Shown here piece by piece: positions 1 through 64,000 of a stretch of 64,000 bases of DNA. How positions within the stretch are numbered: position 1 is the stretch's first letter; each line of letters starts with the position of its first letter. The DNA is taken from assembly GCA_947463915.1 (NCBI GenBank), contig CANHVO010000002.1, forward strand, positions 1 to 64,000. Reading direction: 5' to 3'. Made by a program: the position numbers and the translations under genes. The notes beneath the pieces were generated by a model. It saw nothing but the letters and a program-made list of their open reading frames with translations, was not told the origin of the DNA and did no database searches. This DNA comes from Planctomycetaceae bacterium. Its GTDB lineage: Bacteria > Planctomycetota > Planctomycetia > Pirellulales > Pirellulaceae.

Positions 1-1
1 A

Positions 2-799
2 GCCAAACCGACGGTGCTCTTCAGCACGCCGAGTTATGCGCTGCACATGGCCGACGACGCGGCCAATCGCGGGATCAATTTGGTCGGCTCGTCGATTCGT
101 CAAGTCTTCGTGGCGGGCGAGCCAGGTGGTAGTGTTCCTGCCATTCGAACCAAGATCGAGTCCGCCTTTGGTGCGCAGGTTATGGACCACGCGGGAGCGA
201 CCGAGGTGGGCCCATGGGGCTTTGGCTCTCTCGACGGCCGGGCGATCCACGTAATTGAAAGCGAGTTCATTGCCGAGTTCTTGCCATGGGAGGCGGGGCA
301 AATTGAGGAGAACAAACCGGCAGAATCGGGGCTTGGTAGTGGCGTTTTCGAATTGGTTCTGACCTCGCTGGGCCGAGTTGGCGCTCCAGTTCTCCGATAT
401 CGAACAGGGGACCTTGTTCGCCCGACGTTTACCGAGGGAGGCGACTGCAACTTTGTAAGGCTAGAATCGGGAGTCGTTGGACGGACCGATGATATGATTG
501 TGGTGCGCGGCGTGAACATTTTCCCGTCGAGCATTGATACAATCGTACGATCGTTCCCTGAGATAACGGAATACAGGCTGACTGTGTCCAAACGAGGAGC
601 GATGGACGAACTAAATCTGGAGTTTGAGTCGAACGCAGCCAGTGAACGAAATGCCTCAGAGGATCTGGCCGAAAAGTTATCGATTCAGCTCAACTTAAGA
701 TTTGAAGTGACCCGAGTCGACAAAGGAATACTTCCCCGTTCCGAGGGCAAAGCGAGGCGCATGTTCGACTTGAGAGCGGTAGGTATGAAACGTCCATAG
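2..799 (+). CDS. Phenylacetate-CoA ligase-like AMP-binding enzyme, C-terminal part (5' end outside window)
   Basis: ORF open to the left edge; 'HAGATEVGPWGF' adenylation motif, 'YRTGDLVR' and C-terminal 'GRTDDMIVVRGVNIFPSSID' typical of the PaaK family. Confidence 0.88.
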   Translation, partial: AKPTVLFSTPSYALHMADDAANRGINLVGSSIRQVFVAGEPGGSVPAIRTKIESAFGAQVMDHAGATEVGPWGFGSLDGRAIHVIESEFIAEFLPWEAGQIEENKPAESGLGSGVFELVLTSLGRVGAPVLRYRTGDLVRPTFTEGGDCNFVRLESGVVGRTDDMIVVRGVNIFPSSIDTIVRSFPEITEYRLTVSKRGAMDELNLEFESNAASERNASEDLAEKLSIQLNLRFEVTRVDKGILPRSEGKARRMFDLRAVGMKRP

Positions 800-1090
800 C
801 GCGACGAGCAAGTTAGTGAATTGGGCAAAGTGCTCAATTGCTTTCACTTTCGTACCAGGGCTGTAGGGCTTGTTCTAGCCACAAAAGGACACAGAACGCG
901 CAAAAAGGAAAAGTAGGAGCGGTTACTTTTGTCCTGCCTAACTAGAAAACTTACTTGTCGTTTGTGCAATTTGTGCCTTTTCGAGGCCAACTGATTCCTT
1001 AGTTTTGCCAAAAAGCACGAAAAGTCAGAGCAATGTAGGCGCTGAGAAACGATTTCAATCCGCATTTAAACAGTCCATGAGATAAAAACG

Positions 1091-1378
1091 ATGCAGTCAA
1101 TATCTACAGTGCTCCTAGCGATCGGTGTGATAGGTGTTTTAGTTTGGCTAATGATTCCAACAGCTCCGACCGGGAACAATAAGATTGGTTCAAACGATCC
1201 GTTTATCGACCCTGACGACTCGTACCAAATTGGGTTGCTCGTCGGCATGACAGGCGGGTCGGTTCCCGATGCAGCAGTGATGCGGTTTGCGCTGCAAAGA
1301 TTCCAAGAGCTCTATGGTCGCCGCGCAACATCGACCGACATCGGAATCGTGCTAGGCTTAATTAACTCAATAGAGTAG
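1091..1378 (+). CDS. Small membrane-anchored hypothetical protein
   Basis: 95 aa ORF with ATG start, one N-terminal TM helix and plausible codon usage. Confidence 0.5.
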   Translation: MQSISTVLLAIGVIGVLVWLMIPTAPTGNNKIGSNDPFIDPDDSYQIGLLVGMTGGSVPDAAVMRFALQRFQELYGRRATSTDIGIVLGLINSIE

Positions 1379-1887
1379 GCCTGCAGAAACAATTTCGTCC
1401 GCGAATCCTGTGTGCACGTTGATCTCTCGTAAATCCAGGACATGCAGTGTGATGACTACCAGTTGCGAAACGGCAATGACGTTTTCGGCGCTCAATAGGT
1501 GCTCGGCTTTGCTGTCTCGCCACGACTTTCCATACCAAATATAGTCCTGTTCTTAAAATCGGAACTCGCCCGTGATTCCGGAGGAATAGCCGTCCGTATA
1601 CGGGAAAAATCGCCATTGCGAACTCGGATCCGCCGCTCAGTTTTGTTCTACTTGCCTTCACACCCGTGATCTTCAAATCGTCATTGTCGCCAGCTCGGGC
1701 CCTAGCGGAGACGTTCCATCCATCGCATCGTTTACCGCGGACCCTACGAATTCCGTCATGGCGGCGGCAGGCAATGTGGGTTAGCCAAGTTGCAATGCGT
1801 TCAGGAAGCACGCGATTATCGCCGCGACATCGGCGAGGTAAGCGTAAGTTTGCTTAGGCGAGCAGCGGAAGAGAACATACAACGATT

Positions 1888-1943
1888 CGTAGCTGGGTTT
1901 GCCAGAATTCAGAATGTTCTGAATTCTGGCGAATCCAGCTACG
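1888..1943. repeat. 56-bp palindromic intergenic repeat, family A copy 1
   Basis: CGTAGCTGGGTTTGCCAGAATTCAGAATGTTCTGAATTCTGGCGAATCCAGCTACG, near-perfect inverted repeat; further copies at 12072 and 37084. Confidence 0.9.
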
Positions 1944-2257
1944 GTAGTTTTCCGCCTGCCGCTCGCCTGAGTAAGCGAATCTTCAACAGCCGAAACGGTT
2001 CACGAGATATTTCGAACTTCTGTATCGATTGAGACGGTTATCGCGGCAAAACTCTGCGGTATCTCGTATGAGTCCACCATTCTCTTGCTGCGGCCAAGAG
2101 CCATTCAAGCTTTGTCATTTCCGACTAACGTCGTCTTGAGTAGACAAAATTAAAACGCTTCGGACAAAAAGCAACGTATAGTTACGTTTGCCGAAAAGGG
2201 GTTGCGTTGCAATCATTAATTCTCCTGAACAGATGGCCAATTCTATTGGGTTTTTCC

Positions 2258-5200
2258 ATGACGAGCCCTACTCCGAATAGCGACTTTTCGGCTTCGAACG
2301 AAGGCGATTTCAGCTTGAGCCTGATCGGGCAAACGAGCGGATTCGAGCACATAGGTAAGCTCGAAGAAACGAGTGCGGACAACTCCAATACTCGCCCTTC
2401 TCCCAAAGGCAGACGAGCAAAAGGGGCTGAGCCCCGCCGAATAGGAGGCTACGAACTCGAAGCGCTCATCGGTCAAGGAGGAATGGGCCGGGTGTATCGA
2501 GCCGAAGATTCGACCGGCCGTTTTGTTGCTCTGAAATTGCTGTCCCCGGACTTAGCACGGTCAACGGAAGCTTTGGCGCGATTCAAACAGGAAGGCCTCA
2601 TTGCTGGCCAACTGAATCATCCGCATTGCGTCTTTGTTCACCGTGTCGATGAGGACTCGGGAACTCCGTTCATTGCGATGGAACTCATGACCGGACAAAC
2701 GCTCAAAGACCTTGTTTTGCTGCGAGGTGCACTTCCCTATCAAGAAGCAGTCCGGTTGATTCTGCAATGCATCGACGGATTGATTGCAGCGCACGCGATT
2801 GGAATGATCCATCGAGATATCAAGCCCGCCAATTGCTATCTCGACGATACGGGAAATGTCAAAGTCGGAGACTTTGGATTGGCTCGGTCGTTGGTAGGGG
2901 ATTCGGATCTAACGCAGACAGGCGCTTTTCTTGGAACGCCCCTTTTTGCCTCCCCTGAGCAATTGATTGGTCAAGCCATTGATACGCGTTCGGATATCTA
3001 TTCGTTGACTGCGACGCTCTATTACCTGTTAGCAGGCAAAGCTCCGTTTGAATCTCCTCATCCCGCGCAAGTGATCGCCAAGATTGTTTCCGCAGAACCA
3101 CCCAACTTCCAGTCTGCGGGCATTGATATCCCCCCAGCCCTCGAACGTATCGTCATGAAGGGATTGGAACGCGACACGTCCAAACGCTACGCTTCGTTTG
3201 ATCAAATGCGATACGATCTCGAAGATGCCCTCCAGCCGAAATCGGAAGCAACCACACTGTCGCGTCGCGCGCTGGCTTGGATTGGTGACTACTTCATCAT
3301 AACAACGATCGTTGGGGGCGTCCTGCTCTTGATAGCAATGCTAAGCGACGCGACCAAGAATCCTTTCTCAGCAAATCTGGTTTCGACCGTTTTAGTTTTC
3401 TTCTATTTCCTCGGTCAAGAATCTCTGTTTTCGACAAGCGTTGGCAAAGCCGCCATGCGAATCGCGGTCGTTGACAAGAAAACGGGACTGCATCCAAGCT
3501 TAATTCAAGTGCTGACTCGATCTCTAATCTATGTCATCACGTCGAGTCTACCCATTCTTGTGGTCAAGTACCTACTACCGCTAATGGACTCTCAATGGGA
3601 AGCGTTGTTGTTTTGTTGTTCCGTCATCCTCAATGCGGCTCTAATGCTTTCGACATGGCCAGCCACAAAGAAGCGACAATTGCTACACGACTGGGTTAGC
3701 GGCACTGAGTGTCGCACACAAATTGCCGCGACATCGAATGCTCCAACCAAATTAGCGATTCCCGATTGGAAGCTACCACTCACGACCAGCTTGAGGAATC
3801 CAAAAGCAATGCCTGAAACGATTGGGCGTTTTTCCATCGAAGGGGAGATTGCAATTCAGCCAATGGACCACGGCGCTCGGTGGTTTTTGGCTCGAGATCG
3901 ACAACTTGATAGGGCAATCTGGATAGCATCTTTGGACGGCATATCCTATGCTTTAGCTGGAGCCCAATTTTGCAAATCAAAATCCATGAGGCTTCGTTTG
4001 GTAGAAGAAGGGACCACGGGCGAATCGCATTGGTTTGCTTTTGTAGCCACCGAAGGTATCCCGCTTCAAGAATGCGTGAACCGTGGTATCCAATTCCCCT
4101 GGCCGATCACTCGTTCCGTCTTGACTGAGTATGCGGAGCTGAACATGCTCGTCGGTGATCTTCAAGGTGAGACCGATATGCAAACACTCGAGCACTTAAT
4201 CCGTCCAGAGCGAATATGGATTGAGCCCTCTGGCCGCCTAACGATTGTCGATTTCGTTCTCGAGGAACCGACTGCATCCCGCTCAAAGGCCGGCTCCATC
4301 CAGCAAAGCTTTGTTCGACAAGTTGCTTTTCTAGGCTTGCCCGCGAGCCACCCGCTTCGAACATCGAAAAGTTCTCATACCGTTGCCCCTACCGTACCCC
4401 ATATCGATGGACTCCCGTCGTTGCGGGCCTACAAGCTATTGGAAGCGATTGCGTCGAACAAGCTTGAGCCTACATTGGGGCAACTCTCCGAAGAGCTTGA
4501 CAGGATCAACAAGAACTCCCAAGGAATAACGAATAGACTTCGTTTTTTATCGGCATCGGTGACAGTTGGACTCATGAGTCCGCTGATGTTCCTTGCCGTG
4601 GTTATGTTGTTTTTGCCATCGATCCTTCAATCGACTAAGCTTTTCAACGAGGTCCGGCACATCAAATCGCTGGCCGCGTTCGCCAAAGAACCTGAGCGAT
4701 TCCAGAATGCCTGGGCCCTTGCATCTCCTGAGGCAAAAAGTTATTGGACGCAGGAAGAGAATCAAATGAGAATTCAAAAGACGCTGGAGAAACAATCCTA
4801 TCGATTAGAATCCGCATGGGATCAGTTAGGTAACGTAGAGCGGTTCGTTATCAAGTCGATTTCGCCCGTTGACAGGCCATTCACAAAGCCCCCGACATAC
4901 AGTGCGGACGCAGATTCTGGAACCGAAGTAATCGACGTCCAACTCATGGCAAACATTATGGCCAGTGTTGATCCGATCGCGATGAGAGAGAGTGAAGTGG
5001 CTGGATTTCCTGATGGTCAATTGATCGGAATTGGTATTCTCATCTGCATATTGTGGACCACAGTTACGCTCGGCGGCATCGTTCAGTATTTTACAGGTAC
5101 CTGCATTTGCAATTGGGATGGGCGAAGCCTCGGACTACTGCAGAGTTTTTGGAGAGCGACAGCCCTTTATCTTCCAATCTTCGGATTGGCCATGTCCATC

Positions 5201-5359
5201 GTATACTGCAATGCGCTCGGGTTGGATTACGTTTGGTACGGAACTCAGCTGAAACGCATTTTCCTCATCGTTCCAATCGCTGTCTTGGCTACCACGGTCC
5301 TGTGGTCTCGAAAAACACCGTTGGATGTAATATCCAACACGGTCATGATTCCAAGATAA
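2258..5359 (+). CDS. Ser/Thr protein kinase with RDD membrane domain, second degenerate kinase-like domain and C-terminal TM domain
   Basis: GQGGMGRVYRA, VALKLL, HRDIKPANC and DFGLA motifs; RDD-like membrane segment; second 'GRFSIEGEI...' kinase-like region; start ATG at 2258 preferred over the 2207 start in the track. Confidence 0.88.
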   Translation: MTSPTPNSDFSASNEGDFSLSLIGQTSGFEHIGKLEETSADNSNTRPSPKGRRAKGAEPRRIGGYELEALIGQGGMGRVYRAEDSTGRFVALKLLSPDLARSTEALARFKQEGLIAGQLNHPHCVFVHRVDEDSGTPFIAMELMTGQTLKDLVLLRGALPYQEAVRLILQCIDGLIAAHAIGMIHRDIKPANCYLDDTGNVKVGDFGLARSLVGDSDLTQTGAFLGTPLFASPEQLIGQAIDTRSDIYSLTATLYYLLAGKAPFESPHPAQVIAKIVSAEPPNFQSAGIDIPPALERIVMKGLERDTSKRYASFDQMRYDLEDALQPKSEATTLSRRALAWIGDYFIITTIVGGVLLLIAMLSDATKNPFSANLVSTVLVFFYFLGQESLFSTSVGKAAMRIAVVDKKTGLHPSLIQVLTRSLIYVITSSLPILVVKYLLPLMDSQWEALLFCCSVILNAALMLSTWPATKKRQLLHDWVSGTECRTQIAATSNAPTKLAIPDWKLPLTTSLRNPKAMPETIGRFSIEGEIAIQPMDHGARWFLARDRQLDRAIWIASLDGISYALAGAQFCKSKSMRLRLVEEGTTGESHWFAFVATEGIPLQECVNRGIQFPWPITRSVLTEYAELNMLVGDLQGETDMQTLEHLIRPERIWIEPSGRLTIVDFVLEEPTASRSKAGSIQQSFVRQVAFLGLPASHPLRTSKSSHTVAPTVPHIDGLPSLRAYKLLEAIASNKLEPTLGQLSEELDRINKNSQGITNRLRFLSASVTVGLMSPLMFLAVVMLFLPSILQSTKLFNEVRHIKSLAAFAKEPERFQNAWALASPEAKSYWTQEENQMRIQKTLEKQSYRLESAWDQLGNVERFVIKSISPVDRPFTKPPTYSADADSGTEVIDVQLMANIMASVDPIAMRESEVAGFPDGQLIGIGILICILWTTVTLGGIVQYFTGTCICNWDGRSLGLLQSFWRATALYLPIFGLAMSIVYCNALGLDYVWYGTQLKRIFLIVPIAVLATTVLWSRKTPLDVISNTVMIPR

Positions 5360-5392
5360 TCGACTGGTTCAGGCAAAAGAAAAGAACCTCTT

Positions 5393-6541
5393 CTAAATTG
5401 CAGTCCATTTTTCGAGCCGTGAAAAAATGCTCGCCCGCTGTTCAGGTGACGCGTTGCTTACTTGATCGAAACGGCCGTTGAGTGCATCACGAGCATCGTC
5501 TAAGAACCATTCAAAACACTCTGCGCCACGGTTCATGAGCAGATCAAATACTTTGTCCGCGCCGGCGACAATCGCCCAACCGGCGGGCGAATTGTTGTGT
5601 ATCTTCCCTGACCTTGCATTGATGTCAGCGCCGACATCGACAAGCGCTCCTGCCGAAACCGGGCAGTTGTTCCAGGCAGCCATATGCAACGGAGTCGCGT
5701 GATCGTACCCACCCCGAATATCGGGCGTTAAGCCTCGCTTCACCAACATAGCAACCGATTCACGTTGATCGCTCTTTGCAGCAGCATGCAAGGGAGTGGA
5801 ATCGCCGCCGATCGAGAACGTCAAAATGTTATGCACATCATGTTCGTTTCCAGGCGGAAAGAACGACTGATTGATTCGAGCATGAATGAGTTCTGGATTG
5901 GCGTTCAAGAGTCGGTCCAGGGTATCAATGCTTCCGCAGAGTACCGCTGAAAAGATGTCTGGGGATGCTCCTTTGGTCAAGAGGAACCGTGCGACCTCTG
6001 GACGCGTGCTACACAGGTATTGCACTGGGGTACTGTAGTGGTCGATACATCTGCCGTCAATTTCGGCTCCACGATCGAGCAGGAGCTCGGCCACGTCGAC
6101 TGTGTCTGCAAAATGGAGAGGGTGACATCCATCGCCTCCCTTTTCCACCACACGAGCAGGATCGTCATCAAGTAAACGTGTGACCTCACTGCATCGTCCC
6201 AAGCCTGCTGCGGTGTGGACGTCCATTAGTGCACCATGCGAGAGCAGATACTCAGACAAACGTTCGTCTCGGCGAAAGAGCGCGCAATGCAACGGGCTCC
6301 AAGGCCCCATGTTCCAGTCGCTCTTCCTGTTTGGATCGGCTCCCATCTCGATAAGCGCCTCGACTACGGCGGGACGATTGCTAAAGCAAGCCGCCGTCAG
6401 TGGTGTCGCGCCAAAATTGCGGTAGTCAAAACTGTTGAGTATTCCAGGGTCGTCGGCAACGTAAGCTCGCATTCGCTCGATGTTTCCGGCGGCGAGTGCA
6501 TGGAAGAAAGCCATTTGCTCGGGTGTATTATGCTTAACCAT
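5393..6541 (-). CDS. Ankyrin-repeat protein
   Basis: Multiple ANK signatures ('GATPLTAACFSNRPAVVEALIEMGADPN', 'STPLHAAAKSDQRESVAMLVKRG', 'ATPLHMAAWNNCPVSAGALVDVGADINA'); internal ATG (MVKHNTPEQ) at 6541 preferred. Confidence 0.88.
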   Translation of the reverse strand: MVKHNTPEQMAFFHALAAGNIERMRAYVADDPGILNSFDYRNFGATPLTAACFSNRPAVVEALIEMGADPNRKSDWNMGPWSPLHCALFRRDERLSEYLLSHGALMDVHTAAGLGRCSEVTRLLDDDPARVVEKGGDGCHPLHFADTVDVAELLLDRGAEIDGRCIDHYSTPVQYLCSTRPEVARFLLTKGASPDIFSAVLCGSIDTLDRLLNANPELIHARINQSFFPPGNEHDVHNILTFSIGGDSTPLHAAAKSDQRESVAMLVKRGLTPDIRGGYDHATPLHMAAWNNCPVSAGALVDVGADINARSGKIHNNSPAGWAIVAGADKVFDLLMNRGAECFEWFLDDARDALNGRFDQVSNASPEQRASIFSRLEKWTAI

Positions 6542-6626
6542 TTCGATCCTGAGATTTGCGAACGCATGATCGTCATGCGAGGCGACAAGTGATGAACGTT
6601 GAGTCAGGATATCCAGACCAACGCTC

Positions 6627-6668
6627 AAATACAATTTACGTTGGAACAAATACGATTTACGTTGGAAC
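6627..6668. repeat. Two-copy 21-bp tandem repeat (aaatac[a/g]atttacgttggaac)
   Basis: Direct reading: two adjacent 21-mers with one mismatch, upstream of the ankyrin gene. Confidence 0.85.
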
Positions 6669-6721
6669 TGGCGCCGACGAGCTCGCGGACTGTTGATTTA
6701 GTGCTTTCCTAAATGCATTTT

Positions 6722-6746
6722 GTTTAACAGTCAGCCGAAGGCGTAC
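6722..6746. repeat. Dispersed intergenic repeat, family C (GTTTAACAGTCAGCCGAAGGCGTAC)
   Basis: Related strings at 51871-51893 and 62701-62725. Confidence 0.75.
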
Positions 6747-7012
6747 TTTGCAGCTTTGACAGTACGCATCCCCTTCCCCACCAAGCCTATCGGGGGCGTT
6801 CAGCAAAAAAGTTTCAATAAAGAACTTTTTGCGAGTGACAATCTTCCGGCCTTTCGGCCTTTGAGAAAGTCTTTGCGAGGATTGAATTAGTTGAGGTTCT
6901 TGGCGAAAATGGCGTGGATTCCTGGTTGAGGCATGGAACCGTTTCCTCGGTTTATGCTTCTCAATCCTCTAGATTCCACCCAATTCCAATCATTCCCACC
7001 CTAAGGCAAAAC

Positions 7013-7633
7013 ATGACGAGCGAGGCGATAACATTGCTCCATGAAGCCAAACAGGGTGGTGCTCGCGAACAGGGTAAGCTTCTCGCTCTTTACGCGAATT
7101 ACCTCAAAATTATGGCCCAGACTCAGCTTGATCGGCGTATCAGGCGACGCGTCAGCCCATCGGACTTGGTCCAAGAGACCTTGCTGGAAGCCCATCGTGA
7201 TTTTTCCGACTTCCGCGGAGCAACCAACGCGGAGTTTGTCGGGTGGCTTCGCCAAATCTTGGTCCACAATCTCATCCGCGTTACGGAAAAACACTTACAG
7301 GCGGACAAAAGAGACGTTCGACGCGAGGTTTATATTCATAAGCTCAATGCGTCACTCGAACACTCCAGTTCGCGATTCGAACATGTCTTGGCCGCGCCTT
7401 TCGAAAGCCCTAGCTCCGAGCTGGGACGCCATGAACGAATGCGGTTGCTCGCGGACGCCATTGCAGAGCTACCTGCGGAACAGCGACAGGTCATCATCCT
7501 GCGGCACATCGAGGGGTTGCCATTTGCTGAAATTGCGGGGCAAATGGAACGATCTTCGGGGGCCTGCCGCATGTTATGGCTTCGTGCGATGGATCAACTC
7601 CGAGGGAAATTGGACGGAATGGAATTCGAATGA
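7013..7633 (+). CDS. ECF-type RNA polymerase sigma factor
   Basis: 'RRRVSPSDLVQETLLEAHRDFSDFRG' (sigma2) and 'LPAEQRQVIILRHIEGLPFAEIAGQMERSSGACRMLWLRAMDQLR' (sigma4); ATG at 7013 preferred. Confidence 0.92.
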   Translation: MTSEAITLLHEAKQGGAREQGKLLALYANYLKIMAQTQLDRRIRRRVSPSDLVQETLLEAHRDFSDFRGATNAEFVGWLRQILVHNLIRVTEKHLQADKRDVRREVYIHKLNASLEHSSSRFEHVLAAPFESPSSELGRHERMRLLADAIAELPAEQRQVIILRHIEGLPFAEIAGQMERSSGACRMLWLRAMDQLRGKLDGMEFE

Positions 7634-10329
7634 GAACCGACGCATCCGTTCACGACTATGCCAGCCAACTTTCGCCGGAACAGCAGGAGCAACTTGCTGT
7701 CATTCTGGACCAGTACTTGGTGGAGATCGAGGGAGGCACTGAACCGAACCTAGACGAGCTTTGCGATCAACATATCGAACTGGCACCTGCAATTCGCCAT
7801 TACGTTCAAAGTTTGCGGATTCTCAAAGTTGCAGCAACCGATGTCCGAGACAAATCCAACCGTCAACATCAACAGTCGGATATCCCGACGAAGCAAATCG
7901 GTGACTACCAAATTGTTCGCGAAATCGGCCGCGGCGGAATGGGAGTTGTTTACGAAGCGCACCAAATCTCCTTAGGGCGCCGCGTCGCATTGAAGCTGCT
8001 CCCCTTTGCCGCTGTTCTTGACCAACGTCAGATCGCACGCTTCCAAAACGAAGCTCAAGCGGCTGCGCAACTGCACCACCCGCACATCGTGCCCGTTTAT
8101 GCAATCGGCAATGATCGCGGCACTTATTTTTACAGCATGCAATTTATTGACGGACAATCGCTTGAGCAAGCGATAGCGAGTCTGCAGTCGGGCTTTGACG
8201 CCTGGACACCGTCAAGCCACTTGCCCAAAAGTTTTTCGGCGAGCTCTATTGATCGAGACGGGACAACCATCGAAGCCGCCTTGATCGACGACTTGTTAGT
8301 ACCGTCTCGAGACACACCCACTGCATTTAGGACGAATTCTTCCGAGCAGACCGAGTCGATTCGGCAGGTTGCAACCCACGTTTCGGTTCGATCCAGCAAT
8401 CACGTGAGGCGAATCGCCGAGCTTGGCATTCAAGCCGCGGATGCGTTGCATTTCGCCCATCAGCATGGGATCGTACATCGTGATATCAAGCCGTCCAATT
8501 TGCTTATCGATCGAGAAGGCAAACTTTGGATCGCGGATTTCGGGCTAGCTCAATGCGCTGGCTCGGGAAGCCTAACACGATCTGGCGATATTGTTGGTAC
8601 CCTTCGTTACATGAGTCCAGAGCAAGCGACCGGCAAAACGCACTGGATCGACAATCGCACGGACATCTACTCGCTTGGATTGACCTTGTATGAACTCCTA
8701 ACGCTTCATCCCGCCGTCGATAGCGATGATCGATTGACTATGTTGCGGCAAATCGAAAACGAGGAGCCAAAAGCACCGAGAAGAATCAATTCAGCGATTC
8801 CAGTTGATCTTGAAAACATCGTCATGAAGTCGATCTCGAAAGAGCGAGAGGACCGCTATGCAACAGCGGGTGACCTGGCAGCAGACTTGCAGCGTTGGCT
8901 CGACGGCAAAGTCATCTTGGCTCGGCGCCCTTCACTCATGGATCGCTCGGCGAGGTGGATTGCAAAGAACGCGCGTGCCGTGGCTTGTCTGTTGCTCGCA
9001 ATGTGTGTTTTGTTCGCGGCAGCGACCGTCACAGCTTCCCTGTTTCGAGCCAAGAATCAAGAAATCCGAACAGCAAATGAGCGAGCACTGCAGCACCTTG
9101 AGGTTGCGAACAACGTGGTGGATCAATTTGGTGCACAAATGCTCACCAAGCTAGAATGGGTGGCAGGTACTGAGGATCTACAACAAGAAGTTGCCCAGAA
9201 CTCGATTGAGTACCTGACTGCATTTGCAGAGTATGCGGCGATGGACCCTAATCAGGTTGTTCAAGTGGGGCGTGCATCGCTGAAGCTAGCTCAACTTTAT
9301 GAACTGCGTGGCGAAAACGATGCAGCAATCGCGGCATACCGCCGCTCGCTCGAGCATCTCGACAAACACCGATTAACGAATCGCGAAATGGGCGAGCTTA
9401 GCCAAGATCTTTTTACATGTCGGAACAATCTTGGCTGCGTACTGATGCGAAGTGGTCGCTTCAATGAAGCGGCCGACTGCTTCAAACTATGCTTGAATTC
9501 CATCGAAGAAGATCACCGAGACCAAGTCGCATATGAGAATCCATCTGGTTTATGTAGAGCTCTAGCCCAACTAAATCTTGGGCATCTTTACTTCGAACGT
9601 GGTGAGCCTCGTTCGGCTCGCGTTGAGTTCGAAGCGGCGATGAGTACTTTGCGAACGGCCGCTTCTAGCTCCATCGCGATCAACCGATTGCTCGTCACGG
9701 TATTGCTCCAAATTTCCTCGAGTGAAAACAACGAGAGTGAACTCGCGATGGAGATGCTGACCCGAGCTTTGGAGCTAGCCGAGGCGAACGCAAGCCTGCA
9801 ATCCGATGCGGCTCCTGAACTCCATGAGGTATGCGTCTGCCAGCTTGCTCTGGGTGCGAAGTGCGCCAAAGCCAAAAACATTTCGCTAGCTATTGTTTGG
9901 TTTGAAAAGGCTGCGGCTGGACTCAATCGGTTGTCTGCGAAAAACCCCACGAATGTTCGTTTCCTGAGCGACCAAGCCAGTGCGTTGAACAATCTTGGGC
10001 AAATGGAAATGGAAGCGGGAACGACGGTTGTGGCATTAAAGTCGTTCACCGCATCAAGGAAAATCCTCGAAGGACTAGCGGCGAATTCGTCGGATTATGT
10101 AATACAGAGCAATTTAGGCGGGGTCTTGAACAATCAAGCTCTCGCCGAGGAAAATCTTGGGAACATGGAAACCGCAAAACGATTGTTGACACAAGCGATT
10201 GAGGTCCAAAGGCAAGCGGTTCAATCGGCCCCGGATAGCACACGTTGCCAAGCGTTTTTAAAAGAACATGAACAGCATTTGCTTCGAGTGTCAAGCAAAG
10301 TTACGATGAATCGAGATCAGCCGTTATGA
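7630..10329 (+). CDS. Ser/Thr protein kinase with TM helix and TPR repeats
   Basis: GRGGMGVVYEA, VALKLLP, HRDIKPSN, DFGLAQ; TM segment 'AVACLLLAMCVLFAAATVTASLF'; TPR-rich C-terminus; ATG overlaps the sigma stop (ATGA). Confidence 0.93.
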   Translation: MRTDASVHDYASQLSPEQQEQLAVILDQYLVEIEGGTEPNLDELCDQHIELAPAIRHYVQSLRILKVAATDVRDKSNRQHQQSDIPTKQIGDYQIVREIGRGGMGVVYEAHQISLGRRVALKLLPFAAVLDQRQIARFQNEAQAAAQLHHPHIVPVYAIGNDRGTYFYSMQFIDGQSLEQAIASLQSGFDAWTPSSHLPKSFSASSIDRDGTTIEAALIDDLLVPSRDTPTAFRTNSSEQTESIRQVATHVSVRSSNHVRRIAELGIQAADALHFAHQHGIVHRDIKPSNLLIDREGKLWIADFGLAQCAGSGSLTRSGDIVGTLRYMSPEQATGKTHWIDNRTDIYSLGLTLYELLTLHPAVDSDDRLTMLRQIENEEPKAPRRINSAIPVDLENIVMKSISKEREDRYATAGDLAADLQRWLDGKVILARRPSLMDRSARWIAKNARAVACLLLAMCVLFAAATVTASLFRAKNQEIRTANERALQHLEVANNVVDQFGAQMLTKLEWVAGTEDLQQEVAQNSIEYLTAFAEYAAMDPNQVVQVGRASLKLAQLYELRGENDAAIAAYRRSLEHLDKHRLTNREMGELSQDLFTCRNNLGCVLMRSGRFNEAADCFKLCLNSIEEDHRDQVAYENPSGLCRALAQLNLGHLYFERGEPRSARVEFEAAMSTLRTAASSSIAINRLLVTVLLQISSSENNESELAMEMLTRALELAEANASLQSDAAPELHEVCVCQLALGAKCAKAKNISLAIVWFEKAAAGLNRLSAKNPTNVRFLSDQASALNNLGQMEMEAGTTVVALKSFTASRKILEGLAANSSDYVIQSNLGGVLNNQALAEENLGNMETAKRLLTQAIEVQRQAVQSAPDSTRCQAFLKEHEQHLLRVSSKVTMNRDQPL

Positions 10330-11990
10330 TAAACTCCAAGTCAAGTTTCATCGCTAGGCGAACAACGCGAAGACGATTTGCGCATTGCATTCGACGCTGT
10401 ATCGGTTTAGAACGTCTCGAGAGGCGAACGGTTTTCGCAAGCGATTTCGGTGCGAATCTGGAAGCCCATCTATTGGCGTGTAGCGTTGACGAAATGCAAC
10501 CTGAAGCGTTGGTGGAGCCCGTATCAACACCGGCATCCCAAGTCCGATCCGAGTCCGTTTACCAACCGAGCCCACGAAATAGTTCGTTCGAGATTGCAAG
10601 CTCATCTATTTCACTTGAAAACGGGGACCTCTTGGTGATTGAGGTCCCTTCAGCCTCATTCGCTGACATGCCCATCTATGACTCGTATCTATTTACGTAT
10701 AGTTATGCGCAAAATTACTTCTCGGATACCATCGGACAAGAGCTGGCTGCAATCAACTTCCAAGCGCTAGCGCAAGCCAGCGGTGCTTGGTCTACTAATG
10801 CAAGGTCTGCTGTTGATGGTTTCGTTGGGGCAGGCTCTCTTCCTTTAGGAACTGAATCGGAGACACTCGAGAACCAATTGCAGCCCTCAGATCGAACCAT
10901 CGTTTTGGCAAGCTTAACTGCGACCACCGACTTCGATGCAACCATTCGTGTGTTCGACAATTCTCAAGTTGATTCTCTTGTTGGTTCTAGACAATCCGAT
11001 TTCGGCATTAGGCAACTCCCAAGCGAAATACGAATCGAACCAAACTTGACTAGCGCAACGGTATTGCCCTATCCAGGTCCGACCATCACTCGAACGATCA
11101 TCGTAAATCGACAAGCCGACGGTTTGGTTGTCCAGGAGCAACCAACAAAGCAGTTTGGGCCAATGAAGCCTGAGCCAACAGAACGACAAGTATCCGACAG
11201 TGGTCTTGACGCAAATTCCGCTCTCATTTCGGCATCCGCTTCCAGTCAAACCTCGGTGACGAAGCCTAGTCGACCTGCCGTAACGATTAAGACGATTGAA
11301 ATCTCCCAAGTGCGACGTCACGAAGCCGCTAGACCGTGGCTGCGTTCAACCGTAGTTCAGACCCCTGCTCGACAACGCGACTTTGGTTTTGAAAAGAAGC
11401 CGACGATCGTCACCGCAAATGCAACCACTCCTCCACTGTCTCAGCCGACGAGTGCAAACAAATCTGAAAAGGGCGCGAAGTGGAATTCTCGAGTTTCAGC
11501 CACACGGCTGCAGCCTGTTGAATTCTTGTTAGCACCTCGTGATTTAGAAACCGAAAAAGTAGCCATCTTAGAGGCGAGGGCACCAGTTTCTACGGACGTT
11601 GCGATGGGCAGTTACTCCAATGTCAGCCAAATCGATCGCTTGGAAGATGAGGTTTTTCTGGACTGGCTCAGCGCAAGTGGACTCGGCATTCAAGCAGGTT
11701 CCTTAAGCTCCGAGGAATCGAGTGGTCAAAGCCCTTCGGCGCGGCATGGAAGCGAAGCATGGTTTTTGGCGATGACAACCGAGATGCAACGGCTGGCACA
11801 ATATCCGCCTGCGAATGCGAATCGAGACACCTGGAAAAGTTTAGTTCGATCGGCGTCGGAATCCGCTGCTGGCCAAGCCATTCTGGCGACGTTGTCGACC
11901 ATTTCAATGCAGCAAAAGGAAATGACTGCCTTTGACTCAAAGTCTGCCTGGGAATACGTGACTAAGGCGCACCAAAGCAGTCAAACATAG
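10326..11990 (+). CDS. Hypothetical protein, probably exported, with planctomycete 'LE(R/P)R'-type N-terminal motif
   Basis: ATGA overlap with the kinase gene; basic N-terminus followed by 'CIGLERLERRTVFAS'; low-complexity Ser/Thr/Gln-rich body. Confidence 0.75.
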   Translation: MINSKSSFIARRTTRRRFAHCIRRCIGLERLERRTVFASDFGANLEAHLLACSVDEMQPEALVEPVSTPASQVRSESVYQPSPRNSSFEIASSSISLENGDLLVIEVPSASFADMPIYDSYLFTYSYAQNYFSDTIGQELAAINFQALAQASGAWSTNARSAVDGFVGAGSLPLGTESETLENQLQPSDRTIVLASLTATTDFDATIRVFDNSQVDSLVGSRQSDFGIRQLPSEIRIEPNLTSATVLPYPGPTITRTIIVNRQADGLVVQEQPTKQFGPMKPEPTERQVSDSGLDANSALISASASSQTSVTKPSRPAVTIKTIEISQVRRHEAARPWLRSTVVQTPARQRDFGFEKKPTIVTANATTPPLSQPTSANKSEKGAKWNSRVSATRLQPVEFLLAPRDLETEKVAILEARAPVSTDVAMGSYSNVSQIDRLEDEVFLDWLSASGLGIQAGSLSSEESSGQSPSARHGSEAWFLAMTTEMQRLAQYPPANANRDTWKSLVRSASESAAGQAILATLSTISMQQKEMTAFDSKSAWEYVTKAHQSSQT

Positions 11991-12071
11991 GCTTTGCCGC
12001 ACAGGATTCCCAAGGTATGGAGAGCAAAGCTACTCCGATAAGGCGAGCGACAGGAAAAAACAGGCCACCTT

Positions 12072-12127
12072 CGTAGCTGGATTCGCCATAATTCCGTACG
12101 TTCTGAATTCTGGCGAATCCAGCTACG
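12072..12127. repeat. 56-bp palindromic intergenic repeat, family A copy 2
   Basis: CGTAGCTGGATTCGCCATAATTCCGTACGTTCTGAATTCTGGCGAATCCAGCTACG followed by a TTTTCCGCCCGCCGCCCG tail, as in copy 1. Confidence 0.9.
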
Positions 12128-12292
12128 GTACTTTTCCGCCCGCCGCCCGTCAAAACACCTTTCTCTCCGTGTTATCCAAGCAATTTGTCACTAGGGAGGG
12201 TGGGCCAGTCGAACGGGCCATAGGTTTTTGAGATAACTTCGGTACCATTTCCATCTGAAATAAATCTTCGATGCTTCGACGGAAAGTGACTC

Positions 12293-13174
12293 ATGGCAGT
12301 CCTAACCCAACCAATTAAATGGCACGGCGGCAAATACTATCTGCGCAAGTGGATTGTTGGGCTAATGCCCCCGCATCTTCATTACGTGGAACCGTTCTTT
12401 GGCGGTGGTGGCATTCTGTTGGCGAGAGACCCTGATAAAGATTGGATGGCAACCGAAACCGAGAAATCGCCGACGGCAAAGCTTCCGGCTGCGATTCAGG
12501 GTAGCAGTGAGGTTGCAAACGATCTTCATGGCGAATTGATCAACTTTTGGCGAGTCTTGCAGAATCCGGAGGACTTTGAGGGTTTTCGGAAGCGAATCGA
12601 AATGACTCCCTTTAGCGAAGCGGAGTTCGATGACGCGTTGGAGAGTTCGAGTTCAGGTAAACCAGCCAGCAACCTAGAGCGAGCGGTTCGGTTTTTTATC
12701 CTTGCGCGCCAGTCGAGACAAGGACTGATGAAGGACTTCGCAACGCTTTCGCGAAATCGAACCCGAAGCCGGATCAATGAACAAGTTTCGGCTTGGCTGA
12801 ACGTGATCGAGGGGCTGCCCGATGTGCACCAGCGACTCCGCAATGTCGTAATTTTGAATCAAAGCGCATGTGACGTTATTCGCAAACAAGACGGGGAAAA
12901 CACGTTGTTCTACTGCGACCCGCCCTATGTTCATGAAACTCGGTCTACGACGGGGGAATATGCCTTTGAGATGACGGAGGATCAGCATCGCGAGTTGCTG
13001 GACCTACTAGCGGGGATTTCCGGTAAATTTATGTTGAGCGGCTACCCGAGCAAACTCTATCAGGAATGGGAAGTCCGGCACGGTTGGAAACGGCACGAGT
13101 TCTTAATCGACAACAAAGCGGCTGCAGGTAAAGTCAAGGAAACGAAGACAGAATGTCTTTGGTGCAATTTCTAG
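12293..13174 (+). CDS. D12-class N6-adenine DNA methyltransferase (Dam-like)
   Basis: 'KWHGGKYYLRKWIVGLMPPHLHYVEPFFGGGGILL' (SAM motif), 'NDLHGELINFWRVLQ', catalytic 'FYCDPPYVHETR'. Confidence 0.93.
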   Translation: MAVLTQPIKWHGGKYYLRKWIVGLMPPHLHYVEPFFGGGGILLARDPDKDWMATETEKSPTAKLPAAIQGSSEVANDLHGELINFWRVLQNPEDFEGFRKRIEMTPFSEAEFDDALESSSSGKPASNLERAVRFFILARQSRQGLMKDFATLSRNRTRSRINEQVSAWLNVIEGLPDVHQRLRNVVILNQSACDVIRKQDGENTLFYCDPPYVHETRSTTGEYAFEMTEDQHRELLDLLAGISGKFMLSGYPSKLYQEWEVRHGWKRHEFLIDNKAAAGKVKETKTECLWCNF

Positions 13175-13270
13175 CATGCAATGATCTTTTAGCGCACCAA
13201 GCATGTTGCGAACATTGGACTCAAGGTCCGAGTTCGCTGCGGTCCATGGAGCCCGAGCTTGCGACGGGCA

Positions 13271-13301
13271 GCGACTGGTGGGCTTGCCCCACCAAAGTCG
13301 C
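13271..13301. repeat. Intergenic hairpin (gcgact-ggtgggcttgccccacc-aa-agtcgc)
   Basis: Outer gcgact/agtcgc and inner GC-rich arms; between dam-like gene and the 13445 CDS. Confidence 0.6.
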
Positions 13302-13444
13302 AAATGCTTGGCGGTCTACACGGCGGAGCGGTTCGAAAAAGCACCCGTGCAATTAGACTCCGGTCCAGATACAATGATCCTCAAGTTGCAATGGTTCGAA
13401 TCCCCCATTCCCCTCCCTCACAATCCTCGATCTGAGGTCCTGCT

Positions 13445-16400
13445 ATGTGGCATCGCATTTTCATTGGTACGTTATGGTCGTGTTTCGGCCTGTTGCTGAC
13501 TTCCCCCGATCGACTCGTTGCTGATAGTAACCAAGATGCAACCGAAATCCTCAAGCAAACCGGTGTGACGGGCGGTTTCATCGTCCATCTCGGCATTAGC
13601 TCGGGTGAGCTGACGGCCGCTTTGAAACACGGAGATGGCATCCAAGTCCAAGGCTTAGATCGCGATACGGAGGTCGTCCTTCGCGCTCGTGAACGAATTC
13701 GTGCACTCGGAATCTATGGCGACGTAGCGGTCGAACAGCTTGAGGGTACGCAGCTGCCTTACATCGACAATTTGGTCAATCTCATTGTTATCGAAAACCA
13801 AAGTGGCATCTCCGACGAAGAAGTGCTCCGGGTGCTGGTGCCAAATGGAGTTGCCTATCGAAAAGACATGAACGGCACATGGAGCAAAACCGTCAAGCCG
13901 CGTCCTAGCAACATCGATGAATGGTCCCACTATCTGCATGATGCGAGCGGAAACTCGGTAGCTCATGATGATGTTGTGGCGCCACCTCGGCATTTGCAGT
14001 GGGTTGGGAGTCCACGTTATTCCCGCCACCACGATCGCATGGCTAGCATGAGCGCGTTGGTTTCAACCGGCGGACGCATGTTTTATATTATGGACGAAGG
14101 GAGTCGGATCTCAATCCAGTTGCCATCAAAATGGAAGCTGATCGCGCGAGATGCTTTCAATGGCACCGTCTTGTGGAAACGAGACATCGACAACTGGCAA
14201 AGCCATCTCTGGCCCCTTAAGAGCGGTCCGACCCAGCTATCGCGCCGACTGGTGTCAACAGAGGACACGGTTTTTGCAACATTGGGAGCAGACGCACCAT
14301 TGACGGCTATCGATGCCGCGACTGGCAAGACCGTTCGCACGTATGAGGGGACGGACGGGACCGAAGAGATCGTCAACACCGAAGGGCTGTTGTTTCTTGT
14401 CGTTCGAAAAGGGAAACGTCAACTTGCAGACTACGCTCCGTTGAACGGGACTGTAGGCGATCAAGCTCTTGCACGCGAAATGTTTTGGGATGAAGATCCT
14501 CGCGTCTTAATGGCTGTCGATGCGAAATCGGGTAAAACGTTATGGGCCAAGCAAACCAAGATCTCGCCGCTAACTTTGGCGGCTGACAAGTCGCGGGTTT
14601 ATTTCCACGACGGCGAGAAATTGATTAGCGTAGAACATCAAACCGGCAAGATCGCTTGGGAGACGAACCCAGTTAGCCGTCGCAATCAATTCACATTCAA
14701 CTTCGGCCCTCGGTTGGTGGTCGACGAGGAAGTAGTTCTCTATGCAGGCGGCGACGGCAAGATGATCAGCGTGTCCAAGGATAACGGACAGAGGCTCTGG
14801 GATTCGGTTCATCCTAATTCTGGCTATCAATCGCCACAGGACTTGTTGGTGATGGACGGACTCGTTTGGGTTGCACCCACAACCTCTGGGAAAGACACAG
14901 GCGTTTACACAGGACGAGATCCTAAGACAGGAGAGATCAAGAAGGAATTTGCGCCGGACGTTGACACCTATTGGTTCCATCACCGTTGTTATATCGCCAA
15001 AGCAACCGACAACTTTCTGATACCGTCTAGGACTGGAACCGAGTTTGTGAGCCCTGACACCAAGCACTGGGACATCAACCACTGGGTGCGCGGCGGTTGC
15101 CTTTACGGTGTCATGCCATGCAATGGCCTGACTTACGCTCCGCCGCACAATTGTGCCTGCTACCCTGAAGCCAAGTTGTTCGGTTTCAATGCGCTCGCGC
15201 CACTTGCACCAACGCGTCCAATCCCAACGAATGTCACCGAAGAAGGACGATTGCAAAAAGGCACCGAGTTCTTGACGCCACTCGAGGATGTCGCTGAGGC
15301 AAAACGAGGAGATTGGCCTACATTCCGACACGATGGATCGCGAAGCGGCTCAGCATCAGAAATGATACCACCAGCAGTTGATCGCAAGTGGAGTATCGAT
15401 CTCGGAGGTCGATTAACGTCACCGGTCATCGCAAACGGGAAAGTCTACGTTGCCAAAATGGATGCGCACACGTTGTACGCATTTGATGAAGCGACCGGCA
15501 AGGAAGTATGGTCGTTTACCGCTGGCGCGCGAATCGACTCGCCTCCGACCGTACACCGAGGCAAGGTCGTTTTTGGTGGAACCGACGGATGGGTGTACTG
15601 CTTGCAAGCGTCGAACGGAAAATTAGCCTGGCGATACCGAGCAGCTCCGATGGATCGACGAACAATGACTTACGAACAACTTGAATCGCTTTGGCCTGTT
15701 CATGGTAGTGTTTTGATTCAAGACGATATCGTGAACTGTGTTTCCGGTCGCTCCAACTTTTTGGATGGCGGTTTACGATTAATTCGATTGGAGCTTGCGA
15801 CCGGAAAGAAGCTGACCGAGAACATCATGGACGAAACCAATCCTGAAACGGGCAACAACATTCAGGACAAAATCAAGGTGCTGCAGATGCCAGTCGGGCT
15901 ACCTGATATCTTGTCGACCGATGGCAAGTTCGTTTATATGAAATCGCAGAAGTTTGACTTGGAAGGGAACCGCCTCGAGATCGGTCCAAATTCAGGAGAT
16001 TTCGTTGGACAAGCCTCAGTGCAGCGAGGGGAGTCAGCTCACTTGTTCGCACCGATGGGCTTCTTGGATGACTCTTGGTTCCATAGGTCGTATTGGGTGC
16101 TTGGCCAGAGCTTCGCCGGAGGGCATGGCGGATACTATCAGGCCGGTCGATTTGCACCTTCTGGCCGTATCATGGTCAATGGCAATGGATACGTTTATGG
16201 GTACGGACGCAAGCCCGAGTATCTTCGATGGACGACGACGATGGAACATCAACTGTTCAAAGCGGACCCCAACCCACCTGAGATCCCAGCCAATTTTATC
16301 AAAACACCAAATGCAAATCCGGTGGCTGGGAGTTCTTATGCTCAATTCCAAAAAGCACCGAGCCTGAACCCAGCTGGAAAGGCGATCACGATCGAAGCTT

Positions 16401-17419
16401 GGGTGACAGCCACGAAGCCCAACGGCGTGATCGTTGCGAGAGGTGGACCAGCCGAAGGGTTCGCGCTCATTCTCGAAGAGGGAGTTCCGGCGTTCCTCGT
16501 TCGATCGGACGCGAAACTAAGCAAGGTGAAAGGGCCGAACCGAATCGTCGGAGGCTGGCATCATGTGGTTGGTGTATTGACCGAGGACAAAAAAATGCGA
16601 CTGTTTGTCGATGGTGAGCGAGTTGGAGAAGCGACCGCATCAGGGCTTCTAACCAAAGATCCAGCCCAGGGAATGGAAATCGGTATGGACGGTGGCTCTG
16701 CGGTTGGTGAATACGAGACACCCAACTCCTTCGCCGGAATCATCGACGAAGTGCGATTCTACTTGAATGCGACCGAGGACGAAGCCATTGCGGAACGGTT
16801 TAAAAACGGTTCCGAACTCGGCAATGATCCTAAGCTAGTCATCACTTTTGACGATGGCACTGCCCGCGACTTTTCGACACACCGAAACAACGGCACACTG
16901 GAAGGTGGCGCAGTGGTTGATGGCAAGATCGGCAAAGCGATTCAGTTCACTGCAAAAAAGGCCGCGAGCAAAAACTCACCTGCTTCCAAACTAGGGGCTG
17001 GAGCCAAATCGGGTGCTGCTGGGAGTGCACCTGACAAGGAGGGGGACGAGAAACCGAGCAATAGTCTCGTCAAACCAAAGTGGGCGAACGATGTCCCCAT
17101 TTATGTTCGAGCGATGGTTTTGGCAGGAAACAAACTCTTCATTGCCGGACCACTAGATATCATCGACGAAGAAGAGACCTTCAAAAAGTTGTCTGAGAAA
17201 GACGAGGAAGTTCAAAAGTTATTGGCCGATCAAGACGAGGCATTGGAAGGTAAGGTAAGCGGGCTCTTGTTGGCAATCAATTGCGATAGCGGCCTTGTCG
17301 AGCACCAAATTGAGCTCGGGACGTTGCCTGCCTGGGATGGCATGGCCGGAGCAAACGGAAAACTCTACCTTTCCACGATCGATGGAAGACTCATGTGCTT
17401 TGGCAAGGATAGCGAATGA
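13445..17419 (+). CDS. Large exported multidomain protein: methyltransferase-like N-terminus, PQQ-like beta-propeller, LamG/concanavalin-like domain
   Basis: Signal-like N-terminus; 'GFIVHLGISSGELTAAL...VQGLDRDTEVVLRARERI' SAM-MTase-like; repeated 'DAATGKTV', 'DAKSGKTLWAKQ', 'DEATGKEVWSF'; 'ITIEAWVTA...GWHHVVGVLTEDKKMRLFVDGERVG...GIIDEVRFY' LamG-like. Confidence 0.9.
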   Translation: MWHRIFIGTLWSCFGLLLTSPDRLVADSNQDATEILKQTGVTGGFIVHLGISSGELTAALKHGDGIQVQGLDRDTEVVLRARERIRALGIYGDVAVEQLEGTQLPYIDNLVNLIVIENQSGISDEEVLRVLVPNGVAYRKDMNGTWSKTVKPRPSNIDEWSHYLHDASGNSVAHDDVVAPPRHLQWVGSPRYSRHHDRMASMSALVSTGGRMFYIMDEGSRISIQLPSKWKLIARDAFNGTVLWKRDIDNWQSHLWPLKSGPTQLSRRLVSTEDTVFATLGADAPLTAIDAATGKTVRTYEGTDGTEEIVNTEGLLFLVVRKGKRQLADYAPLNGTVGDQALAREMFWDEDPRVLMAVDAKSGKTLWAKQTKISPLTLAADKSRVYFHDGEKLISVEHQTGKIAWETNPVSRRNQFTFNFGPRLVVDEEVVLYAGGDGKMISVSKDNGQRLWDSVHPNSGYQSPQDLLVMDGLVWVAPTTSGKDTGVYTGRDPKTGEIKKEFAPDVDTYWFHHRCYIAKATDNFLIPSRTGTEFVSPDTKHWDINHWVRGGCLYGVMPCNGLTYAPPHNCACYPEAKLFGFNALAPLAPTRPIPTNVTEEGRLQKGTEFLTPLEDVAEAKRGDWPTFRHDGSRSGSASEMIPPAVDRKWSIDLGGRLTSPVIANGKVYVAKMDAHTLYAFDEATGKEVWSFTAGARIDSPPTVHRGKVVFGGTDGWVYCLQASNGKLAWRYRAAPMDRRTMTYEQLESLWPVHGSVLIQDDIVNCVSGRSNFLDGGLRLIRLELATGKKLTENIMDETNPETGNNIQDKIKVLQMPVGLPDILSTDGKFVYMKSQKFDLEGNRLEIGPNSGDFVGQASVQRGESAHLFAPMGFLDDSWFHRSYWVLGQSFAGGHGGYYQAGRFAPSGRIMVNGNGYVYGYGRKPEYLRWTTTMEHQLFKADPNPPEIPANFIKTPNANPVAGSSYAQFQKAPSLNPAGKAITIEAWVTATKPNGVIVARGGPAEGFALILEEGVPAFLVRSDAKLSKVKGPNRIVGGWHHVVGVLTEDKKMRLFVDGERVGEATASGLLTKDPAQGMEIGMDGGSAVGEYETPNSFAGIIDEVRFYLNATEDEAIAERFKNGSELGNDPKLVITFDDGTARDFSTHRNNGTLEGGAVVDGKIGKAIQFTAKKAASKNSPASKLGAGAKSGAAGSAPDKEGDEKPSNSLVKPKWANDVPIYVRAMVLAGNKLFIAGPLDIIDEEETFKKLSEKDEEVQKLLADQDEALEGKVSGLLLAINCDSGLVEHQIELGTLPAWDGMAGANGKLYLSTIDGRLMCFGKDSE

Positions 17420-18411
17420 TACTGTACCGCTTCTGGATTCGAACAAGCATGGCCGCGATGATCGCCATTAGCGCTACTGTGGCGATTGCTTGCAACGTTC
17501 CCGTCTTTCGTTACGCTCTCGAGCGTTGGCGCCCCGATCTTTGCCAAGTGATCGTTTTTCACGAGGAGAAACTATCGGCTTTTGATGAACTTCAAATTCG
17601 ATGGGTCGAGGAGGAAACCACCGCAAAGGGAGGATACGCAAACGCCGAAATCATTCAGTGCAAAGTCGGATCAGAAACCGATCGTGGCCGAAAGGAACTC
17701 TGGGAGACCTTGAGCCGCCAGCCCAATATCAGCATGCCATATGTTGTCATGCGAACCTCGTTGGGAACGGGCGAACTCGTCACACACTGGAGTGGGCCGC
17801 TTCAAGAAGTATCGAAAGCTCATTTGTTCGATTCCCCGGTTCGTCGCGAGCTATCTCGGCGTTTACTGGCTGGCGATTCCGTTGTATGGCTCATGTTGAA
17901 ATCCGATGATGCGAGCAAAAACAAAGCGACCCGAGATTTATTAGCCACGGAGCTTGAGCGATTGGGTAAGACATTGAAGCTGCCCGATGGCATCGGTTTG
18001 CCTGGTTCCGAGCTCTATTCCGAAGTCCCCCTGTTTTTGAAGTTTACGATTCTTGAGCTGGACCCAAAGGATCCTGCCGAACAGCTGCTAGTCCGATTAA
18101 TGTCGGGCTTTGAAAAGGATGCAAAAAGCGAACCATTGCTTGCGCCGGTGTTCGGTCGAGGGCGTGCGCTCGAGGTCATCTCGGCCAAGCAATTGAATGC
18201 AGGTCTCATCGAGGACCTTACCATGTTTCTGTGCGGAGCTTGTTCCTGCCAAGTAAAGGAAAGAAACCCGGGATTTGACTTGTTGCTCGCGACCAATTGG
18301 AATAGCGAGTTGTACGGCGAAGATGGAGAGGCACCTCCGCCGGTTACCAGTTTGGAACGGACGCCGACGAAACCGACGCCATTGACCATACCTCCTGGAA
18401 GAAAACGATAA
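17416..18411 (+). CDS. Conserved-looking hypothetical exported protein with 'CNVPVFRYALERW' and 'CGACSCQVKERNPG' motifs
   Basis: ATGA overlap with preceding gene; N-terminal hydrophobic segment; Cys motifs. Confidence 0.85.
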   Translation: MILYRFWIRTSMAAMIAISATVAIACNVPVFRYALERWRPDLCQVIVFHEEKLSAFDELQIRWVEEETTAKGGYANAEIIQCKVGSETDRGRKELWETLSRQPNISMPYVVMRTSLGTGELVTHWSGPLQEVSKAHLFDSPVRRELSRRLLAGDSVVWLMLKSDDASKNKATRDLLATELERLGKTLKLPDGIGLPGSELYSEVPLFLKFTILELDPKDPAEQLLVRLMSGFEKDAKSEPLLAPVFGRGRALEVISAKQLNAGLIEDLTMFLCGACSCQVKERNPGFDLLLATNWNSELYGEDGEAPPPVTSLERTPTKPTPLTIPPGRKR

Positions 18412-18436
18412 TGGGGTTACCTGTGGAGCGCTTTCG

Positions 18437-19963
18437 ATGAATCGCCAGAGCCTCGTCTTGATTGGATCGGGTGTTGTATTTGTTGCAATGCTGTTGTTAA
18501 TGAATGCGTCGACATCAACAAAGCCCTCTCGCAACAGCGGCGAGAAAGAAATGGAGCCGCTGGTCGTATTCTGTGCGGCTAGCAATCGAGCCGTTATGGA
18601 ATCGATTCGAACGCAATACGAAAAGGAGTATCATCGGCCCATTCAAATTCAGTATGGTGCCTCACAGACGCTGCTTTCTGCGATCGAGGTTAGCGGGACT
18701 GGAGATATCTATTTGCCAGCAGACGATAGTTTCATCGAACTAGGTACATCCAAAGGCTTGATCAGCGAAGTGTTCCCGTTGGCATCGATGAACGGTGTTA
18801 TCGCTGTTCGCCGTGGGAACCCCAAAAACATTAAGGACTTCTCCGATCTGTTGCAACCTGAGATACGATTGGTTCAGGCGAGCACAGAAGCATCTGCGAT
18901 TGGCAAGAAAACGAAATCCGTACTTTCTGAAGAGCAACGGTGGGCTCCATTAGAGAACGCAACGATTGCTTTTCGAACCACCGTGACGGATGTCGCGAAC
19001 GACTTGGTGGTCCAATCGGCCGACGCCGGAATTGTATACGATGCGATTTTGAAATCGTATCCGGATCTGGAGTCGATCCAACTACCGGAGCTTAAAGGGA
19101 TCGTTTCCAGGGTATCTCTCGGTGTCATTTCGAGTTCAACGCAACCGCAGGCGTCTCTGCATTTTGCTCGCTACGTAGCAGCCAAGGATCGAGGACTGAA
19201 GCACTATCAGGAACAAGGGTTTCAAGTGGGTAGCGGTGATGCCTGGAGCGATGTACCTGAGCTGGCGATCTTTGCCGGTTCGATGCTTCGCCCTGCTATC
19301 GAAGATACGTTGGTAGCGTTTGAAAAACGGGAAGGGGTGCGAGTGACTCGGGTTTACAATGGATGTGGAGTCTTAGTGGCACAAATGAAAGCGGGCCAGC
19401 GACCCGATGCTTATTTTGCGTGCGATCGTGAGTTCATGTCCCAGGTAACTGATCTGTTCCCGAAACCAATTGATGTGTCGATGAACGAACTTGTCATATT
19501 AGTACAAAAAGGGAACCCAATGGAAATCAACTCGTTGCGAGATTTAACAAAGAAAGGGCTTCGAGTCGGAATCGGTCATGAAAAGCAGTGCGCGATGGGT
19601 TGGTTGACACAGAACACTTTCCGCCAGGGAGGGTTACAAACCGAAGTGATGGAGAATGTGACTGTTCAATCGCCGACGGGAGACATGTTGGTAAACCAGA
19701 TGCGAGCTGGGGCGTTGGATGCGGCGGTAGCTTATTTGAGCAACGCGGCTGGTTCCGCGGAACATCTAGATGCAATCCCTATTGAGGGATTATCCTGTTC
19801 GCTCGCCATCCAACCGTTTGCGGTTGCGGATGGATCACCCAATGCTCAATTGGCGCAACGGTTGTTTCACAAGCTTTGTTCGGTGGAGTCCCAGGAGATC
19901 TTCGAGGCCGAAGGTTTTCGTTGGCAAGCTCCACTGACGTCGGTCAAACCGTTAGCACCCTAA
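18437..19963 (+). CDS. Tandem-fused molybdate/oxyanion ABC substrate-binding protein (two ModA-like domains)
   Basis: Domain 1 'PLVVFCAASNRAVMESIRTQYEKEY...GASQTLLSAIEVSGTGDIYLPAD'; domain 2 'ELAIFAGSMLRPAIEDTLVAFEKREGVRVTRVYNGCGVLVAQMKAGQRPDAYFACD'. Confidence 0.88.
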   Translation: MNRQSLVLIGSGVVFVAMLLLMNASTSTKPSRNSGEKEMEPLVVFCAASNRAVMESIRTQYEKEYHRPIQIQYGASQTLLSAIEVSGTGDIYLPADDSFIELGTSKGLISEVFPLASMNGVIAVRRGNPKNIKDFSDLLQPEIRLVQASTEASAIGKKTKSVLSEEQRWAPLENATIAFRTTVTDVANDLVVQSADAGIVYDAILKSYPDLESIQLPELKGIVSRVSLGVISSSTQPQASLHFARYVAAKDRGLKHYQEQGFQVGSGDAWSDVPELAIFAGSMLRPAIEDTLVAFEKREGVRVTRVYNGCGVLVAQMKAGQRPDAYFACDREFMSQVTDLFPKPIDVSMNELVILVQKGNPMEINSLRDLTKKGLRVGIGHEKQCAMGWLTQNTFRQGGLQTEVMENVTVQSPTGDMLVNQMRAGALDAAVAYLSNAAGSAEHLDAIPIEGLSCSLAIQPFAVADGSPNAQLAQRLFHKLCSVESQEIFEAEGFRWQAPLTSVKPLAP

Positions 19964-20826
19964 TGTCGGACCAAAAATCAAGTGAAATAAGTCAAGCGAA
20001 AAACGCCAATTGGACTCCAAGACGCCGCTCTGATGCATTGTTCTTTTTGGTCATGGGTGGCATTTCGGCCTGTTTCGTCCTGCTGATCATTTTGTTGTTG
20101 GCAGCTGATATTTTGTTTACGACGCCTCGTAACTTTTACGAAGCGCTTGCAAAACCTGAGATCCGCGCGGCGGTTCAATTGACGCTATTTTCATGCACCG
20201 CTGCCGCCATCTTGTCTATTTGGGTTGGGACTCCGCTTGGCTATTTGCTGTCGCGTTACTCGTTTCGAGGGCGTTGGCTAATCGACACTTTGGTCGATAT
20301 TCCAATTGTTTTGCCACCGCTGGTGCTGGGGCTTAGTTTGTTGATCCTGTTTCATCAGCCAATATTTGGGCTGCAGTTGGAGAGCATCTTTCGCGATTCG
20401 ATAGGCTTTCCAGTTACCTATCGTTGGCCGGCGGTGGTGCTTGCGCAATTCTCAGTCGCCTGTGCCTTTTCCGTTCGGACGATGCGGGTAACTTTTGACC
20501 AGATGAACCCAAGAGCCGAGGAGGTAGCACGAACACTTGGCTGCACCCGAGGACAAGCGTTTTGGCAAATCGCACTTCCACAAGCACGCAGAGGCATTAT
20601 TACGGCATTTACGATCGCATGGGCGCGGGCACTTGGCGAATTTGGTCCGATCTTAGTCTTTGCTGGCGCAACGCGGATGCGCACCGAGGTCCTGTCGACA
20701 TCCGTGTTTTTGGAGCTGAGCGTTGGCAACTTGGATGCCGCGGTTGCTGTTTCACTCTTGATGGTGATATTGGCTGTGATTGTTCTCTTGATTTTGCGAG
20801 CTTTCGGAACGGGGTTGAATACGTGA
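19963..20826 (+). CDS. modB: Molybdate-type ABC transporter permease
   Basis: Multiple TM helices; EAA-loop region 'EEVARTLGCTRGQAFWQIALPQARRGIITAFTIAWARALGEFGPILVFAGATRMRTEVL'; ATG overlaps the preceding TAA. Confidence 0.9.
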   Translation: MSDQKSSEISQAKNANWTPRRRSDALFFLVMGGISACFVLLIILLLAADILFTTPRNFYEALAKPEIRAAVQLTLFSCTAAAILSIWVGTPLGYLLSRYSFRGRWLIDTLVDIPIVLPPLVLGLSLLILFHQPIFGLQLESIFRDSIGFPVTYRWPAVVLAQFSVACAFSVRTMRVTFDQMNPRAEEVARTLGCTRGQAFWQIALPQARRGIITAFTIAWARALGEFGPILVFAGATRMRTEVLSTSVFLELSVGNLDAAVAVSLLMVILAVIVLLILRAFGTGLNT

Positions 20827-21464
20827 TCGAACTTCGCAATGTCACGTTAAAGAGCGGAGCGTTTTCACTGGCTGGAGTTAACTTGTTCGTGCCTTCAGGC
20901 AGGTACGCGGTATTGATGGGACCGACCGGTCGAGGTAAGACCACATTGTTAGAGAGTATTTGTGGTTTGCGAAAGGTTGCTACGGGGCAGATTCTGATCC
21001 ATGGTCAAGACGTGACGCATTGGAACCCAGCCGACCGGCAGATTGGTTACGTACCTCAAGACTTGGCATTGTTTCCAACATTGACGGTTCGCGAGCATCT
21101 TGAGTTTGCGATGCGACTTCGCAAAAGATCAGGTGCCGAAATGGCTGCACGAACAGGTGAGTTGGCTGAGGTTCTCGGAATCACGCACTTGCTGAAGCGT
21201 TCGATCGCAGGGCTGAGTGGAGGTGAATCGCAACGGGTCGCCTTGGGCAGAGCACTGTCGTTCAAGCCACCTGTATTATTGCTGGACGAACCCTTGAGCG
21301 CACTGGACGAAGCAACTCGAAATGACATGCATGCGTTGCTGCGACGCGTGAAGGAAACCTCAAGCGTAACAACGCTCCATGTTACGCACAGCCTTGCCGA
21401 GTCGGAATCACTCGCCGATTGTTCCCTTTGGCTAAACCAAGACGGAATTCTGGATCGCGGCTGA
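20823..21464 (+). CDS. modC: Molybdate-type ABC transporter ATP-binding protein
   Basis: Walker A 'GPTGRGKTTL', 'LSGGESQRVALGRAL', Walker B 'VLLLDEPLSALD'; GTG start overlaps modB stop (GTGA). Confidence 0.9.
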   Translation: MIELRNVTLKSGAFSLAGVNLFVPSGRYAVLMGPTGRGKTTLLESICGLRKVATGQILIHGQDVTHWNPADRQIGYVPQDLALFPTLTVREHLEFAMRLRKRSGAEMAARTGELAEVLGITHLLKRSIAGLSGGESQRVALGRALSFKPPVLLLDEPLSALDEATRNDMHALLRRVKETSSVTTLHVTHSLAESESLADCSLWLNQDGILDRG

Positions 21465-21569
21465 CCGGTCGATTTTTTGAAATTTTTTCATTTTCTTGTA
21501 CACGGTTCCGTTACCGTCTGCAGTTTCCGTTAGGTGCAGCGAAATTAACAGTTTTCGAACGGGCAGCAA

Positions 21570-22106
21570 TTGACTGGGAACAAGGCAAATGACTCAAGCG
21601 AATTGAACGAGTTTCATCGGATCGTTGATCCGTTGGAACCGGAGATCGGGCGCGCACTTTGGAGAGTGACTCGCGACACCGATGCTGCCGACGACGCATT
21701 TCAAATTGCAATGCTCACAATTTGGCAGCGGCTATCGGTGGTACGAGTCCATCCAAACCCAAGAGCGCTTGTCCTCCGGATTTGCATCGATTCTGGATGG
21801 TATGTTCGAAGGCAGCAAAAAAGGATTCCAGAAACAGGCGTGCGTCTGGAAGAGCAGGCAACTAGCCAATCGCAAAGCGCGAGCCAAAAAACGGTATTCG
21901 ACGAGCTCACTCAAGATCTCTTTTCGGCGATAGAGTCTCTGCCTGAGCAGCAATCGATCTGCGCATGGCTACGCTTTGTAGAACAGTGGAAGACCAAAGA
22001 AATTGCAGGCAGTCTTCAGATTTCGGAGCCTACGGTCCGCAAGCATATTGAAAGGGCTCGCAAACAGCTTGCCCTTCGATTACGAAGCCATCTTAAAACC
22101 GACTAG
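21570..22106 (+). CDS. ECF-type RNA polymerase sigma factor
   Basis: 'ALWRVTRDTDAADDAFQIAMLTIWQRL' (sigma2-like) and 'LPEQQSICAWLRFVEQWKTKEIAGSLQISEPTVRKHIERARKQLA' (sigma4); exact start uncertain. Confidence 0.85.
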   Translation: MTGNKANDSSELNEFHRIVDPLEPEIGRALWRVTRDTDAADDAFQIAMLTIWQRLSVVRVHPNPRALVLRICIDSGWYVRRQQKRIPETGVRLEEQATSQSQSASQKTVFDELTQDLFSAIESLPEQQSICAWLRFVEQWKTKEIAGSLQISEPTVRKHIERARKQLALRLRSHLKTD

Positions 22107-22121
22107 TATCAGTGGATTGAC

Positions 22122-25001
22122 ATGAACAACAGCGAATTCCAAGATGATGATGAACTCGGTTGGGAACGACTTAAGGATACGGAGCCGCCAGCCGAATTGA
22201 TAGCGAGATTGCATGGTCGGCTTGCTGATTTCCATCCAGACCGAGTGCCCATCGAGCTACGGCGTTCTAAATCACGAAAGTCAGCTGCTTTCTTGACGGT
22301 GTTCCTGGTGACCGCAGCAAGCGCCGTCATCGCAGCGTGTGCATTTCGTTTCTTTTTTGATAGCCCGAATGCTACCATCGCGAAGAACGATCCGCCGAAT
22401 GAGAATGTGAGCGAGCAGGATTCTGCTATTGAGGAGCAACTTCCCTTGGAAACTCGCAATCAACTATTGATTGCGAGCTACAACTCAACTTCATTGGCTC
22501 CTCCGAAATTAGTAAATGGAAATTTGGAAGAACTCCGGCAAGGTAAGTTTGCGGTTGGATGGCAGTTTAGAGCAACCTCCAAGCACTTTCAAATGAATGT
22601 ATTCGAAGATACCGCTTCGAGAAATCACTTTGTACGAATCGAATGCGGAAAGAAACTGAATGCGGATCACTTCGGAAACGTGATGCAGACGATCGAAGCC
22701 GAGCCTTTTCTCAATCAGCGAGTTGTTTTTTCGGCCAAGGTAAGGGGAAGGGACCTTGGCCATCATGGGAGTGTTCATTTATGGCTGCGCGTCGATGGGA
22801 TGAATGGTAGAGGCGAAATTGTTCCACTGACCTTTGACAACATGAGTGATCGAGCAGTGCATCAACCGGATTGGGTTGAGTGTTCGATCGTAAGCGATGT
22901 CCCCTCCAATGCAACCCATATTAATGTCGGTGCATTCTTGATGCGAGGAGGTATCGCAGAAATCGACGATTTCAAGCTGGTTCGCGCTGACGAAGGTATG
23001 CCTGTAACAGCACCTCTGCTGCAAAGCTCCGAGTTGGCGATGAAACGCAAGGAGCGGTTCGTGACTCTTCGTTCGCCGACGCAAGAAGAACCAAAGATTG
23101 CTGTTACCGAAGGACCGAAAACGAGCTTAATAAATGGCAGTTTTGAGTTGTCCACGGACGACCAACCCACAGCAGGATGGCAACTCTACGCGGGCGGAGC
23201 GGAGGCCAAGCTTGATTCCGAAGAGACTTTTCATGGTTCAAAGGCACTAAAACTTTCTAGCGAAGCGAAACGGAACGACAGCCAATTTACCAATGTTTCG
23301 CAGAGCTTCCCTGCCAAACAATGGCACAATAAGACACTTCGGTTTCGTGCGGGGGTCAAGGTAAAGGACAAGTCATCAGGAGTAGTTCAGCTATGGCTTC
23401 GAGGGGACGGTATCTCTGTAAGTGGCGCCACGCATCCCGTTGTTTTCGATAACATGCAGGATCGTCCAATTCGATCCTCTCTATGGAAGCACTATGATAT
23501 TATCGTAAAGATCCCCGCAGAGACAAAAAGCATTGTATTGGGGGTCTTGTTCATAGGTGAGGGGACCGCATGGATTGACGATTGTTCTTTGGAGACAGTT
23601 GAGTCTCATGGTCTGAGCAATACGAGAAATGAAGAGCCTATTGCATTCGTTGTTGTCGGTGTCAGCTTGGCGATCCTAGGCTTACTACTTTCCATTTGGG
23701 CGCATCAAGCGGAGAGTCGGGTTGGACAGCCGTTTTCCCTTCGATTTGCTTGCGTCTATTGGTTGCTGTACACACAAGCTTCTGTTCTGCACGTTTTCCC
23801 CTTTACTGGGTTAGCGGTTGGAAATGCGCTTGCGTTCATTCAGGATCGCAGTGTGCGTTGGTTTGCGAAGAACGCATTGGGAATTGAACGAGAGTTGATT
23901 GGCCCAAATGGTAGCGGAGACACAACGCATGACTTCATTCGACTGCTGTTACTTCTGTTCGTCAGCCTTGGTATCGGGGCCGTTTGGACAGCCCTGAGTC
24001 GTAAGTCGACTTGGGATAGACGACTCAAAGATTTGTTTCAAAGCATGCTAAGGTACACACTGGCACTGTCCCTAATTGGCTATGGTTTGGCAAAAATGAC
24101 TAAGTCGGGAAATCAGTTTCCGGAACCTGGAATTGAGCAGCTGCTCAAGACATGGGGCGATTCGTCACCTATGAACCTCATCTGGACGATGATGGGTAGC
24201 TCACAGTCCTACAATTTTTTTGCTGGAGCAACAGAAGTTGCGGCATCGCTTCTACTCATTTGGCGTCGTAGCGCTTGGCTCGGGGCTGCCCTATCCGCAG
24301 GAATCATGTTAAATGTATTCATGATCAACATGTGCTATGACGTCCCAGTCAAGCAATACTCGTTTCATCTATTAGCGATTGGGATTCAGCTCGTGTTTGC
24401 AGATCTGCGTTGGGCACAACTCATTCTACTGAATCGGCAAACGCAAACTCGCGATCTCAGTCCTGATTACCAATCCAAGTTCTTCGAACAATTCCATCGA
24501 GCGATCAAGGCGTGGGTCGTCGTTGTTGGCTTTGCGATTCCAATCGCGATGGCCGCGTACCAAAACTGGACATACCGTGCGGCATTGCCGGACAACCAAA
24601 TTTTTGGTGCTTATCGTGTTGAACAATTCGAAATAGAAAACACCGCTGAAAGTGACAATGCAAGAATGTGGCAAAACGTGATTCTTCGCGAAATCCCTGG
24701 CACGGAGGGAAGGCCTGGCTACTCGAGGATGCAAATCTATTGGGTAAAAACGGAGGCGATTTTCGATAATGTTGCAAGCAAAGAAAGCTTCACTGTGGTA
24801 CTCAACCCCGCGGAGTCAACCATTTCGATTCCGAAGGAGCAAACGGAACTCCACTATGTGCTCGATGGTAACAAGGCCGAATGGACGGGCTCTTTCAAAG
24901 GAAAGCAAGTCCATATTAAGCTTCAACGGATTACGCGAAATGATTTTCTGCTGGTCAATCGCGGCTTCCGATGGGTTAACGAAATCCCCTTTAATCGCTA
25001 A
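22122..25001 (+). CDS. Membrane protein: short cytosolic N-terminus + TM, two CBM-like beta domains, DoxX-like multi-TM domain
   Basis: Repeated 'NGNLEE...GWQF...'/'NGSFELSTDDQPTAGWQLYAGG...' modules; 'YGLAKMTKSGNQFPEP...WGDSSPMNLIWTMMGSSQSYNFFAGATEVAASLLLIWRR...MLNVFMINMCYDVPVKQYSFHLL' resembles DoxX-like proteins. Confidence 0.85.
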   Translation: MNNSEFQDDDELGWERLKDTEPPAELIARLHGRLADFHPDRVPIELRRSKSRKSAAFLTVFLVTAASAVIAACAFRFFFDSPNATIAKNDPPNENVSEQDSAIEEQLPLETRNQLLIASYNSTSLAPPKLVNGNLEELRQGKFAVGWQFRATSKHFQMNVFEDTASRNHFVRIECGKKLNADHFGNVMQTIEAEPFLNQRVVFSAKVRGRDLGHHGSVHLWLRVDGMNGRGEIVPLTFDNMSDRAVHQPDWVECSIVSDVPSNATHINVGAFLMRGGIAEIDDFKLVRADEGMPVTAPLLQSSELAMKRKERFVTLRSPTQEEPKIAVTEGPKTSLINGSFELSTDDQPTAGWQLYAGGAEAKLDSEETFHGSKALKLSSEAKRNDSQFTNVSQSFPAKQWHNKTLRFRAGVKVKDKSSGVVQLWLRGDGISVSGATHPVVFDNMQDRPIRSSLWKHYDIIVKIPAETKSIVLGVLFIGEGTAWIDDCSLETVESHGLSNTRNEEPIAFVVVGVSLAILGLLLSIWAHQAESRVGQPFSLRFACVYWLLYTQASVLHVFPFTGLAVGNALAFIQDRSVRWFAKNALGIERELIGPNGSGDTTHDFIRLLLLLFVSLGIGAVWTALSRKSTWDRRLKDLFQSMLRYTLALSLIGYGLAKMTKSGNQFPEPGIEQLLKTWGDSSPMNLIWTMMGSSQSYNFFAGATEVAASLLLIWRRSAWLGAALSAGIMLNVFMINMCYDVPVKQYSFHLLAIGIQLVFADLRWAQLILLNRQTQTRDLSPDYQSKFFEQFHRAIKAWVVVVGFAIPIAMAAYQNWTYRAALPDNQIFGAYRVEQFEIENTAESDNARMWQNVILREIPGTEGRPGYSRMQIYWVKTEAIFDNVASKESFTVVLNPAESTISIPKEQTELHYVLDGNKAEWTGSFKGKQVHIKLQRITRNDFLLVNRGFRWVNEIPFNR

Positions 25002-25456
25002 GCAATCGGTGAGTAAGCATCGCGTGGCCAAGCGCAGCGCCCCCAACGCAGAGAGGCACAATGTAGGCATACGGTAAGTGCAGTATCAATTCCAATTTCG
25101 GTTCGACATCCCAGCCGAAGGGGACAGGCGATGAAAGCAGCGCTACCCTGCCCACATTGAGCAAGAGGACGATGCCGATGATATTGAATAGCCACGCGAG
25201 CCAGTAACGCTTGTCTACAAACGCGAAAACCAGACAGGCCAGCACTCCACTGACGATATCCCAATTGCTCCCAGTCCAAGTCATCGTTTTCGGAATGGTA
25301 CCGCTCAAGTACCAATCGTGCAGAACAAGCTCTAGCGGAAGCCGAAACGCTTGAAACAATACGAGCCATGCGATTGGAACTTGATGAGCTATGCGGCGCC
25401 CTATCGGAGTGAAAGCCATTAGGACCGCCGCTGCGACGGTTCCAGCTAGGAACATT
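24991..25456 (-). pseudogene. Multi-TM hypothetical protein, apparently missing its N-terminus
   Basis: 'AWLVLFQAFRLPLELVLHDWYLSGTIPKTMTW...' hydrophobic helices; first ATG 25456; the longer ORF to 25614 is an out-of-frame reading through the SDR fragment. Confidence 0.6.
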
Positions 25457-25649
25457 GGGCCAAAGGGACATTGCACTCTCTGCTGATTTCTTCTGCCAAT
25501 TGATCCAAAACGTTGACGCTTCGACTGACCAAGATCAAGTCCAATCCTGCATGGGCAATTTGCTTGGCAAGTGCGCGCCCAATCCCTGAAGACGCACCGG
25601 TAACGACGGCCCAATGTCCGTACTTTTTCAAGAATGTGTTCTGACTCAT
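25446..25649 (-). pseudogene. Truncated short-chain dehydrogenase/reductase (N-terminal Rossmann part only)
   Basis: 'HWAVVTGASSGIGRALAKQIAHAGLDLILVSRSVNVLDQLAEEI' then stop after 67 aa (full SDRs are about 250 aa). Confidence 0.8.
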
Positions 25650-25664
25650 ATCGCTCTTTCGTTT

Positions 25665-26993
25665 TTATGGAAAGCAGTTTCCGAACGCTGCCAAAAGTTT
25701 AGGATTCCCCCAAATACGCACTTGCATGGTCATTAGCAACCAACCGATGCTCGCTTCTTTACGAAGCAGGCGAAGCCAACCGCGCGACGATGCGGTGATA
25801 CGAATGTCGCAGTCACCTTGCAAGCCATCCTCGACTTTGATTTTTTGGTCGCAAATAGTGACCGTGCATTCCGCAGGCTGTTGACCCGTGAATCGAAAAT
25901 GGTAGCGTGCCGAAAGACCTTTGGATCGGCCGGGTTGGAAGCCATGACGCATGAGTTTAATGAACCCAGGAATCGAAACGGGCCGCAAGACAGCACCGAC
26001 TTGTTTGACGTGCTTGTGAGGAAAGCGTTTTCTGACGTAAGCTTCCGCGTCGGACCGTGGCTGGACGTAGATCGTTTCCTCCTTTTGCTGGAGCGGTTTG
26101 ACGACTTCCGAAATGAAACCGCTGCGGTCCTGCAGGAATGGAGAAATAACATCTTCACCGGCGGGGCAGGCGCTCAAGCAGTAGGCTGCTTTGTAGTTTG
26201 GACCAAAGGCGAGCGACTGCCACATGGACGCGCTTTCGCTGTCGCTTACTTTGTCTCGGTAACGAACGGGATTTGGACTACCTGCGATCACTTCAACCCA
26301 GTCGGTGAAGCCACTCATGAACTCGCGGTAATTGTGCGTATAGCAAGATGAAAAATTGAATTCGCCGTCAGGTGAAATGGCTCCCACGGGACATGCTGCA
26401 ACGCACAGTTTGCAAGTCAAACATGGATTGTAATCAATAGGTGCACTCTCCTCGGAGACGGCCACATCGATGAGTACGGTTCCCAAGAGAATGAAGTTTC
26501 CAAACTTGGGATGGATCACGTTTCGGTGCAGGCCCATGTGCCCAAGTCCAGCCGCAACAGCTAACGGTTTCAGCGAGATGCTCCACATCTTTCCCGGAAA
26601 CTTGTCCATTTCCATCGGGAACGCCATCGGTGGATTGAGTGCTCGAATTCCCAATTCGGAGAGACGAGCGACGATACGTCGTGCGACATCGTTTACTTCA
26701 TCGCCCGTTGCGTGAAACTCGTGGTTCGCCATAATTCGGGCAGGGCTTCGAACCGACTCGGGGTTCATTCTACAAACGATGCAAATGAGCGATCGCGTAG
26801 CAGGAAAAATCCGCAAAATATCGGATCGTTCGTTGTCCATTTCAGGTCGATTCAAACCAACAAATCCTACGTCTGCTGCACCTGCTTCCAGGCACAATCG
26901 ATGCAGTTCCAAAGCGTCAATCGAAACCGGTGGGGAAGGATTGTTTTTTGCTTTGTTTGCTACAACAGTTGGATGATCTTCAAGTCGATTCAT
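25665..26993 (-). CDS. QueG/reductive-dehalogenase-like 4Fe-4S protein with C-terminal SCP2-like region
   Basis: 'CLTCKLCVAACPVGAI' and 'CLSACPAGEDVI' clusters; C-terminal 'YHFRFTGQQPAECTVTICDQKIKVEDGLQGDCDIRITASSRGWLRLL' SCP2-like; ATG at 26993. Confidence 0.85.
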   Translation of the reverse strand: MNRLEDHPTVVANKAKNNPSPPVSIDALELHRLCLEAGAADVGFVGLNRPEMDNERSDILRIFPATRSLICIVCRMNPESVRSPARIMANHEFHATGDEVNDVARRIVARLSELGIRALNPPMAFPMEMDKFPGKMWSISLKPLAVAAGLGHMGLHRNVIHPKFGNFILLGTVLIDVAVSEESAPIDYNPCLTCKLCVAACPVGAISPDGEFNFSSCYTHNYREFMSGFTDWVEVIAGSPNPVRYRDKVSDSESASMWQSLAFGPNYKAAYCLSACPAGEDVISPFLQDRSGFISEVVKPLQQKEETIYVQPRSDAEAYVRKRFPHKHVKQVGAVLRPVSIPGFIKLMRHGFQPGRSKGLSARYHFRFTGQQPAECTVTICDQKIKVEDGLQGDCDIRITASSRGWLRLLRKEASIGWLLMTMQVRIWGNPKLLAAFGNCFP

Positions 26994-27019
26994 TTCAGAT
27001 TCCTTAGTAGACAACAACA

Positions 27020-27053
27020 ACTTGCACTTCGCAAGTACTTGCAATTTACAAGT
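27020..27053. promoter_or_regulatory. Two abutting 17-bp palindromes, candidate HxlR operators
   Basis: ACTTGCACTTCGCAAGT + ACTTGCAATTTACAAGT directly joined in the divergent intergenic region; possible -35 TTGCAA (27039-27044), 17-nt spacer, -10 TATTGT (27062-27067) for the + gene. Confidence 0.7.
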
Positions 27054-27112
27054 GCAGGTAGTATTGTCAAGAGGAGAGGATCTGTTTCAAATGTTGGAAG
27101 GGAAAAAGATCG

Positions 27113-27466
27113 ATGAAAAAAGCAAAACACAAACGCTCGCCTTGTCCGATTGCGTGCACCCTGGACATCCTGGGTGATAGATGGACGCTACTTTTGATAC
27201 GTGACATGCTGTTTGGCAGAACGCACTTCAACGAGTTCTGCCGATCACCCGAAGGGATCGCGACCAACATTCTTGCCGACCGGTTGGAGAAACTGCTTGC
27301 ACACGATTTGGCTGAAAAGTACACATCAAACGAGGTACCGATTCGAGACGCTTATCGATTAACTGAAAAGGGCAAATCCCTGAAGACGGTCCTGGATGCG
27401 GTTGCCAAGTGGGGCTTAGCTAACATCGACGGGACAGAAGCCCGCATGAAACCGAAAGCACTTTAG
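27113..27466 (+). CDS. HxlR-family winged-helix transcriptional regulator
   Basis: 'CPIACTLDILGDRWTLLLIRDMLFGRTHFNEFCRSPEGIATNILADRLEKL' hallmark HxlR sequence. Confidence 0.95.
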   Translation: MKKAKHKRSPCPIACTLDILGDRWTLLLIRDMLFGRTHFNEFCRSPEGIATNILADRLEKLLAHDLAEKYTSNEVPIRDAYRLTEKGKSLKTVLDAVAKWGLANIDGTEARMKPKAL

Positions 27467-27471
27467 TCATA

Positions 27472-27495
27472 TTCACTAGCTTGCGCGTCGTGCTA
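27472..27495. repeat. Dispersed repeat family B, single arm (TTCACTAGCTTGCGCGTCGTGCTA)
   Basis: Identical 24-mer forms both arms of the inverted repeat at 30886-30944. Confidence 0.9.
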
Positions 27496-27679
27496 GCAGT
27501 GCTCTCGGATTTTCAGGCTAAATTGCCTTCTTTAAGTGGCTGGACAAGACCGGATTTGCTCAAGCATTGTCGTTCCGATTGCCGAACCTGTAACGACAGG
27601 AACAGTTTTTCTAACGCTGGAATGCAATCAAACCGGCGCGGCGTTCACTTTTGGTGATGCAGAATAAGCGATTCAATTC

Positions 27680-28858
27680 ATGACGGCCCAACGAACTCAC
27701 CTTCATCAGACCAAGCTAGCGATCCAAATACGTCGAAGGTTTGCGATTGCTGCTATTGGCGGCATCGCATTTGCAATGACGGGGTGCACGACTTCTCCAG
27801 GTAGCCGTCCTTCCATATGGCCGACGCGCACCGCAGGCTCAGCGAGTTCGTTAACTCCAAGCTCCTCCACAGGAATGGCGGGTACGTTTGCAACGACCAC
27901 TCAGGCGGTGAAAGGCCAGTTCTCATCAATGGGAACTGCAGTCTCGTCCGCATACGGCAAAGCCAAAACGGCAATTACCTCTCCGTTTACTGGAACCACA
28001 GAATCGGGAGGGGCATCGGGCGACGCGACGGCCCTTAGCAACAAGCCGTCGATCGATCCCGAACTGAATATTTTGAAAGGGAACCTCGATGAGCAGCAAG
28101 GGAACTATGCGAAGGCTCTAGATAGCTATAGCAAAGCGTTGGAAGCGGAACCGAAAAATCCAACGGCATTATTGAGTACAGCAAGATTGTACGATCGCCA
28201 AAACGAGAAAGACAAGGCTGTCGAGTTCTATCAAAAAGCTGGTGCCGTTGCCCCGAACAATGCCGCCATCTTTGCGGACCTTGGTAACCTCCACGCCCGG
28301 ACAGGAAACTTGCCGGCCGCCCGAGCCGAATTGCAAAAAGCCGTCAACCTGGATCCCAAGAACGCATCCCATCGTTCCTCGTTGGCAGGTGTCATGCTCG
28401 ATTCCGGAAACGCAGACGCTGCCCTGACAGAGCTCGGACAGGTTCACAGTCCGGCCATGGCGAATTACCAAATGGCTTACCTACACTTCAGCCGCAAGAA
28501 CGTTCCGGCAACGCAGCAGTATTTAAGTGCTGCTCTACAAATCGACCCCAATCTCAAGCCTGCACGAGATCTGATGGCGAGCATGGGTGGAGCTCAAAAG
28601 ATCAATCAAATGGCTCAAGGCGGACAACAAGCTGTCCAACAGGCACAAGGCATCTATCAGCAAGCCGGAGCAATCGGAAGCAACATTCAAGGTCTCTTCA
28701 ATACTGCTCCAGCATCCTATCAATCGAGCCCTGCGATGGACACGACATCTGCCCAGCAACTACCACCTGCCGCGCCAGCTCCAAACGCTGGGCTGATGGG
28801 ATTGCCTGGGTACCCGCAGGCAGCAGGGGCACCTCCTGGCTCATTGCTTCCACGCTAA
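27680..28858 (+). CDS. TPR-repeat lipoprotein/exported protein
   Basis: Hydrophobic N-terminus ending 'FAMTGCTTS' (lipobox-like); TPRs 'NPTALLSTARLYDRQNEKDKAVEFYQKAGAVAPNNAAIFADLGNLHARTGNLPAARAELQKAVNLDP'. Confidence 0.88.
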   Translation: MTAQRTHLHQTKLAIQIRRRFAIAAIGGIAFAMTGCTTSPGSRPSIWPTRTAGSASSLTPSSSTGMAGTFATTTQAVKGQFSSMGTAVSSAYGKAKTAITSPFTGTTESGGASGDATALSNKPSIDPELNILKGNLDEQQGNYAKALDSYSKALEAEPKNPTALLSTARLYDRQNEKDKAVEFYQKAGAVAPNNAAIFADLGNLHARTGNLPAARAELQKAVNLDPKNASHRSSLAGVMLDSGNADAALTELGQVHSPAMANYQMAYLHFSRKNVPATQQYLSAALQIDPNLKPARDLMASMGGAQKINQMAQGGQQAVQQAQGIYQQAGAIGSNIQGLFNTAPASYQSSPAMDTTSAQQLPPAAPAPNAGLMGLPGYPQAAGAPPGSLLPR

Positions 28859-30900
28859 GGTGTTGAGGGCAAGTCAATGATAAACGAGCTCCCGCCACTA
28901 TGTTGCGGTGCGTAATTTAGAGTTCCTTGGTGGTCCTCGATAATCCCGCGACTGATTGCGAGCCCCATACCCAAGCCATTTGTCTTCGTGGTAAAGAACG
29001 CATCAAACAATCGTGAGCGTTGCGACTCATTGACACCACTCCCCGAGTCGAGGACCGAGATCCTAACCCGCTTCGGAGTGGAATTGATTTCGATCGTTGC
29101 AATTTTCTGAGATTTGGGTTGATCTACCATCGACTCAAGCGCGTTTAAAACAAGATTCACCAAAACCTGTTGCAATCGGACAGGGTCGCCAAGCACGACG
29201 GATTTTTTATCGACATCCACAATTTGGATTGTCATTCCACGTCGCCGAGCCTCTCCCTTGAGCATCGCGGCTGTATCAGCCGCCAATTCGGAAAGATTCA
29301 GTCGTTCGGGTTGATGTTTGCCTGTCGATACGAAATCGCGTGTTCGGCGAATGATCTTTGCTGCCCGAGTAATCTCACCTGAAAGTTTTGTCAGAACATG
29401 CGACGCTGCCTCGGAAACGGGGGACGTCGACAAAATTTGTGTCAGGCTCGAGACGTAGTTTTGAATCGCGTTCAGCGGTTGGTTGAGTTCATGGGCCAAC
29501 TCACCTGACAATCGTCCCATGACACTCACGCGAGAGAAATGCGATAGTTGAGCACGTTTTTCCTCGAGCAGCTCTTCAGCATGCTGCCGATTTTCGATTT
29601 CATTCACGAGCGAATGATTCACACTCACCAACTCCTGAGTCCGTTTGTTGACGCGTTGCTCAAGCATTAAGTTATAGTGTTGCAATTCTTCTTCTGCTTT
29701 TCGACGATCGGTGATGTCGATGGTATGTCCAGCCACCCCTATTGGCTTACCATCGGTGGAGTGGATTTGCTGACAATTGCTGAGCATCCACCGCCATTCG
29801 TTATCTTTTCCCTTCATTCGAAATTCATGGCTCGCCGTCTGCTGCTCTCCGGAGAGTACAGCCCCCAGGCTGGCTGCTGCTTTCGGGAAATCCTCTTCGT
29901 GAATCCAACTTTCCCAGCTTTCTCCAAGAGCGGCTTCTGTTGGCTCTCCAGTTATGGTGCAAAAATAATCGCTGGTGAAAACACACTGTCCATCCATGGT
30001 TAACTGCCAAATAATGGCTGGGACGGACCGCGTTAGATCTCTCATCAAGCTTGCTTTTTCTCGTAGCTCTCGCTGAGCAGCTAAGCGATAGGTGAGATCA
30101 ACTATGCTCCCGATGTACGAAACGGTATTGTTGTGCGTGTCCGACACACGATTGAGGGATAGCTCCACCGTGCACTTGTTTTTCCCTTCTATTGTGCAGT
30201 CGATGCGGTCTCCTCCGGGCTGCGAATCCGTATTGCCTTGAAGATGCTTTACCAGTCGCTGCTGATCCTTGGCGATAAGCTCATTCCAATGCTTTCCAGC
30301 AACTTCGTCGAAAGTTAAGCCAGTGATTCTTTCCCATTCCGGGTTAACATAGGTTAGCTGATGACTTGGATCGCATTCAAAGATGCCGACTGGGCACGTT
30401 TGCGCTAATGCAGTAAATCGCTTCTCGTTTTGCTCAAACAAACGGAAGGCTAGTTTGATATGCGAGATATTCGTATAGCAAGTAATGACACCAACACATC
30501 GCCCTTCGGAGTCAAGTATAGGGCTTCTCGAGACCAAGAGCGTTCTTTGGTCGTATCCCAAATCCCAAGTTTCTTCGATCGACTCCGCTTTGCCGGTGGC
30601 CATGACATGCTGATCACGCTCTCGAATCGATTGCGCTAATGCCCTAGGCAAGAACTCGTACGAATCACGGCCTGGCAAATCATCCACCGAACACTTGAGA
30701 AACTCAGCGACTCTCTGGCTCCCAATGAGAACGATTCCATCGCAATCCTTGATAAGAATGGCTTCGCTCGAGGAATTGAGAGCCAGCACTAGCAGTTCTT
30801 TGGTTAGACGAATCTGCGGGTTCCGCTTGAAGGACGTGTTTGGCAAAGTGACTTCCTTTAGTCGAGCGGCGAGTTCCAAAACACCTAGCACGACGCGCAA
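28855..30900 (-). CDS. PAS-domain sensor histidine kinase
   Basis: Several PAS/PAC segments; 'LAHELNQPLNAIQNYVSSL' H-box; 'VLVNLVLNALESM', 'DSGSGV', 'GLGMGLAISRGIIEDHQGTL'; start uncertain (TTG at 30900 lies in a repeat). Confidence 0.92.
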   Translation of the reverse strand: MRVVLGVLELAARLKEVTLPNTSFKRNPQIRLTKELLVLALNSSSEAILIKDCDGIVLIGSQRVAEFLKCSVDDLPGRDSYEFLPRALAQSIRERDQHVMATGKAESIEETWDLGYDQRTLLVSRSPILDSEGRCVGVITCYTNISHIKLAFRLFEQNEKRFTALAQTCPVGIFECDPSHQLTYVNPEWERITGLTFDEVAGKHWNELIAKDQQRLVKHLQGNTDSQPGGDRIDCTIEGKNKCTVELSLNRVSDTHNNTVSYIGSIVDLTYRLAAQRELREKASLMRDLTRSVPAIIWQLTMDGQCVFTSDYFCTITGEPTEAALGESWESWIHEEDFPKAAASLGAVLSGEQQTASHEFRMKGKDNEWRWMLSNCQQIHSTDGKPIGVAGHTIDITDRRKAEEELQHYNLMLEQRVNKRTQELVSVNHSLVNEIENRQHAEELLEEKRAQLSHFSRVSVMGRLSGELAHELNQPLNAIQNYVSSLTQILSTSPVSEAASHVLTKLSGEITRAAKIIRRTRDFVSTGKHQPERLNLSELAADTAAMLKGEARRRGMTIQIVDVDKKSVVLGDPVRLQQVLVNLVLNALESMVDQPKSQKIATIEINSTPKRVRISVLDSGSGVNESQRSRLFDAFFTTKTNGLGMGLAISRGIIEDHQGTLNYAPQHSGGSSFIIDLPSTP

Positions 30901-30944
30901 GCTAGTGAATCCACCTTTATTTCACTAGCTTGCGCGTCGTGCTA
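30886..30944. repeat. Family B perfect inverted repeat (24-bp arms, 11-nt loop)
   Basis: TAGCACGACGCGCAAGCTAGTGAA ... TTCACTAGCTTGCGCGTCGTGCTA. Confidence 0.95.
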
Positions 30945-30979
30945 AGGTAGTCATGCTGCCGCTCGCCATACTGGGACTG

Positions 30980-32074
30980 TTACTTAAGATAGGCCAGTGT
31001 AAGCAAAACATAGCCTGTTACAAGGTTCGGGTCACCTTCCATCCAGCGTGCATCTGGATTGGTCCACGATCCATTCTCCTTTTGGGTGTTTTTCAGCTGG
31101 ATCAATAGCTCCGCTTTCCAGTCGTGATTTCCATCCTTGGCGCCGAATTCCTTTTCACCTAGTGCAGCCAATGCTTTGGCCATCGTATGTTGATAATAGT
31201 ACAACCCCGAACTTCCCATACCGGGATTGGTCGACACCGAGTAGTTGTTGTACAAAAATTTCTTGGCCGCTTTGACGCGAAAATCTTCCTTGTCGACCCC
31301 GGCGAAGATCATACTCTTCATCCCGGCGTACGTCATCGAAGCATAGGATCTCAACCCGCCGTTTTCCTCTTTGCCGGCCATCGAATCACCGCCATTGGCG
31401 GGGGTGTAGTAGAACCCACCGTCATTGATCTTCGATGCGAACTCGGTCCTGTTGTTGGCTGACTCCAGGTTCTGGCAGCGAGACACAAACGCGAGCGCTT
31501 TCTTTATCGCTTCATCTTCCTCACTCACACCTGCACTTCGCAATGCGTCGATCAAGAACGCAGTGTTGGAAAGATCGGGGCGCGATTTACTTCCGTACCC
31601 AGCTCCACCATAGGCAACATCATCGGACTTGATACCTTCGCCTTCGTCCCATTGCTGCAATTTGACAAATTTCTCAGCCCCACGAATCAAATCGGTGTAT
31701 TTGCCGTCCTGATTCGCCTTTGAAAACGCCATAATCGCCAAACATGTTTCATAATTTGCGTGCGTCGACTTGGGCGCGTACAAACCGCCATCTTCGTGCC
31801 TTGTGCTTTGCAGGTACTTTAAGGACTTCGCCACAACAGGATGGTCGGGCGGCAGATCGACCGAAAGGAGCCCCGCGACCACCAATCCAGTCACCCCTGG
31901 CCCAGTTTTGCTGCTGAACGAACCGTCCTCGGCTTGTCCAACATCGCTTAAATAGCCGACCGCTTTTTTGACCATCTCCAGACGCTCGGCTGGTCCTTGG
32001 GCCTGAAGAAACGAAAAGGACGAGACCATCCACGACGCGACGAGGCCAAAAGACAAAAGGCTTGTTAGTTTCAT
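30980..32074 (-). CDS. Prenyltransferase/squalene-oxidase-like (alpha/alpha toroid) exported protein
   Basis: Signal peptide; QW-like repeats 'DGSFSSKTGPGVTGLVVAGLL', 'DGGLYAP', 'NGGLRSYASMTYAGMKSMIFAG', 'NGSWTNPDARWMEGDPNLVTGYVLLTLAYLK'. Confidence 0.85.
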   Translation of the reverse strand: MKLTSLLSFGLVASWMVSSFSFLQAQGPAERLEMVKKAVGYLSDVGQAEDGSFSSKTGPGVTGLVVAGLLSVDLPPDHPVVAKSLKYLQSTRHEDGGLYAPKSTHANYETCLAIMAFSKANQDGKYTDLIRGAEKFVKLQQWDEGEGIKSDDVAYGGAGYGSKSRPDLSNTAFLIDALRSAGVSEEDEAIKKALAFVSRCQNLESANNRTEFASKINDGGFYYTPANGGDSMAGKEENGGLRSYASMTYAGMKSMIFAGVDKEDFRVKAAKKFLYNNYSVSTNPGMGSSGLYYYQHTMAKALAALGEKEFGAKDGNHDWKAELLIQLKNTQKENGSWTNPDARWMEGDPNLVTGYVLLTLAYLK

Positions 32075-32174
32075 TAGTTTCGACTCACTAAGTTAACGAA
32101 ATTCGCATTCACTCCCACGAATTATAGACTAGCACGACCTCGCCTCCACGCTATTGGATGCACATTTTTTGTCC

Positions 32175-32366
32175 TAGCGCGACGCGCAAGTCTTGAAGTT
32201 GCACACTTGTGATTTCGCAGCAGAATTCATGAGAATTCTGGCCGCGTCTTCATTGCAAAGTGTCTGAATTCTCACGAATTCAGCTACATTTCTTAATACA
32301 GTACAACTTCAAAACGCGCAAGCTAGTGATTTTGGCTTCGAATTCACTAGCTTGCGCGTCGTGCTA
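32175..32366. repeat. Composite of family B arms and a diverged family A-like EcoRI-site palindrome
   Basis: tagcgcgacgcgcaag at 32175; gaattc...gaattctcacgaattcagctac about 32225-32287; B inverted repeat 32314-32366. Confidence 0.75.
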
Positions 32367-32379
32367 AGAAAAAAGCTGC

Positions 32380-34107
32380 TTGTGGACACTGGAAAGGATA
32401 TTGAATCTGACGCCCCAAATGCATGCCAAATTGCTGATCGACTCGGCATCGAGTACACTGCCCATCCCACGACTACCCCAAAACAATCTTTCCTTTACCG
32501 AATTCCCTGTCGAGTTTTGCATGGGTCAACTGCGATTTCGAGTGCCAGATGCTCAAAGCTACGACGCGCAAATATGGGGCACCGCGTTCGTATCTGGCAT
32601 CGAAGGGATACCTTGGGCTAGCAAAAATCGAGTCGAAAAAGACTGCTTGATCATCGAGCGGGCGGTCAACGAATCCGGAAAATTGTCGATCGTTTGGCCG
32701 ACCGAAGAGTACGGGCCGATCATGCTTTCGACCGCGTCTCTGCGATGCCAAGAGACCCCCTATCTCCTACACCTCGAACTCGCCCGAGGAACCCTTCATC
32801 GCATTCGCGGTCGGGGAATCGATTGGCAACGCCTCGGACTTAAATTGCCTGAAGCATTTGCTTCACTCATGGATCGCTCCGTCTCGGCGTTTGTTCAAGC
32901 GATTCTAGCGGCGGACGATTTAGACCGTTGTGTCAAGCTCGCTCAGATGGCCATCGATTTCGCCGTGAGCGCATCAAAACCACTCTGTCGGGCATTTATT
33001 TCACAGGCTTTGCATGCACGTCATCAGTCCGAAAAGCAACTCAGCACTCTCTTGGGTGTCAAGCTTGCACCGTCGAAAGCCTGGGAACAAGATGTAGAAG
33101 CCATACTACCAGCTATCAACACCATCAACATCTCGATGGAAATGGGCCAACTCGAAACCGAATCCAAAGGATCGGCGCTCGCCGTTATCGACTCACAACT
33201 CCAGTGGGCGCGACGCAATTCGCTAAGGATCTTCGGAGGCCCACTGCTAAATCTTCAATCGCATGCTGTGCCTAAGTGGCTTTATCTCCTCAGCGATTTC
33301 CAATCGATGTACGAGGCCGCTTGCAAGCATGCCACGATGATGGTGGAAAGATACCGCGGCCAAGTTCACTTGTGGTCGGCAGCGGCGGGTCTGAACGCCC
33401 CCAACACATTGGGCATCACCGACGAACAAGTATTGCACTTGGCTGTCGGTGTTATTCAAGCCGTCCGTAGAAGCGATCCCAAAACACCGGTTGTCCTCAA
33501 CATCGATGCGCCGTGGGCTGAATACTTGGGACAAAAGTCCGATGGCATTAGCCCTTTGCACTTTGCCGATGCTCTCATCCGTGCAGATCTAGGCCTTTCA
33601 GGATTAGGTCTCGAACTCAATTTCAACTATTGGCAAGGCGGGTCGATGCCGCGAGATCTCGTCGATGTTTCCGACTTGATCGATCATTGGAATATCCTGG
33701 GGCTGCCTCTCTTGGCTCACGTCTCCGCACCCTGCCATCTGCAAACCGACCCAATGGCAACCTCCAAATCTGAACTGGTTTCGAATTGGCGTTACCCAAA
33801 CTATCCGTGGTGGGATCAGTCACAAATGTCCGACAGCGGCTCGATCGAACTTCCATCCGGCGAACCCATTGCACCGGTGCTCGCCAACATGAATGCGACT
33901 CCTGCGACCCGAGAACGCATGCCCGTAAACGGGTTGGAAGTCGTGCAGATGCTGCTCGCCAAGAGCAATGTTCACGGAATATTTTGGAACCAATATTCGG
34001 ATCGAGAAGACCACGCCTTCCCAAATGCAGGACTGGTCGCCGCAAGCGGAAAACGACGCTCCCTGCTCGATGGCCTGAGTCGCCTCCGCCAATTGCATGT
34101 GCATTGA
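32380..34107 (+). CDS. GH10 xylanase-like (alpha/beta)8 protein, probably non-catalytic
   Basis: 'FQSMYEAACKHATMMVERYRGQVHLWSAAAGLNAPNTLGITDEQVLHLAVGVIQAVRRSDPKTPVVLNI' resembles the GH10 core; N-terminal start uncertain (TTG at 32380). Confidence 0.65.
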   Translation: MWTLERILNLTPQMHAKLLIDSASSTLPIPRLPQNNLSFTEFPVEFCMGQLRFRVPDAQSYDAQIWGTAFVSGIEGIPWASKNRVEKDCLIIERAVNESGKLSIVWPTEEYGPIMLSTASLRCQETPYLLHLELARGTLHRIRGRGIDWQRLGLKLPEAFASLMDRSVSAFVQAILAADDLDRCVKLAQMAIDFAVSASKPLCRAFISQALHARHQSEKQLSTLLGVKLAPSKAWEQDVEAILPAINTINISMEMGQLETESKGSALAVIDSQLQWARRNSLRIFGGPLLNLQSHAVPKWLYLLSDFQSMYEAACKHATMMVERYRGQVHLWSAAAGLNAPNTLGITDEQVLHLAVGVIQAVRRSDPKTPVVLNIDAPWAEYLGQKSDGISPLHFADALIRADLGLSGLGLELNFNYWQGGSMPRDLVDVSDLIDHWNILGLPLLAHVSAPCHLQTDPMATSKSELVSNWRYPNYPWWDQSQMSDSGSIELPSGEPIAPVLANMNATPATRERMPVNGLEVVQMLLAKSNVHGIFWNQYSDREDHAFPNAGLVAASGKRRSLLDGLSRLRQLHVH

Positions 34108-34190
34108 TTGGCACGTAATGTAACTGAGTTCGTGAGAATTCAGTTACATCGGAATTCTTACGAATCCAGCAACGAACCGTGCTATTGCGA

Positions 34191-35105
34191 TTATGCCGCC
34201 CGGCGCTTCTCGTTGTTCTGAACCGTACTTCGTTCTGTCTCCATCGCCAAACTCGCCAACTCCAAGCGGCTTTGAACAGAGCGAACAAAGGTCCTGTCGC
34301 GGATCCCCATCACCCAACCCAGTCGTTCCGCAACCGTCTTGGGGCTCATCAATCCACCGGCTAGATGCCCAAGCCGTCGTGCGAGAGAATCGATGACGAC
34401 TCCACTCTCTTCAATCGACGAATACGCACATGCCAATTGCCCACAGGCACGGCCAATTTCGTATCCCGCTTCATGACCAGCGGCCACTCGTTTCGAAGCG
34501 TGTACCGTGACTTCTTCCGCCGCCTCGATTTCGAATTCCATGGCGGAAGCCAGAAGAGCAAATTCGACTTCAGCGATCTCCCGCGTGCATGGCTCCAGCC
34601 ATCCACCGATGCTCTTCAACATACGTTTGCGAAAGACTCCTCCGCAAAGCAACGGAGCGGCCACGACATCAGCGGAGTCAGTGACCCGACGATGTGGCAA
34701 TGATTCGCCTGAGAGCCCTAGATAGAGCTCATTCGTAGTAACGTCAACGACGGGTAGGCATACTGCAGTTACAGTTCTGTCCTGCAGCAAATGGAGAGCT
34801 TCGTCGCACCAATTTGGGTCCACCACCGAGCCTGGCAGCAGAACTTGAACGATCGGCGAGCAAGCGGAAGCGACCGCCAAATTGAGCTGTTGGGAGAAAC
34901 TGGCTCCTTGCTCCGACTCGATTAAAATCACTTCGTCTTGATCCAAGCCATAAGGGTCGTTGTAGCGACCATCGTGAGCTAAAAGGACTTCGAAATCGCT
35001 CTCTCGGTTCTCAAGAATTGAGAGGAGAGTGAGTTCGAGACCAGAATCATCGTGAAGGTGAGGAACAATGATTGAGAGACGCGGCACTTCGATGGACTCC
35101 AGCAA
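34191..35105 (-). CDS. Family 2-like glycosyltransferase
   Basis: 'RLSIIVPHLHDDSGLELTLLSILENRESDFEVLLAHDG' GT-A N-terminus; 'CGGVFRKRMLKSIGGW'. Confidence 0.75.
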   Translation of the reverse strand: MLESIEVPRLSIIVPHLHDDSGLELTLLSILENRESDFEVLLAHDGRYNDPYGLDQDEVILIESEQGASFSQQLNLAVASACSPIVQVLLPGSVVDPNWCDEALHLLQDRTVTAVCLPVVDVTTNELYLGLSGESLPHRRVTDSADVVAAPLLCGGVFRKRMLKSIGGWLEPCTREIAEVEFALLASAMEFEIEAAEEVTVHASKRVAAGHEAGYEIGRACGQLACAYSSIEESGVVIDSLARRLGHLAGGLMSPKTVAERLGWVMGIRDRTFVRSVQSRLELASLAMETERSTVQNNEKRRAA

Positions 35106-35416
35106 ATCGCGATTGGGCGAACTGAATCAACCTGAACTCTAGCATCGATCGGCCAGATTGAAACTGAAATTCAGCCATTTGGACGTTTGCCAGTTAGTTA
35201 AGCCTGGGTGACTTTGACGCCTGCGTTGTTTTGACAATACGGTGATATCCTAAATGCCAAGCGGCCTTGGGCTACCGTGCGATTGCCTACGATTGGGTCC
35301 AACAGTCAGTCTTTACCAAGGTCCGAGTGTTGCCTCGTTTCACGCGATACAATATTGCGATCCAATTACCAGATTACCGAAACTACTGATCCCATCCTTT
35401 TTTTGAGATTGATTCA

Positions 35417-36166
35417 ATGCCGTCCGTACTCGCACTTTTTGCCCATCCAGATGATATTGAGTTTGTTGCCGCAGGAACGCTCCTCCTGCTCAAGGACCTT
35501 GGTTGGGATATCCACTATTGCAATATTGCAAACGGATGTTGCGGCTCCACCGTAACCGACCGCGACGAAACGGCAGCTATTCGTCGCATCGAGTCAGAAC
35601 GCTCGGCAAGACTTTTGGAAGCTCACTACTATCCACCTTTTTGCGATGATCTCGACATTTTTTACAATCGCGAAAATTTGGCTAAAGTCGCAGCTATCGT
35701 TAGGCAAGCTAAGCCCAACGTTGTGCTAACACATGCTGCTTCTGATTATATGGAGGACCACATGGAAGCTTGTCGCCTTGCTGTTACCGCTGCATTTGCC
35801 AAGGGCATCCCGAACTTCAAAAGCAATCCAATCGAACCAAGTTTCGATGGTGATGTTGCGATCTACCACGCACAACCACACGGAAACCGGGCACCGTCCG
35901 GTGAAACTGTAATACCCAAATTAGCCATTCCAATCGATATGGTGCTCGAGCGAAAACTAGCGATGCTGGATTGTCACAAATCACAGCAGCAGTGGCTTCA
36001 AGCAACCCAAGGAATGAACTCTTATCTTCAGGCCATGCTAGAGCTTGGTGGAGAAGTTGCAAAACTTGCGAATCTCGAATGCAAAGCCGCCGAGGGATGG
36101 CACAAACATCTGCATCTTGGATTTGGTGCAAATGAGTACGATCCTCTCGCAAAATTGTTTGGTTAG
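35417..36166 (+). CDS. PIG-L/LmbE family deacetylase
   Basis: 'LALFAHPDDIEFVAAGTL' and 'VLTHAASDYMEDHMEACRL' metal-binding motifs. Confidence 0.95.
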   Translation: MPSVLALFAHPDDIEFVAAGTLLLLKDLGWDIHYCNIANGCCGSTVTDRDETAAIRRIESERSARLLEAHYYPPFCDDLDIFYNRENLAKVAAIVRQAKPNVVLTHAASDYMEDHMEACRLAVTAAFAKGIPNFKSNPIEPSFDGDVAIYHAQPHGNRAPSGETVIPKLAIPIDMVLERKLAMLDCHKSQQQWLQATQGMNSYLQAMLELGGEVAKLANLECKAAEGWHKHLHLGFGANEYDPLAKLFG

Positions 36167-36277
36167 CACCGCAGACGGCGCGCAGGAGCGTCCCTGCAAC
36201 CTCGAACATCACATGTGTTTCATTCGGCACAATCCCACAAACACTGTTTTACTCGAGTGCTGCCGTTGCCAACGACG

Positions 36278-36613
36278 ATGACCATCACGAAGGGTTTTCT
36301 CGGCTACGGAAAAGATTCAATCGCTATGGACATCGATCGAAACCGATATTTCATGTTCGGCGTCATACTGTTCCTCTTAGGGTTACAGTTTCGCCTGGTC
36401 GACTCGTTTGTTCTCAACGAGAACAGCACTCGCGCGTTGTACCGATTTGCACAAAAATCAAACCTCGCCGATAACAGTATGGCAACAAATGCCTACATGC
36501 AAGTTGGCACTCCGAAAAAGAACATGCGTCCACCAAACTGGTTGGGTTTCGTGCTCCTCACGGTCGGTGGTGTCATTTCCTTGCATGCTATGGTACTGCC
36601 TCGACGCCAATGA
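36278..36613 (+). CDS. Small conserved-looking membrane protein
   Basis: Two TM segments; 'DIDRNRYFMFGVILFLLGLQFRLVDSFVLNE'; start could also be 36326. Confidence 0.7.
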   Translation: MTITKGFLGYGKDSIAMDIDRNRYFMFGVILFLLGLQFRLVDSFVLNENSTRALYRFAQKSNLADNSMATNAYMQVGTPKKNMRPPNWLGFVLLTVGGVISLHAMVLPRRQ

Positions 36614-36662
36614 GCGTCCCTTGGATTCCAATGGAACCCCGTCTCTTTGAGAACCATGAATC

Positions 36663-37058
36663 ATGCGAGTCCTTAAGTCTTCTTCGTTTTGGGTGATTTT
36701 GACGGCACTCGTTCTTGCTGCGTACGTCAATCTCAGTGGCGACCTCCCTCAGTCCAATGCGATTATGGCAAGCGATCGCCCGTCGTTAGCTCAGATGTCG
36801 AAGCAAGAATCTCTGATGCGCGAGGGGACACCCCTTACGGACATCAAAGGTCGCTTCAAGAAGCAAGGTGATCGATTTCTCTTTGTCGAGGATGGCGCGA
36901 CCAAATCATTCAAATGCTTAGAAAATCTTTGCTTGCAGAGGGTGACTACGAATTTACAAGATGACGATCGCTCCACTAACTGGTTGATCTCAGCCAAGTT
37001 TACGGAGTTCAACGATACAAACTATCTGCTGGTGGAAAAAGCGGTTCGCAGTAGATAA
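36663..37058 (+). CDS. Hypothetical exported protein
   Basis: N-terminal TM/signal, coherent ORF, same strand as neighbours. Confidence 0.65.
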   Translation: MRVLKSSSFWVILTALVLAAYVNLSGDLPQSNAIMASDRPSLAQMSKQESLMREGTPLTDIKGRFKKQGDRFLFVEDGATKSFKCLENLCLQRVTTNLQDDDRSTNWLISAKFTEFNDTNYLLVEKAVRSR

Positions 37059-37083
37059 GACGCGGCGGCGGGCGGAAAACTAC

Positions 37084-37139
37084 CGTAGCTGGATTCGCCA
37101 GAATTCAGAACGTACTGAATTCTGGCGAATCCAGCTACG
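37084..37139. repeat. 56-bp palindromic intergenic repeat, family A copy 3 (tail inverted)
   Basis: CGTAGCTGGATTCGCCAGAATTCAGAACGTACTGAATTCTGGCGAATCCAGCTACG preceded by GGCGGCGGGCGGAAAACTAC. Confidence 0.92.
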
Positions 37140-37311
37140 AATCGCGGAATGCACTCTGTATGTTCTCTCCCGTCGCTCGCCCTAACACGTCTTTGTGGCT
37201 TTGCCTGCAATCCTTGGTCGCCGCTCTCTGGGACATTGACTTTGCGCCACCGACGGACGATCATTCTAGATTAAGCAATCGCGTCGCACTCGCTGGCTAC
37301 TCGGGCCGAAG

Positions 37312-40300
37312 TTGAGGTTTACCTGCCGCTGGTTGCCCCTCCCACCACCGAGGCTCTCGATCTTGATGCTCCAGCATTTCCAATTCTTTCCTATCCTGTG
37401 CCTTTATTGGGCTTCCGGTTTCCAGTTCGCGTTTGCGGACGAAAAAATCGACTTCAATCGCGACGTTCGGCCGATCTTGTCCGACAAGTGCCTGACCTGC
37501 CACGGAGCCGATCCCAAGCATGTGGAGGCCGGATTGCGACTCGATTTATCGGAATCTGCGTTCGCTAAACTCGAAAGCTCCAAACAAGCTATCGTCCCTA
37601 ACCATCCTGACGATAGTGAGCTGATTCGGCGAATTCGTTTGCCTGCGAACGATGAACTGCGGATGCCGCCGGTCCGATCGCATAAGAACTTGTCTTCTGC
37701 CGAGATAGAAATCCTCGAACGCTGGATCGCTCAAGGAGCGGAGTATAAAAAGCACTGGGCCTTTGTCCCTCCCGTTAGACCGAGTGTGCCCCCCGCATCC
37801 CAGCAATGGAGCGTAAACGATATCGATGCCTTAGTGTTTGCCAAGCTCAAGTCGCAAAGCCTATCGCCATCTCCGGAAGCAACTCGCGAAACTCTCATCC
37901 GTCGCGCATCTCTCGATCTGACCGGTCTACCACCCTCCGTCGTTGAAGTCGAAGCCTTCGTCAAGGACAGTCGTCCAACGAGTATCGCTTACGAAAAAGT
38001 GATCGATCGACTTCTGACTTCACCTCGTTATGCGGAACGCATGACCATGTGGTGGCTCGACGGCGCGCGGTACGCTGACAGCAATGGCTTTCAATCCGAT
38101 GACCAACGATTCATGCACGGATGGAGAGATTGGGTTCTCAATGCCTTCGACAAGAACATGCCATTCGATCAGTTTACCGTAGAACAGCTTGCTGGCGATT
38201 TGCTTCCGGAAGCAACCTTAGAACAGAAGATCGCAACCGGCTTCAATCGAAACAACCGCCAGAATAGCGAAGGTGGCTTAATCGCAGAGGAATGGCGCAT
38301 TGAAGGGGTCATCGATCGTGTTGAGGCGACGTCCGCTGTCTGGATGGCGTTGACGATGGGATGCGCTCGCTGCCACGATCACAAATACGATCCAATCTCG
38401 CAAAAGGAAATGTATCAGTTCTTTTCTTACTTTAATAATGTCCCTGAATCCGGTGTCGCATCCGCTGGCAACACTGCGCCATTGATCCAAACTCCCGGCC
38501 CAATGGATGTCGCTAAACTCAAAGAGCTCGACGCAGCCATCACGTCAGCGCAACAATCAGTTCAAGATGCGGAAGGGGTGCTGATCCCAGCCGCTGCAGA
38601 ATGGGCCACGAATATCGGCCCCAAGTTATTGCAAAGCACCAACCGTTGGCGAGTGCTTGATGGCGAGTTAGCCAGCAATGGTGGCTCCAAGCTAAAAATG
38701 CAGGCAGACGGGACGATCCAAGTCTCCGGCAAAACACCGGCATTGGACGTCTATTCTCTCTCACACAAAGCGACTCAGCCGAAAAAGGTTACAGCCATTC
38801 AGCTGGAAGCCATTCCACACGCTTCCCTCGCTGCCAACGGCTTCGGAAGAAAAGGGAACGGAAACATCGTCTTGGGTGAAGTGGAAGCGGAAATGACAAC
38901 GGCATCAGCTCCCGACACTGTCGTTCCTGTCAAAATTGCGAAAGCCTTCGCGGACTACTCGCAAGCAAACTGGAATATCTCAGCATCAATCGATGGCAAC
39001 CCGGCAACAGGATGGGCCTTGGATGGTTTAGATCCATCGAAACAAGTTACGCGACACGCTGTGTTTGTATTCAGCGAACCTATTGCACTCGATACAGGAA
39101 GTCGTCTAACCATCCGCTTGAAACAAGAATCGCTCAGCAACCACAACTTAGGATTGTTTCGACTTTCAGCGACAGACGAGTCCGAGATCAGCGAAGCGAT
39201 CTTGAGTCCATTGCCCGAACCGCTCGTAGCTGCAATCTTGGTGCCAGCCGAGAACCGCTCCGAGGAACAAAAGAAATCGATCGTCGATTACTATCGAACG
39301 CTCTCGGAGAGTCCGGTGGCGAGAGCGACAGCAACTCGAGAAGCCGCGAAAAAGACAAAAGCAGACTTTGAAAGAAGCATCCCCACGGTCATGGTGATGC
39401 AAGAAACGCCGCAACCCCGCGATTGCTTTGTGCTCGTTCGAGGACAATACGACAAGCCTGGTGAAAAGGTCACGGCCTCGCTACCTTCGGCTCTACCGCC
39501 ATTACCAAACGGTGCACCAAACAACCGGTTGGGAGTTGCGAAATGGCTCGTCGACCCATCGCATCCATTAACAGCGAGAGTCCAAGTCAATCGCTATTGG
39601 GAACTGCTCTTCGGCACAGGAATCGTCAAGTCGAGTGAGAACTTCGGCATGCAGTCTCAATTCCCAAGCCATCCAGAACTACTCGATTGGCTGGCAACCG
39701 AATACATCCGTCTTGGCTGGGATACCAAGGCAATGCTTAAGACCATTCTCATGAGTGCGACTTATCGGCAATCATCCAATGTAACACCTGAACTGATGTC
39801 ACGTGATCCTGAGAATCGTTTGCTCGCTCGTGGACCAAGGTTTCGTTTGCAAGCGGAGCTGGTTCGGGACAACGCTCTGGCGATCAGCGGACTGTTGGTT
39901 GAGAAAGTGGGTGGTCCACCAGTTCGACCCTATCAGCCCGAAGGGATCTGGGATGAAATCAATGTCTATGGAAATCTTCGAAATTACAAACACGACAAAG
40001 ACGCTGGCCTCTATCGGCGAAGCATGTATACGATCTGGAAGCGGACCAGCGCGCCCCCGAACATGCTGATCTTCGACATGCCGGGCCGTGAAATGTGTGT
40101 CGTGCGTCGCTCTCGAACCAACACGCCCCTTCAAGCTCTCTCGCTCCTCAACGAAGTGACCTACGTCGAAGCTTCGCGGGCACTTGCCGAACGCATGCTC
40201 ACCGAGGGTGGTTCGACAGGTCAGGAACGCATTCGTTTTGCGTTTCAACTCGCGACCGCTCGTAAGCCCACCGAGCGAGAACTCCATACCCTACTGGCTG

Positions 40301-40470
40301 GTCTCGAACGACGCAACAAGAGCTTCGCAGCCGATCCGGAATCCGCTAAGAAACTGCTAAGCGTGGGTGAAAAGAAGCCCAACGGTGATCTCGACCCGTT
40401 GGAACTAGCGGCCTACACCATTACGGCCAGCGTGATTTTGAACTTGGATGAAACGGTAACGAAAGAATAG
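37312..40470 (+). CDS. Planctomycete cytochrome C-like/DUF1549/DUF1553 (PSD1) protein
   Basis: '[19 protein letters not shown]' CxxCH, '[13 protein letters not shown]', C-terminal '[42 protein letters not shown]'; true start may be the downstream ATG (MLQHFQFF). Confidence 0.93.
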
Positions 40471-40471
40471 C

Positions 40472-41938
40472 ATGAACCATCAAAATCAACTGCTACACCT
40501 TCAAGACGTGATCAATCGCCGCTCGTTTTTGTCCAACGGAGCGGGTGGTCTTGGACTCGCAGCGCTCGCTGGGCTATCCTCAAGCGATGCCAAGGGGGAC
40601 CAAGCAACACGGAACGCTGGTGGCCTCTCTGACTTGCCCCATATGGCGGCCAAAGCCAAACGCGTCATCTATCTATTTCAGTCGGGCGCACCATCCCAAA
40701 TGGAGTTGTTTGACTACAAACCGACGCTGGAGAAGTATCGTGGTGAGAATTTGCCAGACAGCATTCGCAATGGCCAGCGATTGACCGGGATGTCGTCCGG
40801 ACAAGCGACCTTTCCGGTCGCACCCTCCATTTTCAAATTTTCGAAAAAGGGAAAGTGCGGAGCGGATTGGAGCGAACTGATGCCGTTCACGGGCGAGTTG
40901 GTTGACGAACTCGCAATCGTTCGGAGCATGAATACCGAAGCCATCAATCATGATCCAGCCATCACGTTCTTTCAGACTGGCAACCAGTTACCTGGCCGAC
41001 CAAGTATTGGCTCGTGGTTAGCATACGGACTGGGTAGCGAGAACCAAGACTTGCCAGCCTACGTGGTCTTGACAAGCAAGGGGACTGGACGCACCGACGA
41101 TCAGCCACTTTACGATCGGCTTTGGGGAAGCGGTTTTTTGCCGACGCAGTACCAAGGAGTGAAGTTCCGAAATGCGGGCGATCCAGTTCTCTATCTTTCA
41201 AACCCTCCCGGCGTGGACCGCGATCTGCGCCGAGCGATGCTTGATGAGGTTCGAGATCTCAACGAACAAAAACTATCGCATTCCGGCGATCCCGAAATCA
41301 CGACTCGCATCGCACAGTACGAAATGGCCTTCCGAATGCAAACCAGCGTTCCTGAATTGGCCAACGTCAAAAGCGAACCGCAACACATTCTCGATTTGTA
41401 TGGCCCTGAGGTGAATATGCCTGGCAAGTACGCAGCCAATTGCTTGTTGGCTCGGCGATTGGCAGAACGTGGAGTTCGGTTCATCCAGTTGTTTCATATG
41501 GGCTGGGACCACCATGGCAATCTTCCCAATGCACTTCGAGGACAGTGCAAGGACACAGACCAACCCACGGCCGCTCTCATTCAAGATCTGAAGCAACACG
41601 GACTTTTGGACGACACGCTCATCATTTGGGGCGGCGAGTTCGGTCGGACGGTCTACACACAAGGTGCATTGACGGAGAGTTACGGCCGAGACCACCATCC
41701 ACGGTGCTTTAGTTTGTTCCTTGCCGGTGGCGGCATCAAGCCTGGCGTTACCCACGGGGAGACGGACGACTATTGCTACAACATTGTCAAGGATAGCGTC
41801 CACGTTCGCGATTTGCATGCCACGATTCTGCATCAATTGGGTATCGATCACGAACGCTTCACCTACCCTTTTAATGGACTTGACGCCAAACTAACAGGCG
41901 TCGAACCCGCTCGCGTTGTCACGGAGATTTTGGCTTAA
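40472..41938 (+). CDS. DUF1501 protein with Tat-like signal
   Basis: '[22 protein letters not shown]' twin-arginine signal; '[19 protein letters not shown]', '[15 protein letters not shown]'. Confidence 0.93.
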
Positions 41939-44900
41939 TGAGTCCTGCATCATCGTTGGTGAAACCGAGCCGTAGGGGCCCTGGGATTTGTGAATTCGCC
42001 TGTGCGTTGGTTTTGACGGTTGTATCCATTTGTCCATTGCGAGCCGACGATGAACCGTCACCTAAGGCAGACAAGATCCGACCGGCGGAGCTCGCGTTCT
42101 TTGAAGAGCACATCCGTCCTCTGCTTCAGAATCGCTGTTACAAATGCCATAGCGCTGAGGCAAAAGAACTGCATGCAAATTTGTACTTAGACAGTCGACC
42201 TGGGTGGCAAAAAGGTGGCGATAGCGGACCAGCAATCGTACCAGGCAAGCCGTCGGAGAGTCTGTTTGTGCAAGCCATCGGCTATTCCGAGACGGCTGCA
42301 ACCCAAATGCCTCCGGAAGGGAAACTGCCCGACAAAGAAATCTCGCTGCTGACCAAGTGGATCGAGATGGGCGCGCCGGACCCTCGCAGTGAAGCATCAA
42401 AACACGCCAAGCAGCGAACGATCGATCTCGAATCCGAACGACATCATTGGGCCTATCAACCTCTCAAGGTCGTCACGCCGCCGAGCGATGAGCAACTACA
42501 GGGCAGCGATCCAAGATGGTTGACAACCGCCATCGATCGGTTTCTTATGGCGAAACTCAAGGAACGAGCCATCGCACCAAGCGAACCGGCCGACAAAGTA
42601 AAGCTCATTCGGCGAGCTTACTTGGATTTGATTGGTTTGCCGCCGCCACCTTCCGAAGTAGACGCGTTTCTCAACGATTCGGAGCCCAATGCCTACGAGA
42701 AAGTACTCGATCGATTGCTCAGTAGTCCGCACTATGGTGAGCGCTGGGGGCGACACTGGCTCGACCTCGCTCGCTTTGCCGAAAGCCACGGTTTTGAACA
42801 AGACTACGATCGACCGAATGCGTTCCACTATCGCGATTTCGTCGTCCGAGCCTTAAACGAAGATATGCCTTACGACCAGTTTCTCAAATGGCAATTGGCA
42901 GGCGATGAGTTTGCACCAAGCAACCCGCTAGCGCTGGCAGCAACCGGATTCTTGGCGGCTGGCGTACATGCGACACAGATCACGGCCAACCAAGCCGAAA
43001 AGGAACGTTACGATGAGCTGGACGACATGGCGCGAACCGTTGGCACGACGATGCTCGGCTTGACCGTCGGTTGCGCTCGCTGCCACGATCATAAATTCGA
43101 TCCTATTTCCAACGCGGACTACTACGGGATAGTTAGCGCGTTCACCACGACTGTCCGAAGCGATCTCGACGTCCCGACCGATCCGGAAGGGGACAAAGCC
43201 AAACTAGCGACCTACGAAGCGGAGCATGCCCCCTTGGTGGCCAAGCTCGAGTCGTTCGATCGGGACGAACTGAGCGATCGATTTGATCGTTGGCGTAAGG
43301 CCAACACGGTTGTTAGCAGCACAACGTGGCTCATTCTCGAACCGATGACGGCAACTTCGTCTGGTGGCGCAACGCTCACGAAGCAAAACGATGGCTCGTT
43401 TTTAGCGACGGGCCAAAACCCAAAGTTCGACACTTATAAGTTCGTCGCAAAAACAGAGCAGAAAAACATTACAGCGATTCGCATCGAAGCCTTAGCGGAC
43501 TCATCGATGGCGAAAAGCGGACCTGGCCGCGCACCCAATGGAAACTTTGATTTGACCAATGTCAGCTTGGTTGCTCGACCGACAAACGGTGCAGGGAAAC
43601 CTCTTTCGGTCACATTGAAGAACCCGCAAGCGACCTTTGAGCAAGGCGTTAACCTAAGCGTCGCGTTGGCGATCGATGCTGATCCCAAGACTGGATGGGC
43701 GGTCGACCCGCAATTCGGAAAAGACCACGCCGCAGTCTTCGAATTAACCGACGATATCGGATTCGAAGGTGGAACGGAGTTGGAGTTCATGCTGGAGTTC
43801 AATGGAAACGATCAACACAACTTCGGCAAAACGAGACTCAGTATCACAACAGCACCCAGACCAGCTAAGGTTGAAATCGGTGGCGATTTGATCGCGATCC
43901 AGGAAACGTTCGCCGCGATTGGGGAGAAACCTATTGCGAAGGCAACAGAGTCACAGCGCCAGTTGCTGCTCGATTGGTACAAGACTCGCGATGAAGCCCG
44001 AATGGTATTGGCTAAGGCCGTTGAGATACATGCCGCCGCGAAGCCTAAACCTACCTTGGTCAAGATGCTGATTTCCAGCGAAGGGGTGCCTGCGGTCCGG
44101 CTGCACACTCAAGGCCCAGATTTCTACGAGAAGACATTTATCCTCAAACGAGGTGACCCGAACCAGAAATCAACCGAGGCTGAACCGCGTTTTTTGACCG
44201 TGTTAACCAAACACGCCGATGGCCCGAAGCATTGGATTTCGGCTCCACCGTCGGGCGCAACGACGAGCTTTCGTCGAACCGCCTTGGCCAACTGGGTCAC
44301 AGACACGGAGAACGGCGCAGGCATGCTCTCAGCGAGAGTCATCGTCAATCGCTTGTGGCAACATCACTTCGGGATTGGGCTAGTCGCTACCCCAAGCGAT
44401 TTCGGCACCCAAGGCACTCGGCCGACGCACCCCGAACTTCTCGATTATCTGGCGAGCGAACTGATTCGCGGCGGTTGGAAGCTCAAAGACATGCATAAGC
44501 AGATGATGTTGTCAGCAGCGTATCGTCAATCTTCGAAGGCAGAATCGACTCGATTGTTGGTCGATCATGACAACACAACGCTTTGGCGATTCACTCCGCG
44601 TCGGCTAGAGGCGGAAATCATTCGGGACTCGCTGTTGTCGGTCAGCGGTAAGCTGGACACGAAGCAGTTTGGTGCCGGGACGATGGACATGAAGATGAAC
44701 CGACGGAGCATTTATTTTTTCGTAAAGCGTAGTCAGTTGATTCCCATGCTTAGTCTCTTTGACTCTCCAGACACATTGCAGGACTTAGCGATTCGAAGCA
44801 ATACGACCGTCGCACCCCAGGCACTACTTATGTTAAACAGCCCAATTGTGCGAGAGTATGCCGAAGGGCTGGCAGGAAAAGCCAAGGGAGCGGGCAGCGA

Positions 44901-45102
44901 TCTTGAGACACAAGTGCGTGCCGTTTACCGCGAGTGTTTATCACGAAGCCCAACGGCCCTAGAATCAGCGATTGCGATCGACTTCATTGGCCAACAGCAG
45001 GCGGACTACATTGGCGCTGGTAAGCAAAACGGCCATGACTTGGCACTCACCGATTGGTGCCAATCCATTCTGAGTTTGAACGAGTTCGTCTTTGTAGATT
45101 GA
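41938..45102 (+). CDS. PSCyt1/PSCyt2/PSD1 (DUF1549/DUF1553) protein
   Basis: 'CYKCHSAEAKELHANLYLDSRPGWQKGGDSGPAIVPGKPSES', 'RWGRHWLDLARFAESHGFEQDYDR', '[13 protein letters not shown]'. Confidence 0.95.
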   Translation: MSPASSLVKPSRRGPGICEFACALVLTVVSICPLRADDEPSPKADKIRPAELAFFEEHIRPLLQNRCYKCHSAEAKELHANLYLDSRPGWQKGGDSGPAIVPGKPSESLFVQAIGYSETAATQMPPEGKLPDKEISLLTKWIEMGAPDPRSEASKHAKQRTIDLESERHHWAYQPLKVVTPPSDEQLQGSDPRWLTTAIDRFLMAKLKERAIAPSEPADKVKLIRRAYLDLIGLPPPPSEVDAFLNDSEPNAYEKVLDRLLSSPHYGERWGRHWLDLARFAESHGFEQDYDRPNAFHYRDFVVRALNEDMPYDQFLKWQLAGDEFAPSNPLALAATGFLAAGVHATQITANQAEKERYDELDDMARTVGTTMLGLTVGCARCHDHKFDPISNADYYGIVSAFTTTVRSDLDVPTDPEGDKAKLATYEAEHAPLVAKLESFDRDELSDRFDRWRKANTVVSSTTWLILEPMTATSSGGATLTKQNDGSFLATGQNPKFDTYKFVAKTEQKNITAIRIEALADSSMAKSGPGRAPNGNFDLTNVSLVARPTNGAGKPLSVTLKNPQATFEQGVNLSVALAIDADPKTGWAVDPQFGKDHAAVFELTDDIGFEGGTELEFMLEFNGNDQHNFGKTRLSITTAPRPAKVEIGGDLIAIQETFAAIGEKPIAKATESQRQLLLDWYKTRDEARMVLAKAVEIHAAAKPKPTLVKMLISSEGVPAVRLHTQGPDFYEKTFILKRGDPNQKSTEAEPRFLTVLTKHADGPKHWISAPPSGATTSFRRTALANWVTDTENGAGMLSARVIVNRLWQHHFGIGLVATPSDFGTQGTRPTHPELLDYLASELIRGGWKLKDMHKQMMLSAAYRQSSKAESTRLLVDHDNTTLWRFTPRRLEAEIIRDSLLSVSGKLDTKQFGAGTMDMKMNRRSIYFFVKRSQLIPMLSLFDSPDTLQDLAIRSNTTVAPQALLMLNSPIVREYAEGLAGKAKGAGSDLETQVRAVYRECLSRSPTALESAIAIDFIGQQQADYIGAGKQNGHDLALTDWCQSILSLNEFVFVD

Positions 45103-45120
45103 TGACGCGAATTTTCGTCG

Positions 45121-45248
45121 AAACAAACCTTAACCACGAAAGACTCGAATCACACGAAAAAAAGGACATGAAAACCGAGGCCAATAATTGAGCCAGAGCA
45201 GATGGTCTTTTTCGTGTCGTTCGTGGATTTCGTGGTTAAGGTTTGTTT
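45121..45248. repeat. Long inverted repeat (perfect 21-bp outer arms)
   Basis: AAACAAACCTTAACCACGAAA (45121-45141) and TTTCGTGGTTAAGGTTTGTTT (45228-45248) with further partial pairing inside. Confidence 0.92.
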
Positions 45249-45530
45249 TAAAAAGAGTTGTTGCCGACGGAAATTTAAAGGAACGATCTAGTCGATGTCG
45301 AGTTTGATTGCAAGAATCGCTGCCGTGAATTATAAAGAGTGTGACTCTGAATTGGCGTAGTCATGCCAGATTCAGATGTGCCCGCGTTCAATGTGCTTCG
45401 CCCACAAGATGCCCGAATTTCTAGCATGTGTTTTCGTGATTCTGTATTTGTTTGGCAACTCTCTGCATCAACGTGTTTGGAGCGTCCCGACTCACCAGCT
45501 CAATGAGTCGGGAAAGAACCAATAAGTTTC

Positions 45531-47372
45531 ATGTATAGAATCCAATGCGAATGTGGCAAGCCGCTTAACGTGGCATTCGGGGACTTCAACAAAGTCGGAA
45601 GATGTCCTTGGTGTTCTCGTGTATTTACGATTCCTGCACCGGTTGCATTGACGACTGGCAAGTTGCGATGCCAATGTGGTCTTGTGATGGACTATGAATA
45701 TCAGGATGCCGGTCTATTGTGCGAGTGCAGGCAATGCAAGGCTATTTTTAAGATCCCCGGCGGTACAGCTGAATCCATGTCGAGTGAGCTTGACCGGGAA
45801 CTCGCTGCGAAACGGGCCGTGGCAGAAGCATTTAGGATTAGGCAACACAAAAGTTCAAGTCCGCCGCTAAACCCTGTTTTCGAATCGCTGGGTGAGTTTC
45901 ACCATACACGCCAACCGATTGTTCTCGACGACTACGAGCGGTTTGGTATTGAGAGAATGATCGCTGGTGTTGCCCTATTGCTGATGACCTGCGTAACGTT
46001 ATCAGTCATTGCAATGTGGGCTCAAGGCATATTGAGTGTCCCCGACCAATGGCTTCCTCAGCAGTTGAGTTCTATGGAGGTAGAGCAAACAGCACCAAAG
46101 CAATTCCTAGAAGACGAACCGAAAGTGATTCCAATTGCACCTCTCGAACAGCCTCGTACTCAACCCGAGGTATTCGAAACCCCAAGTCGATGGGTGCATA
46201 TCGGAGAAATCCCCCCAAGCGTATCGCCCATTCGTCCCGCAGGTATTGGCACATCCTTTGATTCAACGCTCCTCAGCAATAGCGAATTAGAATCGTTAGC
46301 AAATCAAATCGTAAGCGCTGTGAACGCAAACAATAGCCGTGGTCTTACCGAACTTATGGACCCTGAAGTAATTGGAAACTATCTATTTCAATATGCCGAA
46401 CTCCCGCCCGAACAGAGATTTCAATTGGGCGCAGAGGCGATCGCACTGTATGCCAACCATCCTCGCATATCGGAGCAACTTCCAGACGCTCAAGCGTTTC
46501 CGGCAATTCGTATTGGGCAGTCGATGGTTCCATTGATTCGAGTGTGCAACAATTCGCGTCAAGGCTCAGGCAAATTAACGATGGGGCAAAGCCAGCTCAC
46601 CAACCGTCCTGCGTCGACTCCATCTCCTGAGAGGAAGCGTGCAACGGACGATTTGGTCAAAGAGTACGATCGACTGCGACAAGCATTAGATGCGAAATTG
46701 CCCTCTCGATTCGGAGGACGCACGATGGTCGAGTCGAGTGGCACAAACAACTTTCAACGCACTCCTTTGAACGATCTATTGGATCATCCGGCTGTGTATT
46801 TTGCGGTCATTGCGACACGTAGCCGGTCAGGCAAGCCAGTATTGCTGGACCTAGCCTGCGTAAACTATGACCTATGCTTACTCGACGCAACATGGAATGC
46901 CATTGATCGTGACAATCGTAAAAAGTCCTTCCAGTGCAGTCGCCCCCAAAAACAAACCGAGGAGTATTTCAAAGCGTTTCGTGAGTCGGTCGGCGAAACA
47001 GCGGTCAAGGACATCTTCAAAACCAATTCTGCGTTCGATCAAATTCGAACATACAAACGCGAGGCCATTTCGATTTCCAGTTACCCCGAAGAATCGAGGA
47101 TGGCGGACGCGGGACCTGAGGACTGCCTGAACGCGTTGGAGGTCCTCGAATCGCTCTTTCCGAACGACATGCACAATTTCATGCTCCAATGCTTGACTTC
47201 GCGCGATGCTAAATTTGACAAAGAGGCCCGACTCCTTTTGGATAGGCTTATTGAAATGAAGTATAGTAATGTGCATTTCTACGACGACTGGATGAACACC
47301 TGCCGTCGGTCCGGCGACGTGGAGTTGGCGAGGCAAATAATCGATGCACTTAAGGCAAATTGCCTACGGTAG
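45531..47372 (+). CDS. Hypothetical membrane protein with two N-terminal zinc-ribbon-like motifs
   Basis: 'CECGKPLNV...GRCPWCSRVF' and 'LRCQCGLVMDYEYQDAGLLCECRQCKAIF'; TM 'MIAGVALLLMTCVTLSVIAMWA'. Confidence 0.82.
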   Translation: MYRIQCECGKPLNVAFGDFNKVGRCPWCSRVFTIPAPVALTTGKLRCQCGLVMDYEYQDAGLLCECRQCKAIFKIPGGTAESMSSELDRELAAKRAVAEAFRIRQHKSSSPPLNPVFESLGEFHHTRQPIVLDDYERFGIERMIAGVALLLMTCVTLSVIAMWAQGILSVPDQWLPQQLSSMEVEQTAPKQFLEDEPKVIPIAPLEQPRTQPEVFETPSRWVHIGEIPPSVSPIRPAGIGTSFDSTLLSNSELESLANQIVSAVNANNSRGLTELMDPEVIGNYLFQYAELPPEQRFQLGAEAIALYANHPRISEQLPDAQAFPAIRIGQSMVPLIRVCNNSRQGSGKLTMGQSQLTNRPASTPSPERKRATDDLVKEYDRLRQALDAKLPSRFGGRTMVESSGTNNFQRTPLNDLLDHPAVYFAVIATRSRSGKPVLLDLACVNYDLCLLDATWNAIDRDNRKKSFQCSRPQKQTEEYFKAFRESVGETAVKDIFKTNSAFDQIRTYKREAISISSYPEESRMADAGPEDCLNALEVLESLFPNDMHNFMLQCLTSRDAKFDKEARLLLDRLIEMKYSNVHFYDDWMNTCRRSGDVELARQIIDALKANCLR

Positions 47373-47426
47373 AATCCAAGTTTCGCCGATCCGCGTTGTG
47401 GACCCATTTCCTTCCGGAGCAATGCG

Positions 47427-48701
47427 ATGGACCAAATAGAATTTGCCAGCGAACACATGTCTCTCGCGAGACGGTATTTTTTGCAACTTGGATTATGTGG
47501 TGTTGCCCTCGCTCCAACAGATATCTTGGCTATGGCTGGCGAAAACCTAATCGCCGCTCCCTCACAAAAACAGAGGCCGGATAAAGCTGGTGCTCGCCGT
47601 GAACCCTACTTTACGCCCCAGGACGAATTCCGCGATGTCTCGCGAGGGAAACCGTTACCGCATTCCTTGTCCGAGGAAAAGAAACGCTCCGTCGGATTGA
47701 CGCGTGAGACATGGAAGCTCGAGGTTCTTTCGGACCCTGACCACCCAGCCTCCCTTGGCAAGACGTTGATCAAGGCAGATGGTACGGCCCTCGATTTCGA
47801 TGCATTGCTTCAGATTGGCGAAAAACACGCCGTACGATTCCTTAAGGTAATGACATGCTTGAATTTAGGCTGCCCGCTAGGGATGGGACTCTGGGAAGGT
47901 GTTCCGCTGCGAGAAGTGATTTGGCTGACCCAACCCAAAGAGAACATTCGGCGGGTGCACTATCATGGGTACCACAATGATGATCCAAAACAAATGTTCC
48001 GTAGTTCGCTCCCTATCGGACGTGTGTTGGAGGATCCGTTTGATTTGCCACCTGTGATTTTATGTTACAAGCTGAATGGCGAATGGCTTGATTCCGAGCG
48101 AGGCGGACCGGTTCGGATGGTTGTGCCTGAGGCCTACGGTTTCAAATCGATCAAGTGGTTGTCACGCGTCCTATTGACAAATCTTGCCCATGCCAATGAC
48201 ACGTATGCGGAGCAAAACAACGACGTCGATAGTATGCTCAAGACGTATGCAGCGACGTTATCCATTCCGAAAGAGGTTAAGGCGGGTGAGCCCATTCCAA
48301 TTTCCGGATACGCTCAGGTCGGAGTCTCCGGACTGGCGCGAGTGGAAGTCTCATTGGAATCGAATACGTTGGTGCGAAGCGAGAGCGATCCTTACTTCAC
48401 TCAATGCTCATGGAGCGATGCTCAAATGCTGGCAGCACCCCAACGTTGGGGCGGACTCATTGATGATAGTTTGCCAGCAAATACTCATGGTATTGATGGG
48501 AATGGAAAACCGAAACATTGGCCAATGCGTTTCACCAATGCGCATTGGGCGGTGGTGCTTCCCGGTGTCGCACCTGGAGAATATATGTTTCGATGCAGGA
48601 CAATCGATGAAAAAGGAAATGCTCAACCGCTTCCACGGCCTTTTCGAAAAGGGGGGCACGCAGCAATCGAATCGATTGCTATTACGGCAAAGGAAACGTG
48701 A
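47427..48701 (+). CDS. Sulfite-oxidase-type molybdopterin-dependent oxidoreductase, Tat-exported
   Basis: 'LARRYFLQLGLCGVALAP' Tat-like; 'GVPLREVIWLTQP', 'GGPVRMVVPEAYGFKSIKWLSRVLLT', dimerisation-like 'GYAQVGVSGLARVEVSLE'. Confidence 0.88.
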   Translation: MDQIEFASEHMSLARRYFLQLGLCGVALAPTDILAMAGENLIAAPSQKQRPDKAGARREPYFTPQDEFRDVSRGKPLPHSLSEEKKRSVGLTRETWKLEVLSDPDHPASLGKTLIKADGTALDFDALLQIGEKHAVRFLKVMTCLNLGCPLGMGLWEGVPLREVIWLTQPKENIRRVHYHGYHNDDPKQMFRSSLPIGRVLEDPFDLPPVILCYKLNGEWLDSERGGPVRMVVPEAYGFKSIKWLSRVLLTNLAHANDTYAEQNNDVDSMLKTYAATLSIPKEVKAGEPIPISGYAQVGVSGLARVEVSLESNTLVRSESDPYFTQCSWSDAQMLAAPQRWGGLIDDSLPANTHGIDGNGKPKHWPMRFTNAHWAVVLPGVAPGEYMFRCRTIDEKGNAQPLPRPFRKGGHAAIESIAITAKET

Positions 48702-48854
48702 AAAGTGTCGAAAGATTGTACTCAATCGTTCCTGTACTGAAGAAGGGCATATATAAACGCGGAGTTTCGCGGAGCATGTTGCAAAAGAAGAATGTCTCGA
48801 CTTCGTGTTACAATCTTGGATTGTATGCACCTCTACACCAGATAAGGTCTCGAT

Positions 48855-50411
48855 ATGCAAAATAGTGCGTTGATGTCTATTGGTCTGACCTTGTTCGCAT
48901 CTGCAAATGCGCTCGCTCAACAGAATTTCGATTTTCACCAACCCATCCAGCCACCTCGCAAGGTCCAAGTGATGGTGCATCGCGGGATGTCATGCGCTGC
49001 TCCTGAAAACTCTGCAATCGCGATTGAGATGTGTGCACAAGACTATTGCGAATGGGCTGAAATCGATGTCCGAATATCCAAAGACGGCCAACACATTATC
49101 ATTCACAATGATACCGTCGACGCAGCAACGAACGGTACTGGACGAGTTGGAGACCTGACACTTCAACAGCTAAAAAAACTCGATGCGGGATCTTGGTTTG
49201 CAACGAGATTTGCTAGCAACCGATTGCTGACGTTAACCGAAGCGTTGGAGCTGGCCAAAGGAAAGATCAACTTGGTTTTGGATTGCAAGAGCATCCATCC
49301 AAAGCTTTTGGTCGAGGAAGTCATGGCGGCTGGGATGGAGCGTCAAGTGATTGTTTTTGGTAGTCCCGAAGACCTGACTCTATTGCAATCCACCGCGAAG
49401 GGCAAAGTGGCTTGCATGGCAAAGTTTCGACCAAAGTCCATGACGTTCGATGAATTCGTGAAGCGACTCAACCCAGCAGCCGTGGAGATCGATGCCGACG
49501 AAATAACGCCTGCACTATGCCAGCAGTTTCAAGCTGTCGGAATCAAGGTTCAGGTGAAGGTACTCGGAAAGGATTGGGACAGTCCCACGTTTTGGGGAAA
49601 CGCCATCGACGCAAGAGCGGATTGGCTACAAACCGATGACCCAGCTGGTTTTCTGTTCTTTAGTGCACGGAAAACCGGACTAACGTTTCCCATGAAAATC
49701 GCAGCTCATCGAGGTGTCAATCGCTATGCACCGGAGAACACTCTGCCAGCAATTCAGGTTGCCGCGAGACTGGGGCTGGACTACGCCGAGATCGATATTC
49801 GTACAACTCTCGACGGCAATCTGGTACTCATGCACGACAACACGTTGAATAGAACGACCGATCGAAATGGAACGGTTCGAGAAACGACCTACGAGGAAAC
49901 GAAAAATCTGCATGCAGGCAATTGGTTCGGCCCGCAATTTCGAGAGACGCGTGTTCCGTCATTCGACGAAGGACTTCGCGCGTTAGGTGAAAAAATGGGG
50001 GTCTACCTAGATGCAAAAGAAGTTGGAGCGACCGAACTGATTGCAGCGATCCATAAGTTCCATCTCGAGGAACGTCATGTCGTTTATCAATCGGTCGAGT
50101 ACTGCAAAAGAATTCACGAGCTCGAACCGAAAGTGCGAACGTTGCCACCCTTGAAGCACAGAGAACAACTAGATGCCGTTGCTGCCATCCATCCCTATGG
50201 AGTCGATGCCGCATGGTCCATCTTGTCCAAAGAAATGATTGCAGATTGTCACAAGCGAGGGATACAAGTCTTTTCGGATGCGATTGGTCGGAACGAGACT
50301 GTCGACCAATACCAACAAGCGATCGGCTGGGGAATCGATTGCATTCAAACCGATCACCCTCTGCGAGTCCTAAGAGCCATCGAGGAACTCGATAACTTAA
50401 ATGCGAAATAG
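48855..50411 (+). CDS. Glycerophosphodiester phosphodiesterase with two GDPD domains
   Basis: 'VHRGMSCAAPENSAIAIEMC...EIDVRISKDGQHIIIHND' and 'AHRGVNRYAPENTLPAIQVA...EIDIRTTLDGNLVLMHDN'. Confidence 0.93.
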   Translation: MQNSALMSIGLTLFASANALAQQNFDFHQPIQPPRKVQVMVHRGMSCAAPENSAIAIEMCAQDYCEWAEIDVRISKDGQHIIIHNDTVDAATNGTGRVGDLTLQQLKKLDAGSWFATRFASNRLLTLTEALELAKGKINLVLDCKSIHPKLLVEEVMAAGMERQVIVFGSPEDLTLLQSTAKGKVACMAKFRPKSMTFDEFVKRLNPAAVEIDADEITPALCQQFQAVGIKVQVKVLGKDWDSPTFWGNAIDARADWLQTDDPAGFLFFSARKTGLTFPMKIAAHRGVNRYAPENTLPAIQVAARLGLDYAEIDIRTTLDGNLVLMHDNTLNRTTDRNGTVRETTYEETKNLHAGNWFGPQFRETRVPSFDEGLRALGEKMGVYLDAKEVGATELIAAIHKFHLEERHVVYQSVEYCKRIHELEPKVRTLPPLKHREQLDAVAAIHPYGVDAAWSILSKEMIADCHKRGIQVFSDAIGRNETVDQYQQAIGWGIDCIQTDHPLRVLRAIEELDNLNAK

Positions 50412-50416
50412 AAAAA

Positions 50417-50440
50417 ATCATCTTCATGTGCTTAGATGAT
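50417..50440. terminator. Weak candidate hairpin terminator
   Basis: ATCATCT ... AGATGAT (7-bp stem, 10-nt loop) just after the GDPD stop; short T-run, so tentative. Confidence 0.35.
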
Positions 50441-50511
50441 CTTTAGAGTGGATTGATCGAATCGGTTGGTGTTACACTAAGGGATTCGTCGCCGTCGTTT
50501 GCTTTGAAAAA

Positions 50512-51795
50512 TTGGGCAAGATTATGAAAGATTTTCGGAATGTCGTTTTGTTAGTTTTTATCACCATATTCGGATTCGTTTTTGAATGCGACCGATGTTG
50601 CTCGCAAGACGACCTGACATCAGCCAGTAAAAAACAGCGAAAGGAAGAGCAAGAGCAAGTACTCGCCTTAAGCCAACTGACAATTGCACCAGAAACAAGA
50701 GTCGCCGAAGGGTTTGCGGACGACGGCGAGCTCAAGGCAATTTTCTACGATACGTTACCTTGGCAGGGGAAACCGACGAAGGTGTTTGCATGGCTAGGAA
50801 TTCCCAAAAATCGAACGGGCAAAGTGCCAGCGGTCGTGCTATTGCATGGCGGTGGTGGTACTGCGTTCAAAGAGTGGGTACGGAAGTGGAACGAGCGAGG
50901 CTATGCAGCGATCAGCATTGCAGTCGAAGGCCAAACAGATGCGGTGGATGCTTCTTTCAAGGGGCCAGATAATCCAGCGGGTTGGAAGCGGCATGCTTGG
51001 CCCGGACCGAATCGCAAAGGCATCTATGCGGACTCAAGCGTTTCGCTGAAAGATCAATGGATATACCACGCAGTCGCGGATACTGTGCTCGCAAATTCCC
51101 TATTGAGAGCGTTACCCGAAGTAGACTCGAGCCAAGTTGGCTTGATGGGGATATCATGGGGTGGCGTCATTGCCAGCACGGTCATTGGAATCGATGATCG
51201 CTTTGCATTCGCCATTCCGACTTATGGTTGCGGTCATTTGTATGATTCGGACAACCAATACGGCCGAGCTCTTGGCCAGAATTCGCTCTATCGTGAAGTC
51301 TGGGATCCGATGCTGCGTATGAATCGAGCTACGATGCCAACACTTTGGTTCTCGTGGCCCGAGGAAACTCACTTTCCGTTGGATAGTCACGCAGCGAATT
51401 ATAACGCAGCACCGGGGCCGCATATGGTTTCGTTGATTCCTCGCATGGGCCATGGTCACGAACCACCTTGGAACTTGCCCGATAGCTATGCGTTCGCCGA
51501 TAGTGTTGTTCGTGATGGCACGCCATGGTGCGTACAATCCAAACGAAAGCATACCAATGGCGTAGTTGAATGTGAGTTTAAGTCCACTAAGCCACTTGGC
51601 GTGGCTGTACTCGTTACGACGACCGATGCGGGATTTACCGGCAGTCGAAAGTGGATCGAGACTCCTGCGACGTTGACAAAACAAGGTGAAGCGTGGCTCT
51701 TCTCTGGCACTTTGCCTGCCGGTACGACAGCTTGGTTTGCAAACGTGCGAAGCGGCGATCTCACAGCGAGTTCCGATTATCAGCAAGTCCCTTAA
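50512..51795 (+). CDS. Acetylxylan esterase/dienelactone hydrolase-like alpha/beta hydrolase, exported
   Basis: 'AVVLLHGGGGTAFKEWVRKWNERGYAAISI', nucleophile elbow 'GLMGISWGGVIASTVIGID'. Confidence 0.88.
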   Translation: MGKIMKDFRNVVLLVFITIFGFVFECDRCCSQDDLTSASKKQRKEEQEQVLALSQLTIAPETRVAEGFADDGELKAIFYDTLPWQGKPTKVFAWLGIPKNRTGKVPAVVLLHGGGGTAFKEWVRKWNERGYAAISIAVEGQTDAVDASFKGPDNPAGWKRHAWPGPNRKGIYADSSVSLKDQWIYHAVADTVLANSLLRALPEVDSSQVGLMGISWGGVIASTVIGIDDRFAFAIPTYGCGHLYDSDNQYGRALGQNSLYREVWDPMLRMNRATMPTLWFSWPEETHFPLDSHAANYNAAPGPHMVSLIPRMGHGHEPPWNLPDSYAFADSVVRDGTPWCVQSKRKHTNGVVECEFKSTKPLGVAVLVTTTDAGFTGSRKWIETPATLTKQGEAWLFSGTLPAGTTAWFANVRSGDLTASSDYQQVP

Positions 51796-51870
51796 ACGGG
51801 TCGCAACCGAAGCGATATGATTCAATCCTTGGACAAAAGCCTATCGTTTAGACAAAGCACATCGTTTAAT

Positions 51871-51893
51871 TTAACAGTCAGCCGACGGCGTAC
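51871..51893. repeat. Family C dispersed repeat copy
   Basis: ttaacagtcagccgacggcgtac, cf. 6722 and 62701. Confidence 0.72.
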
Positions 51894-51937
51894 TGCCAAG
51901 TCCGTGGCACGCCGTTCTACACTTTTGCATCATAAAC

Positions 51938-53017
51938 ATGAATCTAAACTCCCCGTCACTGTTCTCCGCACTCCTGCTTTGGCTGTCATCAATGCTGTTC
52001 GTCACGGATCGCTCTTATGGTCAGGAGCAGATCCAATTGGTAGCGGGAGGTCACACGAATGCCGTCGACATACCCGCAACGCAAGCCGTACTAAAGGAGC
52101 CATTCGGCACCGCATTTGATGGGACTGGCCAGATGTGGATCGTAGAAATGGCCTCTGGCAATCGCCTGCTGAAAGTGAATGAGGCTGGGATATTATCGCA
52201 CGTAGCTGGTCAAAGCCAACCTGGCCTCGAGGGGGATGGCGGGCCTGCATTATCCGCCCGATTCAACGGCCCGCACAACTTAGCCATTCGGCCCAGTGGA
52301 CGGATTTTTATTAGCGATACATGGAATGGACGCATTCGCGAAGTGGATCCGAAAACCAATCTGGTCGATTCGCTGAAGGGTTTCGAAGTTTCGCTCGACA
52401 AAGCAAAAGCCGCTGGCCCCTATTGCATTTCGATGAGCATGTCGGGCAAACAGCTTTACATTGCCGACTTGATTCGCATCCATCGACTGGATCTAGAAAC
52501 GGGGAAATCGACCGTTGTCGCAGGAAACGGTACCAAGGGGATCCCGAAAAATGGGGCGATCGCGATAGATGCACCTCTAGTCGATCCGAGAGCGGTAGCC
52601 GAAGACCGACTTGGAAACGTCTATATTCTCGAACGCAACGGAAATGCGCTCCGGGTCGTTCGGCCCGATGGCAAGATTGAAACATTGGTCAATGCGACCG
52701 GCAAAAAAGGGCCTGAAAAATCGCGGCAAGAACCAGCCGTCGAAGCCATGATGAACGGCCCAAAACATCTTTGCGTGGATTTGGAAAACAGGGTCATCAT
52801 TGCAGACGCCGAAAATCATCTCATTCGCCGATACAACCCAGCCGAAGGTACCCTCACCCGCATCGCAGGTACTGGTGTCTCGGGCAAAGAAGGCGTAGGC
52901 GGCCCACCGACCGCATGCCAATTAGCCCGCCCTCACGGAGTAACCATCCATCCGAAAACAGGCGAACTCACAATCACTGACAGTTATAACAATCGGATCC
53001 TGGTGATCCGACGTTGA
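51938..53017 (+). CDS. NHL-repeat beta-propeller exported protein
   Basis: 'GDGGPALSARFNGPHNLAIRPSGRIFISDTWNGRIREVDP', 'LARPHGVTIHPKTGELTITDSYNNRILVIRR'. Confidence 0.9.
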   Translation: MNLNSPSLFSALLLWLSSMLFVTDRSYGQEQIQLVAGGHTNAVDIPATQAVLKEPFGTAFDGTGQMWIVEMASGNRLLKVNEAGILSHVAGQSQPGLEGDGGPALSARFNGPHNLAIRPSGRIFISDTWNGRIREVDPKTNLVDSLKGFEVSLDKAKAAGPYCISMSMSGKQLYIADLIRIHRLDLETGKSTVVAGNGTKGIPKNGAIAIDAPLVDPRAVAEDRLGNVYILERNGNALRVVRPDGKIETLVNATGKKGPEKSRQEPAVEAMMNGPKHLCVDLENRVIIADAENHLIRRYNPAEGTLTRIAGTGVSGKEGVGGPPTACQLARPHGVTIHPKTGELTITDSYNNRILVIRR

Positions 53018-53092
53018 CGACATCGAGCTATTTTCAAAATGGGATGCCATCATTCCTTTACTTCATAAGTGAACTCGGGCCTGTAGTCTGAT

Positions 53093-53160
53093 AGCCCGGA
53101 GGGCGACACATCTCTGCCGGTGGCGTAAGCCACCGGCAAAAATGTGTCGCCCTCCGGGCT
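53093..53160. repeat. Nested double hairpin (19-bp outer stem, 10-bp inner stem with GTAA loop)
   Basis: AGCCCGGAGGGCGACACAT/ATGTGTCGCCCTCCGGGCT outer; TGCCGGTGGC-GTAA-GCCACCGGCA inner. Confidence 0.95.
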
Positions 53161-53351
53161 TTGACTGCAGTGCAAACAGAACTAGTTTCGTGCTTCAGAT
53201 TGCCCTGCTTCTCGGTCTGAAAATGGAGCAAAAAAACGGAATCAAACTTGTGAAATTTTCTCAAAACTGGCCTTTGTCGCACAGCTAGGCCTAGCGCCCT
53301 AGTTCGCAATATACTTGGCGTGCTAGCGGACCGCACAACGGAGCGTGCCAT

Positions 53352-54707
53352 TCAGTTGCGAATCGCGTACAAGGCTTCGTAGGATCGGATATACAAGGTT
53401 CCATTCGACACAATTGCAGACGCAGTGATCGCTTCGCCCATGTCCATCGTACTGACGACCTCGAAATCTTTGCCCGCTTTGACTACTGTAAAATGGCCGT
53501 CGTTGGAGCCGAAATAGAGATGGCCATCTGCGTACAACGGACTCGTTCGGTGCTGGCCTGTGTACGTACGATTCATGTAAACTTCTTTGCCCGTCGCCAA
53601 CTCCACGCATTGCAATTTGCCGTCCTTGTTCAACATATAAACAAGACCATCGACCACGAGCGGTATCGAAACGTCTGGTGTCCTTGGCAAGTTCCATACG
53701 ACGGCCGATGTTTTTGCAGAGCTATCACCCTGCAGCTCAGAAACCTTGACCGCAATGACAGGTCCTTCTTTGGCCGTCGGGATGATGATGGTGTTACTCT
53801 TGGGATCGACACAGGGGGATGCAACGAAACGAAAAGTAATGTCGTTGGGCTTGGGATTCAGCGCGGTTGGACCATTGAGTGTCCCAAAACGCCAAAGCTC
53901 CCTACCAGTAGCTAACTCGTGGCCTGTTGTGCAATCGGCGCCATGCACAACCAGAACCTTCGACTTTTTGTCATCGTAGATGAACGGGGATGCATAGGAG
54001 TGTTTGCACTCGAACTGAGCATCGGTCACACGGTCCACTTCCCATACGGTTTTTCCTGTTAACTTTTCGAGCTTTACGACCTTGCCTGTTCGGGACTGGT
54101 CCCCCTGCTTCATTCGACCATGAATGAGTTGCAGATAGAGTCCGTCGCCATCGAGCACCGGAGTGGAGGTCATGCCGAACTGGATATCCAGATTTCCGAA
54201 GCGATCGCCAACGTTAAATTTCCAGACTTCTATTCCGTCTTTGGTGTAACAAGCAAGTGCACCGGTGCCAAAGAAGACCCAAACATGTTCGCCGTCGGTC
54301 GATGGTGATGGCGATGCTGAATTGCCTTCGCCGGACCGCGCGTCCTGATTTCCCTCGCCTACTTTTTGTTTCCACAAGATCTTTCCGTCCGTCGCATTCA
54401 AACAAAGCACGACCAGATCGGTTCCATCGGCGCTAGTCGTATAAATTCGATCGCCCCAAACGCACGGAGTTGCACCTGCTTGGCCAGGCATTGGTGTTCG
54501 CCAAGCTACCTTTTCGGTTTTGCTCCACTTGGTCGGAATATTCTTTTCCTTGGAAATACCGTCCCCTTGCACGCCACGCCATTGAGGCCAGTTATCGGCT
54601 TGGGCGCTGGCGGTCTGGAGGAGAAGCAAAGAGGCGATGCAGATGAAACGTTGTAGACGCATGAGGTGGATGTTTACTGAGGAAGGAAGGTGGGTTTGTT
54701 GCGACAC
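53352..54707 (-). CDS. PQQ-binding-like beta-propeller exported protein
   Basis: 'WPQWRGVQGDGISKEKNIPTKWSKTEKVAWRTPMPGQAGATPCVWGDRIYTTSADG' typical of the family. Confidence 0.93.
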   Translation of the reverse strand: MSQQTHLPSSVNIHLMRLQRFICIASLLLLQTASAQADNWPQWRGVQGDGISKEKNIPTKWSKTEKVAWRTPMPGQAGATPCVWGDRIYTTSADGTDLVVLCLNATDGKILWKQKVGEGNQDARSGEGNSASPSPSTDGEHVWVFFGTGALACYTKDGIEVWKFNVGDRFGNLDIQFGMTSTPVLDGDGLYLQLIHGRMKQGDQSRTGKVVKLEKLTGKTVWEVDRVTDAQFECKHSYASPFIYDDKKSKVLVVHGADCTTGHELATGRELWRFGTLNGPTALNPKPNDITFRFVASPCVDPKSNTIIIPTAKEGPVIAVKVSELQGDSSAKTSAVVWNLPRTPDVSIPLVVDGLVYMLNKDGKLQCVELATGKEVYMNRTYTGQHRTSPLYADGHLYFGSNDGHFTVVKAGKDFEVVSTMDMGEAITASAIVSNGTLYIRSYEALYAIRN

Positions 54708-54754
54708 ATGGAATGTGCTGCAGGGTTAATGACCGCGGCACATGCAATGTGTCT

Positions 54755-55462
54755 TCAGCTTTGGATTGTACCAAAAATTGAAGAATTCTTTTTAGCAACG
54801 ACGATGTAGCGTTTGGTTCGCGTCGCGGGCCTTTTATTGGTCTCGTCCATTATCTCGACCGCATCAATGCGAAAGCCAGACGCTTCAAGAAGGTAGGGTA
54901 TCGTCGCCATTGTCTGGCAAGCCGAAAGAGGCAGGACATCCACCTCTTCTTCCCAGATACCACGCCATCCGTCGCGCCCATAAAATCCGTCGATGACAAT
55001 CACGGTACCGCCCGGAACCAGCCAATAGTGCCAGTTTTGAAAAGCGACTAACGGATCGAAAAGCCCGTTTGCCACTTGCCTTGAAACGATAACGTCAAAC
55101 TTGGCCTCACCAAGAATCGCCCGGTCGTCTAGGTCGTCACAACCTCCGGCAACGAGACTGACATTCGAAAGCTCTGGCTTCCCGCGAAACAGGTTCCGCA
55201 TCGATGGCGATGGCTCCATTGCGGTCATGCGTAAGCCTGGTACACGAGTCAAGACTTTGCTCAACGAACCTGTCCCAGCCCCGACGTCGAGCACGGACAT
55301 TCCCGGCTCGAAACGGAACAATCGCGACATATCGCTCAGGTACGCGATCTCGTCTTCGTCCGAAAGTGTGCCAACATATCCGTCGTAAGCCTTGCTCTCC
55401 GCGTCATCGTATTTCGCGACATACCTAGCTCGGCAGGCGGCGCGGCTCTCTTGCCAGTTCAT
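54755..55462 (-). CDS. Class I SAM-dependent methyltransferase
   Basis: 'MSVLDVGAGTGSLSKVLTRVPGLRMTAMEPSPSM'; ATG at 55462 overlaps the upstream stop. Confidence 0.9.
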   Translation of the reverse strand: MNWQESRAACRARYVAKYDDAESKAYDGYVGTLSDEDEIAYLSDMSRLFRFEPGMSVLDVGAGTGSLSKVLTRVPGLRMTAMEPSPSMRNLFRGKPELSNVSLVAGGCDDLDDRAILGEAKFDVIVSRQVANGLFDPLVAFQNWHYWLVPGGTVIVIDGFYGRDGWRGIWEEEVDVLPLSACQTMATIPYLLEASGFRIDAVEIMDETNKRPATRTKRYIVVAKKNSSIFGTIQS

Positions 55463-56931
55463 GGAAGTTCTTTGATGCTGATGTTTCGGAACTGAACGAG
55501 GGCCGGAGGACTTGTCCACTTGCCATCCTTTTTGCTGCCGTGGTGTTGCAATCCAACGGGGCCTCGGAGCGGCATTCCAGGAATCGTCGCTTCGGAGATG
55601 ACGGTCTCGTTGTTCAAGACCACGGTAACGGTCTCTTTACGAACCGTGATTTCAAAGCGGTTCCATTGGCCGATCGGTTTATCCGCTTTCATTTTGGGAG
55701 TTACGGCTGCTCGAACTTCTTTCGGCATCTTCATGTCCCGTCGAATGCCATACATTTCACCCGACCCGATTGGCCAGCACCAGATATTCACTTGATGCGC
55801 TAAACTTCCTCGCAACAAGATGCCCGAATCCGAATCTGGAATCGAAAGCTTGATGGGCTTGCCGTCCGCGTCAACCGCTTCAGAACCATCCGCCAATATC
55901 TGGGCTACGTTGGGATTGGTGTACGGAGTCTCCTTGATTCGCCAATCGACAATCAATTGAAAGTTTTCGTATTCGCGTTCCGACCATAGTGATTTTTCTC
56001 CCTTGGCTTCGCTTTCGCCATCGTAGTCCAACACTTCACCCGCTACCTTCCAGTGCCCATTGTCTCCCTCAGGAACTTTCCAGTTGTCTAAGTCGATGCC
56101 GGTGAATAAAGGTACTCGCCCCTCACCTGAAATCGCGGTTTCTGTTTCAGTCGCGTTGGTCGAAGGGAGTTCTTGGATACGAAGGTTACGGAAGTGACAC
56201 TCAGAACCCTCGGACTCAAGGAAGAGATAGCCTTTGCGAGGCCAGCAGCTTTTCCCGACGGACACTTCTTTTCCGTTGACGCTCAACCGAATTTCACCAT
56301 CGTTGGCAACGACGCGATAGTGGTTCCATTCGGGCGAGCTCTTTGACAATTCTTCGGTTGGAAAGCTCCTCACACCACTCAATGCGACCTTGCCCGCAGG
56401 TGTCATCTTCGCTCCGTGGATCGGGAAAATATCGCCATGGGTTGTGAACCATTCGTTTTTTCCTTTGGCATTATAAGCGTTGTCGAGGATCTGAACTTCG
56501 ATCCCGCGAGTGAACGGGATACCTGGCGCTGCGACACCGTCGCCCCAGAGAAACAGGCCTGCATTGCCACCTTCCTTCATGTGTCGCCACTCAAGCTCAA
56601 CGATGCAGTTTTCGTACATCTTTTCGGTTCGAAGGACGCCGGTGGGCTTGCCCGTCGAAATGATCATCCCATCGCGAGCGGTAAATGTTTTAGGTGACAC
56701 GTTGACTGGTACCCAGCCCGATAGATCCTTGCCATTGAATAGTGGCACCCAAGGAGCTTCGTCTTTGGGAGCTTGGGCCTGAAGAGGTGTTTTGGCCTGA
56801 GGTGTCTGGGCCTGAGGTGTCTGGGCCTGAGGTGTCTGGGCCTGAGGTGTCTGGGCCTGAGTGGGTGTCTGGGCTAGTGAAAGGAGAGCAGTTAGCGTTA
56901 AGAAGCGAACACGGGAAGGGACCATTTTCAT
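55459..56931 (-). CDS. Exported protein with two DUF1080 (3-keto-disaccharide hydrolase-like) domains
   Basis: 'WVPLFNGKDLSGWVPVNVSPKTFTARDGMIISTGKPTGVLRTEKMYENCIVELEWRHMKEGGNAGLFLWGD' and a second 'VPLFTGIDLDNWKVPEGDNGHWKVAGEVLDYDG'. Confidence 0.92.
   Translation of the reverse strand: MKMVPSRVRFLTLTALLSLAQTPTQAQTPQAQTPQAQTPQAQTPQAKTPLQAQAPKDEAPWVPLFNGKDLSGWVPVNVSPKTFTARDGMIISTGKPTGVLRTEKMYENCIVELEWRHMKEGGNAGLFLWGDGVAAPGIPFTRGIEVQILDNAYNAKGKNEWFTTHGDIFPIHGAKMTPAGKVALSGVRSFPTEELSKSSPEWNHYRVVANDGEIRLSVNGKEVSVGKSCWPRKGYLFLESEGSECHFRNLRIQELPSTNATETETAISGEGRVPLFTGIDLDNWKVPEGDNGHWKVAGEVLDYDGESEAKGEKSLWSEREYENFQLIVDWRIKETPYTNPNVAQILADGSEAVDADGKPIKLSIPDSDSGILLRGSLAHQVNIWCWPIGSGEMYGIRRDMKMPKEVRAAVTPKMKADKPIGQWNRFEITVRKETVTVVLNNETVISEATIPGMPLRGPVGLQHHGSKKDGKWTSPPALVQFRNISIKELP
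56790..56875. repeat. 15-bp in-frame minisatellite in DUF1080 gene (AQTPQ repeats)
   Basis: tctgggcctgaggtg tandem units encode (AQTPQ)n between signal peptide and domain. Confidence 0.93.
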
Positions 56932-57224
56932 CGCAGAACTCCAGGAGGGTGGCTAAGGAAAGGGATCGGTATTATAGTCGAAACTGCGGCGTCGCGCTAC
57001 CTTCGCAGAGCGAAGGGCGACAATGTCGCTCGTTGCTCCGCGACGATTGCGTGCACTCGACCGGGATTCTAGCGAGTCAAAGAGACAACATAATGCTGGT
57101 TCCAAAACCATATTCATTCCTAAGGTGCTTTAGCCGAAAGAAAGCCCAAGAAAATCACATGTTTATCTTGTTTCGGATTCGTCCTTTTTTTCGAGTTTTC
57201 TCGTTTTTTTCGGCTCAATTCCGA

Positions 57225-58763
57225 ATGAGATTTTCAGCTACACATTCGATCTCAAAACAAGGGCTACTTTACCTGAGTTTCGTTCTTGCTCTGGGCTACT
57301 TGTCTTTACTTGACAACGCAATTGGAAATGAAACCGCACCGGCCAGCAAAACGAATGTCGTATTCATTTTGGCCGACGATTTGGGTTGGGGCGAACTCGG
57401 TTGTTATGGCCAAACAAAAATCCCGACACCGAACATCGATCGGCTCGCTTCGCAGGGGATGCGCTTTACCAACCATCACAGCGGCGCCCCAGTATGTGCG
57501 CCGTCGCGTTGCGTCCTCATGACGGGCAAGCATCTCGGGCATTCTGAAATTCGGGGCAATCAGCAAGCCAATGTCGCTTCCCCACAGTTTTCGGAAGGGC
57601 AACATCCGATCACAGAACAGGCCCTTACGATCGCTCAAGTTTTCCAAGGAGCTGGCTACACAACGGGAGCCATGGGGAAATGGGGGCTTGGGCCTGTCGG
57701 GAGTACGGGCGATCCGAATCGAAAGGGTTTCGATCTGTTCTTTGGCTACAATTGCCAAGCGGTCGCACACAGCTACTACCCAAAGCATCTATGGCGCAAC
57801 ACAGAACAAATCGTTATCAATAACAAGCCTATACCCGGTAGTCGCAAGCAGCCGGATGGGGCAGTTCAAATGGACGATTGGATTGGCCAAGCATACGCGC
57901 CATCCTTGATGATCGCAGAAGCGGAGAAGTTCATCGACTCGAATCGAGAGCGACCATTCTTTCTTTATCTACCTTTCATCGAGCCACACGTAGCCATGCA
58001 CCCGCCGAAAGCATCGGTCGATCGATTTCCTCTCGAATGGGACGACCAAGTGTATCGAGGAGAATGCTCTTATCTACCGCACCCAAGGCCGAGGGCCGCC
58101 TACGCTGCGATGATCAGCGACTTGGATAGTTACGTCGGTCGAGTCATGCAATCTCTCGAACGAGCCGGCATCGTCGAAAACACGCTCGTTGTTTTCACCA
58201 GCGATAACGGGACGACGCATCCAGGCCAGCCCGATTCGCATTTCCATATCGGAGGTGTGGACCCGAAGTTCTTTGACAGCACAGCGGGCTTGAGAGGATA
58301 CAAGGGGAGTGTATACGAAGGCGGCATTCGCGTGCCGATGATTGCAAAACTGCCAGGTCGCATTGCTCCCGGAACAAGCAACGATAGCCCGTCCTATTTC
58401 GCGGACTGGTTCCCCACGTTGTGCGATTTGGCGGGTCTTGAGAAACCCGAGGGTCTCGATGGCAATAGTTTGTGGACGACACTGACTACTGGCAAACCCC
58501 TTGAGAATCGCAAGCCGATGATTTGGGTGTTTCCCGAATACGGCGGCCAAGTCGCAGTGACCATCGGCAAAATGAAAGCCGTTCGGCAAGGTCTCAAGAA
58601 AAAGAAACCAGGCCCATGGGAAGTCTACGACTTAGCAAACGACTTCTCGGAGTCGAAGGATGCTTCAGCGGTCAATGCTGAGTTCATCGCGCAAGTCGAA
58701 GCCCTATTGCATCGCGAAGTTTCAGAAAACGCAACATTTCCACTTGAGATTAGTAGGCCATGA
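57225..58763 (+). CDS. Arylsulfatase-family sulfatase
   Basis: 'NVVFILADDLGWGELGCYGQTKIPTPNIDRLASQGMRFTNHHSGAPVCAPSRCVLMTGKH' with C-x-P-S-R formylglycine motif; start chosen as MRFSATHS, upstream alternatives exist. Confidence 0.93.
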   Translation: MRFSATHSISKQGLLYLSFVLALGYLSLLDNAIGNETAPASKTNVVFILADDLGWGELGCYGQTKIPTPNIDRLASQGMRFTNHHSGAPVCAPSRCVLMTGKHLGHSEIRGNQQANVASPQFSEGQHPITEQALTIAQVFQGAGYTTGAMGKWGLGPVGSTGDPNRKGFDLFFGYNCQAVAHSYYPKHLWRNTEQIVINNKPIPGSRKQPDGAVQMDDWIGQAYAPSLMIAEAEKFIDSNRERPFFLYLPFIEPHVAMHPPKASVDRFPLEWDDQVYRGECSYLPHPRPRAAYAAMISDLDSYVGRVMQSLERAGIVENTLVVFTSDNGTTHPGQPDSHFHIGGVDPKFFDSTAGLRGYKGSVYEGGIRVPMIAKLPGRIAPGTSNDSPSYFADWFPTLCDLAGLEKPEGLDGNSLWTTLTTGKPLENRKPMIWVFPEYGGQVAVTIGKMKAVRQGLKKKKPGPWEVYDLANDFSESKDASAVNAEFIAQVEALLHREVSENATFPLEISRP

Positions 58764-58853
58764 ACCAGTGTAAAGCGATTGTCCTCAATCGCTTTTGGTT
58801 ACTGCGGTTAGATGCTAAGCATATCGGCACGAATCTTAGAGTGAAATGAACCG

Positions 58854-58917
58854 ATTAGCCGCTGTTCTCGACGAGTGTCCGTACTCTCGAAAACCGGGCT
58901 AACGCCCGACGGCTAAT
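58854..58917. repeat. Intergenic stem-loop element (attagccg ... cggctaat with inner cgggc-taac-gcccg)
   Basis: Direct reading; between convergent sulfatase and asnB. Confidence 0.7.
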
Positions 58918-58950
58918 TGACCCGTAAAGCACATAGCTGAGAATTTTCGA

Positions 58951-60879
58951 TCAACCCGCTGCTTTATCACTGCGCAACCAAAGTTCCAGAAACAGCAAAT
59001 TCCAAAGTCGATAGGCTTGGTTGCCGCGGCCTGACATGTGCTCGTCTACCAAACTTGCTACGGCCTCGCGACGGAAATACTGATGACAGACGGCATCCTT
59101 TCCAAGCAACGCGTCGTAGGTCCTGTCTCGCAACGTCGTTCGGAACCATTTGGCGATAGGCACGCCGAAGCCCATTTTGGGGCGATGCCAAATCTCCTTT
59201 GGCAAGAGATCATAATAAGTGTCCATCAGCAAACGCTTGCCTTGCTTGCCTCGCAATTTAAGATGCGATGGCAGAGAAGCAGCCCACTCCACCAAGCGAT
59301 AGTCGAGCATGGGCTGGCGGGCCTCAAGCGAATTGGCCATCGAAGCGATATCCACTTTGGTCATCAAATCACACGGCACATACGTCTGCAGATCCGCGGT
59401 TGATGCACAACTCAGCAAATCCCGCTTGCCCGCGTTGCGCCATGCGTCTGCTAAAAAAGAGACTGGGTTTCGATCCGGCAATTGCTCGATAAACGATTCT
59501 TGATACAAATCCAAACGACTGGCTTCCCCGAAGATTTGAATCCAATTCATGTATCGCTCGATCGGCGGTTGGCCTAAGGCTTCACAAAATCGACGCACGC
59601 GACGCAAGAAAGATCGTCGAGCATTGGAGTCCGGCAAACGTTTCATCAACCACGTTTGGTTCAGCCAATGAACAGGCAACCACGACTGCAATTGGCCGCT
59701 CAGCTTCAATGCCCGATAGCGTTCATAGCCTCCAAAAAGCTCGTCGCCGCCATCGCCACTAAGTGCGACCGTAACATGCTTGCGCGTCATTTCAGACAGA
59801 TACCAAGTTGGAACGGCAGACGAATCTCCGAATGGCTCATCGTATTGGTTCACCAATTGGTCCAAGATGCTCATTGCATCTGGGGTAACTTCAAAACGCT
59901 CGTGTTTGGTTCCAACGTGGTCCGCAACCATTTTGGCAAAATGGGTTTCATCGAAGTCCGCTTCCGAAAAGCCAATCGAAAACGTTTGTATCGGTTTGTC
60001 CAAATGCTGTTGAGCAATGGCAACCACAAGCGACGAGTCAATCCCTCCCGACAAAAACGCTCCTAACGGCACATCGCTCCGAAGCCGCAATCGAATGGCG
60101 TCCGACAGCAGCGTTCGCAATTGCGCCGAGGCGGCTGGCTGATCGATAGGAGTTTCTTTGGACCAATCGACGTCCCAATACTTCTCAATTTTCAGTGTGC
60201 CGTTTTCGAAAACCGCGTAGTGGCCAGGCGGAAGCTTATGAATGCCGCGGTAGATCGAATGAGGATGCGGAATGTACTGATAGGTGAGAAAGAGATCGAT
60301 CGCGCCAGGATCAATTTGCTTGTCGATGCCAGGTAAAGTCATCAAGCTTTTGAGCTCGCTCGCAAACAGCAAGCGACCATTTTGAATGGTGTAGTAAAGC
60401 GGTTTCTTCCCAAGTCGATCTCGGGCGAGAACCAAGCGATCTTTGTGGCTGTCCCAGATAGCCAAGGCAAACATACCGTTGAGATGCGAGAAACAATCGA
60501 CCCCTAAGTCTTCGTACAAATGGACGATCGTCTCTGTGTCAGATTGCGATCGAAACGTGTGGCCGCTGCCTTCGAGCCGATGTCGAATCTGTTGGTAGTT
60601 GTAGATCTCGCCGTTGAAGACAATTTGAACCGAGCCATCCTCATTACCGAGCGGTTGATGGCCAAGTGCTAAGTCGATAATCGAGAGGCGACGAAAGCCG
60701 AGTGCAACGCCAGGCGAGGGCCGTCCATCGATGATTGAGGGATCCGTCTTGGACGGGATGATCAAGTGACCTTGTCCATCAGGACCGCGGTGAGCGATCG
60801 ACTGGGTCATTCGACTCAGCTCATCAATAGTCAGACCGCGTGCGTCATGCGACCAAACTCCACCCGCAATTCCGCACAT
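58951..60879 (-). CDS. asnB: Asparagine synthase (glutamine-hydrolysing)
   Basis: 'MCGIAGGVWSHD', 'IAHRGPDGQG', 'NGEIYNYQQIRHRLEGSGHTFRSQSDTETI', 'GAFLSGGIDSSLVVAI'. Confidence 0.96.
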   Translation of the reverse strand: MCGIAGGVWSHDARGLTIDELSRMTQSIAHRGPDGQGHLIIPSKTDPSIIDGRPSPGVALGFRRLSIIDLALGHQPLGNEDGSVQIVFNGEIYNYQQIRHRLEGSGHTFRSQSDTETIVHLYEDLGVDCFSHLNGMFALAIWDSHKDRLVLARDRLGKKPLYYTIQNGRLLFASELKSLMTLPGIDKQIDPGAIDLFLTYQYIPHPHSIYRGIHKLPPGHYAVFENGTLKIEKYWDVDWSKETPIDQPAASAQLRTLLSDAIRLRLRSDVPLGAFLSGGIDSSLVVAIAQQHLDKPIQTFSIGFSEADFDETHFAKMVADHVGTKHERFEVTPDAMSILDQLVNQYDEPFGDSSAVPTWYLSEMTRKHVTVALSGDGGDELFGGYERYRALKLSGQLQSWLPVHWLNQTWLMKRLPDSNARRSFLRRVRRFCEALGQPPIERYMNWIQIFGEASRLDLYQESFIEQLPDRNPVSFLADAWRNAGKRDLLSCASTADLQTYVPCDLMTKVDIASMANSLEARQPMLDYRLVEWAASLPSHLKLRGKQGKRLLMDTYYDLLPKEIWHRPKMGFGVPIAKWFRTTLRDRTYDALLGKDAVCHQYFRREAVASLVDEHMSGRGNQAYRLWNLLFLELWLRSDKAAG

Positions 60880-60950
60880 GTTGATCTCGCTCGCAATTCA
60901 GTTGAAGAGGTTTAAGCCGTATGGCAGTTGCTTTTCGACTTCGTTTGTAG

Positions 60951-61019
60951 CGGCAGGGCGCGAGCCCTCCGGTTTCGCAGCATTTACGGGACACTCACCG
61001 GACGGCTCGCGCCGTTCCG
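60951..61019. repeat. GC-rich imperfect inverted repeat between ferredoxin and asnB genes
   Basis: cggcagggcgcgagccctccggt ... accggacggctcgcgccgttccg. Confidence 0.75.
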
Positions 61020-61044
61020 TTAACGATAAGAGCCTCCTATAACC

Positions 61045-61407
61045 TTACCCCTTGATAGTCCACTCGACAGGAACGGGCTCAAGGCTCTCGGCTAGCGGCG
61101 AGCCACAGTCTTTGCGACCGCTTCCCTCTAAACGACTGATGATGCGCACTGACATGTCGCTATCGCATTGGATCTGGCAACTGAGTCGAACCCCCGTCGC
61201 TCCTTTGGCGGCCAAAACTTGCTTTTCAGCGACCGTCATTTTGTCTGGTTCACCGGAGACAAACTCGACTCGGCAAGTAGTGCAGCGAGCTTTGCCACCG
61301 CAAGCGTGCAACTGATCGGTGCCAGCTTCTTCTCGAAGCGCAGCAGCGAGTCGTTTACCGGCAGGGACTTCGAACGTTCCGATTCCTTCAACAGTTAGAT
61401 TTGGCAT
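61045..61407 (-). CDS. 2Fe-2S ferredoxin
   Basis: 'CGGKARCTTCRVEF' and downstream 'LSCQI' cluster ligands. Confidence 0.93.
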   Translation of the reverse strand: MPNLTVEGIGTFEVPAGKRLAAALREEAGTDQLHACGGKARCTTCRVEFVSGEPDKMTVAEKQVLAAKGATGVRLSCQIQCDSDMSVRIISRLEGSGRKDCGSPLAESLEPVPVEWTIKG

Positions 61408-61518
61408 ATGACTTTAGATTCAAATGTGGAGCAGAAAAGCACTAGATTCAAGATGATCAAGGATACTCGTGATTCTCGGGCTTGGCCAGTGCGGATAGAG
61501 CCCAAATCAGCCGTCGGG

Positions 61519-62643
61519 CTATTGCGTTTCGTAACGTCTGCGTTGATAGAGTTTCAAGCCGGAGATCGCGTGGTAGGCGCCGCCGCATTCGAGATCGATT
61601 CCTTCGCCAGCTTTTAACATGGCGCACAATCGCTCCGCGGCCTTTTCCATCCAAGGCTCTGCAAGTTCGCGGTCTTCTAGTGCATACGCCAGAAACTCAA
61701 ACGTGTGCCCGGTCGCACTGATGCTCGCACTGAGGTCGCTTGTATTGCCCGGTCGAGCGGAATAGTTGGTTGAAAACGAGCCGTCTGAGTTTTGAAATTT
61801 GCGAGCGCTGTCGACCGATGCTTCGACTACTTTTTTGGCCATTCCCCAGCCTTCATTGAAAAGCCCGTTTTGCTTTTTCCGATAGCGAACCGCATGCGCG
61901 AGTCCCATCAGTCTATGCATGCCACCGCAGGGGCTGTCCGAGAGGTCTTGTTGTGCTTCAAATCGAACCAGAGGCTCGAGCGTCCAAGTCTTCCCGTCGC
62001 TCGCTTGCCACTCGGTTTCGCCTGGGAAAAAATTGGTTAGCGCAATGAGAGTCCAGGAATACTCCTTGAATGGATTCTTGGGAACATCCCACTGCGCTTG
62101 CCTTGCCCAGTCCTCCAGCGCAAGAGTTTGTTCCTTGACAGTTATCTTGCGGTTGAGCGAGAGTGGAATTTGAGAAAAATAGCCAAGCCATTGATCCGGG
62201 TGTCCTTGGCCGATGTAGCTTCCAGCTTCCACGCGAGCGAGAATGCCCGGACGTTTCGTGGCTGGTAAAACGGGGCCAGCTTGGATTTCCCATCCGTTCA
62301 TGGTCCCACCGGAAAACAGGAACTCGACGGCCTTAACTTGCTTTCCATCGACCATCATGGTCAGCTCATCACCGTAGGCGACGGCACCATGGATGACTTG
62401 CCAAGCACCGTTTCGCTCTGCCGAAAGCTCCCGCTTTTCGAGATTGTTTCGCAGTGTTGCCTCGATCGTCTTTTTTAGCGGTGTCGATTCAGCAATGGTC
62501 GTCGAGGTTGGTCTATCAGTTGCGATTATGACGCGATCGAGACCTTGAGCGAGCGTGTCTGGCGATTTCGTGTTGCGTGAACAACTAGCGAAAGGCAGGA
62601 TTCCGCAAAGGAGTAGTTTGAGATACTTAGAGAAATGAGACAA
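61519..62643 (-). CDS. Putative lipoprotein, hypothetical
   Basis: 'LLLCGILPFASCSRN' lipobox-like; coherent 374 aa ORF with helical repeat-like C-terminus. Confidence 0.75.
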   Translation of the reverse strand: MSHFSKYLKLLLCGILPFASCSRNTKSPDTLAQGLDRVIIATDRPTSTTIAESTPLKKTIEATLRNNLEKRELSAERNGAWQVIHGAVAYGDELTMMVDGKQVKAVEFLFSGGTMNGWEIQAGPVLPATKRPGILARVEAGSYIGQGHPDQWLGYFSQIPLSLNRKITVKEQTLALEDWARQAQWDVPKNPFKEYSWTLIALTNFFPGETEWQASDGKTWTLEPLVRFEAQQDLSDSPCGGMHRLMGLAHAVRYRKKQNGLFNEGWGMAKKVVEASVDSARKFQNSDGSFSTNYSARPGNTSDLSASISATGHTFEFLAYALEDRELAEPWMEKAAERLCAMLKAGEGIDLECGGAYHAISGLKLYQRRRYETQ

Positions 62644-62700
62644 CGAAAATGTCCTTATTGTTTTAAATCAAAGTGCGAGACTGCTCGGTCACGCTTAGTC

Positions 62701-62765
62701 GTTTAACGATCAGCCGTAGGCGTACCCGCAAGAGCCCCCAATACCGCCTTCGGCTGACTGCTAAA
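62701..62765. repeat. Family C inverted repeat
   Basis: gtttaacgatcagccgtaggcgtac ... accgccttcggctgactgctaaac. Confidence 0.85.
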
Positions 62766-62774
62766 CAAAACAAT

Positions 62775-63998
62775 CTACTGCCGGCGATCTTCGGATTGAA
62801 CGACGGCAAGCGTGGTTTCGAATAGTTCCGCTGAGATTTTGAATTGTGGAGTTTCCGAACGGTAGCGCTTGCAATGCTCAGTGATCAGACGATATAGGAA
62901 CCGGAACAGGTTGCGCGGAGTATGAAGCGATTGCAAGGCGGTGATGAATCTTGTCTCGGTCAGTTCGGATTCAAACAATTCTTTGGGGCTAGGTTTAGCG
63001 CCGGCGTTGGCACAAGCTCGCATGCGAGAGGCCAGCAAGTCGTAAAGCGCTTCGCCAGTCCAGTCAAAGGATTGAACCACGTTTTGTTTGTCGAGTCTTG
63101 CGCGTTCGTGAAATTCGCGAGACTCGCGATCGATATAGTACTGGAGTTCGCTCGGCAGAAGCAGCTTGATTCCAAAGTCATTGTGCTTGAGCAGTTTATT
63201 GTCTAACAATGGCCAAACCAGTTGCTTCATCCGTTCCGCTTGGCCATTGACCAAGTCCGGTTCGTCCACTCGATCCACGATCACAATCATGCCTGTAAAA
63301 CCGAGAGAGCGGAGCAGCAGTTGGAGTTTTTCCAAAAGGGCGTAGCGGTCGTCGGAACGTTGCGAATGAGGTAGTGGCTGTTCGTCCAATTCTTTATCTG
63401 AGAATTGCATTAGCAATTTACGAAGTTGACCGCGATCACGTTGTATCACTCGAAGATTTTTGCAGACTCGCATCGACATCCATTGGTGGCGAATCCATCG
63501 ATAGGCATACATTCCCCACGCGGACATGAACAAGAGTGGGAACAACCAAAGAAGTGTTTTGGTTGTTACCGTCTCGGTGCTGTAAAGAAAGTAGCTAAGC
63601 CAAATCGCGACGATGCTGAGCACAATTCCAACCGACAACGGAATCAATGTGGAAGGGGAATAGAATCTCAAGCGTTTTCGGATCGACGCGAAGCGGTCGT
63701 GTAGGGTTCCGGACTTGGAGCGATCGTAGGCTGCCGTCAGTAGGAGCAGATCACGTCGTTGACCGCGGTCCAATCGATCGATGGCATCCTGGCGAACGTT
63801 GATGGCTGGCTGGTTATTGGTGGCGGAGGTCTGAAGAATTCGGTCGACCAGTTGAGTTACGCCTTGGCTTAGCATGGCGTCCATGTGATCCCAGAGGCGT
63901 AGAGACTGCAAAACGCGATCGGGATTCGTCTGTTGCCGATGGGGGAGATGTTCCTGAAAGGGGCCGAGGTAACTATTAAAATCGTCGAATTCGATCAA
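62775..63998 (-). CDS. P-loop NTPase-like protein with internal TM helices (5' end possibly beyond window)
   Basis: Walker B-like 'GMIVIVDRVDEPD'; two TM segments; no Walker A visible inside window, ORF reaches the right edge. Confidence 0.65.
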   Translation of the reverse strand: MIEFDDFNSYLGPFQEHLPHRQQTNPDRVLQSLRLWDHMDAMLSQGVTQLVDRILQTSATNNQPAINVRQDAIDRLDRGQRRDLLLLTAAYDRSKSGTLHDRFASIRKRLRFYSPSTLIPLSVGIVLSIVAIWLSYFLYSTETVTTKTLLWLFPLLFMSAWGMYAYRWIRHQWMSMRVCKNLRVIQRDRGQLRKLLMQFSDKELDEQPLPHSQRSDDRYALLEKLQLLLRSLGFTGMIVIVDRVDEPDLVNGQAERMKQLVWPLLDNKLLKHNDFGIKLLLPSELQYYIDRESREFHERARLDKQNVVQSFDWTGEALYDLLASRMRACANAGAKPSPKELFESELTETRFITALQSLHTPRNLFRFLYRLITEHCKRYRSETPQFKISAELFETTLAVVQSEDRRQ

Positions 63999-64000
63999 AA

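Follow-up and report, generated by a model that had tools for sequence, protein, structure and literature searches.

A planctomycete membrane protein that joins an active-looking Ser/Thr kinase to a degenerate kinase domain between two RDD modules

The gene at 2258–5359 of the window (the whole 64,000-nucleotide stretch of planctomycete DNA analysed here) encodes a protein that runs from a Ser/Thr kinase (kinase 1) through an RDD membrane domain and a degenerate kinase domain (domain 2) to what appears to be a second, divergent RDD; by its sequence it looks like a doubled kinase-RDD module whose second kinase has degenerated. A first-pass annotation made from the letters alone had proposed a kinase, an RDD-like segment, a kinase-like segment and a transmembrane (TM) region in this order, which Pfam, profile methods and the predicted fold bore out. 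It had also placed a pseudokinase and an active kinase on one membrane protein, and this agrees with the kinase fold and lost catalytic residues of domain 2 and with the recurrence of the arrangement in ~50 planctomycete and 6 acidobacterial proteins. An in-frame TTG at 2207, upstream of the ATG at 2258, is a possible alternative start, and Pfam matches in the protein beyond Pkinase and RDD were kinase relatives or noise. The gene and its parts are:

2258..5359, + strand: gene of the kinase-RDD-pseudokinase-RDD protein (ATG at 2258, stop at 5359; 1033 aa; full-length relatives exist)
2435..3232, + strand: Hanks-type Ser/Thr kinase domain, active-looking (residues 60–325; Pfam Pkinase)
3257..3709, + strand: RDD1 membrane domain (residues 334–484; 4 predicted TM helices; RDD residues R337, D344 and D478)
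3815..4513, + strand: predicted pseudokinase domain (residues 520–752; hhalign, HMM, AlphaFold2/Foldseek and residue census)
4535..5356, + strand: RDD2 (residues 760–1033; TM5, a loop of ~136 aa, TM6–TM8 and a terminal 'TPLDVISNT' RDD motif)
4616..4999, + strand: TM5–TM6 loop, predicted to be extracytoplasmic, candidate sensor (about residues 787–914; from hydropathy, with sidedness inferred)

Kinase 1 carries the Gly loop, VAIK lysine, HRD and DFG that define Hanks-type Ser/Thr kinases. Pfam Pkinase covered residues 65–312 well above threshold (5.4e-41), and K93, HRDIKPAN at 185–192 (HRD at 185–187) and DFG at 205–207 confirm the intact kinase that the first-pass annotation had recognised from its lysine, HRDIKPAN and DFG. 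Of 50 kinase-1 domains extracted, 49 keep all three motifs (Lys, HRD, DFG); in the other one the bases at HRD are unread. Two narrower identities were rejected: the NCBIfam matches to PASTA kinases were generic, with all scores far below cut-off, and the PADLOC matches to the defence kinases PD-T4-6 and mad6 covered the kinase core only.

As a single sequence, domain 2 found no kinase in Pfam, phmmer or PDB searches, therefore profiles and structure were needed to exclude an unrelated fold. When domain 2 was aligned by hhalign (alignment of 17 sequences) against kinase 1 of the same proteins, the match scored 45.5 (E 4.7e-6) and ran collinearly from beta-1 to DFG; a reversed alignment and 199 column-shuffled controls all scored 21.0 or less (mean 13.1). 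A domain-2 HMM (15 rows) matched Mycobacterium tuberculosis PknA in the PDB (6e-4) over the N-lobe and then the C-lobe as far as DFG, in the correct order, and matched ordinary kinases of planctomycete genomes at 1e-7 to 1e-10. An AlphaFold2 model of domain 2 (7-row alignment; pLDDT 76, pTM 0.73) placed strands and helices in kinase order, and in our reading its predicted elements correspond to beta-1 through alpha-I. Foldseek with this model returned 1940 PDB chains at E ≤ 1e-3, and protein kinases made up 50/50 of the matches listed, including the bacterial PknI, PknA and PknB. TM-scores of these listed matches were modest (0.36–0.54), which would fit a C-lobe that is shortened and lobes that are oriented differently in the model. 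By profile alignment, HMM and predicted structure, domain 2 is a protein-kinase fold; the structure prediction that the first-pass annotation had recommended for this region returned a kinase and not an unrelated fold.

The catalytic residues of domain 2 were counted across 51 sequences (50 non-redundant planctomycete relatives and the window copy). The VAIK lysine was found in 1/51, the HRD aspartate in 2/51 and the DFG glycine in 1/51, and the Gly loop was not conserved. The DFG aspartate is still there in 38/51, and the window copy reads DFV, with Asp and Phe remaining. The losses of Gly loop, VAIK lysine and HRD noted in the first-pass annotation therefore stand, whereas its complete loss of DFG does not. 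The VAIK alanine lines the adenine pocket in kinases; in domain 2 its position is taken by W555 in the window and by Trp in 46/51 aligned relatives (one duplicate counted), a residue that should fill the pocket and block ATP. Domain 2 also has its own set of near-invariant positions (G523, D547, L550, R552, W555, R578, R580, W592, G600 and W615). It evolves faster than kinase 1 (41% versus 82% identity between the window and its relative L028), and between the two closest relatives dN/dS is 0.15 for domain 2 and 0.03 for kinase 1. Domain 2 is under purifying selection, looser than that on kinase 1, and given its dN/dS it is maintained, with a different job.

RDD1 was matched by Pfam RDD at residues 333–481 above threshold (4.6e-17), and its R337, D344 and D478 are invariant columns. 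RDD2 keeps R762 and D1023, has lost the TM1 aspartate, and aligned to RDD1 by hhalign with Prob 97 and E 1.2e-10. Pfam RDD gave the window RDD2 10.9 bits, below the gathering score of 24.1, and exceeded the cut-off in 4/6 other members tested. By these profile comparisons the TM region at the C-terminus is probably another RDD, as its earlier description as RDD-like had anticipated. The TM5–TM6 loop of ~136 residues, absent from the first-pass annotation, is long in Pirellula-type members and 1–24 aa in others. Since RDD1 of the window protein has four TM helices by hydropathy (as has RDD2), domain 2 is likely on the same side of the membrane as kinase 1; this placement is likely and not proven, because RDD1 hydropathy yields 2–5 TM helices across different members. 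Both kinase domains would then be cytoplasmic and the TM5–TM6 loop outside. One RDD protein has been reported to transport cations (PMC5996927), so by analogy, and speculatively, ions or the state of the membrane may be what the paired RDDs sense. The RDD-family Na+(Li+,K+)/H+ antiporter of Halobacillus shares the membrane domain family and the conserved R, D and D (PMC5996927); it is a stand-alone protein, whereas the RDDs of the window protein are fused to kinases and any transport by them is putative.

The planctomycete set comprised 50 non-redundant loci, 48 of them complete and two (L083 and L149) cut by contig ends. Kinase, RDD, pseudokinase and RDD occur in that order in 47/48 complete planctomycete members and in the 6 acidobacterial members. 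Locus L154 (3305–4951, + strand) holds a complete ORF of 549 aa, apparently soluble, in which kinase 1 and the pseudokinase are linked by ~25 residues without any RDD. Having lost or never had both RDDs, L154 hints that kinase and pseudokinase are the functional unit: the two remain joined even without membrane modules, which speaks for their working together. Domain 2 apart from an active kinase was never found among the complete loci examined. Strict domain-2 matches (E ≤ 1e-14) occurred in 54/241 genomes of the family and in 10/392 sampled across the phylum; 6/149 sampled Acidobacteriota genomes matched at 5e-28 or better. Among 141 Myxococcota genomes there were only weak domain-2 matches, in two genomes, and the two loci read were ordinary kinases.

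In trees, kinase 1 and domain 2 were each monophyletic, therefore the pair, as judged from its sequences, has one ancient origin. A joint clade of the two was not rejected (p-AU 0.867, likelihood 25.8 higher), with long branches in play. Parsimony favours, and does not prove, derivation of domain 2 by duplication of the same protein's kinase 1 over derivation from another kinase. Single kinase-RDD proteins occur in the same planctomycete genomes as family members. Three of them (G000:C155, G006:C1:4230645 and G012:C340) are frames of 525–600 aa with 31–32% identity to the kinase-RDD part of the window protein; judged from match length only, they leave no room for another kinase-like domain plus RDD2, and are candidates for the ancestor-type module.

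ECF sigma genes adjoin 18/50 planctomycete loci: a sigma-factor-like gene of a first type lies directly upstream on the same strand in 15, and one of a second type in 3 more. Two to three of the 6 acidobacterial loci also have sigma neighbours (L228 and L229 of the first type; L225 by a weak match to the second). No sigma gene is adjacent to the window gene or to the copies of its close genus relatives. Because Planctomycetes commonly carry sigma genes paired with kinase genes, a sigma neighbour does not set this family apart. The window has such a pair separate from the 2258–5359 gene, an ECF sigma gene at 6914–7633 overlapping a kinase-TPR gene at 7576–10329. An acidic DAED-like motif (DAQD, AAED, SAED and the like) was present in 16/17 sigma sequences of the first type, L161 not being read by the search. 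In the EcfP/PknT system, DAED function is restored by phosphorylation (PMC8103513); because the family-linked sigmas mostly keep an acidic motif, that mechanism does not transfer directly. An ECF43-type, STPK-regulated sigma system does not fit: no sigma lies next to the window gene, and the first-type sigmas that were read at the motif carry acidic residues rather than an uncharged, S/T-containing DAED replacement.

A second kind of neighbour, an FHA-domain kinase gene with HRN in place of HRD (FHA-pseudokinase), was found at 8/50 loci (L132, at 9724–11076; L133, L139, L140, L141, L156, L158 and L082). HRN was present in 8/8, and the DFG position reads D[FL]M where readable. The gene is divergent and adjacent in 7 loci and in tandem (downstream) in L082, always beside short-loop members. 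At 7/50 loci (L080, L083, L138, L146, L160, L166 and L167) a recurring downstream gene family also lies beside short-loop members; the one scanned, in L138, combines a Cys-rich N-terminus with a DUF4190 membrane domain. Neither an FHA-pseudokinase gene nor a DUF4190-family gene was found near the window gene. Across planctomycete loci a long TM5–TM6 loop went with sigma in 17/17 measurable cases, and a short loop with FHA or DUF4190-type neighbours in 15/15. We dropped this pairing as evidence, as shared ancestry confounds it and acidobacterial L228 looks like a counterexample (901 aa, RDD2 match beginning ~20 residues past domain 2, sigma-linked).

We consider it an even call that the window protein is a sensor kinase of the membrane, regulated in cis by its pseudokinase; the domain order is observed, and the regulation is what we infer. 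Doubling of a kinase-RDD module would have made a transmembrane signalling protein, with kinase 1 as the active Hanks-type Ser/Thr kinase and the second copy turned into a non-catalytic pseudokinase, presumably lying on the cytoplasmic side like kinase 1 and flanked by two RDD bundles of four helices each. Either the RDD bundles or, in the window member, the long TM5–TM6 loop could sense a stimulus, which would most likely alter the packing of the pseudokinase on kinase 1, switching kinase activity in a manner like the in-cis control by JAK JH2. As output, targets would be phosphorylated on Ser/Thr, and in many relatives an adjacent ECF sigma factor is plausibly involved. For the window protein we infer topology, sensing, allosteric switching and substrates alike. 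That the pseudokinase regulates the active kinase of the same chain is plausible since the pair stays together even in L154, without RDD domains; the full-length AlphaFold model (pTM 0.46) is too weak for inter-domain interfaces. More tentatively, the family might be a JAK-like class of bacterial receptor kinases, not previously described and present in at least two phyla, in which an ancient kinase-RDD duplication left a dead copy that acts allosterically in cis, either as a brake or as an activator, with the paired RDD bundles providing the coupling to ECF sigma or FHA-pseudokinase partners.

The main rival to in-cis regulation, somewhat doubtful but a serious contender, makes the pseudokinase a phospho-regulated docking scaffold that is phosphorylated by kinase 1 or a partner kinase and recruits FHA or another effector to the membrane. 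The FHA-pseudokinase gene at 8/50 loci fits it, as does the mycobacterial pseudokinase MviN, which recruits FhaA (PMC12599244), and the near-invariant Arg, Trp and Gly of the N-lobe could form a binding surface; FHA neighbours, however, accompany only short-loop members, with none near the window gene. The DFG aspartate in 38/51 could instead point to a retained non-canonical catalytic or nucleotide-binding role, such as AMPylation or glutamylation as in SelO or SidJ, but we consider this improbable, with VAIK lysine, HRD aspartate and Gly loop not conserved and Trp at the VAIK alanine in 46/51, which should block ATP. Very unlikely indeed is a decaying duplicate without function: domain 2 does evolve faster than kinase 1, but a dN/dS of 0.15, near-invariant residues peculiar to the family, presence in every complete member and one ancient origin all speak for maintenance. 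As for a domain 2 unrelated to kinases, suggested by the empty Pfam and phmmer searches with a single sequence, we find it scarcely credible when profile, HMM and fold evidence all give a kinase.

An active kinase and a pseudokinase on one membrane-coupled chain is a layout best known from animals, in the JAK kinases (JH2-JH1). In the window protein the order is reversed (active kinase first), an RDD bundle follows each kinase, and the origin is independent. Among bacterial pseudokinases, MviN/ActPs3 resembles domain 2 in being a membrane-protein pseudokinase, the MviN type with all three motifs lost, and its catalytic loop 'LSIDHPSR' looks similar to the domain-2 consensus 'LSLDQ'; ActPs3 is annotated primarily in actinobacteria and has no active kinase on the same chain, whereas the window protein has one (PMC12599244). 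In a comparison of sequence only, the domain-2 profile returned kinases from the PDB and not MviN, which gives no sign of similarity to ActPs3. EssB/YukC is, like domain 2, a membrane pseudokinase with degraded motifs and Gly loop and a short activation loop, but is a type VII secretion component with neither active kinase nor RDD (PMC12599244). The GLW pseudokinases share a bulky hydrophobic residue in the ATP site and membrane association; they are proteobacterial, with HRD changed to GLW and Lys to Leu/Trp (PMC12599244), whereas domain 2 has variable sequence for HRD and Trp at the VAIK alanine.

A 2025 review of bacterial pseudokinase families lists no family from planctomycetes and none linked to RDD, and its text contains neither word (PMC12599244), and a planctomycete kinase study mentions neither RDD nor pseudokinases (PMC11032199). 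Our search of the open-access literature on RDD with pseudokinases or on planctomycete kinases found no prior description; within that literature the kinase-RDD-pseudokinase-RDD family appears undescribed, and no described bacterial pseudokinase family appears to match it. Bacterial pseudokinases are largely unexplored experimentally (PMC12599244). The family looks like a conserved bacterial counterpart, with its own history, of the animal layout of kinase plus dead kinase, and would offer a tractable way to ask whether pseudokinases evolve into regulators in cis again and again. Some members of the very large planctomycete kinomes would also gain a role.

Around the gene, the ~1.4 kb upstream (800–2257) holds no convincing gene. 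The longest ORF that it fully contains on the forward strand has 95 aa (1091–1378) and a hydrophobic N-terminus. Convergent with the gene, at 5393–6649 on the − strand, lies a gene for a 418-aa ankyrin-repeat protein. Further along the window are a DNA adenine methyltransferase-like ORF at 12293–13174 (WHGGKYYLRKWI ... DPPY, by eye) and molybdate-type ABC transporter genes at 18437–21464, whose binding protein (18437–19963) looks by eye like two fused ModA-type domains.
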